Of a DNA stretch of 64,000 nucleotides, positions 1-64,000 are shown one piece after another. Source of the stretch: Methanobrevibacter smithii ATCC 35061. GTDB lineage: Archaea > Methanobacteriota > Methanobacteria > Methanobacteriales > Methanobacteriaceae. The stretch lies in the NCBI RefSeq assembly GCF_000016525.1, contig NC_009515.1, positions 1,638,501-1,702,500 on the forward strand. The letters run 5' to 3'. Position 1 is the first letter of the stretch, and each line of letters starts with the position of its first letter. Below the pieces are notes generated by a model. That model ran no database searches and was not told the origin of the DNA. It saw only the letters and a list, made by a program, of their open reading frames with translations. Position numbers and translations under genes: made by a program.

Positions 1-720
1 AAAAATTCTAATATTTATGATAACTTTGGAGGAGATGGTAAACATACTCTTTCAGTTGAAATAAATTATCCTACAAAACCAGTTAACAATATTGATTTAA
101 ATGGTAATTGGTGGGGTAGTAATAGTGGCCCTGGAGAAGATGTTTGGTTAAATGCACAATATTACAGGGAATGGATTAAAGATAAAATTTCATGGGATGT
201 ACTTAATCCGAATCCTAATCCTAATCCTAATAAACCTGGAAGCAATACAAGACCTGGTCAATCAAATAATAATCCAATTGTAGGTCCAAGTACTGGAGGA
301 TTATTAAACCCAGGGAGACCTGGACAAAATGGATTTGGAACGGGTATTGGAACAGGAACTGGAAGTGGTTTTGGTTCTGGATCTGGTAATGGTATGGGTT
401 CTGGAAGTGGAACTAATGCTGGTGGAAGTTCCGGAAGTCATGGTGGAAGATTTGGTTCTGGTAGTGGATTTAATGGAACAGCCTATTCTAACCAAGGCAC
501 ATTAGGTGATTTAGGTTCATCTTCAAGTTCTGGAGCTGGTGGGAGTGAAGCAGGATCTCCATCTTCAGCTTCATCAAATAATGCAATTTATGAACTTAAT
601 AAAGATGTTAAAAAAGCATTGTCTGGATATAATATAATTTATGGAATTATATTTTTAATAGTCATTATATTATTAATTATATTTGGATATAAACGTAATT
701 CTAAAGAGGAGGATGAATAA
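1..720 (+). CDS. Adhesin-like protein, C-terminal part (cut by window edge)
   Basis: The reading frame is open from base 1 and ends at TAA 718-720, so the gene starts before the window. The visible 239 residues begin with the tail of a beta-helix-type repeat (a WWGSNSGP motif, common in Methanobrevibacter adhesin-like proteins). They continue with an Asn-Pro repeat near 205-235, then a long Gly/Ser-rich stretch (about 290-570), one hydrophobic membrane helix (about 628-690) and a short charged tail ending KEEDE. This looks like a surface protein held by a C-terminal membrane anchor, with the Gly/Ser stretch spanning the pseudomurein wall. Its stop directly abuts the ATG of the next adhesin, so the two are probably co-transcribed. 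The ligand cannot be told from sequence. Confidence 0.8.
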   Translation, partial: KNSNIYDNFGGDGKHTLSVEINYPTKPVNNIDLNGNWWGSNSGPGEDVWLNAQYYREWIKDKISWDVLNPNPNPNPNKPGSNTRPGQSNNNPIVGPSTGGLLNPGRPGQNGFGTGIGTGTGSGFGSGSGNGMGSGSGTNAGGSSGSHGGRFGSGSGFNGTAYSNQGTLGDLGSSSSSGAGGSEAGSPSSASSNNAIYELNKDVKKALSGYNIIYGIIFLIVIILLIIFGYKRNSKEEDE

Positions 721-3700
721 ATGAGCAATTTTAAACCAATTTTAATTTTGTCTTTATTTGTATTATTTATGGTTTCATTAGGAGCTATATCTGCTGAAGA
801 TGTAAATGTTACAGTTATAAGTGATTCTCAAGTAGATAATTCAGTATATGTTGATTCAAATATAGTTGCTAATGGAAATGGGACTATTGATAATCCTATA
901 AGTAATATTAAAAATGCTGTTGATTTAGCAAATAATGATTCTACAATTTATCTTAAAGGTGGAAATTATTCTGGTGTAGAAAATAATGGGATAATCATTA
1001 ATAAAACATTAACTATTACTTCTTGTGATGGACTGGCTATTATTAATGGTGATTATAAAGATTATATATTTTACATTGGAGATAAAGGTTGTTTAACTTT
1101 AAAAAACATTAGCTTTGCTAATACAAATTATTTAAATGTTAAAACATATGGAGCTATTATAAATTATGGTAATCTTACTGTGGAAAATAGTTTCTTTGAT
1201 AATGCAACTGGTTTAAGAGCAGGTATTATATTAAATTATGGAAATTTAACTGTTACTAATTCTGAATTTAAGAATAATACTGCAAAATATTATGGTGGAG
1301 CTATAACCAACTTTGGTTTTGCAAATATTGTTAATTCATTATTTGAATCCAACACTGCTGCTGAAGGTGAGGCTATTTTAAACAGTTATGACATGTTTAT
1401 TTCAAATTCAAGATTTGTTAATAATAATATTTCATCAAGTAAATATCAGGATGCTGAAAGTTTAATAGATATTTCATCTTCATACTTTATGGAAAATTCA
1501 GGTATCTTTGTTAAAGATAGTGGTATACATATTAAAGAATCTTATTTGACTTTAATTAATACAACAAACTCTATTGTTGATATTAGCTATTCATTTATCA
1601 ATACTTATGATTTTATTAACTCAAAAATCAATGTTGATGATAATTTATGGTGTTCTAATGAAAACATTCCTAAACAAGCTAATAGATGGTTAATAATGAC
1701 TTTTACTGATAAAAATACTGGAAGTTCCATAATTCCATCTAAAACCGTTACTGATGTTTTAGTTAGTTTTAAAACATGTAATGGAAAATCTACATATAGT
1801 TTGCCTTCTAGTGTTAATTTACCTCATGTTTATATTCAACTTGAAGCAGATAATGGTAAATTTAAAGAAAATGGTGGATTTTTAGTAAATAATGTATTTT
1901 CAACTACTTATTATGGTAATTCTAAAGACACATTATTATTTGCAATGATTGATGATTATTTTGCTACTTTAACAGTGGGATCTGGTGTTAATAATGGGAA
2001 AATATATGTTTCAAATTCAGGTTCTGATGAAAAAGGAGATGGATCTATTAATAATCCATATAAGTCATTAGTTAAAGCAGTTAATGTAGCTTTAAATGGT
2101 GACACTATTTTGATTGCAAAAGGAAGTTATTATGGTTGGAATAATTCTGGACTTTTAATTAATAAAACTTTAACATTTTCCAGTTATAATGGTGAGGTTA
2201 TATTATACAGAGATAATTTTCATACAATGTTTACAGTTACACTAAGAGGAAATTTAAATTTAATGAAATTGACCTTAACAGCTGAAGACAAATCAAAATT
2301 CTTCCCACTTGTAAATAACTCTGGAAAAACAATTATAGATAATTGTATTATTAAAAATATTGATGGGGGAGATAAATATAAATATAAATCATATCAAGCA
2401 TTATCTTATCAGTATTATTCTAATCAAAGTGTAATTTACACTAGTAATGATTTATTTATTAATAATTCATTATTCACGGATTTAGAAGATATTGTTATTA
2501 GATCATACTTTTATACTGGAGATAATTATTTTAAACATTTTGACGTGAATATTGAAAATTCAGTATTTACTAATTGTAAAGGTTATGCTTGGGAAACTGT
2601 ATGGGATAGCCAAACATATGCTGATAAATTGGATGTTGTATCTCCATCATTTATAATTAATGTAGGTGCAGAAAATGTTTTAATTAATAATTGTACTTTT
2701 AAAAACAATTTAGCATCTGTTATGCGTGTTAATGCCTCTAAATCATTTTTAGTAAATGCTTCTAAATTTATAAATAATAGAGGTTCTATTTATTCTTTAA
2801 CAAATGGTGTGATGAATAATACATTGATAAGTGAAGATAATGGTCCAGTTTTAAGATTTGTAACTGGCCATACTCTTTCAATAATTAGAAATATGCAAAA
2901 TGTTATTAATTCAAATTTCACTAAAAATAATGATGTTATTATAAATACATGGTATTCTTATTCAGATAATGTCTATTTGTATAATTGTTCTTTTTGGAAT
3001 AATAGTAATAACCATGCTCAAGGTTATGGAAATACTAGTGGAAAAGGATTAATATTAAATGGTGGAAATATGACTGTAGATTACTGTACTTTTGAAAACA
3101 ATTCAGTATTCTATGGTGGAGTGTTTTATAATGATGGAACAGCTATGGGTGCAGGTGGAATTTATTATTCTACATTAAACATTACTCGTTCAGTATTTTA
3201 TAAAAATAATGCTGTTTTAGGTAAAGATATATTTCATAGAGGTGGTAATTTAGTTGTTTCTGATTGTTGGTGGGGATCTAACAGAGGACCAAATGATGCG
3301 AATATTTATAATGCTGCAGGTAGTGTTGAAGTTAAAAATTGGGTTATATTGACATTTGATATTCAGGATAATACATTAATTGCTAGTTTAAATAAAGTAA
3401 CGGACAATAAAAGTAATATTTATAATATAAGTGGAAATTTACCTTCTAGAATAGCTATCTTTAACTCTTCAATGGTTAAAATAAATCCAAATGTTATTCC
3501 ATTAATCAATAATCAAGCTAAAGTAAATATTTCATTTAATGGTGAAGATATTTCAGCTACAGTTAGTATAGATAATCAAACAATCAGTTTAATATTTTAT
3601 AATAAAAACACTATAATTGATTTAAAAGATATTATTGTTTATGGTAAAGGAACTGCATATTCATTTGTTTTAAAAAGTGTAAATGGTTATGTTATATCTA

Positions 3701-5829
3701 ATAAAACAGTTAATTTATTAATTTTAAACGGAACTGATGTTTATCAAAATCATACATTAATAACTAATAGTTTTGGTGTAGCTAGTTTAATTCTTAATTG
3801 TAGTATGGGTAATTATACTTTTAAAGCTAGTTATAAGGGTGATGATTACTTTAAACCTGTTCAGAATAGTGCTAATTTGGTTGTAATGCCTTATTATACT
3901 TCTGTATTTGTTAAAAGTAATCAAACATTTTATGGTAATGGTAATTTCTTATATATGTATCTTTATGATAATTTAGGTGATGCTGTTGTTAATCAAATAG
4001 TTTTATTTACTATAACTAGTTCAAATGGTATTGTTTATAAGAAGTATGCTCTTACTAATTGGGAAGGTCAAGCAGGATTCTACCTTAATTTATCTGGTGG
4101 AAATTATAATGTTAATGTAAGTTATTCTGGTGATAATTGGCATTATGGGTCTTCAAGTACTGGTTTATTTAATATATTATCTATTGGAACTAATGTAATC
4201 ATTGAACAGTCTTTATTTAATGGTAGGGGTAATACTTTAACAGTATTACTTAGAGATAATAACTATAGGGTTTTATTTAATGAAACTTTATCTATTACTT
4301 TATCTGATGGTAAAATTGCACAAACATTTGATGTTACTACTAATGAAAATGGACGTGCAGGGATTATTGTTAATTTACTTCCGGGTAAATACAATGTTTA
4401 TGTGAAATATGGTGGAGATAAGTTAAACTTTGCATCTTCTAGTGAAGGTGATTTAATTATTAATCCTGTTGGCACTCAAATTTCTGCAGATTCCGTTGTT
4501 ATTTTTAATAGAACGGTTAATAATTATCTTGTTAAATTAACTGATATTTATGGACGTTTGCTTGTTAATGAGACTGTTGTTATTACATCAATTAGTCAAA
4601 GTACTGGGGTTAAACAGATATTTAAAGTTAAAACAAATGATGAAGGAATAGCTAATTTAACATGTAAGTTAGATATTGGTTATTATTTATTGAAAGTTAA
4701 CTTTGAGGATAATGAATGGTATGGTGGCAGTAATTATGCAAGTACTTTAATTGTAGCTGATACTGTTAGTGATTTTAATCCATATGCTACTATTTTAGTT
4801 GCTAATGACTTTAATAAGTATTATAAGAATGCTACTCAATATGTTGTTCGTTTGCAGGATATTTATGGTAATCCTATTTCAGATATGGATGTTGTTATTT
4901 GTGTTAATGGTGTAAATTATAATAGAATAACCAACAGTTCTGGTGAGGCTAAATTAAATATTAATTTGTATCCTGGAATGTATTATGTAAGTACAAGTTT
5001 TGGAGGTTGTGGAAATTGGACTAAATCATTTGTTAATAGTTCAGTTACAGTTTTGTCTCAAATTATTTCACATGATTTAACTAAAATTTTAAGAAATGGA
5101 AGTCAATTTATTGTTAAATTTGTTGATAATGCTGGAAATCCTATTGGAGGCAAAACAATAGATATTTCTATTAATGGAATTGTTTATTCCCGTATTACTA
5201 ATAGTTCTGGTGAGGCTAAATTAAATATTAATCTTAATCCTGGTAAATATGAGGTTATAACTTCTTGTGGTGATTTTGTTAATCATAATATGGTTAATGT
5301 TTTATCTAACATAGAAAGTGATGATCTTTCAATGTACTATAAAGATGGGTCTAAATTTAAAGTAGTTATCTATGATAGTGAAGGTAAAGTTAAACCTAAT
5401 GCAACTGTTAAATTTACCATTAATGGTGTTTCTTATGTTAAAACTACTGATAATGATGGTATAGCGGCTTTAAGCATTAATTTAAATTCTAATATTTATA
5501 CAATAACGACTGAATATAATGGTGTTGTTAATACTAATCAAATTTGGATTTATAATATGGCAGTTAATATAGGTGCTGTTAATGAAACAGTTGAAAGGGG
5601 CAATTCTTTTTGTGTAAAATTAAGTGATGTTAATGGAAATGTATTGTCTGGTGGACAAGTGACATTTAAAGTTAACGGAGTTTCATATATTAAACAGGTT
5701 AATGAAACAGGTTATGCAAAATTAAATATTAATCTTAACCCTGGAGTATATAAAATTATCACAGCATTTTCTATTAGAAACTATGAAGATAAACTAGTTT
5801 ATAATACCTTAAATGTGACAAGTCATTAA
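721..5829 (+). CDS. Adhesin-like surface protein, beta-helix plus Ig-like repeats
   Basis: A 1702-residue secreted protein. An AGGAGG ribosome-binding site sits within the end of the upstream gene, just before the ATG. Residues 1-25 form a signal peptide ending SAEDV. Two modules follow, each opening with a YV-x-NG/SG-x-GDG-x-x-NP type header (near residues 40 and 427), then parallel beta-helix repeats rich in NNS/NNT and GGAI/GGVF turns to about residue 890. From about 900 to the end there are tandem Ig-like repeats of about 90 residues, marked by a recurring I-NGV-Y core followed by a T-(N/D)-(S/N)-(S/D)-G stretch. There is no C-terminal membrane helix, unlike the upstream gene, so attachment must be non-covalent or through the Ig-like repeats. 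The likely role is adhesion to host or microbial surfaces, inferred from family only. Confidence 0.85.
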   Translation: MSNFKPILILSLFVLFMVSLGAISAEDVNVTVISDSQVDNSVYVDSNIVANGNGTIDNPISNIKNAVDLANNDSTIYLKGGNYSGVENNGIIINKTLTITSCDGLAIINGDYKDYIFYIGDKGCLTLKNISFANTNYLNVKTYGAIINYGNLTVENSFFDNATGLRAGIILNYGNLTVTNSEFKNNTAKYYGGAITNFGFANIVNSLFESNTAAEGEAILNSYDMFISNSRFVNNNISSSKYQDAESLIDISSSYFMENSGIFVKDSGIHIKESYLTLINTTNSIVDISYSFINTYDFINSKINVDDNLWCSNENIPKQANRWLIMTFTDKNTGSSIIPSKTVTDVLVSFKTCNGKSTYSLPSSVNLPHVYIQLEADNGKFKENGGFLVNNVFSTTYYGNSKDTLLFAMIDDYFATLTVGSGVNNGKIYVSNSGSDEKGDGSINNPYKSLVKAVNVALNGDTILIAKGSYYGWNNSGLLINKTLTFSSYNGEVILYRDNFHTMFTVTLRGNLNLMKLTLTAEDKSKFFPLVNNSGKTIIDNCIIKNIDGGDKYKYKSYQALSYQYYSNQSVIYTSNDLFINNSLFTDLEDIVIRSYFYTGDNYFKHFDVNIENSVFTNCKGYAWETVWDSQTYADKLDVVSPSFIINVGAENVLINNCTFKNNLASVMRVNASKSFLVNASKFINNRGSIYSLTNGVMNNTLISEDNGPVLRFVTGHTLSIIRNMQNVINSNFTKNNDVIINTWYSYSDNVYLYNCSFWNNSNNHAQGYGNTSGKGLILNGGNMTVDYCTFENNSVFYGGVFYNDGTAMGAGGIYYSTLNITRSVFYKNNAVLGKDIFHRGGNLVVSDCWWGSNRGPNDANIYNAAGSVEVKNWVILTFDIQDNTLIASLNKVTDNKSNIYNISGNLPSRIAIFNSSMVKINPNVIPLINNQAKVNISFNGEDISATVSIDNQTISLIFYNKNTIIDLKDIIVYGKGTAYSFVLKSVNGYVISNKTVNLLILNGTDVYQNHTLITNSFGVASLILNCSMGNYTFKASYKGDDYFKPVQNSANLVVMPYYTSVFVKSNQTFYGNGNFLYMYLYDNLGDAVVNQIVLFTITSSNGIVYKKYALTNWEGQAGFYLNLSGGNYNVNVSYSGDNWHYGSSSTGLFNILSIGTNVIIEQSLFNGRGNTLTVLLRDNNYRVLFNETLSITLSDGKIAQTFDVTTNENGRAGIIVNLLPGKYNVYVKYGGDKLNFASSSEGDLIINPVGTQISADSVVIFNRTVNNYLVKLTDIYGRLLVNETVVITSISQSTGVKQIFKVKTNDEGIANLTCKLDIGYYLLKVNFEDNEWYGGSNYASTLIVADTVSDFNPYATILVANDFNKYYKNATQYVVRLQDIYGNPISDMDVVICVNGVNYNRITNSSGEAKLNINLYPGMYYVSTSFGGCGNWTKSFVNSSVTVLSQIISHDLTKILRNGSQFIVKFVDNAGNPIGGKTIDISINGIVYSRITNSSGEAKLNINLNPGKYEVITSCGDFVNHNMVNVLSNIESDDLSMYYKDGSKFKVVIYDSEGKVKPNATVKFTINGVSYVKTTDNDGIAALSINLNSNIYTITTEYNGVVNTNQIWIYNMAVNIGAVNETVERGNSFCVKLSDVNGNVLSGGQVTFKVNGVSYIKQVNETGYAKLNINLNPGVYKIITAFSIRNYEDKLVYNTLNVTSH

Positions 5830-5866
5830 TTTATTCATTTAATGAATAAATTTCTTATTTTTTTTA
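5830..5866 (+). terminator. Hairpin plus T-run after the adhesin gene
   Basis: Perfect 10-base arms (5830-5839 and 5841-5850, core TTATTCAT/ATGAATAA) are followed by a T-rich run to 5866. The hairpin lies directly after the TAA of the adhesin gene. It would end the adhesin transcript before the insertion element. Confidence 0.6.
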
Positions 5867-5922
5867 TGTAGGATACTTTTTAAATTTTAATTTTTTGATT
5901 TATTTTTTCTTATTTTTTATTA

Positions 5923-7255
5923 TAGTTACTAACCAAACTTTTATTATAGATGGGTGATAGATTATAAAATATGTCAGGAAAATCTAAAATTAATGTTTTT
6001 AACAAAATGACAAAAACTGCTTTGGATGAAGAAATAAGTACTTATGTGGCATATCATAGATACTATCAGCGGTTAATTGCAGTTAAAATAGTTAGTGAAG
6101 GAAATACAATTGCAGATGCGGCAAATATATTGGGAAAATCATATCAAACAGTTCATAGATGGATAAAAACTTGTGAATCTGAAGGATTAGAAGGTTTAAA
6201 ACCATCATTTGGTGGTGGAAGGCCATCAAAATTAACTTATGATCAATTGATTGAATTAGATAAAATCATTGAAAAAACACCAAATATGTCAATGAAAGAT
6301 GTACATCTTCTTGTTAATGAAAAATTCAATGCAGATTATAGTTTAAAGCAAATAGGAAAAATTGTGAGAAAATTAGGATACAATTACAGCAAAGCATATC
6401 CTAAATTTTCAAAATCACCTGAAGATGCAGAAGAACAATTAAAAAAAACTTAGAAGAACATAATATATCATCTAACGATATTATAGTCTTGTTTGATGAA
6501 GCATCCTTTCAAAATGAACCATATACTCAAAAATCATTATATAAAAGAGGAACAAAACACACTCAAACTGTAAATCCTTTACAAATTCAAAATCAATGCC
6601 ACAGGATCATTATCAATAAATGGAAAATCAACCACCACAATCACAAATTCTTCAACAGCACCAGAAATAGCAATAGCACTCCTAAAATTAAGATGTATTA
6701 ATACAAAAAATAAAAATGTCGTAAAATTATTAAATAAAATAATTGAAGAAGTTAAATTAACTGATGAAGAAATAGATGAAATTTTAATGGAAAACAATGA
6801 AAATAACAAAGTTTTCACAGAAAAAATAATAAAAACAATTGAAAAATATAAAGACGATACAACCTCAACAATTGCTAGAATCATTGGAAAACACTGCAAT
6901 CGAGAATCATTCAATAATGTAAAAAGAAGAGAAATAAGAAGAAAAATAACCTTAAATTTATTAGAAAAAGAAGACATGATAACAAAAATGCAAACCGAAC
7001 AAAGGATATGTTTAATCTTAGATAATTTCAGCGTTCATAAGTCTGCATTCATCAAAAAAATAGCACTACATCTCAATATTACATTAATATACCTTCCACC
7101 ATACTCTCCACATCTAAATCCAATAGATCAAATATGGAGACAAATGAAACGAGAAATTAAACATCATTACCTAGAATCAAGAGAATTTTTACAAGAATTA
7201 ACAATAAAAACCTACAAAGAATCGATTTATGAAACAAAAGTTTGGTAACTAACTA
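5923..7255 (+). mobile_element. IS630-type insertion element, degraded
   Basis: Imperfect inverted repeats bound the element: 5925-5942 (GTTACTAACCAAACTTTT) and 7236-7253, whose reverse complement is GTTAGTTACCAAACTTTT, giving two mismatches in 18. Each end is flanked by TA, the duplicated target dinucleotide expected for IS630/Tc1-type transposition. Inside is one transposase reading frame broken by two frame changes. The element lies between two adhesin genes and after a terminator, so it disrupts neither coding region. It may now provide or separate promoter DNA for the downstream adhesin. Confidence 0.75.
5971..7248 (+). pseudogene. IS630-family transposase, frameshifted
   Basis: The first frame (5971-6453, 160 aa) is the helix-turn-helix DNA-binding part (IADAANILGKSYQTVHRWIK). 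The catalytic core then continues in the -1 frame from an A8 run at 6441-6448 (FDEASF, first catalytic Asp). It returns to the original frame near 6578-6580, where an extra T in a TTT run explains the shift. The rest carries LDNFSVH (second Asp) and YSPHLNPIDQIW (third acidic residue, Asp instead of the usual Glu). The A8 slip could be programmed -1 frameshifting, known in some IS630 members. The second shift is not so easily excused, so the copy is probably inactive. The stop codon lies inside the right inverted repeat. Confidence 0.75.
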
Positions 7256-7389
7256 TAAATCTTAATAATTTCTGCCAACATTCAATTTATAAAGTTTCCT
7301 TTACTTAGTATAACTTTTATATTATTAAAAAGTAATATAATAATTGTCAATTTTATTTGGCGAAATTAATGTTAAGGAGGAATAAAAAC

Positions 7390-10300
7390 TTGAAAAATAA
7401 ATTTGCAATATTAATTTTGTTAATATTGTTTATGGTATCTATTTCTTGTGTTAGTGCAGAAGATAATGATTCTTCTAATATTCTAACTGATGGTGCTTCT
7501 GATATTTATGTTAGCCCATCTGGAAATGATGCTAATGTTGGAGATATGAATAATCCTGTTGCTACAATTAATAAAGCAATTAATTCAACTGCAACTAATA
7601 TTCATTTATCCGAAGGAAAATTCACTGGTACTGGTAATAATGGTTTAACAATTGAAAATAAAACCATAACTATTGTGGGTGCTGGTATTGATAAAACTAT
7701 AATTGATTTAAACGGAACTCAATTTATGGATATTAAATCTACTAGTTCTGTAGTTTTAACTAATTTAACTATAATAAACGGTTATTCAAATTATGGTGGA
7801 GCTATTTATAATGACGGTAATTTAACTATTCAAAATTGTAACTTTAAAAATAACTCAGCTAGTTCTGGTGGGGCGATTTACAACAATGGCAATTTAGACA
7901 TATATTATTCTACTTTTGAAGATAATTTTGTTAAATATAGTGGTGGTGCTATTTGTTCTTATAAGTATGCAACTATTCAAGATTCTACTTTTTTAAGAAA
8001 TATAGGTACTGCCACATCTTCAAATGGAGGTTCTGTTTATATTAGTGGTAATAATGATAAATATTCCATTTTGAATAGAAATAAATTTAAAGATACTCAG
8101 GCTTTAAGAAATGGTGGTGCACTTTATGTAAATTATGCAAATGTTACTAATTGTATTTTTGAAAATGCATCAATTACTTCTACAGGTTCAAGTAATGGTG
8201 GTGGAGCTATTTATGGTTCTAACTTTAATCTTAAAAACAACACTATGACTAATTGTGTATCTAAAAGTGGATATGGAAATTACATTTGGTCAACTTCTAG
8301 CTTTAATGGGGTAGTTACAGTTCTTGATGGTAAAAATGTAGATATAACTAGTTCTACTTTTACTCTTAATGCAACTGCAACTGATGATATGGGTCATCCA
8401 ATTCATGGTGGATATTATACCTTTAAATTTAATGATGTTTTTGTTGGCGGTGCAAACTCTGTTAATGGATTTATAAATGGCACATTTTCTAAATTATTTG
8501 ATAATGGTAAATATACTGTTACAGTTTCAGGTCCTTTAAATGATAATGCAGTTGTTAAAACAGCTACTGTAAATGTTAAAATTGACCGTGACTATGTGGA
8601 TTATTATGTATCACCTAATGGTGATGATAATAATACTGGTTCAAAAGATAATCCATTTAAAACCATTAATAAAGCAATAACTGAAGCTTTTGCTAAAAAT
8701 ATCTATGTAAACATACATCTTTTAGAAGGAACTTATGTAGGTGCTGGAAATCTTAATTTAACATTTAATAACTTAGGTTACCTTAACATAATTGGTGTAG
8801 ACGGTAAAACAATCATTAACGGTTCTAATAAAGATTGGGCATTTAATTTTGGAAGTACATTAAATGTTAATATTATAAATATTACATTTGCTAATTTATA
8901 TCAAAATAATTATGTAGGTTTAATTAAAGCAAGTGGAAATGATTATACTGTAAACATTGATAATTGTGTCTTTGAAAAATGTAATACAAAGTATATAATT
9001 TATATTACTAATGGTGAGATAAATAATGTAATAATGAGAGAGAATATTATAACTGGATGTGTTATTAGTGGAGGTACTAGTATAACTAATCTTTTATTTG
9101 AAAATAATTCTGGTTCCGCTTATTTCACAAATATTAAAAAAGGAGTTTACAATTCTACTTTCATAAACAACAAAATTAATCAGGGTAATGATTATGGATT
9201 ATTCTATATATCTTCCAAAAACTTTGTATCAAGCAATAATATATTTGAAAATAATACAATTAAAGCACTATATATTTCAGCATATAATGATATTAATTTT
9301 ACAAGTATAAATGATACTTTTAAAAATAATGTTGCAAAAAATGGTGGTGCTGTTAGTGGTGGCGGAACTTTTATTAATGCTAAATTTATTAATAATACAG
9401 CTACTCAAAAAGGTGGAGCTATTTACCATAATGCTATGGTTTTAGTTTTAAAAAATTGTATTTTTGAAAACAATAAAGCAGATGACGGTAATGATATATA
9501 TGGTTTTATGAGTACTAATGTTAGAATTAATCCACTTTTAAACATGTCTAATTCTTTAAAATTCGTATCTACCAATTCTTCAAATGTTAAATCTGAATTA
9601 AAAGCTATTTTTGATTTAGGTGGTATTCAAGTAAGTGGTTATAATGTTAAATTCTATTTAAATGGAACTTACAAAGGCTCAGCTCCTTTAATTGATAATG
9701 TAGCTACTTTAATAGCTATTGCTGAAGATGGAAAATACGAAATTTCCGGTTCTGTTGATCAAGTTAATAAAACTAATGTTGTTACTGGTATTTTAAATGT
9801 TAATGCTAATCCTGCAAGTGTTTTTGATGTTTATGTTTCTGAAAAAGGTAGTGATGAATCAGGTGATGGTTCATTAGCTAAACCATTTGCAACTATTAAA
9901 AAAGCATTTGATTATGGAATGAATCAAAATGCATTAAGTTTAACAATCCATTTAATTGGCACTTTAAAAGGTGAAGGTAATGTTAAACTTGATTTAAAAC
10001 CATATGTGGATTTAACTATTGTTGGTGAGAATAAAGAAACTTCAATTATTGATGCAGAAAAAAATATTTATGTATTTGATTTTGTACCAATGTATGATGA
10101 TGTTAAAGTTTATTTATCAAACTTAACAATTAAAAATGGTGTAACTAACAAGTATCCTTCTGGAGGTGTTAGTTTTACAGTGGACACTGGTCTTGTTCGC
10201 AGTACTGGTTTTTATTTAAATGTTAATAACTGTATATTTATGAATAATACAGGTTATGGAATTTCCGCAGATAAATTATTCTCAACTATTGTAATTAATA

Positions 10301-13023
10301 ATACTAAATTTATAGAATCTCGTGGAGCATTCTATTCTTATCAAGCAGCATTAAATATTATTATATCAAATACTGAATTTTTAAAAAATAATTTGGTTGT
10401 AGAAAATAATAGGGGAAAATTAGTTTGTTTAAATGGTTTAATTTCAATTAGGGATATTCTTTCAAAAGGTAGTAGTAATTATAATTATCATTTTAATATT
10501 ACACAAGTGTTATTTGATAATGTGACTTTTGACGGAAATCATAATGTTACTGGTACTGCTAAGCCTAGTGCTCTTTATTTAGTAGGTACAAATACTACTA
10601 TAATTAATTCTAAGTTTACAAATCAAAAAGATATTTCAGCTATAGGTGTATTTAGTAATTATGATACTGGATGTAATGTAACTATTTATAATACTTATTT
10701 TGAAAACAATACAAGAGATATTATTTATGGATATTCATCTCAAGGTGATTATCGTCCAATTATTATATTAAATAATTCAACATTTGTTAATAGTGGAGCA
10801 TTTACATGGCCAGATCCTCGTTATCAAAATGCATGGTGGGTTGTTAACAATACTAAATTTATTAACATGACCAATATGATGATATTTAAAGGGTCAGTAT
10901 CTAGTTCTTATAAGGATAATCCATTACCGTTAGGAGTTAATAATACTGTAACTATTATGAATTCATTATTCTTAAACAATAAAAACGGTGTTGAATTTGG
11001 TAATGGTAATATTTCAGGATCTAGTTTCTATAATACCCCAGTATTTGTATCTTTAACTAGTGGTAGTCAACCTCCTGCATGTATTGTTTACTTAAACAAT
11101 AATTTCTGGAATAGTTCAGTACCTATATATAATGTTACCACTCCTGCTAGAGCTACTGTTTATTGTGATAGTTGGTTAGTTCCAGCATTAGTTACAGACA
11201 ATGCTTCTGGTCCGGTTCAAACTATTAAACTTGTATATTTAGCATTTAATGGAACTGATTATTCTTATTATGATGTTTCTAAAGTACCTATTTTGGATGT
11301 TAATGCTAGTTTAACAGTTTCTAATGGTGTAATTACTCCAAATAAAGGTGTTCTTAACTCTAATGGTTTAACTGCTAATTATACATATAATGGTGTTGGT
11401 AATCAAGTTGTAACTGCAACTTTAAGTGATGGAAATATTTTAAAATTAAATGTAACTTTCTACAGAATTGATACATTTACAAATATGACTATTTCAAATA
11501 ATGTTCCGCAAACTGGAGATTATATTACTGTTAATGTTGTTGTTCGTGATAAGAATGGTAAACTTTTAAATGGTAGTGTGAATGTTTATCTTAATAGTGT
11601 TTTAAAAGGAACTATCAGTTTAATAAATGGTATGGGTTCCTTTGATGTGTTAGCAGAAAAAACTGGTCCTTGTGAAATATTTGTTAATTATACTGGAGAT
11701 TTAGATAATTCTTACTCAAGTAATATGACTATTGTTTCAGTTAAAAATACACAAATGAATGTTTCTGTTTCTGATTCAGATTCTGCAAGTAATGTTACTT
11801 TTACTGTGGACTTTGATCATGTAGCTAATGGTTTTGTATTTGTAACTATTGGTGGTGTAACTTACAATGCTACTGTTTCAGGTAAAGAAGCTAAAGTTAT
11901 TGTACCTCCGTTAGCTGTAGGTAAATATGATGCTATTGTTTCATATAATGGTGTTGTTAATAAAACTGTTGCAGTTAACATATCTCCTGATAGAAATCCA
12001 GTATTAAACATTTCAGATATTGTGATGATTTACAAAGACGGTACCAGAATGGTTGCTGTTTTAACTGATTATTTAGGTAATCCTATTGCTAATGCTATTG
12101 TATACTTTACTATTAATGGTCAAACTTACAATAAAACCACTGATGTTAATGGTACTGCTTCCATGGGATTAAACTTAGCGTCTAATGTGTACAAAGCTAC
12201 TGTTTCATATAATGGTTCAGATAAGTATAATGCAGTTTCTAAAAACATTACTGTAACTATTAATCCGACTATTGTAGCTGATGATTTGGTTAAAATGTAT
12301 CAGAATGCTACCAGATTCTATGCTAAATTCACTGACAGCACTGGAAAAGCAATAGCTAATAAGGAAATCAGATTTAATATTAATGGTGTTTTCTATACTA
12401 AAAAGACTGATAAGGATGGTGTAGCTGATTTAGGTATTATGTTAAGACCTGGAAATTACATTTTAACTGCTTACAACCCTGTAACCGGTGAAGAAAAAGG
12501 ATTTAACATAACCGTAAAATCATTAATCATGCAAAATGACTTAACCAAATATTACTTAAATGCTTCCAGATTTGAAGCAACTGTCTACAATAAAGACGGA
12601 TCTTTAGCAGTAAACAAAGAAGTAACATTTAACATCAACGGTGTGTTCTATCACAAAAAAACAGATGAAAATGGTGTTGCAAGCTTGGGAATTGCTTTAA
12701 GACCTGGAGAATATACTATTACAACAATGTATGATGGTTTGGATATTGGAAACAAAGTCACTGTCATGCCAACTTTAGTAACAAAAGATCTCTCCATGAA
12801 GTACCTTGACGGCAGCAATTTCACTGCTTTAACTTTAGATGGTCAAGGTAAACCATTAGCTAACCAAAACGTATCATTTAACGTAAATGGTGTCTTCTAT
12901 CACAAAGTTACTAATAAAGACGGTATTGCAAGCTTAGGAATCAGATTAATGAGTGGTGAGTATATTATTACTTCCTACTGGAATGATTTCCAAACAGGAA
13001 ACACAATAAAAATCAGTCCTTAA
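7390..13023 (+). CDS. Adhesin-like surface protein, three beta-helix modules and Ig-like repeats
   Basis: About 1877 residues. The reading frame is open from TTG 7357, but AAGGAGG at 7374-7380 stands 9 nt before TTG 7390, which opens directly onto a signal peptide (KNKFAILILLILFMV, cleaved near CVSAED), so I take 7390. Three modules each start with a YVSP/YVSE-x-G-x-D-x-x-(G) header (near residues 40, 405 and 820), followed by beta-helix repeats with GGAIY turns. About 600 C-terminal residues are Ig-like repeats with a recurring FNINGVFY core and a D-K/E-(D/N)-GVA-LGI stretch. There is no membrane anchor. The last 500 bases use many more C-ending codons than the rest, which suggests gene conversion of the 3' end. 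The likely role is cell-surface binding, by family analogy. Confidence 0.85.
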   Translation: MKNKFAILILLILFMVSISCVSAEDNDSSNILTDGASDIYVSPSGNDANVGDMNNPVATINKAINSTATNIHLSEGKFTGTGNNGLTIENKTITIVGAGIDKTIIDLNGTQFMDIKSTSSVVLTNLTIINGYSNYGGAIYNDGNLTIQNCNFKNNSASSGGAIYNNGNLDIYYSTFEDNFVKYSGGAICSYKYATIQDSTFLRNIGTATSSNGGSVYISGNNDKYSILNRNKFKDTQALRNGGALYVNYANVTNCIFENASITSTGSSNGGGAIYGSNFNLKNNTMTNCVSKSGYGNYIWSTSSFNGVVTVLDGKNVDITSSTFTLNATATDDMGHPIHGGYYTFKFNDVFVGGANSVNGFINGTFSKLFDNGKYTVTVSGPLNDNAVVKTATVNVKIDRDYVDYYVSPNGDDNNTGSKDNPFKTINKAITEAFAKNIYVNIHLLEGTYVGAGNLNLTFNNLGYLNIIGVDGKTIINGSNKDWAFNFGSTLNVNIINITFANLYQNNYVGLIKASGNDYTVNIDNCVFEKCNTKYIIYITNGEINNVIMRENIITGCVISGGTSITNLLFENNSGSAYFTNIKKGVYNSTFINNKINQGNDYGLFYISSKNFVSSNNIFENNTIKALYISAYNDINFTSINDTFKNNVAKNGGAVSGGGTFINAKFINNTATQKGGAIYHNAMVLVLKNCIFENNKADDGNDIYGFMSTNVRINPLLNMSNSLKFVSTNSSNVKSELKAIFDLGGIQVSGYNVKFYLNGTYKGSAPLIDNVATLIAIAEDGKYEISGSVDQVNKTNVVTGILNVNANPASVFDVYVSEKGSDESGDGSLAKPFATIKKAFDYGMNQNALSLTIHLIGTLKGEGNVKLDLKPYVDLTIVGENKETSIIDAEKNIYVFDFVPMYDDVKVYLSNLTIKNGVTNKYPSGGVSFTVDTGLVRSTGFYLNVNNCIFMNNTGYGISADKLFSTIVINNTKFIESRGAFYSYQAALNIIISNTEFLKNNLVVENNRGKLVCLNGLISIRDILSKGSSNYNYHFNITQVLFDNVTFDGNHNVTGTAKPSALYLVGTNTTIINSKFTNQKDISAIGVFSNYDTGCNVTIYNTYFENNTRDIIYGYSSQGDYRPIIILNNSTFVNSGAFTWPDPRYQNAWWVVNNTKFINMTNMMIFKGSVSSSYKDNPLPLGVNNTVTIMNSLFLNNKNGVEFGNGNISGSSFYNTPVFVSLTSGSQPPACIVYLNNNFWNSSVPIYNVTTPARATVYCDSWLVPALVTDNASGPVQTIKLVYLAFNGTDYSYYDVSKVPILDVNASLTVSNGVITPNKGVLNSNGLTANYTYNGVGNQVVTATLSDGNILKLNVTFYRIDTFTNMTISNNVPQTGDYITVNVVVRDKNGKLLNGSVNVYLNSVLKGTISLINGMGSFDVLAEKTGPCEIFVNYTGDLDNSYSSNMTIVSVKNTQMNVSVSDSDSASNVTFTVDFDHVANGFVFVTIGGVTYNATVSGKEAKVIVPPLAVGKYDAIVSYNGVVNKTVAVNISPDRNPVLNISDIVMIYKDGTRMVAVLTDYLGNPIANAIVYFTINGQTYNKTTDVNGTASMGLNLASNVYKATVSYNGSDKYNAVSKNITVTINPTIVADDLVKMYQNATRFYAKFTDSTGKAIANKEIRFNINGVFYTKKTDKDGVADLGIMLRPGNYILTAYNPVTGEEKGFNITVKSLIMQNDLTKYYLNASRFEATVYNKDGSLAVNKEVTFNINGVFYHKKTDENGVASLGIALRPGEYTITTMYDGLDIGNKVTVMPTLVTKDLSMKYLDGSNFTALTLDGQGKPLANQNVSFNVNGVFYHKVTNKDGIASLGIRLMSGEYIITSYWNDFQTGNTIKISP

Positions 13024-13059
13024 AGAGAATTCCCAATTCTCTTACTTTTTTTCTTTTTT
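13024..13059 (+). terminator. Hairpin plus T-rich run
   Basis: Arms AGAGAATT (13024-13031) and AATTCTCT (13035-13042) pair perfectly around a CCC loop. A T-rich run at 13046-13059 follows. The hairpin sits directly after the adhesin stop codon. Confidence 0.65.
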
Positions 13060-13231
13060 ATATGTAGATTTAACTTTATATATTTATTATTTTTTAACAT
13101 AGCTATTAATTTAATAAAAATAACATTTAATTTTTCAATATGTTAACTAATATATCGCTAATATTATGGTACTTATTTTTAATTATATTCAATGAAAATA
13201 TTTATTAGTTTTACAGTTTAAAATTACAATT

Positions 13232-13645
13232 ATGATTTTTAAAATTAGAACTAAAGGTCACAAAAATGTATCTTCCATGCACAAATCCACTTTTGAAATA
13301 ACTAAAGATCCAGAAATTGGACCTACTGCAGATTGTATTGTTGGAGTGGCTATGGATAATTCCATGGATGATTTTTCAGATGAGTTTAAAGCTAAAATAG
13401 CTAATAAAAACACTAAAATAACTGTTATATTAGATACTGAAAACGGCCATGATGAGATTGTCGGCTTTGGTCATGAAGATTTGACTTTAACTCATCCGAC
13501 AGATATTGTCTGCAGAACCAGTGATTATGTCTGTTCCCGTACTTTAATGATAAATGCAGACAAAGCTGCCAGAGATCTTGATTTGGATTTAATTGAAGAT
13601 TTGAAAAATGAAAAAGAAATGGAAGTTACAATTATTCTAGACTGA
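13232..13645 (+). CDS. DUF371 family archaeal protein
   Basis: A 137-residue soluble protein matching the archaeal DUF371 family from memory: an N-terminal GHKNVSSMHKSTFEITKD segment, then GPTADCIVGVAM and a late GFGHEDLTLTHP segment. The length is normal for that family. The function is unknown, although the conserved His and Asp residues would suit metal or nucleotide binding (inference). No clear ribosome-binding site precedes the ATG, so the mRNA may be leaderless. Its 3' end overlaps the convergent ABC ATPase gene by 14 bases, so no terminator separates them. Confidence 0.75.
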   Translation: MIFKIRTKGHKNVSSMHKSTFEITKDPEIGPTADCIVGVAMDNSMDDFSDEFKAKIANKNTKITVILDTENGHDEIVGFGHEDLTLTHPTDIVCRTSDYVCSRTLMINADKAARDLDLDLIEDLKNEKEMEVTIILD

Positions 13646-14708
13646 TGTTTTTAAGCTGGTCTTTACTTGCACTTTGTGCTGCTTTAAGATAAGCGTCACA
13701 GACTTTATTTACTTCATCAAAAGCTACAACTTTTCCTTCATTAATCCATAATGCTTTATCACATATGTTTCTGATTTGTTGAATTGAGTGTGATACAAGT
13801 AAAACAGTAGTACCTGAGCCCATTAGTGATTTAAGTTTATCATTACTTTTTTTCTGGAATTTAACATCACCGACAGACAGAATTTCATCAATAATTAAAA
13901 TATCCGGATTTACAACAGTAGCTATTGAGAAACCAAGTTTTGCAAGCATTCCTGAGGAATAGTTTTTAACAGGAAAGTTAATAAACTCTTCAAGTTCTGA
14001 AAATTCAACAATTTCATTATATTTTGATTTTAAAAATTTTTCAGTATATCCTAAAATAGCACCATTTAGAAAGATGTTGTCTTTTCCTGAATAGTTATAA
14101 TCAAAACCGGCACCTAAAGAAAGTAACGGTGCGATTATTCCGTTAGTAGTTACTTCTCCACTGTCACAGTCATAAACACCAGATACTATTTTAAGTAAAG
14201 TACTTTTTCCAGCACCGTTAAAACCGATTACTCCAACTTTTTCTCCCTGGTAGATTTTAAATGAAACATTATCAAGAGCTTTGAATTTTCTGCTTTTTTC
14301 TTTGTTTCTTTTAATAGTACGTATTACATATTCCTTTAAATTGTCAATTTTATCATTAGATATTTTAAAACTTAAAGAAACATTTTTAAGTTCAACTGCA
14401 ACTTTTTCATGATAGTCTGGAATAAATTGTGAAACTAGATTATCAACATCCTGATGTTGTTTTGCAGTTTCTTTTTCTAATATATTATTATGAATTGGTT
14501 CGATGTAATCTGGAACTTCATTATTTTTTGATGGCTGCCAACCATTAGGGTGTAGAGATTTAGGCTGTTGCATATCATTTGGGATTCTGTTGTAATCATC
14601 TTGCAGGTCAAAGATAACTTCTTTTGGTTGTTTTCTCTGATTAAAATTTCTGTTTTGATTGTTGGAATCACTATTTATATTATTTTTAAATCTTAAATTC
14701 TTTTTCAT
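13632..14708 (-). CDS. ABC exporter ATPase for surface polysaccharide (Wzt/TagH-like)
   Basis: An ATP-binding subunit of an ABC-2 type glycan exporter. The ABC domain has Walker A GFNGAGKST (about residues 162-170), signature YSSGM (about 250) and Walker B ILIIDE (about 270-275), followed by the SVGD loop and HSIQQI switch His. About 100 N-terminal residues are a polar, Asn/Gln-rich extension without similarity I recognise. The frame is open to TTG 14717, but ATG 14708 has a GTAGGT ribosome-binding site 8-9 nt upstream and fits better. It lies 10 nt downstream of its permease gene in one leftward operon. The likely substrate is a lipid-linked polymer made by the neighbouring glycosyltransferases. 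Confidence 0.85.
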   Translation of the reverse strand: MKKNLRFKNNINSDSNNQNRNFNQRKQPKEVIFDLQDDYNRIPNDMQQPKSLHPNGWQPSKNNEVPDYIEPIHNNILEKETAKQHQDVDNLVSQFIPDYHEKVAVELKNVSLSFKISNDKIDNLKEYVIRTIKRNKEKSRKFKALDNVSFKIYQGEKVGVIGFNGAGKSTLLKIVSGVYDCDSGEVTTNGIIAPLLSLGAGFDYNYSGKDNIFLNGAILGYTEKFLKSKYNEIVEFSELEEFINFPVKNYSSGMLAKLGFSIATVVNPDILIIDEILSVGDVKFQKKSNDKLKSLMGSGTTVLLVSHSIQQIRNICDKALWINEGKVVAFDEVNKVCDAYLKAAQSASKDQLKNISLE

Positions 14709-14718
14709 AATAAACAAC

Positions 14719-15507
14719 CTACAATTCTAATGTAATTTTCCTTTGGTATTTTGTAAATATTATAACTCCGGCAACTAATACAATAAGAGCAAATAAACTG
14801 GTATTAATAACACTCATGATATTTGGTAATGTATTATACATTATAATGTCTCTGAATTGATCAATTAGTAAATACACAGGATTAAGATATAAATATTGTC
14901 TTAATGCTTCTGGAATAATCTCTGCAGGATAAAATATAGCGGATGCATACATCAATAATATTGTAAATATGTTGTAAAGGTATTCAATATCTCTAAAGTA
15001 TGTACATACGATTGATAATATTAATCCGATTCCCACTACCATAACAAAGAGTATTATCATAGGAATAATAGCTAATACTGACATTAAGGTTAAATGAAGG
15101 CCTGTTAAATACATTACGGCAACAAGTATTATTAATGAAATTATGAAATTGATAAACTCTGAACATATTCCTCCAAAAGCAAAGATGTATCTTGGAACGA
15201 ATATTCTTTTTAAGATACCGCTGTTTCCTTTTATGGAATTCATAGCTATTTTTGTCCCGGCACTAAAAAAATCAAATAAACATCGGCCTGCTAAAAAATA
15301 AACCGGATAATTTGCAATATTTCCGGAAAATATTGTTGAAAAAATTGCAGTTAATAAAAGCATAGTTAACAATGGGTTTATAAAACTCCATAAGATTCCA
15401 AGTATTGAATCTTTGTATTTAGCAGTGAAATTTTTTTTAATTAATTGTTTAAGTAGGAAATGCTCACTTGTATTTCTTTTAATCATTTCTTTAAACATAA
15501 CTTCCAC
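14719..15507 (-). CDS. ABC-2 type polysaccharide exporter permease (Wzm/TagG-like)
   Basis: A 262-residue membrane protein with about six hydrophobic segments. It carries the typical N-terminal region of the family (KDSILGILWSFINPLLTMLLL) and a C-terminal PAEIIPEALRQYLYLNPVYLLIDQFRD stretch with the conserved LNP. The start is GTG 15507 or ATG 15498; neither has a strong ribosome-binding site. It pairs with the ATPase just downstream to export a surface polymer across the membrane. It diverges from the TagF-like gene at 15,577, from which it is separated by about 70 bases holding both promoters. Confidence 0.85.
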   Translation of the reverse strand: MEVMFKEMIKRNTSEHFLLKQLIKKNFTAKYKDSILGILWSFINPLLTMLLLTAIFSTIFSGNIANYPVYFLAGRCLFDFFSAGTKIAMNSIKGNSGILKRIFVPRYIFAFGGICSEFINFIISLIILVAVMYLTGLHLTLMSVLAIIPMIILFVMVVGIGLILSIVCTYFRDIEYLYNIFTILLMYASAIFYPAEIIPEALRQYLYLNPVYLLIDQFRDIIMYNTLPNIMSVINTSLFALIVLVAGVIIFTKYQRKITLEL

Positions 15508-15576
15508 ACAAAAATTTATAAATTAGTATCAATATACTAATATTTAATTTAAATATCATTTATAGGTTACTGAATC
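15508..15576. promoter_or_regulatory. Divergent promoter region between exporter and TagF-like gene
   Basis: Sixty-nine bases of almost pure A+T separate two genes that start in opposite directions. Short TATA-like stretches (TTTATAAATT near 15515 and TTTAATTTAAATA near 15545) could serve the two directions. The exact start sites cannot be read from sequence. Confidence 0.35.
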
Positions 15577-18500
15577 ATGTCGAAAGTTAAAGTTTCTGTA
15601 ATAGTTCCGGTTTTTAATGTTAGAGATTATTTATCAACATCATTAGATAGTATTTTAAACCAGAGTTTAGAAGATATTGAAATTATTTGCATTAATGATG
15701 GGTCAACTGATGATTCTTTAAAAATTTTAGAAAATTATGCTAAAAAAGATAACCGAATTAAAATAATCTCTAAAGAAAATGAAGGACAGGGAACTGCACG
15801 TAATGTTGGATTGGACAATGCTTGCGGTGAATTTATATCCTTTGTTGATGCAGATGATTTTATAAAAAAAGACATGCTTGAGAAATTGTATAATAAATCA
15901 GTTAATGGAAATTTGGATTTGGTAATGTGTAAGGTTTCTTCTTTTGATAATGAAACACATATAATTGATGATAATTTATGGTATTATTCTCTTAAATGTT
16001 TCAGCGGGTTTAAAAAAGAGGTATTTAATAATTTAGATACTAAAGAGTTCACTTCATTAATTTCGGTAACTCCTTACAACAAGTTATATCGAAGGTCTTT
16101 TATTGAAAAAAATAATATCAGATTTCCGGAAAAATATATATTTGAAGATGAAGTCTTTTTTTACAATGTTTATCTTAAAGCTAAAAGGATTTCTTTAATT
16201 GATGAAAACTTATATTATTACAGAACAAACAGAAAAGGTTCAACAGTTTCTAAAGGTCAGGATAAAGATTATATTGATGTTATTCATATTTTCAGATTAA
16301 TTCGTGACTTATTAGTTGAAACTAATTATATAAATGTCTATAAAAAACAGGTTTACAACAGATTCATCCATCTTATTTTATGGAGATTCAGCCAGACAGC
16401 TCCAAAATATAGAAAAAATTTCTTTAATCTGATGAAAAAAGAATTTGATGAAATATTAGATGATAGTTCAAAAGATTTTTCATTAAATGTTGATGAACTG
16501 GATTTTAAAATAAAATCAAGAACTTTAAAAGTATTGAATTCCAAAAATCTTGAAGAATTTGAAAAATTGGATTCATGTAAGCCATTTTCAGTTATAATGG
16601 CATCTTATAATAATGACAAATATCTTGAAGATGCAGTTGAATCTTTAACAGTTCAAAATTTTGGATTCGAACATAATGTGGAACTTATTATAGTTGATGA
16701 TGGAAGTAATGATGATTCTTTAAAAATAGCTAAGAAATATCAGAAAAATTATCCTTATAATATTCAGGTAATATCTAAAGAAAATGGCGGTCAGGCAAGT
16801 GCACGTAATTTAGGATTAGAATATGCTACGGGAGATTATATAAACTTCCTTGACAGTGATGATAAACTGTCTCCAAATACTTTTAAAGCAGTTTATGATT
16901 TTTTAGTGAAAAATCCTGCTGTAGATGTTATATCAATACCTATAACTTTTTTTGACAATCAGAAAGGAGCACATATTCTTAATTATAAATATAAAAACGA
17001 AAAAGTAGTTAATCTTTTAGATGAACCTGATTATCCGCAGCTTTCAGCTTCATCAGCTTTTATTAAAAGGGAAGCTATTGGTAATTTAAGATTTGATACA
17101 AGTCTTGTTAATTCAGAGGATGCATTATTCGTTAATAAAATTCTTATTGATAATCCGAAATTAGGATTAGTTAAAAATGCCAATTATTTATATAGAAAAC
17201 GTTTTGATGAATCATCTACAATTGATAATTCTCAAAAAAAGAAAGGATTTTTTACAGACAGATTAAAATATTACTTTAAAGAACTTATTGACTATTCAGT
17301 TAAAAAATATGATAAAGCTCTGGAATTTATTCAGTATACTTTAATTTATGACCTTCAATGGATGGTAAAAGTTGAAGAAATTGATAATATTTTAAATAAA
17401 GATGAAATTAATGAATTTTGGGAAGTTTTTTTAGATATCTTATCTTATATTGATGAAGATATTATTAAAAACTATAAAACTTTAGATAATAATGTTCGCG
17501 AGTTTTTATTAACTATCAAACAGTCTGATTTAACTGCTAAAACAATTAATGAATTGCAGCTTAATGACCGTTTAGGTATTCACAGGTTTTACATTGACAT
17601 AGTCAATATAAAAAATGGTTTTTTAAACATATCAGGTCTTTTAATGAGTAATTTTAATCCGGACAATATTGAAATAGTAGCTAAGTGTGAAAATAAGGAA
17701 TTTATCTCTAAACGATTTGTTTATCCTACAAGGAAACCATTAAAATTTTTATCAGTTGGGTATAAATTTCCTTATGATTTTGATTTGGAAATTCCGGTAG
17801 ATGAAATTAAAAATAAAAAAGTAACTATAAATGTTTTAAGTGGAAATGAATCATTTAATCTTCCAATTACTTTTGAAAAGCATGCAAGATTATCAACTAG
17901 CAGCAATTACTTAATTAAAGACAATAATATTGTGGTTTTTAAAGATAATTCTTTTTATATAACATCATATTCATTTATTAAAATGTTAAAATTGGAGTAT
18001 AAATGTTTAATGAAAATCTATAAAGATAGAGGTCCTTATTATACTTCGGCATTGGCTTTTAGATTAACTTATCTTGCCTTATATCCATTTTTAAAAAATA
18101 AAAAAATCTGGTTATTTATGGATAGGCGAAATGAGGCTGATGATAATGCTGAACAATTATTTAAGTATGCACTATCCAGAAAAGATCATGTTAAAAAATA
18201 TTTCACAGTTTCAAAGGATAGTAAAGATTATTCCAGATTAACAAACAAATATAAAAATGTTTTACCATTTTATTCACTAAAACAAAGATTAATCTATTTA
18301 TTTGCAGATAAAATAATTTCTTCACATCCTGATGAAAACATTTTAAATCCTTTTTATGCCAAAAATGGAGATTTATACAGTGGACTGATTACATCAGAGA
18401 AATACTTCTTACAGCATGGAGTTACAAAAGATAATATTTCTAAATGGATTAGAAAATATGATAAGGATTTATCTTTAATTTTAACAGTTTCTCCTTTAGA

Positions 18501-19158
18501 AAGAAAGTCCTTTTTAGGTGAAGATTATAATTATTCTCCTGAAATTATTCAAACACTTGGATTTCCACGTTTTGATAATTTGGAAAATAATAATCTCAAA
18601 AAACAGATATTAATAATGCCTTCCTGGAGAGAATATTTGCAAAAAAGTGAATTTGCTCTTAAAAATTCCAAATACTTTAAAGGATTAAATGATTTATTAA
18701 ATAATGAAGAGTTAATTGGTTATGCTAAAGATAAAGGTTATAAAATAATTTTTAAACCGCATCCGAATTTAGCTAAATTCCGATATTTGTTTGATTTAGA
18801 TAGAAGCATTATTGTAGATGATAAAAAGACTTATCAAGAGCTATTTAATGAGTCAAAATTACTTATAACTGATTATTCATCTGTTGCTTTTGATTTTTCA
18901 TATCTTAAAAAGCCAGTTATATATTATCAATACTCAGATGACTATAACTTTGATTTATCCAAAAGCTATTTTGATTATAAAACAATGGGCTTTGGAGAAG
19001 TTATCAAAAAAGAGGATGATTTAATAAAGCTAATTAAAGATTATTTGGATAATGATTGTGAAATGAAAGAAGTTTATAAAAAAAGAGTTGACAAGTTCTA
19101 CAGATATAATGATCAAAATAACTCTAAAAGAGTTTATGACTGGATTTATGAAAATTAA
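15577..19158 (+). CDS. Double glycosyltransferase fused to TagF-like glycerophosphotransferase
   Basis: A 1193-residue three-part enzyme. Residues 4-230: GT-A family 2 domain (VSVIVPVFN, INDGSTDDS, VDADDF). Residues 334-560: a second GT2 domain (SVIMASYNN, VDDGSNDDS, LDSDD). Residues about 840-1190: a CDP-glycerol glycerophosphotransferase domain with FLQHGVTKD, PSWRE, FKPHPN and ITDYSSVAFDF, the motifs of TagB/TagF enzymes of bacterial teichoic acid synthesis. No membrane helix is seen. The likely role is building a polyol-phosphate or glycosyl-phosphate polymer for export by the divergent ABC transporter. The true substrate in a pseudomurein-walled archaeon is unknown. A shorter paralogue lies at 25,075-27,693. 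Confidence 0.85.
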   Translation: MSKVKVSVIVPVFNVRDYLSTSLDSILNQSLEDIEIICINDGSTDDSLKILENYAKKDNRIKIISKENEGQGTARNVGLDNACGEFISFVDADDFIKKDMLEKLYNKSVNGNLDLVMCKVSSFDNETHIIDDNLWYYSLKCFSGFKKEVFNNLDTKEFTSLISVTPYNKLYRRSFIEKNNIRFPEKYIFEDEVFFYNVYLKAKRISLIDENLYYYRTNRKGSTVSKGQDKDYIDVIHIFRLIRDLLVETNYINVYKKQVYNRFIHLILWRFSQTAPKYRKNFFNLMKKEFDEILDDSSKDFSLNVDELDFKIKSRTLKVLNSKNLEEFEKLDSCKPFSVIMASYNNDKYLEDAVESLTVQNFGFEHNVELIIVDDGSNDDSLKIAKKYQKNYPYNIQVISKENGGQASARNLGLEYATGDYINFLDSDDKLSPNTFKAVYDFLVKNPAVDVISIPITFFDNQKGAHILNYKYKNEKVVNLLDEPDYPQLSASSAFIKREAIGNLRFDTSLVNSEDALFVNKILIDNPKLGLVKNANYLYRKRFDESSTIDNSQKKKGFFTDRLKYYFKELIDYSVKKYDKALEFIQYTLIYDLQWMVKVEEIDNILNKDEINEFWEVFLDILSYIDEDIIKNYKTLDNNVREFLLTIKQSDLTAKTINELQLNDRLGIHRFYIDIVNIKNGFLNISGLLMSNFNPDNIEIVAKCENKEFISKRFVYPTRKPLKFLSVGYKFPYDFDLEIPVDEIKNKKVTINVLSGNESFNLPITFEKHARLSTSSNYLIKDNNIVVFKDNSFYITSYSFIKMLKLEYKCLMKIYKDRGPYYTSALAFRLTYLALYPFLKNKKIWLFMDRRNEADDNAEQLFKYALSRKDHVKKYFTVSKDSKDYSRLTNKYKNVLPFYSLKQRLIYLFADKIISSHPDENILNPFYAKNGDLYSGLITSEKYFLQHGVTKDNISKWIRKYDKDLSLILTVSPLERKSFLGEDYNYSPEIIQTLGFPRFDNLENNNLKKQILIMPSWREYLQKSEFALKNSKYFKGLNDLLNNEELIGYAKDKGYKIIFKPHPNLAKFRYLFDLDRSIIVDDKKTYQELFNESKLLITDYSSVAFDFSYLKKPVIYYQYSDDYNFDLSKSYFDYKTMGFGEVIKKEDDLIKLIKDYLDNDCEMKEVYKKRVDKFYRYNDQNNSKRVYDWIYEN

Positions 19159-19175
19159 TTACATTAAGGCATACT

Positions 19176-20216
19176 ATGACAATTAAGGATAACATTTTTG
19201 GAAATAAAAAAAAGCTGATTCAGGAAAATAAAGTTCTTAAACAAGAAATAGAAAATTTACATAAAGAGATTGATTCTCTTAACGATAAATATAACAATCT
19301 TAGTAAAATTAGAGCTAATGAACATACTGCAGCTAGCTTTTGTAATTGGTCTTATATAAATTATTATTTTAGAGATGATTTTGAGGAAAAATTCAAGAAA
19401 ATGGTTGAAAATTTACCTAAAGAATCAAAAAACTACTTTAAATGGCTTTTTTTAAGAAGTTTAGCTATTAATTATAACAGAAGAGAAACTTTATTTTTTG
19501 ATGATGAACTGGAAAAACAAAAACAGTGGACAGATTTTAAAATAAATAATGTATCTGAAGATAAAATAGGAAAATATAACTTTAAAGGTGGATATAATCT
19601 TCATGGATTTATAGATTTAAATTTAAGTAAAGAAGATAAGAATTTTCTTGAAAATAAAGATATAATTGATGCAGGAGCATTTACTGGAGATACTGCAATT
19701 CCATTATCTGAAGTTACTCATAAAAATGTTTTTGCTTTTGAACCATTTGAAGAGTCTTTTAAATTATTAAAAGAAAATGTTGAAATAAATAATATTTCAA
19801 ATATAAAACCTGTAAACAAATCTTTAGGAAATATTAATGGTGAGCGAAGTTTATATTTAGCTAATGATAATTTTCAGGGGATTACATCTGATTCTAACTT
19901 AAGAAAATATACAGAAGAGCTAAAAGTTCAAGAAGTAACTGTTGATCAATTTGTCAAGGAAAATAACTTGGATGTTGGTTTGATTACTATTGATGTTGAA
20001 GGAGCGGAAAAGGATCTTTTAAGTGGAGCTATTGAAACAATAAAAAGTCAAAAACCAATGCTGTTTATTAGTATATATCATAGTGTCGAAGATTTCTTTG
20101 AAATAAAACCTTGGATTGAGAATTTAGATTTAGGTTATAAATTTGAGATTATTAAAGAACAGCCCTGGACATTTATTGTGGATACTATTTTAAAATGTAA
20201 AATAAATGATGGATAA
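19176..20216 (+). CDS. FkbM-type SAM methyltransferase with N-terminal coiled coil
   Basis: A 346-residue protein. Residues 8-45 form a Lys/Glu-rich coiled coil. Residues about 165-330 form an FkbM methyltransferase domain: DAGAFTGDTAI (motif I, SAM binding), VFAFEPFEESFKLLKENV, LITIDVEGAEKDLLSGA (motif with the conserved DVEG), and a FISIYHSVEDFF segment. It starts 17 nt after the TagF-like gene and is probably in the same operon, so an O-methylation on the surface glycan is the natural guess. The acceptor is unknown. An ISM1-like element is inserted just 13 bases after its stop. Confidence 0.8.
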   Translation: MTIKDNIFGNKKKLIQENKVLKQEIENLHKEIDSLNDKYNNLSKIRANEHTAASFCNWSYINYYFRDDFEEKFKKMVENLPKESKNYFKWLFLRSLAINYNRRETLFFDDELEKQKQWTDFKINNVSEDKIGKYNFKGGYNLHGFIDLNLSKEDKNFLENKDIIDAGAFTGDTAIPLSEVTHKNVFAFEPFEESFKLLKENVEINNISNIKPVNKSLGNINGERSLYLANDNFQGITSDSNLRKYTEELKVQEVTVDQFVKENNLDVGLITIDVEGAEKDLLSGAIETIKSQKPMLFISIYHSVEDFFEIKPWIENLDLGYKFEIIKEQPWTFIVDTILKCKINDG

Positions 20217-20229
20217 TTATTAATTTTTC

Positions 20230-21626
20230 AATTAATGGAGTCTGTAAAATTTTATAGGCTTATTTGATTTTAATGTGTTTTTCAGTCCAATTTTGCATTT
20301 GATAGTCTAAAAATGTCAGGATTCCATTTTTGGTTTTGTATATTTTCTTTATTTTTTCAGGATTGGTTTGTCTGTAGTAATTTTCGACTTTATTTGATGT
20401 TTTTTCTATATTTTCATCATCAAGATATTCTACGTATCTGTGGAAGTGATTTATGATATGTTTTCTTATGAAATCTTTTAAAACAACTGGTATGGCCGTA
20501 TATTTTTGTAAATATTGTTTAAATTGTTCTATTGCTTCTTTTTTTGAGTTTTGTCTGAAACAGTTTTTTAATTCTTGTGCATTTTCGTAAATATGGTCTC
20601 TTTGTTTTCCATTAATCTTGTTTCTTCTACAATATACTTTTAATTTATGGTTTATTGTTTGAAACAGATGAAATATGCACAATTGATGTTTTACTTCTAT
20701 TTCATCTGCTACATTACGATACATTGGGAATAAATCGGTTGTTAGGCAAATGAATGGTTTATTTTCTGTTGATTCTAAGATAAATTTTTTCGTGTTTTTT
20801 GGTATTCTGCGACGTACTATTCGTTCTGTGACTGGAATATTGAGTATTGCATCAAATAAAGTTAATCTGTAGTGTCTAGTTCCATTAAGTCTTAAAAATT
20901 GCTCATCATATAAATAATAGCCAGAATATTCAAATTTTTCATTGCTGATGCTTTCTTCGTGATTTTTGTCAGACCAGTTCTTGATTGTTTGATGAGATAT
21001 TCTGATTCCAAGGAATATTTCAAAGTATTTACTTATTTTACGAAGTGATTGGTACCCTATTTTCATTATTCCTGGAATTTTATCCATTATTTCTTGTAAA
21101 AATTGTTTATTTTCACCAATTAATGGATTATTGTATATTCCGAATTTTTTTCCACATTTTTTGCATTGATATTGCTGTTCTTTGAATTCTGTTGTTTTTC
21201 CATTAGTATTTTGTTTGTTTTTCTTTATTGTGCCTTTTTTGATTATTTTGTGGCTTCCACAAACTGGACAAATGGGATTATCATATTTAAAAGTATTATT
21301 TTCATCTAAAAATAGTTTATGATTAGTATTTTCAAAATTAGGTGTTTTATTCAATCTTTTTGAAATAATTTTTTCTTGATCAATTTTTTCATCAAAAAAA
21401 TCATAAAGTTTAAGTTGTATGAAGTCTATATTACTATTGAGGGCAGATTTGTTTTGTTTGGTCATAAAATATTATTTGTCCTCACTTATTAAAGTATTTT
21501 ACTATTTTTAAATCATTTATATTAAAATTAAAGAAAAATTAGAATGAAATTTCATCAAAATGAAAGTTCAACTGTAAAAAATTAAAAAACAAATAAGCCT
21601 ATAAAATTTTACAGACTCAATTAATG
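20230..21626 (-). mobile_element. ISM1-like insertion sequence with target duplication
   Basis: A complete element at 20238-21618 (1381 bp). It has perfect 29-bp inverted repeats (20238-20266 and 21590-21618; outer ends GAGTCTGTAAAA and TTTTACAGACTC). It is flanked by the 8-bp direct repeat AATTAATG at 20230-20237 and 21619-21626. One transposase gene fills most of it. The repeat length and duplication length match what I remember of ISM1, described from Methanobrevibacter smithii. The perfect repeats and intact reading frame suggest a recent, possibly active insertion. The DNA to its right is a decayed glycosyltransferase gene. Confidence 0.9.
20260..21465 (-). CDS. ISM1-type transposase
   Basis: A 401-residue intact transposase and the only gene in the element. 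An N-terminal zinc ribbon has CPVCGSHKI followed about 35 residues later by QCKKCGKKFG. The middle carries a helix-turn-helix-like part (LRKISKYFEIFLGIRISHQTIKNW). The catalytic region has DEQFLRLNGTRHYRLTLFDA and LTTDLFPMYRNVADEI, with acidic residues suited to a DDE nuclease, and a C-terminal NKVENYYRQTNPEK segment with the likely Glu. The stop codon lies inside the left inverted repeat. Zinc-ribbon transposases of this kind occur widely in archaea. Confidence 0.85.
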   Translation of the reverse strand: MTKQNKSALNSNIDFIQLKLYDFFDEKIDQEKIISKRLNKTPNFENTNHKLFLDENNTFKYDNPICPVCGSHKIIKKGTIKKNKQNTNGKTTEFKEQQYQCKKCGKKFGIYNNPLIGENKQFLQEIMDKIPGIMKIGYQSLRKISKYFEIFLGIRISHQTIKNWSDKNHEESISNEKFEYSGYYLYDEQFLRLNGTRHYRLTLFDAILNIPVTERIVRRRIPKNTKKFILESTENKPFICLTTDLFPMYRNVADEIEVKHQLCIFHLFQTINHKLKVYCRRNKINGKQRDHIYENAQELKNCFRQNSKKEAIEQFKQYLQKYTAIPVVLKDFIRKHIINHFHRYVEYLDDENIEKTSNKVENYYRQTNPEKIKKIYKTKNGILTFLDYQMQNWTEKHIKIK

Positions 21627-21684
21627 GAGTAGTGTGATTTATGAATGTAATAATAGTATAATTCACAAAATTAAATATTGATAA

Positions 21685-22020
21685 TTAGATTATTATAATT
21701 TTGACAATTTCAAAGCTATTCATTTAGATGAAAATAATGGTGCTGAAGGTAAGCATCGTAATATTGGTTTTGAGGAAGCATTATGTGATTTTGTAATGTT
21801 TTTAGATTCTGATGATTTTTTTGTAGAAAATGCAATTGAAGTTTTATACAATCAAATTAATAATAATGTTTAATTGGATATTGTTTTGGGAGGATATCAA
21901 AATATTCATGGAGATAATAAACAGATTGTATTGCCTTTTAAAAATTCAGATGAGTCTTATTTTGAGGATACTGCTAATTGCATTGATTTGGTTAAGATAA
22001 ATCCAGTTAAAATTAAATAA
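21685..22020 (+). pseudogene. Decayed family-2 glycosyltransferase fragment
   Basis: One frame reads as the middle of a GT2 domain: a DENNGAEGKHRNIGFEEA segment, then FVMFLDSDDFF with the metal-binding DSDD. It is broken by an in-frame TAA at 21871-21873, continues as LDIVLGGYQNIHGD to KINPVKIK and stops at 22018-22020. There is no start, no N-terminal nucleotide-binding strand and no C-terminal half. The fragment lies directly beside the ISM1-like element and between intact glycan genes. It is a relic of a once longer cluster. Confidence 0.75.
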
Positions 22021-22421
22021 TCAGGGTTTTTTTAAATAAATAAAATCAAAGTTCAAATAAAAAAATAATTTTCATTGATTAATTAGTGTATTAATTAAAA
22101 TAAATTTTCTGAACCATAGAGATTAAAATTGTAATTTTAAAGAATAAAGTTTACAAGTTTTAAAAAAGAAAAATGGAAAAATCATTAATTGAAAATGAGA
22201 AATTAATTGCAAAAAATAGGAAATTAACTTGAAAATAACTTTTTTCCAAAATTAAGAGATTAGTCTTTAAATAGGATAGACAATTAACTATAAAATTTGA
22301 AAGAATATTAAGTTCTGATTTAAAGTTATTTTCTTTAAATAAACTTAAAATAGGAAATAATTATTAATATAATTAATTATAAATTATATGGTAGTTAATC
22401 AATAATATTTAATGGGATAAT
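22021..22421. other. Gap of 401 bases, AT-rich, with possible coding relics
   Basis: No intact gene. The stretch 22170-22230 reads as a short Lys/Glu/Asn-rich coiled-coil-like run (MEKSLIENEKLI) followed by stops in the same frame. This resembles the degraded tail of the glycosyltransferase relic upstream. The last 60 bases precede the methyltransferase at 22,422 and should hold its promoter. Confidence 0.4.
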
Positions 22422-23021
22422 ATGCATAAAAGTTCGTTTCAATCAATGGAAAAATTTAAAGATAATTATTTGAACACTGAAGATTCATTAAATATTTTAG
22501 ACATTGGGTCTTATGATGCTAGTGATACTTCTTATAATTACGGCAGATTTTTAAGAGAAGATAACTGGAAATATCAGGGTATGGATATTCAGGAAGGTCC
22601 TAACGTAGACATTGTTGTTTCAGATATTTATAATTGGATTGAAATTGAAGATAATTCTTTTGATGTTGTTGTTTCTGGTCAGGCTTTTGAACATATGGAA
22701 TTCTTTTGGAAAGCTATAAAAGAAATTGAAAGAATCTTAAAACCTGGTGGATTATGTTGTATTATTGCTCCTAGTGCAGGGCCTGTTCACAAAAATCCTT
22801 ATGACTGTTTCAGATTCACTGATAATGGTATGAAACAAGTAGCTAATTATGTAGGATTGCAAATATTGGAATGCTATGTTAATGATGATGAAATTTCTTA
22901 TCCGTGGTATGATTGTGTTTTAATAGCTAGAAAACAGTATGGTGTTAATAATAATCTAGAAAAAAGAATGGATAATCTTGAAAATAAATTAGATTTAATT
23001 TTAGAGAGAATTAATTGGTGA
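22422..23021 (+). CDS. SAM-dependent methyltransferase (Methyltransf_11 type), copy 1
   Basis: A 199-residue class I methyltransferase. Motif I is seen as NILDIGSYDASDTSYNYG, the second acidic strand as YQGMDIQEGPNVDIVVSDI, the post-motif region as FDVVVSGQAFEHMEFFWKAIKEIERILKPGGLCCIIAPS, and a conserved FRFTDNGMKQVA follows. The C-terminus ends with a coiled coil (LEKRMDNLENKLDLILERI). It is about half identical by eye to the next gene, a tandem duplicate. It lies among glycan-synthesis genes, so methylation of a surface sugar is likely, but the acceptor is unknown. Confidence 0.8.
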   Translation: MHKSSFQSMEKFKDNYLNTEDSLNILDIGSYDASDTSYNYGRFLREDNWKYQGMDIQEGPNVDIVVSDIYNWIEIEDNSFDVVVSGQAFEHMEFFWKAIKEIERILKPGGLCCIIAPSAGPVHKNPYDCFRFTDNGMKQVANYVGLQILECYVNDDEISYPWYDCVLIARKQYGVNNNLEKRMDNLENKLDLILERINW

Positions 23022-23025
23022 TAAC

Positions 23026-23631
23026 ATGCATAAGTCTAGTCATGATAAAATGAGTTGGTTTAAAAATACTTATCTTAATGATAATGATTTTTTAGATATA
23101 TTGGATGTTGGTTCTTTAGATACAAGTGGTACTAATTATAATTATAAATCTATTTTTAATAGTTCTAATTGGACTTATCAGGGTTTAGATTTTGAAAAAG
23201 GGGCTAATGTGGATATTGTTGTTGATGATATTTACAATTGGTATGAAGTTGAAGACAATAGCTATGATGTTGTTGTTTCAGGTCAATTTTTTGAACATTT
23301 AGGTTTCTTCTGGCTTACAATGGCTGAAATTGACAGAGTTTTAAGGCCTGGTGGTTTTTGCTGTATTATTGCTCCTAGTGGAGGACCTAAACATGGTGAT
23401 GCAGATACTGACTGCTATCGTTTTTATGAAGATGGTATGAGTGCATTAGCTAAATATGTTGATTTTGAAGTTATTCATGTTTCTACAAATGCTGATGCTA
23501 AACCTTGGTGTGATACATGTCTTGTTGCTAAAAAAACAGGTTCTTTAGTAAATAGTGGAGATAATTTAGAAAGAAGAATGAATAATCTTGAAAATAAATT
23601 AGATGCGATTCTAAATTCAATTAAAAAATAA
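23026..23631 (+). CDS. SAM-dependent methyltransferase, tandem copy 2
   Basis: A 201-residue paralogue of the preceding gene, with the same order of motifs: DILDVGSLDTSGTNYNY, YQGLDFEKGANVDIVVDDI, YDVVVSGQFFEHLGFFW, VLRPGGFCCIIAPS, CYRFYEDGMSALA. It has the same C-terminal coiled coil (LERRMNNLENKLDAILNSI). The start ATG follows GGTGAT and lies 4 bases after the upstream stop, so the two are co-translated. The shared coiled coil tail could let the two products form a heterodimer (inference). Confidence 0.8.
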   Translation: MHKSSHDKMSWFKNTYLNDNDFLDILDVGSLDTSGTNYNYKSIFNSSNWTYQGLDFEKGANVDIVVDDIYNWYEVEDNSYDVVVSGQFFEHLGFFWLTMAEIDRVLRPGGFCCIIAPSGGPKHGDADTDCYRFYEDGMSALAKYVDFEVIHVSTNADAKPWCDTCLVAKKTGSLVNSGDNLERRMNNLENKLDAILNSIKK

Positions 23632-23645
23632 TTATTGTGGTTTTT

Positions 23646-24458
23646 ATGGAGTCAGTTAGTAATATTGATCAAATTGGGAATTTAAAGCAAAATAATTTTA
23701 TTGGTAGACCAGAATTTGTTAATTCCAATGTTACTTTTAGAGGTAAAGGTAATTTATTTTATTGTGAACGTGAGGTTAAGTTAGTTAATGCAAATATACG
23801 TTTTGAAGGTAATAATTCGTTAGTTTATTTATCTTCCACTCCTAATTCACAATATCCTTTGAATTTACAGGTTTATCATGATTCAGTTGTCTTTTTTGGT
23901 CGTGATAATAATATGACTGCTCCTTTAAACATCAATGTTCAGGAACATCAGAATTTAGTTATTGGTGATGATTGTAATATTGGTAGTGGTACAAATATTA
24001 GAACTTCTTTTGCTTATCCGATATATTTATCCAAAACTAAAGAAAGGATTAATTTTCCGGGTTCTGTTCTTATTGGGGATCATGTGTGGTTAGGTCATTT
24101 GGCTTATATATCTTCAGGAGTTGTTTTAGGTTCTGGTTCTATTGTAGATAATAATGCATTTGTCCCTCCTAACTGTAAAGGATTGTCTAATTCTTTTTTG
24201 AGCGGTAATCCTGTACAAATTATTCAAGAAAATGTTTTTTTTACTAAAGATTATTTAGGTGCTTTCAGTGAATCAGAGTCTGAAAGTGTTAATAGTTATG
24301 TAAGTGATGTTTTTATTTATAATGTCATTCCAAATGAATCACTTTACTTTCCTAAAATTGACGAAACATTAAAATGTTTGAATGTTGATGATTCTCTGGA
24401 TTTTATTCAGAAATTATTTGTCCAAAATAAAAGAAAAAATAGATTTGCAATAAAATAA
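23646..24458 (+). CDS. Hexapeptide-repeat (left-handed beta-helix) acyltransferase-like protein
   Basis: About 270 residues. The frame is open to GTG 23637, but ATG 23646 with a TGTGGT stretch just before it is the likelier start. The central region carries hexapeptide-type turns: VIGDDCNIGSGTNIRTS, then VLIGDHVWLGHLAYISSGVVLGSGSIV, VPPNC, and a SGNPVQII segment. This order (IGD-x-W-x-G then a G-N-P) is typical of maltose/capsule O-acetyltransferases. About 100 N-terminal residues form extra beta-helix-like turns. The likely role is acylation of a sugar in the surface polymer. It is the last gene of the methyltransferase cluster. Confidence 0.75.
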   Translation: MESVSNIDQIGNLKQNNFIGRPEFVNSNVTFRGKGNLFYCEREVKLVNANIRFEGNNSLVYLSSTPNSQYPLNLQVYHDSVVFFGRDNNMTAPLNINVQEHQNLVIGDDCNIGSGTNIRTSFAYPIYLSKTKERINFPGSVLIGDHVWLGHLAYISSGVVLGSGSIVDNNAFVPPNCKGLSNSFLSGNPVQIIQENVFFTKDYLGAFSESESESVNSYVSDVFIYNVIPNESLYFPKIDETLKCLNVDDSLDFIQKLFVQNKRKNRFAIK

Positions 24459-24466
24459 GGATTTGA

Positions 24467-24482
24467 AGGTTATTTTTAACCT
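24467..24482. terminator. Hairpin between convergent genes
   Basis: Arms AGGTTA (24467-24472) and TAACCT (24477-24482) surround a TTTT loop. Outer GGAT/ATCC bases add a second short stem. The hairpin covers the stop codon of the leftward gene and could serve both directions. Confidence 0.5.
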
Positions 24483-24964
24483 ATATATCCTTGATTTGCA
24501 GGTCTTAGGCTTGTAATAATTTCAGCAGCTATTTTTGAAGAATAATCATTTTTATTATCATAGTTCAGTATCCACATACGATAATTTGTATTATCTTTTT
24601 CAAAGAATAATTGTGTTGAATTAGTATAATTTGTTTCACGATAGGTTACATATACATTAATATCATCTATTTTTTGAGTTTCATTGCCTACTGTAAAATT
24701 ATCTTTTAGAGCTTTTTGGAAATAGGTTTTAATTGAAACATTGTCATTTAAATGAGTTATATTTATAGTTATATTGTTACTTTTATCGTAGAGGCTTATT
24801 GTATTTTTACTTTCATTAGTAATATTGAAATTGTCAGGCAAATCAAACTTGGCACCTTCGAATTCTATTTTGTTTGAATTAAAATCAAAACCATTGTAAT
24901 TGTATAAATTGACCTCTACCATTAATAAAATCAGTATAATTAATAATAAATATAGTTTTTTCAT
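24476..24964 (-). CDS. Small secreted or membrane-anchored protein of unknown function
   Basis: About 162 residues. ATG 24964 follows GGTGAG by 4 bases and opens an N-terminal hydrophobic helix (KKLYLLLIILILLMVEV), so the protein is exported or anchored. The rest is beta-rich and polar: FEGAKFDLPDNFNI, then NNITINITHLNDNVSIKTYFQKAL and FEKDNTNYRMWI. It resembles short PsbP-like surface proteins common in Methanobrevibacter, but I do not recognise a named family. It converges on the acyltransferase gene and shares its upstream region with the next TagF-like gene. Confidence 0.65.
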   Translation of the reverse strand: MKKLYLLLIILILLMVEVNLYNYNGFDFNSNKIEFEGAKFDLPDNFNITNESKNTISLYDKSNNITINITHLNDNVSIKTYFQKALKDNFTVGNETQKIDDINVYVTYRETNYTNSTQLFFEKDNTNYRMWILNYDNKNDYSSKIAAEIITSLRPANQGYIG

Positions 24965-25074
24965 AATTCTCACCATCAAAAGCTTTATTATCTTTGGTAG
25001 ATATATTATTATATTAATGGTTATATCTGATATATTTTTGGGATTATTTTTTAAAATAGTGGGGGGCTATAAAA

Positions 25075-27693
25075 ATTCATGATAAATTTTTATTTTCTGT
25101 TATAATTGCAGCACATAACTCTGATTTGTATTTAAAAAAAGCATTTGATTCTGTTATTAGTCAAAGTTTGGATTTTGAAAAAAATATTCAAATTATTGTA
25201 GTTAATGATGGAAGTACGGATAATACAGAAGAAATGTGTTTGAAATATAGGGTTAGATATCCTCAAAATATTAAGTATATATCAACTAAAGATTGTTTTG
25301 GCCCAGCACATGCTAGAAATCAGGGATTAAAAGAAGCACAAGGAAAATATATTAATTTTTTAGACAGTGATGATTATATAAGCCATAATACATTTAAAGA
25401 TGTTTATAATTTCTTTGAAAAACATTATTCAGAAATTGATGTTGTTTCAATTCCAATATATTATTTTGGATCACAAAAAGGTAATCACCCTTTAAATTTT
25501 AAATTTAAAAAAACAGAAGTTGTTGATTTATTGAAACAACCGGAATTTATTCAATTATCCGGACCTTCTTCATTTTTTAAAGCAGAAGCTATTGAAAATA
25601 TTAAATTTAATGATAAATTACAAACTGCTGAAGATGCATTTTTTGTTAATCAGGTTCTTTTAAATAAACTAAAATTAGGGCTTGTTAAAAGCGGATCTTA
25701 TTTTTATAGAAAATTTGAAGCTAAAAATTCTCTTCTTGATTATTCAAGTAAAACTAAAGAGTACTATATTTCTAGAATTAAACAGTTTCATTTTAAATTA
25801 ATTGAATGTTCTAAAAGAGATTATGGTGAAGTTTTAAAGTTTATTCAATATGTATTGATGTATGATTTGCAATGGCTTTTCAAAATTAAAAAAATTGACC
25901 ATATTTTAAGTTATGATGAAATTTATGAACTTTACATCAATCTGATTTTTATTTTGCAAAATATTGATGATGATGTGATATATAATCAAAAAAATATTCA
26001 AAATCAGCTTAAAACACATATATTCTTTTTAAAATATTTAGGTAATGATTATTTAGCTAATTGTGATTGTAAATATAGAAAACAAGTTTATAATGATATT
26101 CTTGATAAGTTATCATTAAATCAGGTTTTTATTGATATTTTTGAGATACAAAATGATGTTATTTATGTTTCAGGATTTATTACTACATTTTTCAATAAAA
26201 AAGGTAAGGTTTTTGCCTTTGTTAATGATAAGATTTTTGAAACTAAAGAGTTGAAATATCCACAAAGAGATAGGTTTTCTCTAAATTTTGAATATGCTTA
26301 CAATAATGATTTTGAGCTTTTTATTCCAATTACTTCAAAAAATCTTAAAATCCAATTTAAAACGGATGTTAATGATTTTAAAGATCTTAAAATAAAATTT
26401 AATAGGCCTTGCAGACTTTCAAATACTTCTAAATATTCACTTTCAAAAAATCACATTGCTAAGGTTAAAGGAAGTGTAATAACTGTCAAACCAAAAAATT
26501 GGGTAAGAATATTGAAAAATGAGATTTCAACTATTTACACAATGTTGCGTGAAACTAATCAGGGCTGGAGAACTGGTGTGATATTTAGAATTGTTTATTT
26601 TATTTTATATCCGTTTTTATCATCTAGAAGAATTTGGATTTTTATGGATTTACCTTATTTGGCTGATGATAATGGTATTAATCTTTTTAAATATGCTGTT
26701 GGTATAAATGATGGTATTGAAAAGGTTTTTGTTTTAAATAAAGATAATTTTGCATTTGATGAAGTTTCTCAAATTGGAAAAACCATTGAATACGGTTCTA
26801 TTAAACATAGGATATATGCTTTATTTGCAGAAAAGGTCATATCCTCCCATCCGGATAATGGTTTAGTATATCCATTTTGGGGCAATTATCCTTTTTTATC
26901 AGGTCTTGTTAAATTTAGGCTTGTATTTTTACAGCATGGTATTACAAAGGATAATATTTCAATGTGGCTTAATAAAGCGGATAAAAACATTTCATTAATT
27001 GTAACTGCATCAAAACTGGAATTGCAATCATTTTTTAAGTATCCTTATAACTATCATAAAGATGTTCCTCAGTTATTGGGGTTTCCCAGATATGATGCTC
27101 TTGAAAAAAAGGAAGATTATAAAGAAATTGTAATTATGCCTTCTTGGAGGAGGCATTTCCATCATTCAACTAAAGAAAAAATATTAAAATCAAATTACTT
27201 CAAAATATACAATACTTTAATTAATGATTCTCGTTTAATTGATTTTTGTAAAGAACATGGTTATAAATTGATTTTTAAACCGCATCCAAATGTTTACAGA
27301 TTCATTGAATTATTTGAAACTAATGATTATGTAACAATTGATTCAACTTCCAATAGTTATAATAATATTTTCACACATGCTTCTTTAGTAATAACAGATT
27401 ATTCTTCAATAGCTTTTGATTTTGCTTATTTAAAAAAGCCAGTTATTTATTATCATTATGCTCAGGATTATCATTTTGATATTGAAGAGAGCTATTTTGA
27501 TTATAAAACAATGGGTTTTGGAGAAGTTGTTGATAATCATGAAGAATTAATTGATTTGATAATGGAATATATTGAAAGTGAATGTGAAATGAAAAATCAG
27601 TATATTAAAAGAGTCGATGATTTCTTTGAGTTTAATGATAAAAATAATTGTAAAAGAGTCTATGAGGCTATTAAAAAGATGGATTATGAGTAA
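25075..27693 (+). CDS. Glycosyltransferase fused to TagF-like glycerophosphotransferase; no normal start codon
   Basis: An 873-codon frame from ATT 25075. Residues about 1-220: GT2 domain (FLFSVIIAAHNSDLYL, VVNDGSTDNT, FLDSDDYI). Residues about 515-870: CDP-glycerol glycerophosphotransferase domain (FLQHGITKD, MPSWRRH, FKPHPNVY, ITDYSSIAFDF). It matches the second GT2 plus TagF part of the 1193-residue protein. The first ordinary start (TTG 25126) would remove the first beta strand of the GT2 fold. The frame has coding-like sequence back to 25075, where ATT stands 8 nt after GGGGGG at 25061-25066. Either ATT initiates or the start codon has mutated. The stop of the same frame upstream is TAG 25057-25059. 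Confidence 0.75.
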   Translation: MHDKFLFSVIIAAHNSDLYLKKAFDSVISQSLDFEKNIQIIVVNDGSTDNTEEMCLKYRVRYPQNIKYISTKDCFGPAHARNQGLKEAQGKYINFLDSDDYISHNTFKDVYNFFEKHYSEIDVVSIPIYYFGSQKGNHPLNFKFKKTEVVDLLKQPEFIQLSGPSSFFKAEAIENIKFNDKLQTAEDAFFVNQVLLNKLKLGLVKSGSYFYRKFEAKNSLLDYSSKTKEYYISRIKQFHFKLIECSKRDYGEVLKFIQYVLMYDLQWLFKIKKIDHILSYDEIYELYINLIFILQNIDDDVIYNQKNIQNQLKTHIFFLKYLGNDYLANCDCKYRKQVYNDILDKLSLNQVFIDIFEIQNDVIYVSGFITTFFNKKGKVFAFVNDKIFETKELKYPQRDRFSLNFEYAYNNDFELFIPITSKNLKIQFKTDVNDFKDLKIKFNRPCRLSNTSKYSLSKNHIAKVKGSVITVKPKNWVRILKNEISTIYTMLRETNQGWRTGVIFRIVYFILYPFLSSRRIWIFMDLPYLADDNGINLFKYAVGINDGIEKVFVLNKDNFAFDEVSQIGKTIEYGSIKHRIYALFAEKVISSHPDNGLVYPFWGNYPFLSGLVKFRLVFLQHGITKDNISMWLNKADKNISLIVTASKLELQSFFKYPYNYHKDVPQLLGFPRYDALEKKEDYKEIVIMPSWRRHFHHSTKEKILKSNYFKIYNTLINDSRLIDFCKEHGYKLIFKPHPNVYRFIELFETNDYVTIDSTSNSYNNIFTHASLVITDYSSIAFDFAYLKKPVIYYHYAQDYHFDIEESYFDYKTMGFGEVVDNHEELIDLIMEYIESECEMKNQYIKRVDDFFEFNDKNNCKRVYEAIKKMDYE

Positions 27694-27800
27694 CTGGATA
27701 ATGAAATTAAAAAATCAGTTTTTACTGTTTATATTAAAATCGTTAACTTTATATACTTTAAAAAACACATTTTTTAATAACTACTTTTGTTATGTGTGAT

Positions 27801-27884
27801 GCGGGGGTGGTCGAGTGGTCAAAGGCGATAGGTTGAGGGCCTATTGGGTTAGTCCCTTCGCGGGTTCAAGTCCCGTCTCCCGCA
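27801..27884 (+). tRNA. tRNA-Leu (anticodon GAG)
   Basis: The acceptor stem GCGGGGG (27801-27807) pairs with CTCCCGC (27877-27883) with one G-U pair. The anticodon stem ATAGG/CCTAT holds loop TTGAGGG, giving anticodon GAG. A long variable arm (GGGTTAGTCCC region) marks a class II tRNA, and the T arm GCGGGTTCAAGTCCCGT is canonical. The discriminator is A and no CCA is encoded. No duplicate 3' end was noticed nearby, so there is no sign that it is an integration site. Confidence 0.93.
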
Positions 27885-27915
27885 CTTTAATTAATAAACT
27901 ATTTTTCTGATTATT

Positions 27916-28221
27916 ATGTCTAATAAATACTTAAATGCAATTTCTTCATTAGATAATAATGTTTTTATAGATATTGAGGTTTCTCCAAATTCCAATAAAT
28001 TTCAAATTTCAGGATTTAACGAATGGAGAAACAGATTTGAAATACGTATTAAGCAAGTTCCTCAAAAAGGCAAGGCCAATAAGGAAATTGTAAAAGAATT
28101 ATCTAAAATATTTAATTGTGATGTTAGTATTTCAAAAGGTGAGAAATCTTCTCAAAAAACAATTGTCTGTTATAATGTCAGTATTGATTGTATATTGGAA
28201 AAATTAAGTGAAATTTTATAA
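27916..28221 (+). CDS. DUF167 (YggU) family protein
   Basis: A 101-residue small alpha/beta protein. Family features are VSPNSNKFQISGFNEWRNRFEIRIKQVPQKGKANKEIVKELSKIF followed by VSISKGEKSSQKTIVC. The conserved KGKAN and SG..S.K segments are those of the DUF167/YggU family. The biochemical role is unknown. It lies 31 bases after the tRNA and may share its transcript. Confidence 0.85.
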   Translation: MSNKYLNAISSLDNNVFIDIEVSPNSNKFQISGFNEWRNRFEIRIKQVPQKGKANKEIVKELSKIFNCDVSISKGEKSSQKTIVCYNVSIDCILEKLSEIL

Positions 28222-28296
28222 ATGTAAAAAATAATTAACTATTTAACCAATTAAAACATAAGTTATTATTAATTAAATTAAGAGGGTGATAATTAG

Positions 28297-29148
28297 ATGA
28301 AAGCAGTAATTCCGGCAGCTGGTTTTGGGACTAGGTTTTTGCCAGCTACTAAAGCACAACCTAAAGAAATGTTGCCTGTTTTTGATAAACCTACTATTCA
28401 GTATGTTATTGAGGAAGCTGTAGCTTCAGGTATTGATGATATTTTAATTGTAACTGGTAAAAATAAACGTTCTATTGAAGATCATTTTGATAAATCATTT
28501 GAATTGGAGTATACTTTAAAGCAGGCTGGTAAGACTAAATATTTAAAACAGGTTCAGGATATCACTGATTTGGCTGATATTTGTTATATTCGTCAAAAAG
28601 AGCAAAAAGGATTAGGTGATGCAATTTATTGTGCCAAAAAACATGTGGGAGAGGAACCTTTTGCAGTAATGCTTGGAGATACAATAACGAAAGGAAAAAC
28701 TCCATGTACAAAACAGTTAATAGATATTTACAACAAATACGAAGCATCAGCTATTTCTCTTGAAAAGGTACCTCAGGAAAAAGTGGAAAGATACGGTATA
28801 ATTAAAGGAGAAGAAATAGAAACAGATGTTTATCAGATTGATGAACTTGTTGAAAAACCACCAGTTGATCAGGCACCGTCTAACTTAGCTATTATGGGAA
28901 GATATGTACTCACTCCAGACATTTTCGATAAAATCAAAGAAACCGGAGCTGGAGTTGGAGGAGAAATTCAGCTTACTGATGCGCTGGCTAAATTAGATAA
29001 AATTTATGGAAATACCTTTGAAGGAAAAACCTATGATATAGGAAATCGTTTAGAATGGTTGAAAACATCTATAGAATTTGCAATGGATGATGAAGAATCT
29101 AAAAACGATTTAATCAGTTATATGAAAGAAATTATAGCTTCAAATTAA
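28297..29148 (+). CDS. galU: UTP-glucose-1-phosphate uridylyltransferase
   Basis: A 283-residue nucleotidyltransferase making UDP-glucose from UTP and glucose-1-phosphate. The N-terminal signature AVIPAAGFGTRFLPATKAQPKEMLP is intact; VEEAVASGI-type text, LGDAIYCAKKHVGEEPFAVMLGDT and the late VGGEIQLTDAL segment match GalU. The length is normal. The start follows GGTGAT. The product feeds UDP-glucose dehydrogenase (35,450) and the glycosyltransferases of the surface locus. Confidence 0.93.
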   Translation: MKAVIPAAGFGTRFLPATKAQPKEMLPVFDKPTIQYVIEEAVASGIDDILIVTGKNKRSIEDHFDKSFELEYTLKQAGKTKYLKQVQDITDLADICYIRQKEQKGLGDAIYCAKKHVGEEPFAVMLGDTITKGKTPCTKQLIDIYNKYEASAISLEKVPQEKVERYGIIKGEEIETDVYQIDELVEKPPVDQAPSNLAIMGRYVLTPDIFDKIKETGAGVGGEIQLTDALAKLDKIYGNTFEGKTYDIGNRLEWLKTSIEFAMDDEESKNDLISYMKEIIASN

Positions 29149-29277
29149 AATTAAGTATTTTCTATAATTTCTTTTTAACTTTTTTTTAAACTTATTTTTA
29201 CCACAACATTTATATATTTTTGTGTATAAATTATGATTTATAGGTATCTATAATATATCTAGTATGGATTGATTTAT

Positions 29278-29478
29278 ATGCTTAAAAAAAGGGATAAAAT
29301 GGGTTATGGCGAAGATATGAATCATCAGATAGTAAAGTCTATTGAAAAAATGAACAGCCACAGTGATAAATTATTTTATGAGCAGTTATATCTTCAAAAA
29401 GATCCTGTAAAATACAATGAATTTAAAGATTGGTGTATTGAAAGAGGATATTTAAATGAATTGTATAAAAAAGAGTAA
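29278..29478 (+). CDS. Small conserved-looking protein of unknown function
   Basis: About 66 residues, acidic/basic mix without membrane helix: MGYGEDMNHQIVKSIEKMN, then KLFYEQLYLQKDPVKYNEF and CIERGYLNELYKKE. The start is ambiguous. ATG 29278 is the longest clear choice; ATG 29299 has AGGGAT 4 bases before it and gives 59 residues. It stands alone downstream of galU with its own AT-rich promoter region. I do not recognise a family. Confidence 0.5.
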   Translation: MLKKRDKMGYGEDMNHQIVKSIEKMNSHSDKLFYEQLYLQKDPVKYNEFKDWCIERGYLNELYKKE

Positions 29479-29731
29479 TATCTGTTATTTTATTATATGT
29501 ATGTAATTTTTAAATGCTCTTTAACTAAAAATAAATAAGAGAATGTAAAAATAAGTGTGGGAGCTGTAATTGGGAGTGTTAATAAAAAATTAATGGTGAA
29601 ATCAAATTATTTAAAATAGCCTCATAATAACTCTGTGTGATTGAAGAATTAACTGATTGTAAGGTAGTTGGCAATATTAATTCTAAAAAAACATGATTTA
29701 TTATATAAATAAAATTAAAATAAAAAAAATA

Positions 29732-30862
29732 TTATGGTTTCATCATCAAATCCATAATACTGAAAGCTTCATTTTCTTTTTTAATGCCTGGTCCGTTTAA
29801 TCCGCCAAATGCATTTTTTGCAAATTCCTTGTTAAGTCTTTTAGAAACTTCACCAAAAATCATTTTATAAGCCTTACATTGAGGATCAACAGCTTTTGGA
29901 GTTTTACTGGCTACAATAGCATTATATGGACATCCGCCTTCGCAATATTTTACATATCTGCATTTGGCACAGTTTTCATCAACATATTCTCTAAATTCTT
30001 GAAGTTTTGCCCATGCGTCAGACTCTTTTAGCTTATCAAAACTTGGGTTTGCTTTGACATTGCCTAAAATATATTCATCCATTCCTACAAACCTGTAGCA
30101 TGGATAAATTGAACCGTCTGCACCGACAGCTAATGTTGTACCTATACAATCTGCAAACGTACATAATGTTCCCCTTCTTCTGAATGTACTTTTAGCAATG
30201 TGGTCAAGATCCATTACACTGAATTTATCTAAATCATAAAGATACTTGTCTAGCCAGTCTATTAAAAGTTTTCCGTGTTCTTCCTGATCAAGAGCCCATG
30301 GGTCAGCATTGTCTCCACGTAGTGACGGAAGTGCAGCATGTATTTTTAAATTCATACCATGGGATTTGAAAAATTCATATAACTCGTCACTGTAGTCTTT
30401 GGAATATTGAGTTACTGTTAAAACAAAGTTTATGTTTAATCCTTTTTCTTTTGCTCTTTCATATCTGCCAATGGTTTTTTTAAAGTAACCTTCTGCTCTT
30501 TGATAGTCATTAATTTCTTCAGGTCCGTCAATACTGGTACTTACAGCAACATTGTACTTTAAAAATAAATCGATTAGTTCATCTGAAAGTAACCAGATAT
30601 TACTTTGAAGTGAAAAACCTTCTAAATTGTCTATTTTGGATAATTTTTCTAAAGCTTCAGCATAGAAATCATAGCCTGCAAGAAGAGGTTCTCCTCCGTG
30701 GAATGTAAAATGAACTTTATCATCTCTGAAATCTTTTAACCATGTGATAATGTCATCAATTACGCTAATGTCCATCATTTCTTTTGTTGATTCTGAACCC
30801 CAACAGTATTTGCAGTTGCATTGGCAACCTAAAGTGGGAATTATCATTACATGAAAAGTCAT
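29732..30862 (-). CDS. Radical SAM/SPASM peptide-modifying enzyme (methanogen type)
   Basis: A 376-residue radical SAM enzyme. The SAM cluster motif CxxxCxxC is Cys13-Cys17-Cys20 (GCQCNCKYCWG). Next come HGGEPLLAG (SAM-binding GGE) and STSIDGPEEIN. The C-terminal SPASM region has CTFADCIGTTLAVGADGSIYPCYRF and CAKCRYVKYCEGGCPYNA for auxiliary Fe-S clusters. This layout is shared by anaerobic sulfatase-maturing and RiPP-modifying enzymes, and from memory by a methanogen-specific peptide-modifying family (Mhun_1560 type). The start codon lies one base after the stop of the four-cysteine protein upstream, so the two are translationally coupled. That protein is its likely substrate (inference). 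Confidence 0.85.
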   Translation of the reverse strand: MTFHVMIIPTLGCQCNCKYCWGSESTKEMMDISVIDDIITWLKDFRDDKVHFTFHGGEPLLAGYDFYAEALEKLSKIDNLEGFSLQSNIWLLSDELIDLFLKYNVAVSTSIDGPEEINDYQRAEGYFKKTIGRYERAKEKGLNINFVLTVTQYSKDYSDELYEFFKSHGMNLKIHAALPSLRGDNADPWALDQEEHGKLLIDWLDKYLYDLDKFSVMDLDHIAKSTFRRRGTLCTFADCIGTTLAVGADGSIYPCYRFVGMDEYILGNVKANPSFDKLKESDAWAKLQEFREYVDENCAKCRYVKYCEGGCPYNAIVASKTPKAVDPQCKAYKMIFGEVSKRLNKEFAKNAFGGLNGPGIKKENEAFSIMDLMMKP

Positions 30863-30863
30863 T

Positions 30864-31073
30864 TTATCCGTAATATTTATTTAATTCTTTTAAAAGTTCT
30901 TTTTTTTCGTCTTCTTCCATACTATCATTTACAAAGAAAATATAACCGCAATCTTCGCATTTTACAGTGTCTAACTCTGCATGTGCTCTGTGATTGTCTA
31001 ACATTTTTCTGTGTACATGTTTATCTTTGGAACCGCATTTTGGGCATGGAGCTAATATTTCTTCGAGTTTCAT
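30864..31073 (-). CDS. Four-cysteine zinc-ribbon-like small protein, candidate radical SAM substrate
   Basis: A 69-residue protein with CPKCG (Cys10, Cys13) and CEDCG (Cys39, Cys42), the spacing of a zinc ribbon. Between them lies a distinctive HVHRKMLDNHRAHAELDTVK segment. The C-terminus is an acidic/lysine helix. ATG 31073 is chosen because GTGAT stands 4 bases before it; GTG 31082 is the longer option. It is sandwiched between an Fe-S aldo/keto reductase gene (24 bases upstream) and the radical SAM gene (1 base downstream) in one leftward operon. It could be a modified peptide precursor or simply a zinc protein. Confidence 0.75.
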   Translation of the reverse strand: MKLEEILAPCPKCGSKDKHVHRKMLDNHRAHAELDTVKCEDCGYIFFVNDSMEEDEKKELLKELNKYYG

Positions 31074-31097
31074 GTTTATCACTTTTTATTTTATTAT

Positions 31098-32312
31098 TTA
31101 AAAAAATTTCTGATATATTTTCATACCGATACTTTTTACGAATAATACTTTAAATTTAAAGAAATGGCCTTCAAATTCTTTTTTAACTTTATCAAGTTCT
31201 TTTGGAATGTCCAGGTGTTGGGGGCATTTTCTTAAGCACTTTCTGCATCCATTACATAATCCTGCATTTGAACTGTCTATCATAATTCCGCTTACAGTTA
31301 AATAATAATCGATTAAGCTTTGATTTAAAAGGCCTTTTTGATTGAATAAATATTTTTCATTATATATTTTCATGCATTCAGGAATATTCACGCCTCTGGG
31401 GCAGGGCAGGCAGTATCCGCAGCTTGTACAGTTAATTTGAAGCAATTCTTTTAAGGCTCTTTTTGCATAATCGATTGTTTCAAGTTCTTCCAAACTCATG
31501 GAATGGGGTTCAACACTATTTCCAATAGCTATATTTTCATCAATTTGAGCTATGTTATTCATTCCTGAAAATACACAGGTTATTTCAGGATGATTTAAAA
31601 TCCAGGATATGCTCCATTCTGCATTTGTTTTTGAGGGGTCGGCTTTTTTAAATATACTTTCAACTTTATCAGGCATTTTCCCGGCTAAAATTCCACCTTT
31701 TAAAGGTTCCATTACAAAAATTCCCATTCCTTTTGATGCTGCATGGTGAATTCCTTCAATATCTGCCTGAACATTGTTATCAAAGTAATTATATTGGATC
31801 ATCACCATATCCCAGTCATATGCATCAAGTAATAATGGAAATTCTTCAGTAGTGCCGTGGTATGAAAAACCGACATATTTTATTTTTTCCTCTTGTTTTG
31901 CCTTTGATAAGAATTTTAAAACATCTTTTTTAAGCAGTCTGTTCATAGCTTTCAAATCAACATTGTGTAGAAAGTAATAGTCAATACAGTCAATTTGCAG
32001 CCTTTCTAACTGTTCATTTAATATTTTTTCCATATCTTCATACTTTTTTATGTTCATTGCAGGCAATTTTGTAGAAATTTTGACTTTGTTTCTATATTCT
32101 CCTTTTAGAGCCTTTCCAAGGACTTTTTCACTTTCTCCATTATTATAGATAGCTGCAGTATCGATAATGTTTATTCCATTGTCTATTGCATGGTGTATTA
32201 ACTTTTCAGATTCTTTGTAGTTGATTTTACCATTTTTTGAAGGTAGTCTCATAGCTCCAAAGCCTATTGGTGAGAGTTCTTCTCGTGTTTTTTTGACAAT
32301 CCTCTTTTCCAT
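31098..32312 (-). CDS. Aldo/keto reductase with C-terminal 4Fe-4S ferredoxin domain
   Basis: A 404-residue oxidoreductase of the COG1453 type. The barrel shows IGFGAMRLP, NIIDTAAIYNNGESEKVLG (catalytic Asp/Tyr), KVKISTKLP (catalytic Lys) and IDYYFLHNV (the His). The C-terminus has two cysteine groups, CTSCGYCLPCPRGVNIPEC and CNGCRKCLRKCPQHLDIP, which would bind one or two [4Fe-4S] clusters. It is the first gene of the leftward operon with the four-cysteine protein and the radical SAM enzyme. It could supply electrons to the latter (inference). Confidence 0.85.
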   Translation of the reverse strand: MEKRIVKKTREELSPIGFGAMRLPSKNGKINYKESEKLIHHAIDNGINIIDTAAIYNNGESEKVLGKALKGEYRNKVKISTKLPAMNIKKYEDMEKILNEQLERLQIDCIDYYFLHNVDLKAMNRLLKKDVLKFLSKAKQEEKIKYVGFSYHGTTEEFPLLLDAYDWDMVMIQYNYFDNNVQADIEGIHHAASKGMGIFVMEPLKGGILAGKMPDKVESIFKKADPSKTNAEWSISWILNHPEITCVFSGMNNIAQIDENIAIGNSVEPHSMSLEELETIDYAKRALKELLQINCTSCGYCLPCPRGVNIPECMKIYNEKYLFNQKGLLNQSLIDYYLTVSGIMIDSSNAGLCNGCRKCLRKCPQHLDIPKELDKVKKEFEGHFFKFKVLFVKSIGMKIYQKFF

Positions 32313-32626
32313 AATAATATAGTTAGTAAATGACCATAATAAATATGTTTAGAAAATTTAAATAAAAGGTTATTATTTTATATATACTGGATAAACAACT
32401 AAAATTCTTAATTTTTTTGAAAAATTGTAAACAATTAGTTTTTGATGTTTTGAATATGGCTGATTTTTCTGAACATTAATCACTAAAGTTCTTGACGGAG
32501 CTAAATAAATCGATATGATAATATTTATATATTGATGAAATTAAACTTATAATTATACCTATTTGACAATTAGGTTATTATGACTAATTTTTGAGGGTAT
32601 TGATTTATTTTAAAAGGTGATGAATA
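32313..32626 (+). promoter_or_regulatory. Intergenic region upstream of modA
   Basis: A 314-base gap between divergent genes, with no ORF that I would call. A TATA-like ATATTTATATATT lies near 32521-32533, about 95 bases before the modA start. AATTGT-AA-ACAATT near 32425 is a short dyad. GGTGAT just before GTG 32627 is the ribosome-binding site. A molybdate-dependent operator may be present but none can be named. Confidence 0.4.
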
Positions 32627-33430
32627 GTGGTTTCAAAAAAGATTATAGCTATTGTTGTTGTAATAGCAGTGTTGGCTGTTGGTGTTGGAGTATGGGCTAA
32701 CGGTTCAGCAAGCACTGATGACAGTTTAAATGGACAGGAAGTAAATTTAGCTGCTGCGGCTAGTTTAAAAAATGTTTTTGATGAAAAATTAATTCCAATG
32801 TTTGAAGAAAAATATCCTGGAGTAAAAGTCACTCCAACTTATGCTTCAAGCGGTGATTTACAAAAACAAATCGAAAATGGTTTGGATGCAGATGTATTTA
32901 TGTCTGCAGGTAATAAACAGATGAATAAATTAGTTAATGAAAGTTTAATTGATAACAGTACTAACATTCAATTTTTAGAAAATAAAGTTGTTTTGATTGT
33001 ACCTAAAGATTCCGACTTAAACATATCTTCATTTGAGGATTTGAAAAATGTAGATGGTAACATTGCTATGGGAGATCCTTCTTCAGTACCTGCAGGTCAA
33101 TATGGTAAGGAAGTATTAACCAATCTTGGTGTATGGGACAGTGTTGAATCCAAATTGTCTTTAGGTACTGACGTAACTGCTGTATTAAATCAGGTAGCTC
33201 AGGGGTCTGCTGAATGCGGTATTGTATATTCTACTGATGCCAAATCTAATGATGATGTTAAAGTAGTTTGTGAAGCTCCAGATGATGCTTTAAAAACTCC
33301 AGTTATTTATCCGGTAGCTGAACTTAAAAACTCAGAGCATCAGGATGCTACTCAAAAGTTCATGGAATTCTTAAAAAGTAAAGAAGCTAAAGATGTATTT
33401 GTTGAATATGGATTTACAATTCATGAATAA
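32627..33430 (+). CDS. modA: Molybdate ABC transporter substrate-binding protein
   Basis: 267 residues starting at GTG with GGTGAT upstream. An N-terminal hydrophobic helix (IIAIVVVIAVLAVGVGVW) anchors or exports it. The mature part shows VNLAAAASLKNVFDE, VTPTYASSGDLQKQIENG, ADVFMSAGNKQM, MGDPSSVPAGQYG and GIVYSTDA, all ModA hallmarks for oxyanion binding. It is the first gene of modABC, which supplies molybdenum for formylmethanofuran and formate dehydrogenases. Confidence 0.93.
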   Translation: MVSKKIIAIVVVIAVLAVGVGVWANGSASTDDSLNGQEVNLAAAASLKNVFDEKLIPMFEEKYPGVKVTPTYASSGDLQKQIENGLDADVFMSAGNKQMNKLVNESLIDNSTNIQFLENKVVLIVPKDSDLNISSFEDLKNVDGNIAMGDPSSVPAGQYGKEVLTNLGVWDSVESKLSLGTDVTAVLNQVAQGSAECGIVYSTDAKSNDDVKVVCEAPDDALKTPVIYPVAELKNSEHQDATQKFMEFLKSKEAKDVFVEYGFTIHE

Positions 33431-33478
33431 ACTTTATAACTTAAAATCCATATGATAATTTAAAGGAGAATTATTAAC

Positions 33479-34153
33479 ATGACTGACTGGACTCCAATTT
33501 TTATTTCAATGAAAACAGCAAGTTTATCAATTTTTATAACCTTTTTTTTAGGATTAATAGTTGCCTGGGGCATTGTTAAACTTAAAAATGATTCAGTAAA
33601 AATTGTACTTGACGGTATTTTTACACTTCCAATTGTATTGCCTCCTACTGTTGTAGGATTCTTTTTATTGTATATTTTTGGTGTTAGGGGTCCGATAGGT
33701 AAGTTTTTTGTAGACTTTTTTTCTGTGAAAATAGCATTTTCATGGTCTGCAACAGTTATCGCTGCAGTGGTCATGTCTTTTCCTTTAATGTATCGTTCTG
33801 CCAGAGGTGCATTTGAACAGGTAGATTCTAATTTATTGGATGCTGGCCGTACATTGGGGATGTCTGAGTTCAAAATTTTCTGGAAAGTTTTGCTTGCAAA
33901 TGCACTTCCAGGAATTATTAGTGGGGGAATACTTGCCTATGCCAGAGGTTTAGGTGAGTTTGGTGCTACGGCAATGATTGCAGGAAATATTGCAGGACAA
34001 ACTAGAACTCTTCCAATGGCGGTTTATTCTGAAGTAGCTGCCGGTAATATGGGAGATGCTTTTAATTATGTAATATTCATTGTTATTATATCATTTATAG
34101 CTATTTTTATTATGGATTATGTTTCAATACGTAAGGAAAGGCAGTGGAAATAA
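33479..34153 (+). CDS. modB: Molybdate ABC transporter permease
   Basis: A 224-residue integral membrane protein with five or six helices. The EAA loop is seen at DAGRTLGMSEFKIFWKVLLANALPGI, followed by GILAYARGLGEFGATAMIAGN and TRTLPMAVY, typical of ModB. ATG follows GGAG with normal spacing. It lies between modA and modC on one transcript. Confidence 0.93.
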   Translation: MTDWTPIFISMKTASLSIFITFFLGLIVAWGIVKLKNDSVKIVLDGIFTLPIVLPPTVVGFFLLYIFGVRGPIGKFFVDFFSVKIAFSWSATVIAAVVMSFPLMYRSARGAFEQVDSNLLDAGRTLGMSEFKIFWKVLLANALPGIISGGILAYARGLGEFGATAMIAGNIAGQTRTLPMAVYSEVAAGNMGDAFNYVIFIVIISFIAIFIMDYVSIRKERQWK

Positions 34154-34168
34154 TTTGGGGAATATGTT

Positions 34169-35152
34169 ATGAGTAATGAATTGTTAAAAGTAAATATTCA
34201 AAAGAAACTTAAAGAATTTGACTTAAATGTGGATTTTGAATTAAAAAAAGGATGTTTAGGTATTTTAGGTCCTTCAGGTTGTGGTAAAAGTATGACTTTA
34301 AAATCTGTTGCAGGTATTGTAAATCCAGATAATGGTGTTATAAGTTTAACTACAAATGATGAAACTGTTTATTATGATTCTAATGAAAAAATTAATTTAA
34401 AGCCCCAAAAAAGAAATGTAGGATACTTATTTCAAAATTATGCATTATTTCCGAATATGACTGTAGAGGAAAATGTTGCTATTGGTTTACCTAAAGATTA
34501 TGATGAAAAAAGGTTAACTGATATGATTAAACGCTTTCGTTTAGAAGGTTTGGAAAAGAGATATCCTAGAGAGTTATCTGGAGGTCAGCAGCAAAGAGTA
34601 GCTTTGGCCCGTATATTGGCTTACAGTCCGGATGTTATACTGTTGGATGAACCGTTTAGTGCAATGGATACATTTCTAAAAGAACAGTTACGTATTGAAC
34701 TTAGTAATGTACTGAAAGATTTTGACGGATTTTCTATTCTTGTTACCCATAATCGTGATGAAGTATTTCAGTTTTGCGATGAGCTTTTAATATTGGACAA
34801 GGGTAAAATTATTGCAAAAGGAACTACTCACGATGTGTTTGAGAATCCAAAAAAAGTTCAGGTTGCTAGACTTACAGGATGTAAAAATATTTCTAAAGTT
34901 GAAATAATAGATGATTATCATCTTAAATCATTAGAATGGGGAATTACATTTGAAGTAGCTGAAAAAATTTCACAGGATATTACTCATATTGGAATAAGGG
35001 CACATGATTTTTTGCCTGCTGAAAAAGATGATATTAATTCATTTGACACTATAAACGCAACAAAATTGGAAATACCTTTTGAATGGCAAATAACGTTGGC
35101 AAATGGATTATGGTGGAAATTAGATAAAAAATACATGATCATGAATTTATAA
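34169..35152 (+). CDS. modC: Molybdate ABC transporter ATPase, C-terminus altered by a frameshift
   Basis: 327 residues as read. Walker A GPSGCGKS (about 30-37), Q loop LFQNYALFPNMT, signature LSGGQQQRVALARIL, Walker B VILLDEPFSAMD and switch VTHNRD are all present, then part of the MopI/TOBE domain. At an A6 run (35126-35131) the frame changes to YMIMNL and stops. One added A would restore an IHDHEFIIPDYLKVDPKNII tail ending at TAA 35203-35205, which fits the family better. The ATPase core is intact, so loss of about 24 terminal residues may or may not matter. It could be a sequence error. Confidence 0.88.
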   Translation: MSNELLKVNIQKKLKEFDLNVDFELKKGCLGILGPSGCGKSMTLKSVAGIVNPDNGVISLTTNDETVYYDSNEKINLKPQKRNVGYLFQNYALFPNMTVEENVAIGLPKDYDEKRLTDMIKRFRLEGLEKRYPRELSGGQQQRVALARILAYSPDVILLDEPFSAMDTFLKEQLRIELSNVLKDFDGFSILVTHNRDEVFQFCDELLILDKGKIIAKGTTHDVFENPKKVQVARLTGCKNISKVEIIDDYHLKSLEWGITFEVAEKISQDITHIGIRAHDFLPAEKDDINSFDTINATKLEIPFEWQITLANGLWWKLDKKYMIMNL

Positions 35153-35243
35153 TTCCTGATTATTTAAAGGTAGATCCTAAAAATATTATCTTGTTGGAAG
35201 AGTAATTCAATATAAATGTATTTTTAATGGTATCTGAATTAAT

Positions 35244-35381
35244 ATGGATTCATTTTATCCAATTAATTATTATTTTTTGGAAAATGAAATAACGATTTTT
35301 ATTTTTTTAAGTGTTTTTATAGTTTTTGTTCTGTTTAGATTACAGGCATTAATAAAAAATAAGATGCTAGTAAACAGATAA
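35244..35381 (+). CDS. Possible 45-residue single-helix membrane protein
   Basis: ATG 35244 opens a 45-codon frame with a hydrophobic segment (ITIFIFLSVFIVFVLFRLQA) and a basic tail ending KNKMLVNR, a plausible small membrane protein. The ribosome-binding site is weak and the region is AT-rich, so chance is a real alternative. It lies between modC and the UDP-glucose dehydrogenase gene. Confidence 0.3.
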   Translation: MDSFYPINYYFLENEITIFIFLSVFIVFVLFRLQALIKNKMLVNR

Positions 35382-35449
35382 AAAAATCAGCTGACTTTTT
35401 GGCGGAGCCATAATAAACTTTAAATTATTTAAATAAGATATTATTTTTC

Positions 35450-36753
35450 ATGAAACTGACAATTATTGGAACCGGCTATGTAGGTCTTGTTACCGGAACT
35501 TGTTTTGCAGAAATGGGAAATAAAGTTTACTGTGTTGATAATGACTTGGAAAAAATAGCTAATTTAAAAAATAATATCTTACCTATTTATGAACCTAATT
35601 TGGCATCATTAGTTAAATCCAATCAAAAAAAGGGAGATTTAATTTTTACCAGTGATTTAAAAGAGGCTTTAGACAATTCCAATATTATTTTCATAGCTGT
35701 TGGAACTCCTGAACATGAGGACGGTAGCGTTAATTTAGATTATGTTTATGATGTAGCTTCAGAAATAGCTGATGTTATTAGCCAGGATTCATTAATTGTC
35801 ATTAAATCTACTGTTCCTGTCGGCACTGCTTTTAAGGTTAAGAAAGTAATAGAATCTAATTTAAATAAAGATATTAAAATTGATATAGCCAGCAATCCTG
35901 AATTTTTAAAGGAAGGGGTAGCTATTGCTGATTGTATGCATCCTGACCGTGTAATTATTGGTGCACAAAATGATGAAGTTTTTGAGACTTTAAAAGAGTT
36001 ATACTCATCATTTATTGTTAATAGTGATAGATTTGTTTTGATGGATGTTAAAAGTGCTGAAATGAGCAAATATGTTGCCAATGCTCTGCTTGCTACTAAA
36101 ATATCTTTCATGAATGAAATAGCCAATATATGTGAGAAAGTTGGTGCAAATGTTAAAAATGTTCGTTTAGGTATTGGCAGTGATAAAAGAATAGGTTATG
36201 ATTTTATTTATGCTGGCTGCGGTTATGGTGGAAGCTGTTTTCCTAAAGATGTAAAAGGGCTGATTAATACTGCCCTTGATAATGTTATGAACCTAAGATT
36301 TTGGCTAATGTTGATGATGTCAATGAAAATCAAAAGCTTGTTTTAGTAAACAAGATTGTTGATAGGTTTGGTGAGGATTTATCAGGTCTAACTTTCGGTA
36401 TTTGGGGTCTTTCTTTTAAACCTCAAACTGATGATGTAAGGTGTGCACCTTCTTTAATAATAGCTTCTGAAATTATTAAAAGGGGTGGAAAAATAAAAGC
36501 ATATGATCCAAAAGCCATTGATAATTTCAGACAGAACTTTGATTCTAAAAATATTGATTATAAAAAATCCAAATATGATGTTTTAGATGATAGTGACTGT
36601 CTTGTTTTAATTACTGAATGGAAAGAATTCAGAGCTCTTGATTTGGATGAATTAGCTAAAAGATTAAACCAGAAGATTATTTTTGACGGCAGGAATATTT
36701 ATTCACCTAAAATTAGAGAAGCAGGTTTTGAGCTATATCAAATAGGTTGCTAA
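35450..36753 (+). pseudogene. ugd: UDP-glucose 6-dehydrogenase, single frameshift
   Basis: The N-terminal frame (from 35450) has the Rossmann motif IIGTGYVGLVTGTCFAEMG, VGTPEHEDG, KSTVPVGTA, NPEFLKEG, and the catalytic Cys in GCGYGGSCFPKDVKGL. It breaks after TALDN. The remaining 150 residues (ANVDDVNENQKLVLVNKI to the C-terminus, with WGLSFKPQTDDVR) lie in another frame. Restoring one G at 36284 joins them as DN-GYEPKILANVDDVN, as expected for the family. The enzyme oxidises UDP-glucose to UDP-glucuronate, with GalU as supplier. Everything else is intact, so this is either a very recent mutation or a sequence error. Confidence 0.85.
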
Positions 36754-36938
36754 AACTTTTAGCAATATCTAAATTTTATTTTTTAAATTTAATGAATTTT
36801 AAATTATTTTTAGTGTTTTGTTTTTATTTTCCTATTTTTCCCTATTCAATTCTAGATTTGTTATGATAAATCATTATATTTATAAACATTATTTGACAGA
36901 TATAATATTAATTTTTATAATGATATTTAGGTGTTTTC

Positions 36939-37841
36939 ATGTTAACATCAGTACAAAAAGAAATTTTACAAACATTAATTAATTTGTACCAGTCTGCTAA
37001 CGGCGGATCTATTAAAGGTGAAGACATTGCTGAAATTATGAGTAGAAATCCGGGAACAATTCGTAATCAGATGCAATCTCTTAGAAGTTTAGGTTTGGTT
37101 AAAGGAGTACCAGGGCCTCGTGGTGGTTATAAACCTACTGTAGAAGCTTATCACTCTTTAAACATTTCAGTCACTGATAAGGATTTTAATGTACCTATTT
37201 ATAAAGATGGGGAAAAATTAAAAGATATTTCAGTTGCAAAAATTGAATTTACAAGTATTCCACAGCCTGGCGAATGTGAGGCAGCTATTAAAGTTTTAGG
37301 AAACATTAAGGATTTAAGTTTGGGAGATACCATTAGAATAGGCCCTACACCAGTTAACAATTTGGGAGTAATGGGTAAAATTGTAGGTAGGGATGATATG
37401 GACAATATTTTGCTTGTAGACACTACTACAATTAGAAGTATTCCTAAAAATACTGTTGGCGATATAGCCAGCCGTGATGTAGTATCTTTAAAAGTCAGTT
37501 CTACTTTAAAGGAAGCTGCAGAAGTTTTTGCGTTTAATGATATTAAAGGAGCTCCTGTAATGGAGGATGGTAAAGCAGTAGGAGTATTTACTGTAACTGA
37601 CCTTGTTAGAGCAATAGCTAATAATAAAGAGGATTTGCTTGTTGGAGATTTAATGACTACGAATATTGTAATCGTTAATGAAGACATGAGAATAGCTAAT
37701 GCTATTGAAATAATGCTTAAAAAAGCAATAAGTAGGGTGCTTATTGCTGATAACGATAATAATTTACTTGGAATTGTTACAAGAACAGATTTAATTAATT
37801 CCATAACAAATTTAAGTCAATTCCCTATTATTACCCAATAA
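36939..37841 (+). CDS. HTH and CBS-domain transcriptional regulator (COG2524 type)
   Basis: 300 residues. Residues 1-70 form a winged helix-turn-helix (QKEILQTLINLYQSANGGSIKGEDIAEIM, then GTIRNQMQSLRSLGLVKGVPGPRGGYKPT). A middle beta-rich domain follows. Two CBS repeats lie at about 180-295 (VVSLKVSSTLKEAAEVFAFNDIKGAPVMEDG and IVNEDMRIANAIEIMLKKAISRVLI), which usually bind adenine nucleotides. AGGTG precedes the ATG. It is likely an adenylate-sensing regulator; its targets are unknown. Deoxyhypusine synthase follows 21 bases later. Confidence 0.8.
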   Translation: MLTSVQKEILQTLINLYQSANGGSIKGEDIAEIMSRNPGTIRNQMQSLRSLGLVKGVPGPRGGYKPTVEAYHSLNISVTDKDFNVPIYKDGEKLKDISVAKIEFTSIPQPGECEAAIKVLGNIKDLSLGDTIRIGPTPVNNLGVMGKIVGRDDMDNILLVDTTTIRSIPKNTVGDIASRDVVSLKVSSTLKEAAEVFAFNDIKGAPVMEDGKAVGVFTVTDLVRAIANNKEDLLVGDLMTTNIVIVNEDMRIANAIEIMLKKAISRVLIADNDNNLLGIVTRTDLINSITNLSQFPIITQ

Positions 37842-37862
37842 TTATTTTTTACAAGTGATTTA

Positions 37863-38777
37863 ATGAAAGTAAATCAGATAGACATTTCTAAAGATATGAA
37901 AGTAAGTGATTTGGTGGCTCAATTTGAAGCATCAGATGTTTTAGGTGCTGGCAGAGTTGCAAGGGCTACTAATATTCTGGCAAATATGATTAAAGATGAA
38001 GATACAAATGTATTTATGAGCCTTGGAGGTCCTTTAATTCCTGGGGGGATGAGAAATATTGTTTCTCAAATGATAAGGGAAGGTCATGTGGATTTAATCG
38101 TATCAAGCGGAGCTAATCTTACTCATGATTTACTTGAAGCATTTGGTGGAGCTCATTACAGGGATGAAGGAAAAGATGATGAGGAACTTAATGCTGAAGG
38201 AATTGGCAGAATAGCTGATATTAATGTGGGATCCAATGATTTTGAAGTTTTTGAAAAGGAAATAAATAGATTATTTGAAATAATATCTGCTAAAAAACCT
38301 GTAATATCTATTCAGGAATTAATTTATGAAATTGGAATGTTGATTGATGATGAAAATTCTTTTATAGCTACTGCAGCAAGAAATAATGTTCCAATTTTCG
38401 CTCCAGGTATTATTGATTGTATGATTGGTTTGCAGTTATGGATTTTTTCACAGGACCATGATTTTACAATAAGTGCAGCTGGAGATATGCCTTATTTGTC
38501 AGATATTGTATTTGGCAGCGAAAAGGTAGGTGGAATCTTACTTGGAGGAGGCCTTACAAAACATTATACTTTAGCTTCAAATATTTTAAACGGTGGTCTT
38601 GACTGTGCAGTTCAGATAACAATGGATAGGCCGGAAGCAGGTAGTTTAGGTGGAGCTCCATTAGAAGAAGCTAAATCATGGTCAAAAGCAAAATGCGGAT
38701 CTAATTTAGCTACTGTTGTTGGAGATGTTACAATTATCTTCCCGTTAATCTATGCTGCTGCATTAGATAAGATCTGA
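37863..38777 (+). CDS. dys: Deoxyhypusine synthase
   Basis: 304 residues. The NAD-binding segments (VFMSLGGPLIPGGMRNIVSQMI, SSGANLTHDLLEAFGGAHYRD) and the active-site stretch EAKSWSKAK near residue 275, holding the Lys that accepts the aminobutyl group, are those of the family. It transfers the butylamine of spermidine to initiation factor aIF5A. Length is normal. The start follows GTGATTTA. Confidence 0.9.
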   Translation: MKVNQIDISKDMKVSDLVAQFEASDVLGAGRVARATNILANMIKDEDTNVFMSLGGPLIPGGMRNIVSQMIREGHVDLIVSSGANLTHDLLEAFGGAHYRDEGKDDEELNAEGIGRIADINVGSNDFEVFEKEINRLFEIISAKKPVISIQELIYEIGMLIDDENSFIATAARNNVPIFAPGIIDCMIGLQLWIFSQDHDFTISAAGDMPYLSDIVFGSEKVGGILLGGGLTKHYTLASNILNGGLDCAVQITMDRPEAGSLGGAPLEEAKSWSKAKCGSNLATVVGDVTIIFPLIYAAALDKI

Positions 38778-38799
38778 TTTATTTTTATGGTGATTTTAA

Positions 38800-39345
38800 G
38801 TGAGTTATATTATTTTGGCTGTTTTATTTTTCTTAAGTGGATTTTTCATGAAATTGTCCGATGATGCCTGTGATGTAGGTGATGACAAGTCATTAGCTAT
38901 TGCACTGGGACTGTTATGTGCAATAACTTCAGCATTTGCAACAGTATCAAGTGCATCTGCAGCATACATATTTATCGGAATTTTAATTGGTAATTTGCTT
39001 GCCTTAAAAGTTGACGGAATTCATCATATTATAACTTTGGTATTGTTTGTATTGATTTCATTAGTTATGGGCATTCCGGAGTTAAGTGTGGTTATTTTAT
39101 TAATATGTATATTTTCAGCACTTTTAGATGAAATAGGACATGAATTAATAAGTAATTTAACTGAAAACAAATTTTTAAATTACTTTTTTGAATATAGGTG
39201 TGCAATGAAAGTAGCAATATTCTTACTGGCTGTTTGCGGTGTATTCAATATATTTTTCTTTGTATTGTTTATATTATTTGAGTTCGCATACCTAGTTGCA
39301 GGTTCAATATCTGAAAATGGTTTATTTAAAAAAAGTAGAATTTAA
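38800..39345 (+). CDS. Polytopic membrane protein of unknown function
   Basis: 181 residues with about five hydrophobic helices (YIILAVLFFLSGFFM, LAIALGLLCAITSAFATVS, YIFIGILIGNLLAL, IITLVLFVLISLVMGI, MKVAIFLLAVCGVFNIFFFVLF). A conserved-looking polar motif, KLSDDACDVGDDKS, lies between helices 1 and 2, and a LLDEIGHEL between helices 4 and 5. The start GTG follows GGTGATTTTAA. It resembles archaeal membrane proteins without assigned function. It lies directly after deoxyhypusine synthase. Confidence 0.7.
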   Translation: MSYIILAVLFFLSGFFMKLSDDACDVGDDKSLAIALGLLCAITSAFATVSSASAAYIFIGILIGNLLALKVDGIHHIITLVLFVLISLVMGIPELSVVILLICIFSALLDEIGHELISNLTENKFLNYFFEYRCAMKVAIFLLAVCGVFNIFFFVLFILFEFAYLVAGSISENGLFKKSRI

Positions 39346-39365
39346 AAAGGATTTTTTAATCCTTT
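39346..39365. terminator. Bidirectional hairpin between convergent genes
   Basis: Arms AAAGGATT (39346-39353) and AATCCTTT (39358-39365) pair perfectly around TTTT. The hairpin directly follows the membrane protein stop and overlaps the last codons of pyrF on the other strand. Confidence 0.55.
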
Positions 39366-39997
39366 ATTATTTTTTCACAGGCCAGTGCAGGATTATCTGA
39401 TTCATAAATGCTTCTTCCAACAATAATGGCACTTGCAAATTCAAGAGTTTTTTTAGCATCTCCACCCTGTTTTCCGACACCTGGAGAAATAATGCAGGCA
39501 TCATCACCTACAATGTTTCTTATTTCACTTAATCTGTCTAATCTTGTAGCCGGTGCAACATAATTGGTAATTCCCATATCAACTCCCATTTTAGCTATAG
39601 CTTCAGCATCTTTTTGTAAAAACATTTTAGCTCCCGGATGTGACATTTCAGTAAGTAAAAATATTTCTTTTTCGTGTTTATTTGCACTGTCTAGACAAGC
39701 CTGAACACTGTCGGAACCTACAAAACCGTGACAGATTATTGCATCTGCTCCTGCATCAAATGTTAAATCGCAGATTTTGGAATTGGTAGCGTCAATGTCT
39801 GCAACTTTATAATCGCAGATTATATTTGCACCAAATTCATCTTTTATAATTTTAATGATTTCTAATCCTTCAGCTAATGTCAATGGATATCCTATTTTTA
39901 TTGTATTGATATAGGGGCTTACTTCTTTACATATTTCAATTGCTTTGTCTTTATTGGTTACATCAAGTGCTAATATTAAGTTATTTTTAATATTCAT
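39356..39997 (-). CDS. pyrF: Orotidine 5'-phosphate decarboxylase
   Basis: 213 residues. Family features are ILALDVTNKDKA (substrate Asp), TIKIGYPL, IICDYKVADIDATN (the catalytic D-K-D group), LLTEMSHPG, IISPGVGKQGGDAKK and ASAIIVGRSIYESDNP for the phosphate grip. It makes UMP in the last step of pyrimidine synthesis. It is a single gene, convergent with the membrane protein gene. Confidence 0.92.
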   Translation of the reverse strand: MNIKNNLILALDVTNKDKAIEICKEVSPYINTIKIGYPLTLAEGLEIIKIIKDEFGANIICDYKVADIDATNSKICDLTFDAGADAIICHGFVGSDSVQACLDSANKHEKEIFLLTEMSHPGAKMFLQKDAEAIAKMGVDMGITNYVAPATRLDRLSEIRNIVGDDACIISPGVGKQGGDAKKTLEFASAIIVGRSIYESDNPALACEKIIKD

Positions 39998-40307
39998 TTG
40001 GAATCGCCTTTAGTAATTTGTAGTTGGTTTATATTTATTGTATTTTAACAGTTATATAAATTAGGAATTATTTTTTGGTGTACTTAATTTAGTAATACTT
40101 TTCATACTATCTTTGTCTAATTCGAATTTTATTTTTAATTTTATTATATTTTTTTTATTTTTTGCCTTGAATTTTTATAATTAGTTCATTATTCAAGTAA
40201 AATTTATATATGATAAACATAAAAATAATGTAATACCAATTTGATTTTTTGTTGGATTGGTTAAAGAGAATGAGTATGTTTTTGGCTTATTTTGGAGGAA
40301 TATAATT

Positions 40308-40973
40308 ATGCATATTATGGAAGGTTTTTTACCTGCAGAGTGGTGTGCTGTTTGGTTTATTATATCAATACCAATAGTGCTCTACGGTGTATATCAGATA
40401 AAGAAGATTACAGAAACCACACCGGAATCTAAAGCTTTGATTGCTGTAAGTGGTGCATTTATGTTTATTTTATCTTCATTGAAATTACCGTCTGTTACTG
40501 GAAGTTGTTCACATCCGACTGGTAACGGATTTGGCGCAGTATTATTTGGACCTGCAGTTACTGCAGTGTTAGCTTCAATTGTTTTAATTTTCCAAGCATT
40601 ATTACTTGCTCATGGTGGAATTACAACTTTAGGAGCAAATATATTTTCAATGGGTATTGTAGGTCCTGTTGTCGCATGGATTGTATATAAAGCTTTAATA
40701 AAAGCAGATGTTCCATCTATTGTTGGAGTTTTCTTTGCAGCATTTTTAGGAGATTTATTAACTTATGTTGCTACATCATTCCAGTTAGCTCTTGCTTTCC
40801 CACTTCCTACTTTTGGAGCAGCTTTATACAAATTTTTAATAATATTTGCTGTTACTCAAATTCCTTTGGCAATTGGTGAAGGTATTTTGACTGTGATTAT
40901 TTGGGATAGATTGAAAGCATATAAACCAAAATTGTTGAAAAAACTTGATGTATTAAGTGCTAAGGAAAACTAG
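40308..40973 (+). CDS. cbiM: Cobalt ECF-type transporter, CbiM
   Basis: 222 residues from ATG 40308, which follows GGAGGAATATAATT. The frame is open to 40257, but the metal-binding N-terminus must be free: [13 protein letters not shown] with His2 is the CbiM signature. Further family text includes [27 protein letters not shown] and [19 protein letters not shown]. It is the substrate-binding membrane component of cobalt uptake, needed for cobamide cofactors in methanogenesis. It is the first gene of cbiMNQO; a TATA-like TTTATATA lies near 40202-40209. Confidence 0.92.
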
Positions 40974-40982
40974 GTGGTTATT

Positions 40983-41273
40983 ATGAAAAAATCAACATCA
41001 ATCATTTTATTAGCAGTTGTAATTATTTTGTTTATTGCACCGTTAGTAATGTATAACGGCTATGGTGAAGACGAAGGATACTTTGGCGGAGCTGATGACC
41101 AAGCTGGAGAAGCTATTGAAGAAACAGGTTATGAACCATGGTTCTCATCTATATGGGAACCACCAAGCGGTGAAATTGAAAGTTTACTTTTCGCACTTCA
41201 AGCAGCTATCGGGGCATTGATAATCGGATATGCCTTTGGTTATTGGAGAGGCCAATCTAAAAAAGAGGATTAA
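40983..41273 (+). CDS. cbiN: Cobalt transport protein CbiN
   Basis: 96 residues from ATG 40983, preceded by GGTGGTT. Two membrane helices (SIILLAVVIILFIAPLVMY and LLFALQAAIGALIIGYAFGYW) flank a short acidic outside loop with FGGADDQAGEAIEE, as in CbiN. It assists CbiM in cobalt capture. It lies 9 bases after cbiM. Confidence 0.9.
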   Translation: MKKSTSIILLAVVIILFIAPLVMYNGYGEDEGYFGGADDQAGEAIEETGYEPWFSSIWEPPSGEIESLLFALQAAIGALIIGYAFGYWRGQSKKED

Positions 41274-41305
41274 TTTCCTCATTTTATTTTTTTTTAGTGA
41301 TTTTT

Positions 41306-42004
41306 ATGAAATTTGACATGGACTACATTGCTCATCATAACAGATTAACTTTAATGAATTCCTATTATAAGATAGCTATAGCTATGGGATTAATGATAAT
41401 TACATTAATTTTGAATAATTTATATTTTGATGTTATTATCTTTGCTTTAATGTTAATTTTAATAGTGGCAGTAGCTGGAATTTCATTTAAATCCTATTTA
41501 AAGTTTATTTCAATTCCTGCAGTTTTTACAATACTGACATGCGTATTTTTATTATTTTTCTTTGGAACTGGAAATATTGTTTGGGACAGTCATTTTTATG
41601 GAATTGCAATAAGGCAGGATGCAGTTGATTTGGCAATTTATACTTTTTTTAGAATTTTTGCATGTTTTTCATGTTTGGGATTTTTAGGTTTAACTACCCC
41701 AATAGCAGAGGTTTTACATTCTTTGGAAGTTATAAAAGTACCTAAAATAGTAATAGAAATTGCATTGCTTATGTATAATACAATATTCATATTTTTAAAT
41801 GAAATTGATATAATGAAAAAAGCACAGGAAACAAGATTAGGTTATAATGGATATAAAACTTCATTTAAATCTGTAGCAATGTTGGGGAGCAATATATTTT
41901 TAAGATCTATGGATAAAGCAGAATCACTGCAGCATTCTCTAGATTCTAGAGGATATGATGGTGAGATTCCAATGTACAAACCTCAAAATAGGAGTGATGA
42001 TTAG
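41306..42004 (+). CDS. cbiQ: Cobalt transport permease CbiQ (ECF T component)
   Basis: About 232 residues from ATG 41306, which follows GTGATTTTT. It has several membrane helices and the coupling segments of CbiQ: KKAQETRLGYNGY and FLRSMDKAESLQHSLDSRGYDG, the two Ala/Ser-Arg-Gly type motifs that touch the ATPase. Its stop TAG shares its G with the GTG of cbiO. Confidence 0.9.
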   Translation: MKFDMDYIAHHNRLTLMNSYYKIAIAMGLMIITLILNNLYFDVIIFALMLILIVAVAGISFKSYLKFISIPAVFTILTCVFLLFFFGTGNIVWDSHFYGIAIRQDAVDLAIYTFFRIFACFSCLGFLGLTTPIAEVLHSLEVIKVPKIVIEIALLMYNTIFIFLNEIDIMKKAQETRLGYNGYKTSFKSVAMLGSNIFLRSMDKAESLQHSLDSRGYDGEIPMYKPQNRSDD

Positions 42005-42840
42005 TGTTAGAAGCAAGAAATATTAGTTATTCTTATGATGATGATTCACAAGCTCTGAAAAATGTGAGCCTAAAAATAAACGATGGAGAAATGGCGGCAA
42101 TACTTGGTAAAAATGGGGCAGGAAAATCAACATTATTCTTGCATTTCAATGGAATTCACGAACCTGATGACGGTGAAATTTTAATTGATGGTGAAAAATT
42201 AAAGTATAACAAAAAAGCATTAATTAAATGCAGGCAGAAAGTAGGAATAGTTTTTCAAAATCCTGACAACCAGATATTTGCACCAAGTGTAGAGGAAGAT
42301 GTTGCATTCGGACCGTTAAATTTGAAATTGCCGATGGATGAAGTTCAAAACAGGGTAGAAGAAGCTTTAAAAAGAGTTGGAATGGAAGGATTTGAGAAAA
42401 AAGCACCACATCATTTAAGTGGCGGACAGAAAAAAAGAGTAGCTATTGCAGGAATATTGGCTATGAGGCCTGAAATAATGATTTTGGATGAACCTACAGC
42501 AGGTTTGGATCCTCAGGGTGCGATAAAAATCATGAATTTATTATCTGAACTTAACAGGGAAGGAATTACAATTGTAATTTCAACTCATGATGTTGACTTG
42601 GTTTCCAAATATGTAAATAAAATATTTGTCATGGCTGACGGTGAAATCATAGGTGAGGGAACACCTAAGGAAATATTTTCCAATGAAGATTTAATTGAAA
42701 AAGCTAATTTGAAGCTTCCAATAATATCTGAACTTTTTAAAGCATTGAATGATGAAAATCAGATAAATATTGAAAATAATGATTATCCTTTAACAATCAG
42801 TGAAGCCAAAGATAAAATTTTTGAACTGATGAAAAATTAA
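42004..42840 (+). CDS. cbiO: Cobalt ABC transporter ATPase CbiO
   Basis: 278 residues starting at GTG that overlaps the cbiQ stop. Walker A GKNGAGKST, Q loop VFQNPDNQIFAPSVEEDVAFGPLNL, signature LSGGQKKRVAIAGIL, Walker B IMILDEPTAGLDP and switch STHDVD are all present. The Q-loop text is typical of CbiO. It powers the cbiMNQ transporter. Confidence 0.93.
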   Translation: MLEARNISYSYDDDSQALKNVSLKINDGEMAAILGKNGAGKSTLFLHFNGIHEPDDGEILIDGEKLKYNKKALIKCRQKVGIVFQNPDNQIFAPSVEEDVAFGPLNLKLPMDEVQNRVEEALKRVGMEGFEKKAPHHLSGGQKKRVAIAGILAMRPEIMILDEPTAGLDPQGAIKIMNLLSELNREGITIVISTHDVDLVSKYVNKIFVMADGEIIGEGTPKEIFSNEDLIEKANLKLPIISELFKALNDENQINIENNDYPLTISEAKDKIFELMKN

Positions 42841-42888
42841 TAAAAAGTTATATATTAAAAATAACAGATTTTAGCTTAAGGTGAACTT

Positions 42889-43347
42889 ATGAGGATTGGA
42901 ATTTGTGATACAACTTTTGCTCGTTTTGATATGGGAGCTGCGGCTATTGATGAATTAAAGAATAATGCTACAGATTTAACTATTATTCGCCAAACAGTTC
43001 CTGGAGTTAAAGATTTGCCTGTTACAGCTAAAATTCTAATTGAAGAAGAAAATTGTGATATTGTAATGGCACTTGGAATGCCCGGGCCTATGGAAAAAGA
43101 TAAAGTGTGTGCCCATGAAGCATCTACAGGTCTTATTAATGCACAGTTGATGACTAATAAACATATTTTAGAAGTATTTGTCCATGAAGATGAAGAGGAC
43201 AATCCTGAAGATCTTAAGGTATTGGCTGAAAACAGAGCACGTGAACATGCAAAAAATCTTATTAAAATGATGTATCATCCAAAAGCTATGAGAAAAGAAG
43301 CTGGAACAGGGGTCCGTGAAGGAAAGCCTAATGTAGGTCCATTATAA
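42889..43347 (+). CDS. ribC: Archaeal riboflavin synthase
   Basis: 152 residues of the archaeal type, related to lumazine synthase rather than the bacterial enzyme. Hallmarks are RIGICDTTFARFDMGAAAI, TIIRQTVPGVKDLPVTAKIL, VMALGMPGPMEKDKVCAHEAS and HILEVFVHEDE. It joins two lumazine molecules to give riboflavin, precursor of FAD and of F420-related chemistry. The start is ATG after AGGTGAAC. Confidence 0.92.
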   Translation: MRIGICDTTFARFDMGAAAIDELKNNATDLTIIRQTVPGVKDLPVTAKILIEEENCDIVMALGMPGPMEKDKVCAHEASTGLINAQLMTNKHILEVFVHEDEEDNPEDLKVLAENRAREHAKNLIKMMYHPKAMRKEAGTGVREGKPNVGPL

Positions 43348-43360
43348 AAAGTGTATTTAG

Positions 43361-44083
43361 ATGACTGCTAAAAGTGAATTTAAAGTATCAATGGAAGATA
43401 GAAAACAAACTTATGTTATTATTCCAGCATATAATGAAGAAACAAGAGTTAGGCCAGTAATTGAAGCAATAGCTGATATGGGGTTTAAAATAATTCTTGT
43501 TAATGACGGATCCAGTGATTGTACTTTGGATGTTTTAAAGGATGTTCAAATGAAATATCCTGAAAATATTTTTATTTATTCTCATGTTATTAATCGTGGC
43601 GTTGGATTAGCTATGCAGACTGGTTTTGAAGCTGTTTTAAAATATAATCCAAAATATATTGTAAATATTGATGCGGATGGACAGCATTCTGTTGATGATT
43701 TGGAACGGGTTCTTGAACCCTTGATTGCTGGCAGGGCTGAAGCAGTTATTGGTGTACGTTCTTTAAGTGATATGCCTAAATCTAAAAATTTCGGAAATTC
43801 TGTAATGAATATATTAACACATATTTTCTATGGAGTTAATGTTTCTGATTCCCAAACCGGATTTAGGGCATTGACCAGAAGTGCATTGGATAAAATATCA
43901 ATCAATGCTCAGGGTTATTTAATTTCTTCAGAATTTATAAGGGAAATTAATGACAATAATATTCCTTTTGAAGAAGTGACAATTGAGACTATTTACACTC
44001 CTGAAACACAGGCAAAAGGAACTAACTACAAAGTTGGAATTAAAATATTGTTTACAATGATTAGACATAAATTATTCGATTAA
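43361..44083 (+). CDS. Family-2 glycosyltransferase (dolichol-phosphate mannosyltransferase-like)
   Basis: 240 residues: YVIIPAYNEETRVRPVIEAI, ILVNDGSSDCTLDVL, VGLAMQTGFEAV, IVNIDADGQHSVDD (metal-binding DAD) and DSQTGFRALTR fit the DPM1-like GT2 branch. The last 10-15 residues are not a membrane anchor. It lies 13 bases after ribC and 14 bases before a DUF2304-like membrane protein, a pair commonly found together. It probably loads a sugar on a polyprenyl phosphate. Confidence 0.85.
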   Translation: MTAKSEFKVSMEDRKQTYVIIPAYNEETRVRPVIEAIADMGFKIILVNDGSSDCTLDVLKDVQMKYPENIFIYSHVINRGVGLAMQTGFEAVLKYNPKYIVNIDADGQHSVDDLERVLEPLIAGRAEAVIGVRSLSDMPKSKNFGNSVMNILTHIFYGVNVSDSQTGFRALTRSALDKISINAQGYLISSEFIREINDNNIPFEEVTIETIYTPETQAKGTNYKVGIKILFTMIRHKLFD

Positions 44084-44097
44084 AAAAGGTGATTTTA

Positions 44098-44445
44098 ATG
44101 TTTTTTTATTCTTTCTTATTTCCTGTAATTGCAGTATTGGCTATTTTATGGTTTGCTGTACGTGTTAGAAAGGGAAAAAATACAATTAGCACATTAATAC
44201 TTTGGATTATATTGTGGATTTTCTTAGTGTTATTTGCACTGGTTCCAGATATCAGTATGGTCTTTGCTAATTTATTTGGAATAACAAGAGGGCTGGATTT
44301 TATTGTTATTGTGGTATTTGCTGTAATGGCTTATATTATAGTTAGATTATATTACAAGCTGGATAAATTAGAAAATGACATCAATAAAATGGTTAAAGAA
44401 ATAGCATTATCTAATGAAATTTCCTTATCTGATGATGAGGATTAG
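44098..44445 (+). CDS. DUF2304-like small membrane protein
   Basis: About 115 residues from ATG 44098, preceded by GGTGAT. Three membrane helices (FFYSFLFPVIAVLAILWFAV, TISTLILWIILWIFLVLFAL, LDFIVIVVFAVMAYIIVRLYY) are followed by a charged coiled-coil tail (KLDKLENDINKMVKEIAL). This is the pattern of DUF2304 proteins, which sit beside DPM-like glycosyltransferases and may anchor them at the membrane (inference from gene pairing). Confidence 0.8.
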   Translation: MFFYSFLFPVIAVLAILWFAVRVRKGKNTISTLILWIILWIFLVLFALVPDISMVFANLFGITRGLDFIVIVVFAVMAYIIVRLYYKLDKLENDINKMVKEIALSNEISLSDDED

Positions 44446-44564
44446 ACAACTTATTTTTTTATTTTAACTTTATTCAATTCTTTTTTTTTCTAAAAAACAT
44501 ATTTTTAAATTAAATTTTAAAATCCATCATATATATTAGTAATAACACCATATTAATAATTGCA

Positions 44565-45224
44565 ATGTTATATTTTAGAGGATGTACTGCAAGACAAAAA
44601 GAAACAGGTATTGCTGATGCTACAGAAAAGCTGTTGAAATTAGCTGATGTTGATTATCATGTATTGGATGATGAAAAATGTTGTGGTTCAGTCTTGCTTA
44701 GAACAGGTTTTGAAAAGGAAGCTAAAAAACAAATAGCTAAAAATACTGAAGTTTTTGGTGATGAAACAATACTGACTTCATGTGCGGGATGTTATAAAAC
44801 TCTGCTTCAGGATTATGAAGGTTTGGATGTTATTCATATTTCAGAACTGTTGGCTATTCTGATTGATGAGGGCAGGCTGAAATTTGATAAAAAAGATTTG
44901 AACGTTACTTATCATGATTCATGTCATCTGGGAAGGCACTGTAAAGTATTTGATGAACCAAGGAAAGTTATCAAATCAGCAGCTAATTTGATTGAAATGA
45001 AAAATATTAAAGAAGACAGCCTATGCTGTGGAGCTGGGGGTGGAGTAAAATCAGCTTATCCTCAAATTGCATCGGAACTTGCAGATGCCAAAATCAGCCA
45101 GGCAAAAGATACAAAATGTAAGGCACTTATTACTGCATGTCCTTTTTGTAAACTTAATTTAAAAGGTCATGATTTGGAAGTTTTGGATTTAACTGAATTT
45201 TTAATTAAATATGGGGGAGAATAA
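44565..45224 (+). CDS. CCG-domain Fe-S protein (LutA/HdrB-like)
   Basis: 219 residues with two cysteine-rich CCG modules: CTAR and DEKCCGSVL, CAGCYKT, then SCHLG, SLCCGAGGGVK and CPFCKLNL. This is the fold of the heterodisulfide reductase HdrB subunit and of LutA/GlpC. Its stop overlaps the ATG of the LutB-like gene by one base, so the two form one unit that oxidises a hydroxyacid or moves electrons. It is not the standard HdrB of methanogenesis, which has a different context. Confidence 0.8.
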   Translation: MLYFRGCTARQKETGIADATEKLLKLADVDYHVLDDEKCCGSVLLRTGFEKEAKKQIAKNTEVFGDETILTSCAGCYKTLLQDYEGLDVIHISELLAILIDEGRLKFDKKDLNVTYHDSCHLGRHCKVFDEPRKVIKSAANLIEMKNIKEDSLCCGAGGGVKSAYPQIASELADAKISQAKDTKCKALITACPFCKLNLKGHDLEVLDLTEFLIKYGGE

Positions 45225-46417
45225 TGAAAGAAAGTGAACTTGAAACAATGAGAAAGTCATTTAAAACAGTTAAGGATAGGTCTTCTAAGATTAAAAATTC
45301 GTCTTCCATTAAAAGATTGGAAAAAAGAGTCAGGGAAATTGAAAAGGAGTCAATTGCCAATAAGGAGGAACTGATGGACATAGCTGTTGAATCATTCAGG
45401 AGAAATGGCATTGATGTGGAATATGCTAAAACTAAAGATGATGCATTAAATATTATTTATGATCTGTTGGATGAAAGCGATTCTAAAGTAATAGCTAAAG
45501 CAAAATCCAATACTTTAGGTGAAATTGAACTTAAAAGTAATTTAGCAGCTAAAGGATATGATGTTGTTGAAACTGATTTGGGAGATAGGATTTTACAACT
45601 GAAAAAAGAAGATAATAAACCTGTTCATCCAACTGGTCCGGCATCCCATTTAAATGTAGATGAGATAGCCAGTATTGTCAATGAATCAATGAAAACCAAT
45701 GTCGGAAGGGTTCCACGTGAAATTATGGAAGTTGTCAGAGCAGATGTGTTAAAACGTCTTGAAAACTCAACTGTAGGTATAAGTGGAGCTAATGTTGTAG
45801 CGGCTGAAGAGGGGTCTATTGTTTTAGTTCATAATGAGGGTAATATTTCATTGGTTTCCCTAAAAGATTTGCATATTATTGTAGCTGGAATTGATAAATT
45901 TGTACCTGTTCTGGAAGATGCGATGTCTGTTGCAAAACTTGAAACAGTTTATGCAACTGGAAATTATGTAACTTCCTATATCAATGTAATTTCAGGACCT
46001 TCCAAAACAGCAGATATTGAGAAAAAACTTCTTAAAAATATGTATGGTGCAGAAAGGGTGGTTGTTATCTTACTGGACAATGGAAGAAGTGAAGCCAGGG
46101 AAGAATGTCTGTGGTGTATTGGCTGCGGAAACTGTATAGTCAACTGCCCTGTATATAATGCTGTTGGGAATGAATTCGGATTTAACAATTATTTGGGCGG
46201 TCGCGGAGTGGCTATGAGTAAATTCATTGAAAATGATGAAAAATGCTTTGAATCAGGATTATATAAATGTACTTTGTGTGGTTTATGCACTATCAATTGC
46301 CCGGTTTCTATTCCTACAAATGACATAATTGAAAAAATGAGAAAATCTTCACAGCTTCGTCCAAAAGCTCATGAAAAAATAAGTAAATCGGTTATAGAAA
46401 AAGATTCTCCTTACTAA
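45224..46417 (+). CDS. LutB-like LUD-domain protein with two 4Fe-4S motifs
   Basis: 397 residues. An N-terminal coiled coil (about 10-50) precedes a LUD (DUF162) domain: SKVIAKAKSNTLGEIELKSNL, then VGISGANVVAAEEGSIVLVHNEGN. The C-terminus carries CLWCIGCGNCIVNCP and CTLCGLCTINCP for two [4Fe-4S] clusters. It is the LutB-type partner of the preceding CCG protein. No LutC gene follows. In bacteria the trio oxidises L-lactate; the substrate here is unknown. The 3' end overlaps the convergent glycosyltransferase by 4 bases. Confidence 0.8.
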   Translation: MKESELETMRKSFKTVKDRSSKIKNSSSIKRLEKRVREIEKESIANKEELMDIAVESFRRNGIDVEYAKTKDDALNIIYDLLDESDSKVIAKAKSNTLGEIELKSNLAAKGYDVVETDLGDRILQLKKEDNKPVHPTGPASHLNVDEIASIVNESMKTNVGRVPREIMEVVRADVLKRLENSTVGISGANVVAAEEGSIVLVHNEGNISLVSLKDLHIIVAGIDKFVPVLEDAMSVAKLETVYATGNYVTSYINVISGPSKTADIEKKLLKNMYGAERVVVILLDNGRSEAREECLWCIGCGNCIVNCPVYNAVGNEFGFNNYLGGRGVAMSKFIENDEKCFESGLYKCTLCGLCTINCPVSIPTNDIIEKMRKSSQLRPKAHEKISKSVIEKDSPY

Positions 46418-47325
46418 TCTTTTTCTTTTATAATATAAAGAGGTCTTTTTTTGCTTTCCAAATAAATTTTAGCTAAATATTCTCCAATTATTCCTGCTGC
46501 AAACAGTTGAATTCCACTTAAAAATAGGATAATTGAAATAGTTGAAGGCCAACCTTCTACAGGATCTCCAAATAAAAGGGTTTTTATAACAATGACTATA
46601 ATGGATAGAAATGCAATAATTGAAAAGAAAATTCCTATAATTGTAGCTATGTGAAGAGGAGCTGTTGTAAAAGAAACAATTCCTTCAATGGAATATTTGA
46701 ACAGTTCCCAAAATGACCAGCTGGTTTCTCCTTTTTGCCTTTCAATGTTTTCATATTCTAACCATTTTGTTTCAAATCCGACCCACTGGAAAATTCCTTT
46801 TGAAAAACGGTTATACTCTTTCAAATCAAGGATTGCATTTACAACTTCTCTTTTCATTAATCTGAAATCTCTTGCACCATCAACAAGCTCTATTTTAGTT
46901 ATTTTATTAGCTATTTTATAGAATAATCTTGCAAAAAATGATCTGATTGGAGGTTCTCCTTTTCTTGTGACTCTACGTGTTCCTACAATATCATATTTAG
47001 AAATATATTTTAGCATTTCTGGAATTAATGATGGAGGGTCTTGTAAATCAGCATCCATTAATACGATGTAATCTCCGGTAGAATAGTCTAATCCTGCATA
47101 TATTGCAGATTCTTTACCGAAGTTTCTTGAAAATGAGATGTATTTAACATTGCCATAGCTGTTTTTAAGTTTTTTGATAACTTCTAAAGTGTTGTCATTT
47201 GATCCGTCATTTATAAAAATAACATTCCAGTTTATATTTTTCAGATTATTTGAAAGTTCCCTGTAAAATATTGGAAGCATTTCCTCTTCATTATAACACG
47301 GAACAACTATATCCAATGTTTTCAT
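46414..47325 (-). CDS. Polyprenyl-phosphate glycosyltransferase (GtrB/DPMS-like)
   Basis: 303 residues. The GT2 domain reads DIVVPCYNEEEMLPIFYRELS, FINDGSNDNTLEVI, DYIVLMDADLQDPPSLIPEM (metal-binding DAD) and VDGARDFRLMKREVV. Two C-terminal membrane helices (IATIIGIFFSIIAFLSIIVIVIK and IILFLSGIQLFAAGIIGEYLAK) are typical of the GtrB branch, which transfers glucose or similar to polyprenyl phosphate. It is a leftward single gene. Confidence 0.87.
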   Translation of the reverse strand: MKTLDIVVPCYNEEEMLPIFYRELSNNLKNINWNVIFINDGSNDNTLEVIKKLKNSYGNVKYISFSRNFGKESAIYAGLDYSTGDYIVLMDADLQDPPSLIPEMLKYISKYDIVGTRRVTRKGEPPIRSFFARLFYKIANKITKIELVDGARDFRLMKREVVNAILDLKEYNRFSKGIFQWVGFETKWLEYENIERQKGETSWSFWELFKYSIEGIVSFTTAPLHIATIIGIFFSIIAFLSIIVIVIKTLLFGDPVEGWPSTISIILFLSGIQLFAAGIIGEYLAKIYLESKKRPLYIIKEKD

Positions 47326-47469
47326 ATTAAATATTTTTTTAATATTACTATTTTAAATAATTTATTATCAACTTTTAATTTTTTTTTGATTTTTAAATAA
47401 TAAATATTTATAAGTAAGGTTATACAATATTTAATTATTATATTTAAAATGTAAAAACGGAGGAAATAC

Positions 47470-48183
47470 ATGCTTCTATTAATAAGTCCTATAAATCATG
47501 AAGAAGCTCTTGAATCTATTAAAGGTGGAGCAGATATTGTCGATGTAAAAAATCCTAAAGAAGGATCTTTAGGTGCTAATTTCCCTTGGGTTATTAGGGA
47601 TATTAGGGAGATAACCCCTGAAGATAAATTGGTTAGTGCAACTTTAGGTGATGTGCCTTATAAACCGGGTACTGTTTCTCTTGCGGCAATGGGAGCTCAT
47701 GTTTCTGGAGCAGATTATATTAAAGTAGGATTATATGGAACAAAAGATTATGATGAAGCAGTTGAAGTTATGGAAAATGTGGCTAAAACAATTAAAGATG
47801 TTGATAATGATACTATTGTTGTAGCTTCAGGTTATGCAGATGCACACCGTGTTGGTGCAGTTGACCCTATGGAAATTCCAAAAGTAGCTAAAGATGCTGG
47901 ATGCGACTTGGCTATGCTTGATACTGCTGTTAAAGATGGTCATACATTATTTGATTATTTAAGTATTGAAGATTTAGAAAAATTTGTTAATGAAGCTCAT
48001 AGTTATGGTTTGAAAACAGCTCTTGCAGGTTCAGTTAAAAAAGAACAGTTAAAACCTTTAAACGATATTGGATGTGATGTTGTAGGTATTAGAGGAGCTG
48101 CTTGCGTAGGTGGTGATCGTAACACTGGTAAAATACATCACACCGCTGTAGCTGAGCTTAAAGAATTATGTGATTCATTTTAG
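47470..48183 (+). CDS. mfnB: (5-formylfuran-3-yl)methyl phosphate synthase
   Basis: 237 residues matching MfnB (former DUF556). It makes the furan precursor of methanofuran from two glyceraldehyde-3-phosphates. The Schiff-base lysine region [18 protein letters not shown] has Lys27, and Lys85 stands in YIKVGLYG, both at the positions reported for the Methanocaldococcus enzyme. GGAGG precedes the ATG. A TATA-like AAATATTTATAAG lies at about 47402-47414. Methanofuran is specific to methanogens and relatives. Confidence 0.93.
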
Positions 48184-48201
48184 ATAGGTGTGGTTTTTTA
48201 A

Positions 48202-49683
<1,482 letters not shown>

Positions 49684-49686
49684 TTA

Positions 49687-49743
49687 GGATTTCCTGATTC
49701 ACAAAAATGATTGGATTTTTTTCTCATTTTTGTGTTATAATCC
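49687..49743 (+). terminator. Long hairpin after guaB
   Basis: Perfect 11-base arms CACAAAAATGA (49700-49710) and TCATTTTTGTG (49724-49734) are enclosed by outer GGATT/AATCC. A T-run follows. The hairpin is directly downstream of the guaB stop. Confidence 0.7.
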
Positions 49744-49890
49744 TTTTTTAAGTTAAAATACCATTAACTTTAAATATTAGTATCTATAATATTATTATAT
49801 TAGATAATTTTAAGATTATTTTATAATCTGTGTAAATAATTTTAAATATTTACATTATTACATATTTATTTTGATGTGGAGAGAATTTAA

Positions 49891-50160
49891 ATGGCAAGAA
49901 CAAAAAAAGTGGGTATTACAGGTAGGTTCGGTGCAAGATACGGAAGAAAAGCAAAAAGATCTGTAAAAATGATCGAAGAAAACATGAAAAAAAATCATGT
50001 TTGTCCTAGATGTGATAGACCTTATGTAAAAAGACAAGCTGCTGGAATTTGGAAATGTAGAAAATGTGGCGCAGTATTTACCGGAGGAGCATATGTACCA
50101 GAAACTCCTATGGCAAAATCTGCAGCACGTAACATAAGAAATGTTAATGTGGAGGAATAA
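49891..50160 (+). CDS. rpl37ae: 50S ribosomal protein L37Ae (eL43)
   Basis: 89 residues with the zinc-binding [23 protein letters not shown] motif and a basic N-terminus ([23 protein letters not shown]). Length and layout are normal. It is the first gene of an information-processing operon (L37Ae, RpoP, Brix protein, Pcc1, prefoldin beta, DUF3194), a conserved archaeal gene order. Confidence 0.95.
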
Positions 50161-50163
50161 TCC

Positions 50164-50295
50164 TTGTATAGATGTCCACGTTGTGGAACTGAAGTAGATC
50201 ACAAAAGCTACATGGAAAATAAATGTCCTAAATGTAGATATAGGATTTTATTTAAAAATGTTCCAGAAGTAACAAGAATTATAAAAGCAAGATAA
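50164..50295 (+). CDS. rpoP: DNA-directed RNA polymerase subunit P
   Basis: 43 residues starting at TTG 50164, with a GGAGGA ribosome-binding site overlapping the end of the L37Ae gene. The zinc ribbon CPRCGTEV and [11 protein letters not shown] is the signature of archaeal RpoP/Rpb12. The usual family length is 43-50 residues. The gap to L37Ae is 3 bases. Confidence 0.93.
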
Positions 50296-50346
50296 TCATT
50301 TTTGCTTTTATCTACATATTTTTTAAAACTATTTTTTATGATTTAA

Positions 50347-50829
50347 ATGTTAATTTCAACTTCTAGAAAACCTTCTCAAAAAACAAGAAAGTTTTGTAAA
50401 AATCTCGCTCATGCAACTGGTTCCACTAGCGTAAACCGGGGAAAAAGTAATATGCGTGAGTTACTTTTAAAAGCTCTGGAATTAGATGAGCATAATTTAG
50501 CTATTGTTAATGAGATTAAGGGTAATCCTAGCAGAGTAACTTTTTATTCAAATAAAGGGGAAATTTTACTTATAATATTAATTGGAGTTACTACTTCTAA
50601 TGAAAGATGTCATATTTTACCTAAAAATTTGAAAATAGTTTCTAAAGTTGAAAAGCTCAATGTTTTAAGTGAAATTTTAGGTTTTGAATTGGTAGATAAA
50701 GCTAGTGAAAATTATATTCTTATTTCTAAAGAGGATGATTTAATAGCTAAAATTAATTTTGTAAATAAATTCGGAGATAAAACCGATTTACAGATTAATG
50801 TTAAAAAGATTTTAGATGGGGAATTATGA
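50347..50829 (+). CDS. Brix-domain ribosome biogenesis protein
   Basis: 160 residues. The N-terminus LISTSRKPSQKTRKFCKNLAHATGS followed by NRGKSNMRELLLKALEL is the IMP4/Brix start seen in archaeal family members, which bind rRNA during large- or small-subunit assembly. The rest is short alpha/beta text. Its stop overlaps the Pcc1-like ATG by 4 bases. Confidence 0.85.
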   Translation: MLISTSRKPSQKTRKFCKNLAHATGSTSVNRGKSNMRELLLKALELDEHNLAIVNEIKGNPSRVTFYSNKGEILLIILIGVTTSNERCHILPKNLKIVSKVEKLNVLSEILGFELVDKASENYILISKEDDLIAKINFVNKFGDKTDLQINVKKILDGEL

Positions 50830-51092
50830 ACGTAGACAGTCCTCTTGAATCTATTAAAAGTGATATAGCTATTGAATTTGAAAATCAAAAGCAGGCTAAA
50901 ATAATTTATGAATCCATTATTTTAGAATTTGAAACTGCTCCTGATTATAGGTCATCTATGAGTTTAACTTTAGATGAATATAGAATTCTAATTAGAATTG
51001 ATGCAGAAGATTCTACTTCTTTTAGAGCTTCTGTTAACTCTGCAATTAAATGGATTAAGTTGTCTTTAGAGATTAATAATTTAACTATTTAA
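50826..51092 (+). CDS. KEOPS complex Pcc1-like subunit
   Basis: 88 residues: AIEFENQKQAKIIYESIILEFETAPDYRSSMSL, then LIRIDAEDSTSFRASVNSAIKWIKL, a Pcc1-like alpha/beta dimer fold. KEOPS makes threonylcarbamoyl-adenosine at position 37 of ANN-decoding tRNAs. It overlaps the Brix gene by 4 bases (ATGA), implying coupled translation. Confidence 0.85.
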   Translation: MNVDSPLESIKSDIAIEFENQKQAKIIYESIILEFETAPDYRSSMSLTLDEYRILIRIDAEDSTSFRASVNSAIKWIKLSLEINNLTI

Positions 51093-51154
51093 TACAATAT
51101 TTTTAAATATTATAAAAAACAACTTTTAGTTATTAAAATAAAATAGGTGGTAAA

Positions 51155-51505
51155 ATGGAAATCCCAGAAAATATACAACATCAATTAAATCAATTCCAAC
51201 AATTACAACAACAAGCTCAAGCTGTAACCATGCAGATTCAAAATGTTGAAGTTCAAATTCAAGAAAGTGAAACTGCTCTTGAAGAACTTAACAAAACTGA
51301 TGAAAATGCTGAAGTTTTCAAACAAGCTGGAAACTTACTTATTAAAGTTGATTATGCACAAGCAGTTGAAGATATGAATGAAAAATTAGAAACTCTCAAG
51401 TTAAGAAAACAAACCATGGCTCGTCAAGAAGAAAGAGTTATGAAAAAACTTGAAGAAATGCAAACTAATATCCAAGCTGCTATGCAAGGGTTACAAGGAG
51501 AATAA
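51155..51505 (+). CDS. pfdB: Prefoldin beta subunit
   Basis: 116 residues, almost wholly coiled coil: QHQLNQFQQLQQQAQAVTMQ in the first helix and KLRKQTMARQEERVMKKLEEMQ in the second, joined by a beta hairpin (AEVFKQAGNLLIKVDYAQA). This is the archaeal GimC beta subunit, a chaperone that passes unfolded proteins to the thermosome. GGTGGT precedes the ATG. Confidence 0.94.
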   Translation: MEIPENIQHQLNQFQQLQQQAQAVTMQIQNVEVQIQESETALEELNKTDENAEVFKQAGNLLIKVDYAQAVEDMNEKLETLKLRKQTMARQEERVMKKLEEMQTNIQAAMQGLQGE

Positions 51506-51539
51506 TTCTCCTATAACATTCTTTTTTTTATAGATTTTC

Positions 51540-51824
51540 ATGTCTAAACTTAAAAAATTATCATCTGTTGATTTAGCTACTATTTCTGATGATTTTGGTG
51601 AAATTTTAGAAATTGAAGTTTCAAAAGCTATTTCTACTAAAGAACTGGATGATTTGGATTTGGATATTATCGTCAGCTATGAAAATAATCAGCTTGATGT
51701 TGATGTAGATGTTGGAGTTACCTTTGACAAACTTTCAGAGATTACCCAGGATCAGGTAGCCGGTGCTATTGATGAAGCTTATTTAAAATTTGATTCATAT
51801 ATTGATGAGAATTATAGACAATAA
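51540..51824 (+). CDS. DUF3194 family protein
   Basis: 94 acidic residues (DLDLDIIVSYENNQLDVDVDVGVTFD). Position just after prefoldin beta and the sequence type fit the archaeal DUF3194 family from memory. The function is unknown; its constant place suggests a link to protein folding or translation. It ends the operon. Confidence 0.75.
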   Translation: MSKLKKLSSVDLATISDDFGEILEIEVSKAISTKELDDLDLDIIVSYENNQLDVDVDVGVTFDKLSEITQDQVAGAIDEAYLKFDSYIDENYRQ

Positions 51825-51932
51825 TTTTATTTTTTTAATTTTAGTTAATACTTTTTTTATTTTATATATTAATATAGTAATACTTTTTTATAAAAAAATA
51901 TTTATACTGTGGGATTTAATGTATAATATACA

Positions 51933-52030
51933 GTTTGAAGTGATGTTTTGTATTATTCATTAAGTCATCCTATTTAAGATACATAATGTATTTGTTTTTC
52001 AGTTCTCCTCTTTCATACATTACTTCAAGC
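51933..52030 (+). ncRNA. Candidate structured small RNA 1
   Basis: GTTTGAAGTGATG (51933-51945) can pair with CATTACTTCAAGC (52018-52030) through 13 positions with only G-U type mismatches. This closes a 72-base interior that holds a small hairpin (ATACAT-A-ATGTAT) and the pyrimidine stretch TTCTCCTC. TATTTATAC near 51899-51907 could be a TATA box. Strand and transcription are inferred. Confidence 0.35.
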
Positions 52031-52320
52031 TAATTTTTATTGATATTTTGCTTGGATGTTTTTAAGGGGTGTTGTGTATTGGGAAACATCTTTAATTTTA
52101 ATTTTCAAGCTTAATTTAGCATATTTTGAAATTTTAGCAGGTTAAAAATTACATATATTCAAATTTTTATTAATTTTTATATTTTTGTTTAATTTCAAAA
52201 TTAAATATTTTAATTCTATTTAATATTTGATCTATTTTATTGTATAATTTAATTATCAAATATACTTTAATTTTTATAAAATAAAGTAAAGTTTATATAC
52301 TACGAAGTTAAATCTATGTG

Positions 52321-52437
52321 TAAGGTTCATAACATATTTTTTGTTAAACCCTTATAATTGATCATTATTTTTTTTATTTAGGAATTAGGTGCCCTTACCT
52401 AATTTCACCTCCTTATATTTAGCAACTTTTTTTCAAA
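52321..52437 (+). ncRNA. Candidate structured small RNA 2 with anti-Shine-Dalgarno-like loop
   Basis: TTTATATAC at about 52292-52300 stands 25 bases before 52321. The stretch then holds a weak hairpin (TAAGG near 52321 with CCTTA near 52350), a perfect 8-base hairpin AATTAGGT/ACCTAATT (52383-52390 and 52397-52404), the sequence CACCTCCTT (52406-52414) and ends in a T-run (52430-52436). CACCTCCT equals the 3' end of archaeal 16S rRNA. It could be a regulatory RNA or a leader of the HisA-like gene. Confidence 0.35.
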
Positions 52438-52472
52438 AATATTAATAGTCAGACATTATCAAATAATTAATC

Positions 52473-53162
52473 ATGATTAAAAAAGTTCCAGTTTTAGATT
52501 TAAAAGATAATATTGCAGTTAGTGGAAAATCTGGATTAAGGGACACATATACTCCATTACAAACAGTTTTCGCACCATCAGCTAATCCTGTTGATATAGC
52601 TAATGGATTATCAATTAATGGGGCAGATGAGTTATATATTGCTGATTTGGATTTAATTGAAGGTAATGGTCATAATATTCATGATGTTAAAATGGTAAAC
52701 TCAATTTTGCCGGTTATGCTGGATGCAGGTGTTAAGGATTTTGAATCATTTACTTTCTTTTTAGACTATGCATATAAGATAATTGTCCCAACAGAAACCA
52801 TAAAAAGCATTGGTGAGATTAAAAAGATTTTTGAAAAATATCCTAAAGAAAGGATTGTTGTAAGTGTAGATGTTAAGGACAATGAATTATATTCAAAGAA
52901 TTTAAATATTTCATTAGCTGAATTTAAAGAAATTTTGGAAGAATTGGATCCTGATGAAATAATTCTTTTAGACATTACAGGTGTCGGAACACAAAAAGGT
53001 TATAATCAGGAATTACTGGATGATTTTAAAGATTTAAAAGATAAACTGATTATAGCTGGAGGTTTAAATAACAAATCAGTTAGTGAACTTGAAGACATGG
53101 GTATAAAAAAGGTTTTAGTAGGAACAGCTTTGCATTCAGGTGAAATGAAATTACTTGATTAG
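52473..53162 (+). CDS. HisA-related TIM-barrel protein (COG1411 type)
   Basis: 229 residues resembling phosphoribosylformimino isomerase HisA: VPVLDLKDNIAVSGKSG, GADELYIADLDLIEGNGHN, PEERIVVSVD-type text (KERIVVSVDVK), DEIILLDITGVGTQKG and IIAGGLNNKSVSELEDMGIKKVLVGTALHSG with the C-terminal phosphate-binding loops. It is the archaeal HisA-like branch, not the histidine enzyme itself. The substrate is unknown, with methanogen cofactor synthesis a possibility. Confidence 0.8.
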   Translation: MIKKVPVLDLKDNIAVSGKSGLRDTYTPLQTVFAPSANPVDIANGLSINGADELYIADLDLIEGNGHNIHDVKMVNSILPVMLDAGVKDFESFTFFLDYAYKIIVPTETIKSIGEIKKIFEKYPKERIVVSVDVKDNELYSKNLNISLAEFKEILEELDPDEIILLDITGVGTQKGYNQELLDDFKDLKDKLIIAGGLNNKSVSELEDMGIKKVLVGTALHSGEMKLLD

Positions 53163-53180
53163 TTACACTATGGTGATGAT

Positions 53181-53576
53181 ATGTTTAATAAAAATACTAT
53201 AATCATTGTATTGGCTATTATTTGTTTGGCTGTTATAATTGGGGGAACAATACTTGTCTTTGGAAATGCTCATGAAGCATACAACGGCACAACAATTAAT
53301 AATACTAACAATACTTCAGTATCTGTAGATAATGTAACTTCACAATCCTCTTCATCTGGGTCTGCAGATGATGGTTATAAAAGACCTACAAGAACTTATG
53401 GTGGTGAAGAACACTTAACTGCTCATGAGTCTGATGTTTTAGATGACGGGTGGGATCCAAAACAGCACGAAGTTTCCCGTAGTGATATAGGAAACGGATA
53501 TCATAGAATCAATTATGATGACGGCTACTTTAGGGTCTGTGATGACCACGGTTATGTTGTAAGTTATGGTTATTGA
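53181..53576 (+). CDS. Membrane-anchored small surface protein
   Basis: 131 residues from ATG after GGTGATGAT. One N-terminal helix (TIIIVLAIICLAVIIGGTILVFG), then an Asn/Thr/Ser-rich linker (NGTTINNTNNTSVS, SQSSSSGSAD) likely to be glycosylated, and a small hydrophilic domain rich in Asp/Gly/Tyr (DGYKRPTRTYGG, NGYHRINYDDGYFRVCDDHGYVV). It is a typical Methanobrevibacter short surface protein of unknown role. Confidence 0.7.
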   Translation: MFNKNTIIIVLAIICLAVIIGGTILVFGNAHEAYNGTTINNTNNTSVSVDNVTSQSSSSGSADDGYKRPTRTYGGEEHLTAHESDVLDDGWDPKQHEVSRSDIGNGYHRINYDDGYFRVCDDHGYVVSYGY

Positions 53577-53629
53577 TAATTCATAACCATCTTTTTTTTT
53601 AAAAATTATAAAAATAGTAAAGTGTTATT

Positions 53630-53812
53630 TTATAATAACAAAAATCTTAAGATTATATACGGTAATACAGCTGCTAAGACAAACAATATTGTTCCTACAA
53701 CAAATTTGTATTTATTTTCATCTAATGTTCCAGCTATTATTAGTAAAACTCCGAAAAATCCGAATATTACCGGTAAAATATGTGAAAATAAAGTAATTCC
53801 TGTAAAAGCCAT
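53630..53812 (-). CDS. Two-helix small membrane protein
   Basis: 60 residues: HILPVIFGFFGVLLIIAGTL and FVVGTILFVLAAVLPYIILRFLLL are two clear membrane helices joined by DENKYK. GTGAT stands 5 bases before the ATG on the minus strand, which decides this strand over the overlapping plus-strand frame. No family recognised. Confidence 0.65.
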   Translation of the reverse strand: MAFTGITLFSHILPVIFGFFGVLLIIAGTLDENKYKFVVGTILFVLAAVLPYIILRFLLL

Positions 53813-53909
53813 TTTTTATCACTATTATACATATTGTCTATTTAATTATATAAAGATATTTGTGGTGTTATCATAACCTTTTTTAATTTAATCAAACTTA
53901 TTATATTAT

Positions 53910-54809
53910 ATGAAAATAGAACACAATCATGAACATCATGAAAAAGCTAAAGGTAACCTCCTTTTTGTTTTCATTTTAAATATTACTTTTAATGTTATAG
54001 TTATTCTTGGAGGATTAATTACAAACAGTGTAGCTATTCTTGCTGATTGTTTACATGATTTGTCAGATACTATATCTATTGGTTTGGCTGGGGTGCTGGA
54101 GCATGTATCTCAGAAAAATCCAAATGAAAATTATACTTATGGTTATCAAAGGTTTTCTATTTTAGGAGCAGTCATAACTTCAATTTTTGTGATTATTGTT
54201 TCTGTTGTTGTAGTTTATGAATCAATTTCACGTTTATTATGTCCTGTAGCACCGGAAGCAGGATGGATGCTTTTAGTAGCTATTGTTGGAATTATATTTA
54301 AGGGAGTTTCTGTTTTTAAACTTCATAAAGGAGAAACTATTAATGAAAAAGTTATTTTATTCCATCTTTTGGGAGATGTATTCGGATGGATAGCTATTTT
54401 GGTTATTAGTGTAATCTTAATGTTTTGGAATGTATCATTTTTAGATCCGTTGCTTTCATTAATAATCAGCTTATGGTTATTATATAATATGGGTAAGGCA
54501 TTACATGAGTCTGTCTGTGTTTTACTTCAAAAATCACCTAAAAATGTTGATGTTGATGAAATCAAATCCCAAATAGAAGGTTTAAATCATATTAATAATG
54601 TTTTAGATATTCATTTATGGTCTTTAGATGGTATTGATTCTATTTTAACTTTAAAAATAAATATTGATGATGTTAATAATGGTGATGAAGTTAAAAAAGA
54701 GATTTATACTATTGCTTCTAAATATCATATAGTAGACACGACAGTAGACATATTATCACATACTTATCAAATGCACTCTACATCAAACAATATAAAAAGA
54801 GAAAAATAG
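53910..54809 (+). CDS. Cation diffusion facilitator (Zn/Mn-type efflux) transporter
   Basis: 299 residues. A His-rich start (KIEHNHEHHEKA) precedes six membrane helices. Metal-binding HxxxD-type pairs are seen as VAILADCLHDLSDTI and HLLGDVFGW, with the C-terminal cytosolic domain (VDVDEIKSQIEGLNHINNVLDIHLWSLDGIDSILTLKINI). It exports divalent cations. The ATG is probably leaderless. The integrase of the mobile element begins 11 bases after its stop, marking the left border of that element. Confidence 0.9.
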   Translation: MKIEHNHEHHEKAKGNLLFVFILNITFNVIVILGGLITNSVAILADCLHDLSDTISIGLAGVLEHVSQKNPNENYTYGYQRFSILGAVITSIFVIIVSVVVVYESISRLLCPVAPEAGWMLLVAIVGIIFKGVSVFKLHKGETINEKVILFHLLGDVFGWIAILVISVILMFWNVSFLDPLLSLIISLWLLYNMGKALHESVCVLLQKSPKNVDVDEIKSQIEGLNHINNVLDIHLWSLDGIDSILTLKINIDDVNNGDEVKKEIYTIASKYHIVDTTVDILSHTYQMHSTSNNIKREK

Positions 54810-54820
54810 ATTTGATAAAT

Positions 54821-55975
54821 ATGAGAACCAATGAAGAAATCCTAAATGAGATCCATTCTGTTAAAAATCATAAAAAAACAACACAGCATATTTACAAACA
54901 TTCAATAAATAAATATTGTGAATTGAATAAGTTATCATTAGCCGAATTAATCGAAGAAGCAGAAAAAGAAGAAGAACAGGGTATACGATGGAAACATCGT
55001 ACATTAAAAAGAAGATTATTAAATTTTCGCAAGTATTTGATGGATAATTATTATTATAACACTGTATCAAATACTTTCACACCAGTTCTTGTTGTATATA
55101 AATATTTTGAAATTGAAATACATGATCTGCCACGAATTGATAAAAAAAGTTATAATAATCCCAAACCGATCAGTTTTAAAGATTTACCTGATAAAGAAAT
55201 TATTCGTGAAGCAGTTAATATATGTACTTCTACCATGAAAGCTATTATATTATTCATGAGTAGTTCAGGTTGTGCCAGAAGAGAAACATTAAATTTAACT
55301 GTAATGGACTATATGAACGCAACTAAAGAATACCATAATACAGATAATATTATGGAAATGATAGATGTGTTAAATAATATTGATAATGTTGTCCCTACTT
55401 TTAATATTTTAAGGCAAAAAACACAGAAATATTATATTACCTATTGCAGTCCAGAAGCAGTCACAGCTATAAATCATCACTTACTATCAAGACAAAATTT
55501 AACACCAGAATCCCAACTATTCAAAATACATGAAGACTACCTAAACCAACAATTCATTAAAATAAACAATGAATTAGGATTAGGAAAAGCAGGAAACTAC
55601 AACAGATTCCGCAGCCACATGCTCAGAAAATTCCACGCCTCAACACTATATAATGATGGTATGAGTCTGGACAAAGTAAATGACCTGCAAGGCAAATCAA
55701 AAAACAGTACTGATGAAGTATATTTCATGACCAATCCTGCTGATTTAAAACAGGAATATATTCAACATTTACCAGCATTATCAATTAGTAAAGAAGTTGA
55801 AAAGATCACTGTTAAATCTCCAGAATTTTTAAAATTAGAAAATACAATTGTTGAAAAAGATGAAAAAATCAAAGATTATGAAAAATTAATCTATGATATT
55901 GATGAAAGATTACGAAATATTGAGAAAAAAGAAGAAAATTTCAAAGAAAATGACTTTGAAGATTTATTAATTTAA
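54821..55975 (+). CDS. Tyrosine recombinase (integrase) of a mobile element
   Basis: About 384 residues from ATG 54821. An N-terminal SAM-like helical domain is followed by the catalytic domain. The first Arg is in SGCARRETLNL (about residue 152), the HxLR-type group is RSHMLRKF (His266, Arg269), and the nucleophile is Tyr301 in STDEVYFMTN. The last 70 residues form a coiled coil (EKITVKSPEFLKLENTIVEKDEKIKD). It lies just inside the left end of the element and would drive its integration. No tRNA is adjacent; attachment sites cannot be defined without the other end. Confidence 0.88.
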   Translation: MRTNEEILNEIHSVKNHKKTTQHIYKHSINKYCELNKLSLAELIEEAEKEEEQGIRWKHRTLKRRLLNFRKYLMDNYYYNTVSNTFTPVLVVYKYFEIEIHDLPRIDKKSYNNPKPISFKDLPDKEIIREAVNICTSTMKAIILFMSSSGCARRETLNLTVMDYMNATKEYHNTDNIMEMIDVLNNIDNVVPTFNILRQKTQKYYITYCSPEAVTAINHHLLSRQNLTPESQLFKIHEDYLNQQFIKINNELGLGKAGNYNRFRSHMLRKFHASTLYNDGMSLDKVNDLQGKSKNSTDEVYFMTNPADLKQEYIQHLPALSISKEVEKITVKSPEFLKLENTIVEKDEKIKDYEKLIYDIDERLRNIEKKEENFKENDFEDLLI

Positions 55976-56044
55976 AAATTTTTTGACAAGGTTTATATGT
56001 TTAATAAAAGATATTTATTAAATAACTATTTTGGAGGAAGTTAA

Positions 56045-56320
56045 ATGAAAAAGGATGCAAGAAGCTTAAGAGTGCTTCAAGAGGGGATTTCCCTTAAAGA
56101 AGTTTTTAATGTTGATTTTTTAAAAAAACTTGAAGAAAACTTTGAAAATCTTGAAGTTATACCTATAAATGCAGCTTTTGTTTTAAAAGATGGGGAAATA
56201 AATAAGGATATTCTTACTTTATCTTATAGGAATGATGAAGAAATAAAAAGTAATACAGTTCTTATTGATGTTCAAAATAATCCTGAAACATTGGATATTA
56301 TTAGAAAAACTTTAGAATAA
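56045..56320 (+). CDS. Small unknown protein, first of a three-gene cassette
   Basis: 91 residues with GGAGG and a spacing of about 7 before the ATG. Text such as SLRVLQEGISLKEVFNVDFLKKLEENF and SYRNDEEIKSNTVLIDVQNNPETLDII suggests a mixed alpha/beta soluble protein. I recognise no family. It has its own TATA-like upstream region after the integrase and starts an operon with the next two genes. Confidence 0.6.
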   Translation: MKKDARSLRVLQEGISLKEVFNVDFLKKLEENFENLEVIPINAAFVLKDGEINKDILTLSYRNDEEIKSNTVLIDVQNNPETLDIIRKTLE

Positions 56321-56339
56321 ACATTTATAGGTGGTGTCT

Positions 56340-56699
56340 ATGGTGTATTCAGTTGATAAAAATTATGGATATAATAAACCTTCTAATATTGTAGGGGATT
56401 TTTTTAAAAATAAGTTTTTTAAAAAATCATCCACAGAGTCTTTTGAAAGTAAAATCACTGAATTTTATGATGAACTTATAAAAATTTCTGACAATTTAGG
56501 ATTAGGAAAAAATATATCTATTGATACAGTGTATGATGGATCATATCCTGAAAAAGTATTTACAATTAATGTTCCATTTCATATTGATAGGAAAGAAAAA
56601 TATTCTCTGTTAGACCAAATTATTAATGATATGGTTATCTTTTCAAAGGAAAATAATATGTTTGATTTCTATAAAGATACCTATATTTTAATTAAATAA
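56340..56699 (+). CDS. Small unknown protein, second of a three-gene cassette
   Basis: About 119 residues from ATG 56340, which follows AGGTGGTG; the frame is open to GTG 56331. It is alpha/beta and charged: YDELIKISDNLGLGKNISIDTVYDGSYPEKVFTINVPFHIDRKEKYSLLDQIINDMVIFSKE. No motif recognised. It lies 19 bases after the first gene and 4 bases before the HEPN-like gene frame, so the three genes are probably co-expressed. Confidence 0.6.
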   Translation: MVYSVDKNYGYNKPSNIVGDFFKNKFFKKSSTESFESKITEFYDELIKISDNLGLGKNISIDTVYDGSYPEKVFTINVPFHIDRKEKYSLLDQIINDMVIFSKENNMFDFYKDTYILIK

Positions 56700-56703
56700 T
56701 TTA

Positions 56704-57129
56704 TTGGGGGTTTTATACATTAATATTGAAAAATACCCTCAATATGAATTATATAAATTCACTAAGCAGTTATATGAAAATAAAGAAGAATTAATCCCTG
56801 AAAATTGCGATAATCGTTGTGTGTTTAGTACTATTATCAATAGGTGCTATTACAGTGCTTATTTATATGTTAGTTTGTGGCTTCAGGAAGTTTATAAATT
56901 TAAACCATTGTCTAAAGAAGACTTTGGTGAAAATGAGTTTATTACAGAACATGGGCAAGTTCAATATGAACTTCTTGAGGTCAATCAGTATTCTGTTAGG
57001 AATAAACTATATGATTTATTTAATTTAAGAAAAAAAGCAGATTATGATCCTTTTTATAATATCTCTGAAGGTGAATTGGATGATGCTATGTACCTTATGG
57101 AACAAATTTTTAAAACTTTAAAAATTTGA
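56704..57129 (+). CDS. HEPN-like protein, third of a three-gene cassette
   Basis: 141 codons from TTG 56704 (or about 136 residues if ATT 56719, 8 bases after GGGGG, is the start). The helical pattern CVFSTIINRCYYSAYLYVSLWLQEVY, then EHGQVQYELL and RNKLYDLFNLRKKADYDPF followed by DAMYLMEQIFKTLK resembles HEPN domains. The R-K-K-A-D-Y is the common late motif; the R-x4-6-H ribonuclease motif is not clear. HEPN proteins act in RNA-cutting defence and toxin systems. The assignment is by pattern only. Confidence 0.55.
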   Translation: MGVLYINIEKYPQYELYKFTKQLYENKEELIPENCDNRCVFSTIINRCYYSAYLYVSLWLQEVYKFKPLSKEDFGENEFITEHGQVQYELLEVNQYSVRNKLYDLFNLRKKADYDPFYNISEGELDDAMYLMEQIFKTLKI

Positions 57130-57170
57130 GGTTTTATGGATTTATTTTTAATATTAAAAAAAGAATGGTT

Positions 57171-57503
57171 TTAGATGAAGTGGTAGTATTCTAAGAATAC
57201 TTCATCTTCATCATTGAATCTTATAAATGCTCCTTGTTTATCTTTAAATACTATTGTTGCGTTTTGTTTTTCATTTCCCCATGTTTTGCCTGTATTGTTG
57301 TTTTTCAGGTCTGTGAATGTTATGGGTTTGTTGTTTATTGTGAATATTGGTTGTTCTTTTATGAACTCGTAGTTTTCGTTTACTGTTCGGGGTATTAGTT
57401 GTTCTAGTGTTTCGTTTAGTGATTTGCAGTTGTTTTGTATTTTTATTAATTGTATTTTTTCAGCTATTTCTTTTTTTATTCTTATGCTGGTGTAGTCAGT
57501 CAT
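57171..57503 (-). CDS. Ribbon-helix-helix protein
   Basis: 110 residues. The N-terminus YTSIRIKKEIAEKIQLIKIQNNCKSLNETLEQLI is a ribbon-helix-helix DNA-binding motif, as in CopG-type regulators. The C-terminal 65 residues are beta-rich (PIFTINNKPITFTDLKNNN, ATIVFKDKQGAFIRFNDEDEVFLEYYHF). The C-terminal part could be a small antitoxin- or sensor-like domain. It lies tail-to-tail with the HEPN-like gene. Confidence 0.65.
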   Translation of the reverse strand: MTDYTSIRIKKEIAEKIQLIKIQNNCKSLNETLEQLIPRTVNENYEFIKEQPIFTINNKPITFTDLKNNNTGKTWGNEKQNATIVFKDKQGAFIRFNDEDEVFLEYYHFI

Positions 57504-57556
57504 TTTTTATCATCTTCCTTTTTTTTGGCTTATAATATAAAAAAAATATGGGGGGG

Positions 57557-57703
57557 TTAGATTAATGTTTCGTAGATGAAACTTATTAAAATAACCAACC
57601 ATATTATTAAACTTATCCAAGTATATTTTTGGTTTCTATTAATGTAGATTAATATTGCTAATATGATTAATAATATTAGTATTATGATGCTTGTTATTGT
57701 CAT
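57557..57703 (-). CDS. 48-residue single-helix membrane peptide
   Basis: ATG 57703 follows GGAGGTG (57713-57719) with a 9-base spacing, an unusually strong ribosome-binding site. The peptide starts MTITSIIILILLIILAILIY, one membrane helix, then a short polar link (NRNQKYTWIS) and a second hydrophobic run (LIIWLVILISFIYE). The shape suits a type I-like toxin or a small viral membrane protein. No family recognised. Confidence 0.6.
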   Translation of the reverse strand: MTITSIIILILLIILAILIYINRNQKYTWISLIIWLVILISFIYETLI

Positions 57704-57784
57704 TTTGTTTTTCACCTCCTTTTTAAGAAAAATTTATATAAGAAGCAATAAAAAATATAATAATTGTAAGAGGGGGTTAACCTC

Positions 57785-57868
57785 CTACTTGTGTTTTTGT
57801 CTTTTGAGTATTTCTAGGATTATACTCAAAGACAATATTATGATTTTTATTGCCTCTGATTCTGACAA
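57785..57868 (-). CDS. 27-residue peptide with strong ribosome-binding site
   Basis: TTG 57868 stands 5 bases after GGAGGTG (57874-57880). The peptide reads SESEAIKIIILSLSIILEIL followed by a basic tail KRQKHK, an amphipathic or membrane helix. A TATA-like TTTATATAC on the minus strand (57917-57926 region) lies upstream. The AGGGGGTTAACCTCCT dyad at 57771-57786 covers its 3' end. It may be a real peptide or a leader for the 48-residue ORF downstream. Confidence 0.45.
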   Translation of the reverse strand: MSESEAIKIIILSLSIILEILKRQKHK

Positions 57869-58228
57869 CTTTTCACCTCCATGTATTTCTATTATTATAT
57901 TGTACTACATAGTATATAAAGGTTTCTATTTTTTTAATTAAAAATATCAATACATTTTAATAACAAAAAAAGATAAAAAATATTCATTATAAAAATGAAC
58001 AATAACCTAACAGTTCACAAAACTAATTAAACACCAAAATTTAGAACACAATGCGTTTCATTTTTTCATACTGAATAATGTTTAGTGTTTCATTATTTTC
58101 ATTGAATATACTGTATTTTTAAGGTTTATTTTTTGAATAGAAACATTTATATTAACTTATAACATAAATATAAAAACAAGAATAAAAAAACTTTTTTGAA
58201 GAGTAAAATTGTAGAGGTTATATAAATC
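57869..58228. promoter_or_regulatory. Gap of 360 bases with divergent promoters
   Basis: AT-rich without an ORF I would call. The left part holds a minus-strand promoter (ACCTTTATATAC) for the two peptides. The right part has TTTATATT near 58145 and AGAGGTTATA before the RhuM-like ATG. Nothing else stands out. Confidence 0.4.
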
Positions 58229-58660
58229 ATGGTGGAAAGTAATCTTATTGAAACATTTTTATATAAAAGTGAAGATGGGCCAGTATCAATTAAAGTTATC
58301 ATTGATCAAGAAAACGAAACATTATGGGCAACACAAAAAACAATGGCTAATTTATTTAATAAAACACCAAAAAACATTAGTAAACATTTAAATAATATCT
58401 TTGATAGTGGAGAACTTGTTAAAGATGAAGTAACTGTTAATCCAAACGATTCCACTATTAGTGGAATCGTTATTAAAATTAATCCTGAAGCAAATACTCA
58501 ACCCATACTCTATAATTTAGATGCTATGATTTCCGTAGGCTATCGCGTCAATAGTAAAGAAGCTACACAGTTCAGTAAATGGTCCAATACTATTTTAAAT
58601 CAAAAAAAGAAACGGAATGTTACACCAGATTTTCTAGCTGATACAGTAATAAAAATTTGA
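58229..58660 (+). CDS. RhuM-like protein, short form
   Basis: 143 residues matching the N-terminal part of RhuM/virulence proteins: IDQENETLWATQKTMANLFNKTPKNISKHLNNIFDSGEL, NLDAMISVGYRVNSKEATQFSKWSNTIL. The usual family has over 300 residues; here it ends soon after the KWS segment with KKKRNVTPDFLADTVIKI. It is therefore truncated or rearranged. A perfect 12-bp inverted repeat lies inside the gene (58445-58471). RhuM genes are common cargo of mobile elements; the function is unknown. Confidence 0.6.
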   Translation: MVESNLIETFLYKSEDGPVSIKVIIDQENETLWATQKTMANLFNKTPKNISKHLNNIFDSGELVKDEVTVNPNDSTISGIVIKINPEANTQPILYNLDAMISVGYRVNSKEATQFSKWSNTILNQKKKRNVTPDFLADTVIKI

Positions 58661-58720
58661 TAAGACAGTTAAATACAAAATGTAAATTGTAATAAATGAG
58701 TATTGAGGGGTAAAAATATC

Positions 58721-59944
58721 ATGTCACAAGATTTCCCAGAAAGTCCTTTTGAACCAGGGAGACCAGTATCTCCAGATAATTTTAAAGGAAGAAAAGAAGA
58801 TATCAACAAAATTATAAAATATTTACCTAAAGTTAAAAATCAAGGAGCTCCCGAACATTTTTTCATAACTGGAAAGAGAGGAATGGGTAAAACATCATTT
58901 ATAAATTATGTTTCAAGAAAAGCAGAAGATGATTTTCAAATGATTCCAATCCATATTAACAATGGTGGTGGAAAAACTATTGATGAATTAATACAAAAGT
59001 TACTTGATGGATTATTAAAAGAATTTAAAAAGGATTATTTAGGTAAAAGTGTAATTGATAAAATTTTGAATAATATTAATGAATTTAAAGTTGCAGGGAC
59101 TGGAGTATCTTTAAAAGATAATGATACTAATTTAATTCATAATATTAAAAAACATTTTGCAGATTTTTTGATTACTACTTGTAAAGAATTACCTGAAGAT
59201 TATGGAATATTTATTGTTGTTGATGATCTTAATGGTTTATCTGATAATGAAGAGTTTACAGATTGGTATAAAGGATTATCTGAAACATTATTGGTTAATG
59301 AATATCATATGCCTGTTGTTTTCACATTAATAAGTTACCCTCATGAATTTGAAAAATTATGTTCAATTAATGAATCATTTTCTAGAATGTTTAATTTAAT
59401 TGAAATTGATAATTTAGAGGATAATGATATTGAAGATTTCTTCACAACTTCATTTAATAATGTAGGCATTGAGTTTGAAGATGGATATAATTCTATAGAA
59501 CCTATGGTTTATTTTTCATGGGGTATGCCTTTAATAATGCAACAAATTGGTGATTCAATTTTTTGGAATGCTCAAGATAATTTAAAAATAAATGAATCTA
59601 TAGTATTTTCTGGTATTACTGATGCAACAGATGAATTAGCTAAAAAACAATTAAAATCCAAATTAAATAAAATTAGAAGCGATACATATATTGATATTTT
59701 TCTTAAATTAGGGGAAAATAGATTAATGGATTTTAAAAAATCAGATGTGAAAAATATTTTGACAAATGGGGAGAAGAGAGCTTTTAATGATTTTTTAAAG
59801 AGAGCTAAAGACCTTGGGATTATAGAGTCTATTGGGAGAGAAAATAGTGGGGAATATGGTTTTGTAAATAGATTATACTTTACATATTTTATGATGTTAT
59901 CAGAACAAAAAAAGGTTGAAAAAGAACAATTAAATGCAAAATAA
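58721..59944 (+). CDS. AAA ATPase (ORC/NTPase-like)
   Basis: About 407 residues from ATG 58721, with GAGGGG 12 bases before it. Walker A is GKRGMGKTS in FITGKRGMGKTSFINYVS, Walker B is IFIVVDDL in YGIFIVVDDLNGLSD, and a likely sensor stretch is VVFTLISYPHEF. The C-terminal 120 residues form a winged-helix-like part (LKLGENRLMDFKKSDVKNILTN, AKDLGIIESIGREN). It looks like archaeal ORC/Cdc6-related or STAND-type ATPases found in mobile elements. Replication initiator, DNA transport or defence are all possible. Confidence 0.7.
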   Translation: MSQDFPESPFEPGRPVSPDNFKGRKEDINKIIKYLPKVKNQGAPEHFFITGKRGMGKTSFINYVSRKAEDDFQMIPIHINNGGGKTIDELIQKLLDGLLKEFKKDYLGKSVIDKILNNINEFKVAGTGVSLKDNDTNLIHNIKKHFADFLITTCKELPEDYGIFIVVDDLNGLSDNEEFTDWYKGLSETLLVNEYHMPVVFTLISYPHEFEKLCSINESFSRMFNLIEIDNLEDNDIEDFFTTSFNNVGIEFEDGYNSIEPMVYFSWGMPLIMQQIGDSIFWNAQDNLKINESIVFSGITDATDELAKKQLKSKLNKIRSDTYIDIFLKLGENRLMDFKKSDVKNILTNGEKRAFNDFLKRAKDLGIIESIGRENSGEYGFVNRLYFTYFMMLSEQKKVEKEQLNAK

Positions 59945-59981
59945 GTAAATGTAATTCCTAGTTGATGAGGGGGTCTGTGAT

Positions 59982-60043
59982 GCGGCAACATCTCGCCTCT
60001 CAAAAACTAGAGGCTACAAAAAATAGATACCACGAGTTGATAA
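59982..60043 (+). repeat. Structured element copy 1 (GCGGCAAC...CCACGAGTTGATAA)
   Basis: It opens with GCGGCAAC (59982-59989), contains the hairpin GCCTCT/AGAGGC (59995-60000 and 60009-60014) and ends with CCACGAGTTG-A-TAA (60030-60043). Its frame matches a second copy at 60428-60473 in start, inner hairpin and end. The two copies flank the AbrB-like gene. Confidence 0.5.
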
Positions 60044-60122
60044 AAATTTTAGTAACCAATACTATTTATTATAAAAAAAGATATTTAATATTTACTAAAA
60101 ATATTTGTGAAGGATTAACTGA

Positions 60123-60296
60123 TTATTTTTCAGCTTTTTCAATAGATACAGTTATTCCTTCATCAATATTTACAATCCAATGTAATGAATCCCCCAGTTC
60201 TAATTCTAATAATTTTATCACATCTTGGGGGACTATTGACCTAATAGAATTAGGTCCGCCTTTACTTAATTTTGTTGTATATTCTAAAATAGGCAT
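60123..60296 (-). CDS. AbrB/MazE-like DNA-binding protein
   Basis: 57 residues on the minus strand, hidden under a longer plus-strand frame. The text LEYTTKLSKGGPNSIRSIVPQDVIKLLELELGDSLHW followed by VNIDEGITVSIEKAEK is the swapped-hairpin AbrB fold (R-SIVPQDVIKLL-x-GD). GGAGG lies almost directly before the ATG. Such proteins are antitoxins or transition-state regulators. A perfect dyad covers its promoter, suggesting self-repression. No toxin partner gene is adjacent on the same strand. Confidence 0.75.
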   Translation of the reverse strand: MPILEYTTKLSKGGPNSIRSIVPQDVIKLLELELGDSLHWIVNIDEGITVSIEKAEK

Positions 60297-60344
60297 ACCT
60301 CCATTTTTATATTTCTTATATAATATATTCTGTTTTGCAGTATA

Positions 60345-60373
60345 TATATTTACCTTTAATAAAGGTAAATATA
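60345..60373. promoter_or_regulatory. Perfect 13-bp dyad over the AbrB-like promoter
   Basis: Arms 60345-60357 and 60361-60373 (core TTTACCTTT/AAAGGTAAA) pair perfectly around AAT. On the minus strand a TATA-like TATATAAAG (about 60384-60392) lies 15-20 bases upstream, so the dyad covers the expected start site of the AbrB-like gene. It is a strong operator candidate. Confidence 0.6.
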
Positions 60374-60427
60374 ATAACCTTTATATAGTATTAAGTATAA
60401 TAGTTATTTGAAGAAGAAAAAATCAGA

Positions 60428-60473
60428 GCGGCAACTCTGAAGAAGATCTTCTAAAAAATCCACGAGTTGGTAA
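60428..60473 (+). repeat. Structured element copy 2, leader of the rightward operon
   Basis: It starts GCGGCAAC (60428-60435), holds the palindrome AGAAGATCTTCT (60441-60452) and ends CCACGAGTTG-G-TAA (60460-60473). CAACTC (60432-60437) can pair with GAGTTG (60464-60469), closing a nested hairpin that ends 6 bases before the ATG at 60475. It could mask the ribosome-binding site of the first operon gene. Confidence 0.5.
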
Positions 60474-60474
60474 T

Positions 60475-60618
60475 ATGGATAATAATAAGATTGAAGTTTT
60501 TGGAAGGTTAACTTCCAAAGAAGAAATTGAACATGTATTTTTAAAAGCAAAAAGGCTTCAGGCTCAAAACAGAGTCTATGAAGAAGAACTCCAAAAATTC
60601 AGGAGTGTGGGCGTATGA
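60475..60618 (+). CDS. 47-residue unknown protein, first of the rightward operon
   Basis: ATG 60475 to TGA 60616-60618. It is a charged helical peptide (NKIEVFGRLTSKEEIEHVFLKAKRLQAQ, then YEEELQKFRS). Its stop overlaps the next ATG (ATGA at 60615-60618), so translation is coupled. No family recognised. Confidence 0.6.
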   Translation: MDNNKIEVFGRLTSKEEIEHVFLKAKRLQAQNRVYEEELQKFRSVGV

Positions 60619-60839
60619 GTTGCAGATACAACAACTCAATGTATACGATTACTCCACCTGAAGATGAGGTCGAGTTTGATTATCTTGAACAGATATTATT
60701 GTCTGAGGATTATGAAACACAGGAAGAAATAGATCATAGGTTGGCTGATGAATATAAGCAATTTCAAATCTATGAATTGTCTGATGATCAAATGTTGGAG
60801 TTTGCTCGTGCAGGTGAACTAGCTTACGGGGGTAAATGA
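60615..60839 (+). CDS. Small acidic unknown protein
   Basis: 74 residues, very acidic: PPEDEVEFDYLEQILLSEDYETQEEIDHRLADEYKQF. Overlap with the upstream stop is ATGA. No motif recognised. Small acidic proteins of this kind are common early genes of viruses, some acting as DNA mimics (inference). Confidence 0.6.
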   Translation: MSCRYNNSMYTITPPEDEVEFDYLEQILLSEDYETQEEIDHRLADEYKQFQIYELSDDQMLEFARAGELAYGGK

Positions 60840-61115
60840 ATGTTCACTCCTGAATTTTGGAAAAATGAAAACAAGATTGGTAATGCGTTATATCGTATAA
60901 ACCAGTCACAGTACAAAGATTACTGTGAAATAGATGAACTGTTCGTATTTCTAGCACAGGAATATCCTGAACAAAGAGAATTGTTCGAAACATTATACGG
61001 GGAGTATGCAGAGTATGTTGAAGAACAAACCAGATTAAGGGAATTGAAAGATTTCCTTAATACTCCTGGTATGAAAAAAGAAGTTAAGTATAAAGTGTTG
61101 GAGGCTCAATTATGA
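60840..61115 (+). CDS. Unknown helical protein
   Basis: 91 residues, acidic and helical (IDELFVFLAQEYPEQRELFETLYGEYAEYVEEQ, then LRELKDFLNTPGMKKEVKYKVLEAQL). It starts directly after the stop of the previous gene and overlaps the next by ATGA. No family recognised. Confidence 0.6.
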   Translation: MFTPEFWKNENKIGNALYRINQSQYKDYCEIDELFVFLAQEYPEQRELFETLYGEYAEYVEEQTRLRELKDFLNTPGMKKEVKYKVLEAQL

Positions 61116-61291
61116 GTCTCTTCAACAATAAACCTACTCCAGTTAGACTTCATAAAAAAGTGTCCTGGAGAGAAAAGTATGAAGTTGAAATAATCTTTGC
61201 AAAAGGAATAATTTTAATAATTTTATTATTCATTTTTGCATTCCTTGTAGTAGGGCCTATGGATCCTTATAATAATGGGTGTTTAGTATGA
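61112..61291 (+). CDS. 59-residue single-helix membrane protein
   Basis: ATG 61112 overlaps the previous stop. A basic, cytosolic first half (NKPTPVRLHKKVSWREKYEVE) is followed by one membrane helix (GIILIILLFIFAFLVVGP) and a short outside tail. Both ends overlap neighbours by ATGA. A small viral membrane protein is likely. Confidence 0.65.
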   Translation: MSLFNNKPTPVRLHKKVSWREKYEVEIIFAKGIILIILLFIFAFLVVGPMDPYNNGCLV

Positions 61292-61587
61292 TTACTTATG
61301 ATCAGCAAAACAGGTTTTACAATCAATTATTAGGAATTGTTGAAAAAATGGGCGGACGTATTTCTGCTCATGGAAACTTACATGGTATTTTCTTATCTGT
61401 AATTGTTTTTCATGACAGTACTTATGAGAACACACGTGATATTATGAATACTTTACAGGAACTGTGTGGTGGTGAAATCCAGTATCATGACTACTGGGTG
61501 TCAAAAAGTTTCATTCCACACTCTCAAGCATCTTTGGAAAATATTGATGAAAACAAAGTATTGGAGATTATTGAGGAGGAATTTTAA
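61288..61587 (+). CDS. Unknown protein of the rightward operon
   Basis: 99 residues from ATG 61288, which overlaps the upstream stop as ATGA; the frame is open to 61279 but the overlap start fits the operon pattern. Mixed alpha/beta text: YNQLLGIVEKMGGRISAHGNLHGIFLSVIVFHDSTYENTRDIMNTLQELCGGEIQYHDYWV. No family recognised. Confidence 0.6.
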   Translation: MITYDQQNRFYNQLLGIVEKMGGRISAHGNLHGIFLSVIVFHDSTYENTRDIMNTLQELCGGEIQYHDYWVSKSFIPHSQASLENIDENKVLEIIEEEF

Positions 61588-61904
61588 TGGAGAAAGAACT
61601 ATTTACTGAAGAAATCATAAACAAAAAAGAGTTAAAGGAGAAATTAACTAATGCAATCCACTTTTTAGACCATAATGTAGATGCTAAAAATCCTGCAGAA
61701 TTGAATTCATTTTTTGATATGATCTTTAAACATATTGTACAGAAAAATCAAGTTAGAATAGTTAAAGCACTGATGGAAGAGTTATGTGCTGAAAAAAATA
61801 TAGATTACGATGAATATATTCTGAACACCATGTTTAGAAAAATAAGTGAAAATGAACAGTTAAAAGAAATTAGGGATTTGATGAAAAAGTCGATGAATAT
61901 GTAA
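61587..61904 (+). CDS. Unknown helical protein of the rightward operon
   Basis: 105 residues from ATG 61587, which shares its A with the preceding TAA. Helical, charged text: KELKEKLTNAIHFLDHNVDAKNPAELNSFFDMIF and LMEELCAEKNIDYDEYILNTMFRKISENEQLKEI. No family recognised. Confidence 0.6.
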   Translation: MEKELFTEEIINKKELKEKLTNAIHFLDHNVDAKNPAELNSFFDMIFKHIVQKNQVRIVKALMEELCAEKNIDYDEYILNTMFRKISENEQLKEIRDLMKKSMNM

Positions 61905-61923
61905 AAAGGGGGATTATTTTTTT

Positions 61924-62535
61924 ATGACTATATATCAGAAAATTGCAGGAATTCAAAAGAATCTCCTGCATAAAAAATTACCTAAAAGTGGGTACAATAA
62001 ATTTGGGAAATTTAAGTACTATGAATTAGAAGATATTTTGCCTGCAATCTTTTGTGAATGTTATGAACAGGAGTTATTCATTGAGTTTTCATTTACAAAT
62101 GAATTGGCTCAATTGAAAATCAGAAATTGGAATGAACCTGGGGAATCTGTCATCACCAGTGTTCCTATGCCTGAAATAGTTGCTTTAAATAAAGGTATGA
62201 ATGTAATGCAAAGTGAAGGCAGTTACATTACTTACTTAAAAAGATATTTATTAGCAAACATGTTTCTAATTGTTGAAAAAGATGTTGTGGATTCTGATAA
62301 AATTAATGTTAAAACTGCTAAGGGTAGTTCTGCAAGAACTGAGAAAGTTGAGGCTACTGGTGCTGTGCAGAAAATCCGCGAGTATATTCATAAAAAGGAC
62401 AGTTCACTGGAAATAACTCCATCTATGATTAATACTCATAGAATGAAGTTATTCAAAGATGGTGAACTGACCAAAGCTGAAAACAAAGAAGCATATAACT
62501 GGTTTAAAAATCAAGAAAAAGAGGTTGCTGTTTAA
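61924..62535 (+). CDS. ERF-family single-strand annealing protein
   Basis: 203 residues. The N-terminal ~120 residues fit the ERF superfamily: IYQKIAGIQKNLLHKKLPKSGYNKFGKFKYYELEDILPAIF, then IRNWNEPGESVITSVPMPE and GMNVMQSEGSYITYLKRYLLANMFLI. ERF proteins pair complementary DNA strands during viral replication or recombination. GGGGGAT precedes the ATG. It is the clearest replication gene in the element and supports a viral origin. Confidence 0.75.
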   Translation: MTIYQKIAGIQKNLLHKKLPKSGYNKFGKFKYYELEDILPAIFCECYEQELFIEFSFTNELAQLKIRNWNEPGESVITSVPMPEIVALNKGMNVMQSEGSYITYLKRYLLANMFLIVEKDVVDSDKINVKTAKGSSARTEKVEATGAVQKIREYIHKKDSSLEITPSMINTHRMKLFKDGELTKAENKEAYNWFKNQEKEVAV

Positions 62536-62537
62536 TT

Positions 62538-62732
62538 ATGGAACCTAAGGTAGAAATAATATTCATACAATTCAAGGCATCAGGAAATACTGGATCCAAT
62601 ACTGTGAACTGGGACAGTATAGATGGATGGTGGTGTAGTTGTGAAGATTATTTCTACCGACATCAAAAAGTAGAACATTATAAATGCAAACATATTAAAA
62701 AAGCAGAAAAAATGTTAGGTGTAAGAGTATGA
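62538..62732 (+). CDS. SWIM-type zinc finger small protein
   Basis: 64 residues. WWCSCEDYFYRHQKVEHYKCKHIKKAEKML has the CxC-x(n)-CxH pattern of the SWIM zinc finger, usually a DNA- or protein-binding module in recombination factors and transposases. It follows the ERF gene by 2 bases and overlaps the next by ATGA. Confidence 0.7.
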   Translation: MEPKVEIIFIQFKASGNTGSNTVNWDSIDGWWCSCEDYFYRHQKVEHYKCKHIKKAEKMLGVRV

Positions 62733-62983
62733 ATACTCAGGATAATTTCCCTGAAGTGGTATCTGGTAGGATTACTACAAGGGCAAAAAAGTTAATGGAA
62801 AAGTATGGTTTAACTGTACGTTTCTGCGTGGAACATTGCATTGATATGTATGTGAGTAAACAAAATCAAAGGTTAATTGAAAAGGACCAGTTAAAAGAGG
62901 AAATCAGGTCTTTAAAATTAGATTTAATTGCAAAGGAAATGCAATTAGAAACTGTCATGAAAGAGTTAGGTGATGATGTATGA
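62729..62983 (+). CDS. Small DNA-binding-like coiled-coil protein
   Basis: 84 residues: SGRITTRAKKLMEKYGLTVRFCVEHCIDMYVSKQN suggests a short ribbon-helix-helix-like start, then a coiled coil (RLIEKDQLKEEIRSLKLDLIAKEMQLETVMKEL). It overlaps both neighbours by ATGA. A regulator or structural partner of the next protein is plausible. Confidence 0.55.
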   Translation: MNTQDNFPEVVSGRITTRAKKLMEKYGLTVRFCVEHCIDMYVSKQNQRLIEKDQLKEEIRSLKLDLIAKEMQLETVMKELGDDV

Positions 62984-63399
62984 GTGAAAAAATACAGGTT
63001 TCATTCATGGTTGATTCTGAAGTATGGAGGGAAGCTAAAAACAAACTGGGGACAACCAGAAGTGAGTTTTTAGAAGAGCAGTTAAGATTAGCTATTGATT
63101 TATCTGAAGATGAGGAAAATAGTTTGAGAAAAGAGATAGCTGAGTTGCAAAATGAGATTAATGCTCGTGAATCAAGATTATGTAAGATTCGTGCTGAGCG
63201 TTTAGAACATGAAAGAAGTGTAAATGTCTTTGATGGGGTGATGGGTACAGTTAATAGGATTGTTGATAATGCTGGTTTTATTGGTAAAGATCAGCTGAAG
63301 AATATTAGTAAGCAGCAAGAAGTTCCGTATAAGTCATTATTGGATCATGTGTATGATTTGGGTTATGATGTTCGGAATTATGGTTTGGTGATAAAATGA
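62980..63399 (+). CDS. Ribbon-helix-helix and coiled-coil protein
   Basis: 139 residues. Residues 1-40 (IQVSFMVDSEVWREAKNKLGTTRSEFLEEQLRLA) form a ribbon-helix-helix DNA-binding motif. A coiled coil (about 45-80, SLRKEIAELQNEINARESRLC) and a C-terminal small domain (FIGKDQLKNISKQQEVPYKSLLDHVYDLGYDV) follow. It is the last gene before the twin palindromes at 63,402 and 63,509, which makes it the leading candidate for their binding protein. Confidence 0.65.
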   Translation: MSEKIQVSFMVDSEVWREAKNKLGTTRSEFLEEQLRLAIDLSEDEENSLRKEIAELQNEINARESRLCKIRAERLEHERSVNVFDGVMGTVNRIVDNAGFIGKDQLKNISKQQEVPYKSLLDHVYDLGYDVRNYGLVIK

Positions 63400-63401
63400 T
63401 T

Positions 63402-63528
63402 TGTAAACATTTATGTTTACATTTTTCCGAAGAACCTGTAGGAAACCACGTACGTGCACGTACGTACGTACGTATACGTACGTAATTCACTATAAATATT
63501 TTTTAAATTGTAAACATTTATGTTTACA
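63402..63528. promoter_or_regulatory. Twin palindromes around an alternating CGTA tract and promoter
   Basis: TGTAAACATTTATGTTTACA occurs exactly twice, at 63402-63421 and 63509-63528, each a perfect 9-bp dyad around TT. Between them a 38-base strictly alternating pyrimidine-purine tract (63447-63484) is built of CGTA/CACG units. TATAAATATT (63491-63500) is a TATA box placing transcription start inside the second palindrome. The set looks like an operator-promoter, a replication start, or both. Confidence 0.65.
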
Positions 63529-63550
63529 TTTTTTTAAGGAGAGATAAAAA

Positions 63551-63796
63551 ATGAATAAACCAGTTTTTAATATTGTTGAAACGGATTATGATGTTTCTAA
63601 AGGTGAAGAAACATATTTGAAATTCAGGAGAGATTATAAACATGAATTAAATATCTCTGTTGATGAGTTGCAGAAAAGGTATGGATTAACTCGACATCAA
63701 AAAGATTCCTTTGTGAAAAGAATCATTTGTGAAGATCATGTTAGGCGTTATGGGGGAAATAACTTCCAAACTAGGTTAAAAAAGGTGGAATCATGA
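63551..63796 (+). CDS. Small basic unknown protein
   Basis: 81 residues. AAGGAGAG precedes the ATG. The text VDELQKRYGLTRHQKDSFVKRIICEDHVRRYGG suggests a helix-turn-helix. It starts a new operon under the palindrome promoter and overlaps the next gene by ATGA. No family recognised. Confidence 0.55.
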   Translation: MNKPVFNIVETDYDVSKGEETYLKFRRDYKHELNISVDELQKRYGLTRHQKDSFVKRIICEDHVRRYGGNNFQTRLKKVES

Positions 63797-63966
63797 AGAA
63801 AGAAGATGAGGAACATATTATATTAAGGTGGCAGTTGATGTGGTTTAGAATAAGTTTATTTGCAGATGAGTTTGTTAAGTTTGCTGAAAAGGTACGTATG
63901 AGGTGTGGTGTTCCTGAACCAAGTCAAAGACAACCAGTCCGGAATAAAAAGGAGATCCAAAAATGA
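63793..63966 (+). CDS. 57-residue unknown protein
   Basis: ATG 63793 to TGA 63964-63966: EDEEHIILRWQLMWFRISLFADEFVKFAEKVRMRCGV, then a polar basic tail. Overlaps the previous and next genes by ATGA. No family recognised. Confidence 0.55.
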   Translation: MKKEDEEHIILRWQLMWFRISLFADEFVKFAEKVRMRCGVPEPSQRQPVRNKKEIQK

Positions 63967-64000
63967 GTTGTAATGATATACTTGAAAAATTAGAAAAAGA
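63963..64000 (+). CDS. Start of a further operon gene (cut by window edge)
   Basis: ATG 63963 overlaps the previous stop (ATGA), with AAGGAGATC as ribosome-binding site. Only SCNDILEKLEK is visible before the window ends. Confidence 0.5.
   Translation, partial: MSCNDILEKLEK

Follow-up and report, generated by a model that had tools for sequence, protein, structure and literature searches.

A radical SAM/SPASM enzyme family of methanogens predicted to form the didehydroaspartate of MCR

The locus considered here raises the question of what its radical SAM enzyme acts upon, and whether the two genes that accompany it have a share in that activity. The window, by which we mean the whole 64,000-nucleotide stretch of DNA that was analysed, comes from the 1,853,160-base genome of Methanobrevibacter smithii, and the locus within it comprises three leftward genes separated by gaps of 24 and 1 bases (all coordinates below refer to features on the minus strand). 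These encode an aldo/keto reductase of 404 residues with a C-terminal 4Fe-4S dicluster domain (31098..32312; PF00248, 156 bits, and Fer4_9, PF13187, 35.6 bits, in a profile search), a four-cysteine, zinc-ribbon-like protein of 69 residues (30864..31073) and the radical SAM/SPASM enzyme itself, of 376 residues (29732..30862). The length of the small protein is counted from an ATG at 31073, the mechanically defined reading frame opening earlier at a GTG (31082), and its sequence includes CPKCG, CEDCG and the segment HVHRKMLDNHRAHAE. The original prediction, which described this gene arrangement and these cysteine motifs correctly, held that the small protein is modified by the enzyme and that the reductase may supply electrons.

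Both M. smithii proteins are full members of catalogued families. The enzyme matches NCBIfam TIGR04083 (rSAM_pep_methan) with 629 bits against a cut-off of 300, its residues 4-375 covering profile positions 1-376, and the small protein matches TIGR04165 (methano_modCys) with 92.2 bits against a cut-off of 60 over profile positions 1-50; NCBIfam classes both families as 'hypoth_equivalog'. Matches to PF04055 (58.7 bits) and PF13186 (31.5 bits), together with invariant cysteines, place the enzyme in the radical SAM/SPASM superfamily. The cysteines C13, C17 and C20 of the CxxxCxxC radical SAM cluster motif (residues 13-20; 30803..30826) are invariant in two sets of 18 and 29 relatives, and the SPASM region (residues 234-329; 29876..30163) contributes eight more that are invariant in the 29 (C234, C239, C255, C298, C301, C307, C311 and C329), so that the cysteine sets named in the original prediction are all accounted for. 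Past a variable linker, the alignments of the 18 and 29 relatives also reveal a conserved C-terminal tail, IMDLMMK (residues 369-375; 29738..29758), which is modelled as a short helix.

The predicted structure of the enzyme (mean pLDDT 84.7) is nearest in fold to anSME (Z 34.6, rmsd 2.9 Å over 345 aligned residues), and the nearest sequence in the PDB is that of anSMEcpe (161 bits; PDB 4k36-4k39), with which the enzyme has in common both the overall fold and the full set of SPASM cysteines. anSME is a SPASM dehydrogenase that carries out a two-electron oxidation of one residue in a large protein, using the aspartate after the third SPASM cysteine (PCD) as its catalytic acid-base residue. The TIGR04083 enzyme differs at precisely this position, where it carries Tyr256 (PCYRF), invariant in the 18 and the 29 relatives, and its score against the anSME profile TIGR03942 (174.9 bits) falls under the cut-off of 349. 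Given that the anSME aspartate is a tyrosine here, the chemistry cannot equal that of anSME, and formylglycine formation was ruled out on this ground; the substitution fits a reaction in which no alcohol or thiol needs to be deprotonated. The target protein proposed below likewise differs from that of anSME.

The small protein is the nearest candidate for a substrate, and the idea that it is processed in the manner of a RiPP, or is otherwise a modified small protein, draws on its family name, methano_modCys, and on a close association with the enzyme in Methanobacteria. Among 151 Methanobacteria genomes the enzyme was found in 134 (E <= 1e-60) and the small protein, above the TIGR04165 cut-off, in 135; 133 genomes have both families, three have one alone and 15 have neither, the last figure including a genome (G056) with an enzyme fragment (9.2e-51) cut by a contig end. 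Joint loss is near-complete: the small protein occurs without the enzyme in just two of the 135 genomes, both only 63-64% complete, and is thus not common on its own, as the original prediction would have counted against itself; the enzyme occurs without the small protein in one (G010). In 100 of the 133 genomes with both, the small gene is found upstream of the enzyme gene, in the same orientation and at most 0.5 kb away; in the remaining 33 it is within 6 kb (6 genomes), far away (4) or on another contig (23), and there are genera in which the two are never adjacent (all 20 g12 genomes, where the small gene lies elsewhere, and all 5 g13 genomes, where it is on another contig). The coupling in Methanobacteria is real, and does not need adjacency. 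Methanogens do possess, as the original prediction stated, a family of radical SAM enzymes that goes with a small protein, namely the TIGR04083/TIGR04165 pair.

The picture is very different beyond the Methanobacteria. When named genomes were scanned, the best 80 loci lay mainly in Methanosarcinia, ANME-2 and Methanomicrobia, and in most of them the enzyme is 66-75% identical to that of M. smithii, but within the flanks at these loci the small-protein pattern stood beside the enzyme once only, in a Methanobacteriaceae record; two further pattern matches (L143 and L148) were judged unrelated. Adjacency across methanogens, which the original prediction proposed to follow, is frequent in Methanobacteria and rare at these loci. 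Methanosarcina acetivorans has TIGR04083 above the cut-off, and a genome-wide search for TIGR04165 gave no match there; TIGR04165 was also absent, above its cut-off, from 145 further archaeal genomes, in none of which the enzyme was found either. Of 237 genomes in one Halobacteriota class 153 carry the enzyme, as do 35 of the 78 mcrA-positive genomes selected from beyond that class, and no other conserved small neighbour takes the partner's place in Halobacteriota, the commonest neighbour family occurring at 18 of the 80 loci. Whereas the precursor of a RiPP maturase would be expected throughout the range of its enzyme, the small protein adjoins the enzyme at one of the 80 named loci and is absent from M. 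acetivorans, and the wide occurrence of the enzyme without it alongside calls for a different general substrate.

The small protein's own sequence also speaks against the substrate role, given that its four cysteines match those of zinc ribbons. It scores above the cut-off for the Lar/CPxCG zinc ribbons of PF14354 (35.7 bits against 28.6), differing from these in that it also passes the cut-off of its own family and is, among the genomes searched, confined to Methanobacteria; weaker TIGR04165 matches in M. smithii (36 and 23 bits), considered as possible paralogues, were read as other zinc-ribbon proteins. Structure predictions for two sequences of the small protein were of low confidence (mean pLDDT 69). 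Taking the distribution, the unlinked genera and the zinc-ribbon match together, we regard modification of the small protein by the enzyme as very unlikely, and suggest that it may instead be an accessory of the Methanobacteria, perhaps an adaptor, presenter or regulator, with the main substrate lying elsewhere.

Reductases closely similar to the one in M. smithii (62-100% identical along most of the sequence) stand beside the pair at loci of genus g1 alone, while in G010 the enzyme has a 42% identical homologue as its neighbour; elsewhere none was found within the flanks fetched, which for many loci extend about 1.5 kb. The suggestion that the reductase provides the enzyme with electrons finds no backing in this distribution, and the best reading is that it is mostly a genus-level neighbour.

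A different partner emerged from the positions of the enzyme gene in Halobacteriota. Counting those of 221 mcrA-positive genomes for which the coordinates of both genes were listed, the enzyme lies within 1.5 kb of mcrA in 15 of 67 Halobacteriota genomes (28 genera; among the matches listed). In all 15 it is downstream of mcrA on the same strand, with none that close in any other orientation, and the 15 fall into four genera of four families (ten in f30.g155, three in f90.g200 and one each in f99.g220 and f82.g172), for which a simple genus-level binomial gives p ~3e-9. The order mcrBDCGA followed by the enzyme gene was verified by reading the DNA. On a named ANME-2 contig (L117) the enzyme gene lies 171 bp behind mcrA, and on four named contigs mcrA precedes it by about 5 kb in the same orientation. 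Linked genomes are a minority, and no such linkage was found among the Methanobacteria seen. The enzymes linked to mcrA are scattered through separate parts of the gene tree (from which L242 was left out), among unlinked ones. Two g155 genomes (G411 and G432) have an mcr operon without the enzyme gene, and mcrA of G411 is directly followed by the gene that in relatives comes after the enzyme; another genome (G426) has a spare 3' piece of mcrA behind the enzyme, as would be expected from an inserted mcrA-enzyme cassette. A genetic link to mcr, such as one would look for in an MCR-modifying enzyme, is therefore present, and it points to MCR without specifying a residue. The NCBIfam entry is for an enzyme that modifies peptides and is paired with a small Cys-rich one, but here the enzyme is common without that peptide and is found behind mcrA.

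Which of the McrA modifications might be concerned is suggested by their distribution. Didehydroaspartate is recorded in M. marburgensis, M. barkeri and M. acetivorans (PMC9081873, Table 1) and in ANME-2c and ANME-2d (PMC12413448), and PMC9081873 gives it as absent from M. kandleri, M. formicicus, M. wolfeii, M. thermolithotrophicus, M. shengliensis, ANME-1 and Ca. Ethanoperedens. According to PMC7581889 and PMC8070964, the enzyme that makes it is unknown. The presence of the TIGR04083 enzyme agrees with that of didehydroaspartate in ten of these 12 typed MCR sources, which is to say in all ten that were judged, M. kandleri and M. shengliensis, which lack didehydroaspartate, being the other two; the typed taxa are few and related, and the agreements are of different kinds. 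Four are direct, four rest on the genus, family or class to which the source belongs (M. barkeri, M. formicicus, M. thermolithotrophicus and ANME-1) and two on other records of the clade (ANME-2c and ANME-2d).

Turning to the individual cases, the enzyme is present and intact in M. marburgensis (G143, whose McrA is identical at 547 of 547 residues to 1mro/5a0y) and in M. acetivorans, which served as a control. It was likewise found throughout the Methanosarcina-like genus g157 (30 of 30 genomes), in 17 named Methanosarcina records among the best 80 loci, and in named ANME-2c and Methanoperedens records. Conversely, it was found in none of 36 Methanococci genomes and in none of the 22 genomes of family f84, which the McrA of one member identifies as ANME-1 (1105 bits to 3sqg, the next score being 633), and it is absent from a genome (G303) whose McrA matches the Ca. 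Ethanoperedens structure 7b1s at all 485 residues compared. The phyletic range of the enzyme accordingly fits one McrA modification. The target sequence LGF(Y/F)G-DLQDQ is kept in the McrA sequences read, whether or not the enzyme is there, and it would therefore be the enzyme, rather than the site, that decides whether the modification is made.

It could be argued that the enzyme acts on MCR, or in its maturation, by making some other change, or one that mass spectrometry has yet to reveal, and that the match with didehydroaspartate is a phylogenetic coincidence, given that the linkage behind mcrA indicates MCR only and that the sampled taxa are few and related. Among the listed modifications, however, only didehydroaspartate has the pattern of the enzyme: according to PMC9081873, N1-methyl-His is universal in McrA, hydroxy-Trp occurs in M. 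formicicus and ANME-2 and is absent from M. marburgensis, and S-methyl-Cys occurs in M. wolfeii and Ca. Ethanoperedens. The Arg, Gln, Gly and Cys modifications of McrA already have enzymes of their own. We consider such another change to MCR to be fairly unlikely, and return to didehydroaspartate as the modification that the enzyme would make.

The closest comparison comes from Methanothermobacter, in which the close relatives M. marburgensis and M. wolfeii are of opposite didehydroaspartate status. One genome (G150) encodes an McrA identical at 547 of 547 residues to the M. wolfeii structure 5a8k, while the McrA sequences of the six other Methanothermobacter genomes compared show 5 to 11 residue differences from it. 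The enzyme gene of G150 is broken by a change from TAC to TAG at a tyrosine conserved without exception in the 18 and 29 relatives (Tyr332 in M. smithii, codon at 29867..29869), and the premature stop would, judging from the model, deprive the protein of its C-terminal helix and conserved tail. Being a single base in a single genome, the stop might be an error of sequencing or assembly, and dN/dS shows no clear mark of decay (0.098, against 0.070 for the intact pair). A second Methanothermobacter genome (G148), which we take to be M. thermautotrophicus Delta-H, has a one-base deletion and hence a frameshift in the enzyme gene, and this is either a sequencing error or predicts an MCR without the modification. 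In G150 the small protein is intact beside the broken enzyme, which bears on a further reading in which the zinc ribbon of the Methanobacteria is a second substrate, or needs its own modification to aid MCR maturation. Such a dual role would account for the coupling in Methanobacteria as well as for the wider range of the enzyme, but given the intact partner in G150 we find it highly improbable.

Considering these data together, it is likely, in our view, that TIGR04083 is an anSME-like SPASM dehydrogenase which acts in trans on McrA and converts an aspartate to didehydroaspartate, with the small protein as an accessory of the Methanobacteria. The target would be the active-site aspartate of the MCR alpha subunit (Asp450 in M. 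marburgensis, Asp470 in M. acetivorans numbering), within the stretch of McrA around RLGFYGYDLQDQCGA; the wild-type tryptic peptide L461-R491 of M. acetivorans McrA is recorded at m/z 3432 (PMC5589413). In the proposed reaction, the SAM-bound 4Fe-4S cluster would give rise to a 5'-deoxyadenosyl radical which would take a hydrogen from the aspartate side chain; the resulting substrate radical would then pass one electron to the auxiliary clusters and lose a proton. The net effect would be the removal of two hydrogens from the C-alpha/C-beta bond, leaving the C=C of didehydroaspartate. The known modifiers of MCR are Mmp10/MamA (Arg), MgmA (Gln), McmA (Cys) and YcaO-TfuA (thioglycine), and the TIGR04083 enzyme would resemble them in acting in trans to make one variable modification of McrA. 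Two of them, Mmp10 and MgmA, also belong to the radical SAM enzymes, but they are cobalamin-dependent methylases, whereas the TIGR04083 enzyme is a proposed anSME-like dehydrogenase with a SPASM domain. Several further sources were also drawn upon (PMC7058361, PMC11796369, PMC5589413, PMC12900384, PMC11411713, PMC12842094, PMC9118554 and PMC3087415), and in the open-licence literature we found no paper that names the TIGR04083 enzyme or family, or proposes MCR as its target.

The assignment to MCR is a strong genomic prediction, short of demonstration. Family membership, fold class, the match with didehydroaspartate across lineages, the position behind mcrA and the broken M. wolfeii gene are observed, whereas the target residue, the chemistry and the part played by the small protein are inferred. 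Rather than making a peptide product, the enzyme is probably the missing McrA didehydroaspartate enzyme, and on balance we think it probable that the family is an MCR didehydroaspartate synthase which introduces a C=C into the active site, can be gained or lost as an mcrA-linked cassette in some lineages and is helped by a zinc-ribbon partner in Methanobacteria. The TIGR04083 and TIGR04165 families were already catalogued; the target and function are what is proposed here, and if they are right the catalogue entry, in which the enzyme modifies peptides and has a small one as its target, would be corrected. MCR is the source of nearly all biological methane. With a named gene for didehydroaspartate, the role of this residue would become testable in a genetically tractable methanogen, the difference between M. 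marburgensis and M. wolfeii would be explained, and a missing part would be supplied for producing active MCR in foreign hosts. Genomes, that of M. smithii included, could then be used to predict didehydroaspartate.

At the C-terminus of the TIGR04083 radical SAM enzymes, a variable linker of low confidence is followed by a conserved tail, (I/V)M..M.K, which lies at 29738-29758 of the window (minus strand) and is also kept in relatives. In genome G148, which we take to be M. thermautotrophicus Delta-H, the enzyme gene (locus L167, G148:C1:71711-72825, minus strand) shows a deletion of a single base when compared with G149, which could be either an error or a real loss.

In the window, the operon of this enzyme, the TIGR04165 small protein and the reductase is adjoined in divergent orientation by a molybdate ABC transporter set (32627-35152, plus strand), comprising ModA, matched by TIGR01256, followed by a permease and an ATPase, both assigned by eye. 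An overlapping pair of UDP-sugar dehydrogenase-like reading frames of 298 and 150 aa (35450-36753, plus strand) looks like a single such gene split by a frameshift.

In the Methanobacteria genus g12 (loci L073, 5024-6875, and L085, 3477-5334), the small protein is accompanied not by the radical SAM enzyme but by a protein of the SWIM type, a ferredoxin with two clusters and a third neighbour that reads as a geranylgeranyl reductase. A second TIGR04165-like protein, whose two CxxC motifs are separated by an insertion, occurs in Methanothermobacter and other genomes of the same order with no TIGR04083 enzyme nearby, except in locus L075, where this protein (about 11872-12096, plus strand) lies a few kb from one.

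Downstream of the enzyme gene in locus L227 there is an mcrA 3' fragment (9800-10201, plus strand), an arrangement that would fit the insertion of a cassette of mcrA and the enzyme gene into the mcr operon.

Follow-up and report, generated by a model that had tools for sequence, protein, structure and literature searches.

On pMBL6842, replication is controlled by PrpA, a ribbon-helix-helix (RHH) protein that binds the origin iterons beside an AT-rich region and acts as an antitoxin competing with RepB (PMC7848731). The origin of SNJ2 relies on the rolling-circle endonuclease Rep-Arvir and is a hairpin origin (PMC13107129). With regard to the virus studied here, Methanobrevibacter smithii tailed virus 1 (MSTV1) has been reported in 20% of the sequenced M. 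smithii strains and described as the archaeal virus that is probably most abundant in the human gut; its Orc1/Cdc6-like protein is abundant in host vesicles, and the provirus of M. smithii PS was reported to be sporadically reactivated, with production of siphovirus-like particles (PMC12134362). The literature searched, whose scope excludes the original MSTV1 description, yielded no account of the replication mode of this virus.

Here we analyse a 127-bp repeat block that is probably the core of the MSTV1 replication origin (oriV), of a modular type present in viruses and integrated elements of the Methanobacteriaceae. As in the PrpA/pMBL6842 system, an RHH-like protein would bind iterons close to an A/T-rich stretch and control replication; the block differs in having no recognised toxin or Rep gene next to it, in the presence of two RHH-like proteins with separate predicted sites, and in its archaeal host. 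A short palindrome likewise adjoins the viral origin of SNJ2, which is located where a replication operon has its 3′ end, whereas neither a rolling-circle endonuclease nor a hairpin origin was recognised in MSTV1. In the SegAB centromeres (PMC12284271), an archaeal RHH protein likewise occupies specific sites, as predicted for MSTV1; on the other hand, no SegA/ParA ATPase gene was found among the annotated MSTV1 genes or the Pfam-scanned neighbours, and the element family has ORBs and A/T runs. Finally, several relatives resemble the Orc1/Cdc6-ORB archaeal origins, such as the oriC of Methanobacteriales, in having the host ORB core beside repeats and a long A/T run, in some cases by MCM-domain genes, whereas MSTV1 itself is without a recognisable ORB and the repeats are apparently read by small RHH-like proteins.

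A repeat block downstream of two small genes of MSTV1

The window, i.e. the whole stretch of DNA analysed (64,000 nucleotides, with a GC content of 28.5%), corresponds to positions 1638501–1702500 of the 1,853,160-bp genome of Methanobrevibacter smithii ATCC 35061. The provirus that holds the repeats matches MSTV1 (PP537965; 53 annotated genes) without any difference across the 1.1 kb queried, and window position 63402 equals MSTV1 position 8671. The block is located directly 3′ of two small genes, named RHH1 and RHH2 in this analysis, in the following context:

58721–59944, + strand: Orc1/Cdc6-like AAA+ protein (GenBank annotation; partial TIGR02928 match at 3.2e-9, below cut-off)
61924–62535, + strand: ERF-family ssDNA-annealing protein (Pfam ERF, 5.4e-18); recombination/replication module
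62538–62732, + strand: small SWIM-type zinc-finger protein (PF04434, 0.0067, below cut-off)
62729–62983, + strand: RHH1, 84 aa, phrog_12096, strand motif VVSGRIT; predicted TGTTTACA binder
62980–63399, + strand: RHH2, 139 aa, phrog_12892, strand motif KIQVSFMVD, with a coiled coil and a C-terminal domain; predicted tract binder
63402–63421, unstranded: left palindrome TGTAAACATTTATGTTTACA, two inverted TGTTTACA half-sites with a 4-bp spacer; predicted RHH1 site
63428–63444, + strand: conserved core motif CGAAGAACCTGTAGGAA (compare CGAGGGTCTTGTAGGAA in L071, CGAAGGTCTTGTAGG in L163, and L070, L080 and L185)
63447–63484, unstranded: alternating tract, four ACGTACGT octamers; predicted RHH2 iteron array
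63491–63509, + strand: 19-nt A/T run with TATAAATAT; probable TATA box for the operon that follows, and/or short unwinding region
63509–63528, unstranded: right palindrome, same as the left copy; another predicted RHH1 site, covering the position where transcription is expected to begin
63551–63796, + strand: first gene of the downstream operon, phrog_13618; another gene takes this place in the sister provirus L017

The palindromes and the alternating tract that the preliminary description had pointed out were borne out. The two 20-bp palindromes are exact copies of TGTAAACATTTATGTTTACA (63402–63421 and 63509–63528, 107 bp from start to start), both embedded in a 26-nt exact direct repeat, with perfect 9-bp arms and a central TT as the sole asymmetry; the palindrome family gave four matches vs 0.04 expected, a number that none of 100 shuffles reached. 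Pyrimidines and purines alternate over exactly 38 nt, far beyond the next longest such run in the window (13 nt) and the longest in 100 simulated sequences of MSTV1 length (20 nt). It reads ACGTACGT-GC-ACGTACGT-ACGTACGT-AT-ACGTACGT, with the four octamers spaced 10-8-10, and is nearly self-complementary. Transcription is expected to start about 25 nt downstream of TATAAATAT (63491–63499), a predicted position within the second palindrome.

Further copies, which had been thought worth seeking in the rest of the element, were not found there: the tract is the sole ACGTACGT cluster in MSTV1, and the remainder of the virus contains neither a second TGTTTACA pair nor another ACGTACGT. Tract and palindromes are also without further copies in the rest of the M. 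smithii genome, there is no other copy of TGTAAACATnnATGTTTACA anywhere in its 1.85 Mb, and no ACGTACGT cluster was detected, with one mismatch allowed, in 66 other genomes of the genus. A repeat-density scan identified the element as the densest stretch of MSTV1 (67 vs at most 21 elsewhere), showing in this virus the cluster of directly repeated sites that characterises iteron-type origins. GC skew gave no signal on the origin position in MSTV1 because nearly all genes are on one strand.

Several other sequence leads were discarded. Exact matches to the palindrome in viral contigs were mostly in unrelated viruses and were taken as chance matches; ACGTACGTnnACGTACGT matched contigs that seem to be unrelated and, inside the genus, was confined to MSTV1; and the search for TGTTTACATTTnnGCGA in viral contigs revealed no visible relatives of the element. 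The copies of TTTACATTTCAGCGAGG in genome G127 (L155–L158) were set aside as belonging to a multi-copy repeat of more than 100 bp that begins with this sequence and is probably a small mobile element.

A conserved element follows the RHH genes in related loci

Homologues of RHH1 and RHH2 were found in other Methanobacteriaceae. A matching cis-element was present after the stop codon of the homologue in 15 of the 17 RHH2-type loci and in all seven RHH1-type loci, as counted by eye on the sequences with MSTV1 included. The RHH2-type exceptions were L068, in which the gene is present and the element is not visible, and L078, in which the gene is broken; in L071 and L080 one further RHH-like gene is placed between the RHH2 homologue and the element. 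The RHH1- and RHH2-type proteins tried were absent from phage records other than MSTV1, and no RHH2 homologues were found in plasmids. Judged by sequence, the MSTV1 repeats match a DNA module that is shared by some 20 related elements, viral or integrated.

Within the element, the left box is followed by the core, an array of internal repeats and often a right box; before the next gene there is usually a long A/T run. The core (CGARG..CTTGT.GG) is recognisable in about half of the elements, and the core motif GCGARGGTCTTGTNG had five exact matches in the 139 genomes searched, corresponding to four known elements and L185. In the loci with both RHH1 and RHH2 (MSTV1, L066, L067, L069, and L070) the outer boxes are TGTTTACA, present at the left-palindrome position in all of them, whereas the RHH2-only loci are without these boxes. 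The second TGTTTACA half-sites are 107–110 bp apart in MSTV1, L066, L069, and L070; the L067 sequence breaks off near a contig end, and some loci stop at contig edges. At the position of the tract, the relatives hold other repeat arrays (GTATGGATA, GTGTGTATT and others) that do not alternate strictly throughout. In the comparison with related elements that have the same genes, which had been proposed earlier, the TGTTTACA boxes are thus kept, along with their spacing in the loci intact at both ends, and the ACGT tract is not kept as such. No other part of the locus is as dense in repeats as the stretch following RHH2 in MSTV1, L017, L067, L069, L070, L072, L077, and L081, and in L073 this stretch ties for first.

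MSTV1 and the sister provirus L017 share an identical 129-bp element, whereas their RHH2 genes differ at 11 of 420 bases. The first downstream gene varies among relatives, also between these two proviruses; in L017 (IMGVR_UViG_2547132060_000002, 4421–4900) it is swapped exactly after the right palindrome. In relatives, element and next gene are separated by the A/T run, often with a separate AATATAACAATGTTA motif in addition. A conserved inverted repeat like AATATAACAATGTTA, past the A/T run and before the next gene, was observed in L069, L074, L079, L080, L081, L165, L169, and L185, and this motif is possibly a promoter or a part of the origin. Small Cys/His proteins resembling the SWIM-type protein of MSTV1 occur in many relatives.

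Origin-type features of the element family

The host origin box was derived from the oriC of M. smithii, in which WTTWCACTTGAAA forms a cluster just upstream of orc1. The ORB core ACACTTGAAA is present in 7 of 15 RHH2 elements vs 7 copies in 253 kb of flanking sequence (P about 8e-11). It is often situated just past the stop codon, a place taken by TGTTTACA in the RHH1-type loci, and is also found inside the L163 element. In MSTV1 there is no ORB at up to one mismatch, the best match having two. In 10 of 16 RHH2 loci the longest A/T run lies in or after the element, and in three more the run there ranks second; in the sister provirus L017 it is again the longest. The run of the MSTV1 element is only 19 nt long and ranks 19th in the virus, the AT-richest stretches being elsewhere (11293 and 3192).

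Regarding neighbouring genes, proteins with MCM N-terminal/OB domains are encoded upstream of the element in L066, L072, and L076 (L072 read by eye), an MCM-like frame is located downstream of the L073 element, and annealing-type recombinase genes (ERF, Sak4-like) precede the element in several loci. No ATPase was detected in the MCM N-terminal and OB proteins of L066, L072, and L076, some of which have an HNH nuclease domain; in L165 and L169, HNH-like ends are likewise found ahead of the RHH1-type genes. Apart from this family, the viral sequence L200 (vir080, BK063677) has an intergenic region (7946–8290) with many GTTACTT/AAGTAAC repeats after a primase/helicase-like gene, which is another candidate methanogen-virus origin.

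Covariation of RHH-like proteins and DNA boxes

Sequence comparison lends weak support to an RHH fold in RHH2: 7 of 15 homologues matched the CcdA profile at E ≤ 0.05 (best value 0.0013), and RHH2 aligned in the correct register to NikR-type RHH proteins with a probability of only 5.9%. In the case of RHH1, we infer an RHH fold from the sequence pattern; the MSTV1 protein had no RHH match in Pfam, NCBIfam or PDB, and the PDB and NCBIfam searches gave no fold identification for the RHH proteins. AF2 models placed two helices after the putative strand, although single-sequence models cannot show a dimer strand. A structure search with the RHH2 model resulted in no match below E 0.001; the best structural match, a resemblance of the C-terminal part to winged-helix proteins, was weak and was rejected.

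Analysis of the homologues revealed that the N-terminal strand and the DNA boxes change together. Among RHH1 homologues, the box can be predicted from a putative strand of seven residues: VVSGR[IV]T pairs with a TGTTTAC box in six loci, and VSAR pairs with a TGTCnnAC box in L165 and L166; L185, found through the core motif rather than by protein similarity, has a VSAR strand along with TGTCAGAC. Comparison of L163 with L169 showed a largely shared first-helix region, with differences in both strand and box. For RHH2 homologues, the strand KKVSISID corresponds to the inner array GTATGGATA, RKN[VI]TLD to GTGTGTATT, and V-T-[IL]-T-L-D to GTATGTATT. With the remainder of the protein controlled for in partial Mantel tests, which remove the shared ancestry of the loci only in part, the N-terminal strand was associated with the RHH1 box (r = 0.75, p = 0.0004, n = 11) and with the RHH2 array (r = 0.40, p = 0.003, n = 13). 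This covariation makes it most likely that RHH1 reads the palindromes and RHH2 the ACGT array, and it argues for the earlier suggestion that ribbon-helix-helix proteins would bind at this site.

Proposed function and alternative explanations

From the observed sequence, its unique location, the conserved architecture, the ORB enrichment and the box-protein covariation, we infer protein binding, complex formation, initiation and repression as follows. RHH1 would bind the two TGTAAACA/TGTTTACA palindromes and RHH2 the ACGTACGT array, and the two proteins bound over about 107 bp would build a nucleoprotein complex. This complex, along with the conserved core and the adjacent A/T stretch, would recruit an Orc1/Cdc6-type initiator and MCM. 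In the relatives, the host Orc1 would be recruited through the ORB; in MSTV1, more speculatively, the Orc1-like protein of the virus itself might be recruited. In MSTV1 the right palindrome lies on the predicted start of the next operon, and RHH1 would repress this operon, coupling replication to transcription. Against the origin reading, MSTV1 has no recognisable ORB and a short A/T run, the RHH fold is weakly supported, L068 has the gene and no visible element, and the conservation of element and protein also fits a site that serves regulation alone or resembles a centromere.

RHH proteins are classic repressors, and the block could be an operator only, from which the RHH-like proteins control the promoter at 63491 and the operon from 63551 as an early/late or lysogeny switch. 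The position of TATAAATAT at 63491–63499 with the second palindrome over the expected start, and a Shine-Dalgarno-like AAGGAGAG followed by the ATG at 63551, are in agreement with such a role; with the right palindrome lying across the start expected for the next operon, repression is plausible in MSTV1. However, this promoter overlap is peculiar to MSTV1: in L069, where both boxes are present and the next gene is intact, ~100 nt that include a long A/T run separate the second box from the following ATG, and several relatives show the separate AATATAACAATGTTA motif ahead of the next gene. Moreover, the first downstream gene is not conserved even though the MSTV1 and L017 elements are identical, the virus has no further TGTTTACA pair or ACGTACGT, and control of the operon leaves the ORB enrichment unexplained. 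We consider it unlikely that the element is an operator alone.

A partition role, in which the RHH-like proteins would bind the tandem boxes as a centromere in the manner of ParG, omega, and SegB, appears improbable. Tandem boxes adjoining an RHH-like gene are the layout of RHH centromeres, and the unrelated viral contig L014 has a palindrome of the same class (547–566) upstream of a ParA-like frame starting MKIISMVNNKGGVGKTT. Nevertheless, neither the 53 annotated genes of MSTV1 nor the Pfam-scanned neighbours include an ATPase of the ParA/SegA type, MSTV1 is an integrated provirus, and ORBs, MCM-domain genes and long A/T runs are features of origins. The idea that the tract acts through Z-DNA or a cruciform, structures raised in the preliminary description, draws on its 38 nt of strict alternation and near self-complementarity, but the arrays of the relatives (GTATGGATA or GTGTGTATT) do not alternate throughout. 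Z-DNA or cruciform formation is therefore not the conserved feature; TA steps also disfavour Z-DNA, and we regard this mode of action as very improbable. Altogether, of the three functions originally suggested for the palindromes and tract, a viral origin is now the best supported, partition and a genetic switch being less so.

Implications for methanogen viruses

Beyond the probable oriV of MSTV1, a more tentative proposal, which we regard as possible rather than probable, is that the element represents an undescribed modular class of methanogen-virus origins, in which small RHH-like proteins specify the origin and each virus shifts its origin address as the short DNA-reading strand and the boxes change together, so that related viruses and the host avoid cross-firing. 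If the origin reading is right, these results would provide an entire set of methanogen viruses with candidate origins, along with a predicted protein-DNA recognition code testable in vitro, and would open a way towards self-replicating vectors in a group for which few genetic tools exist.
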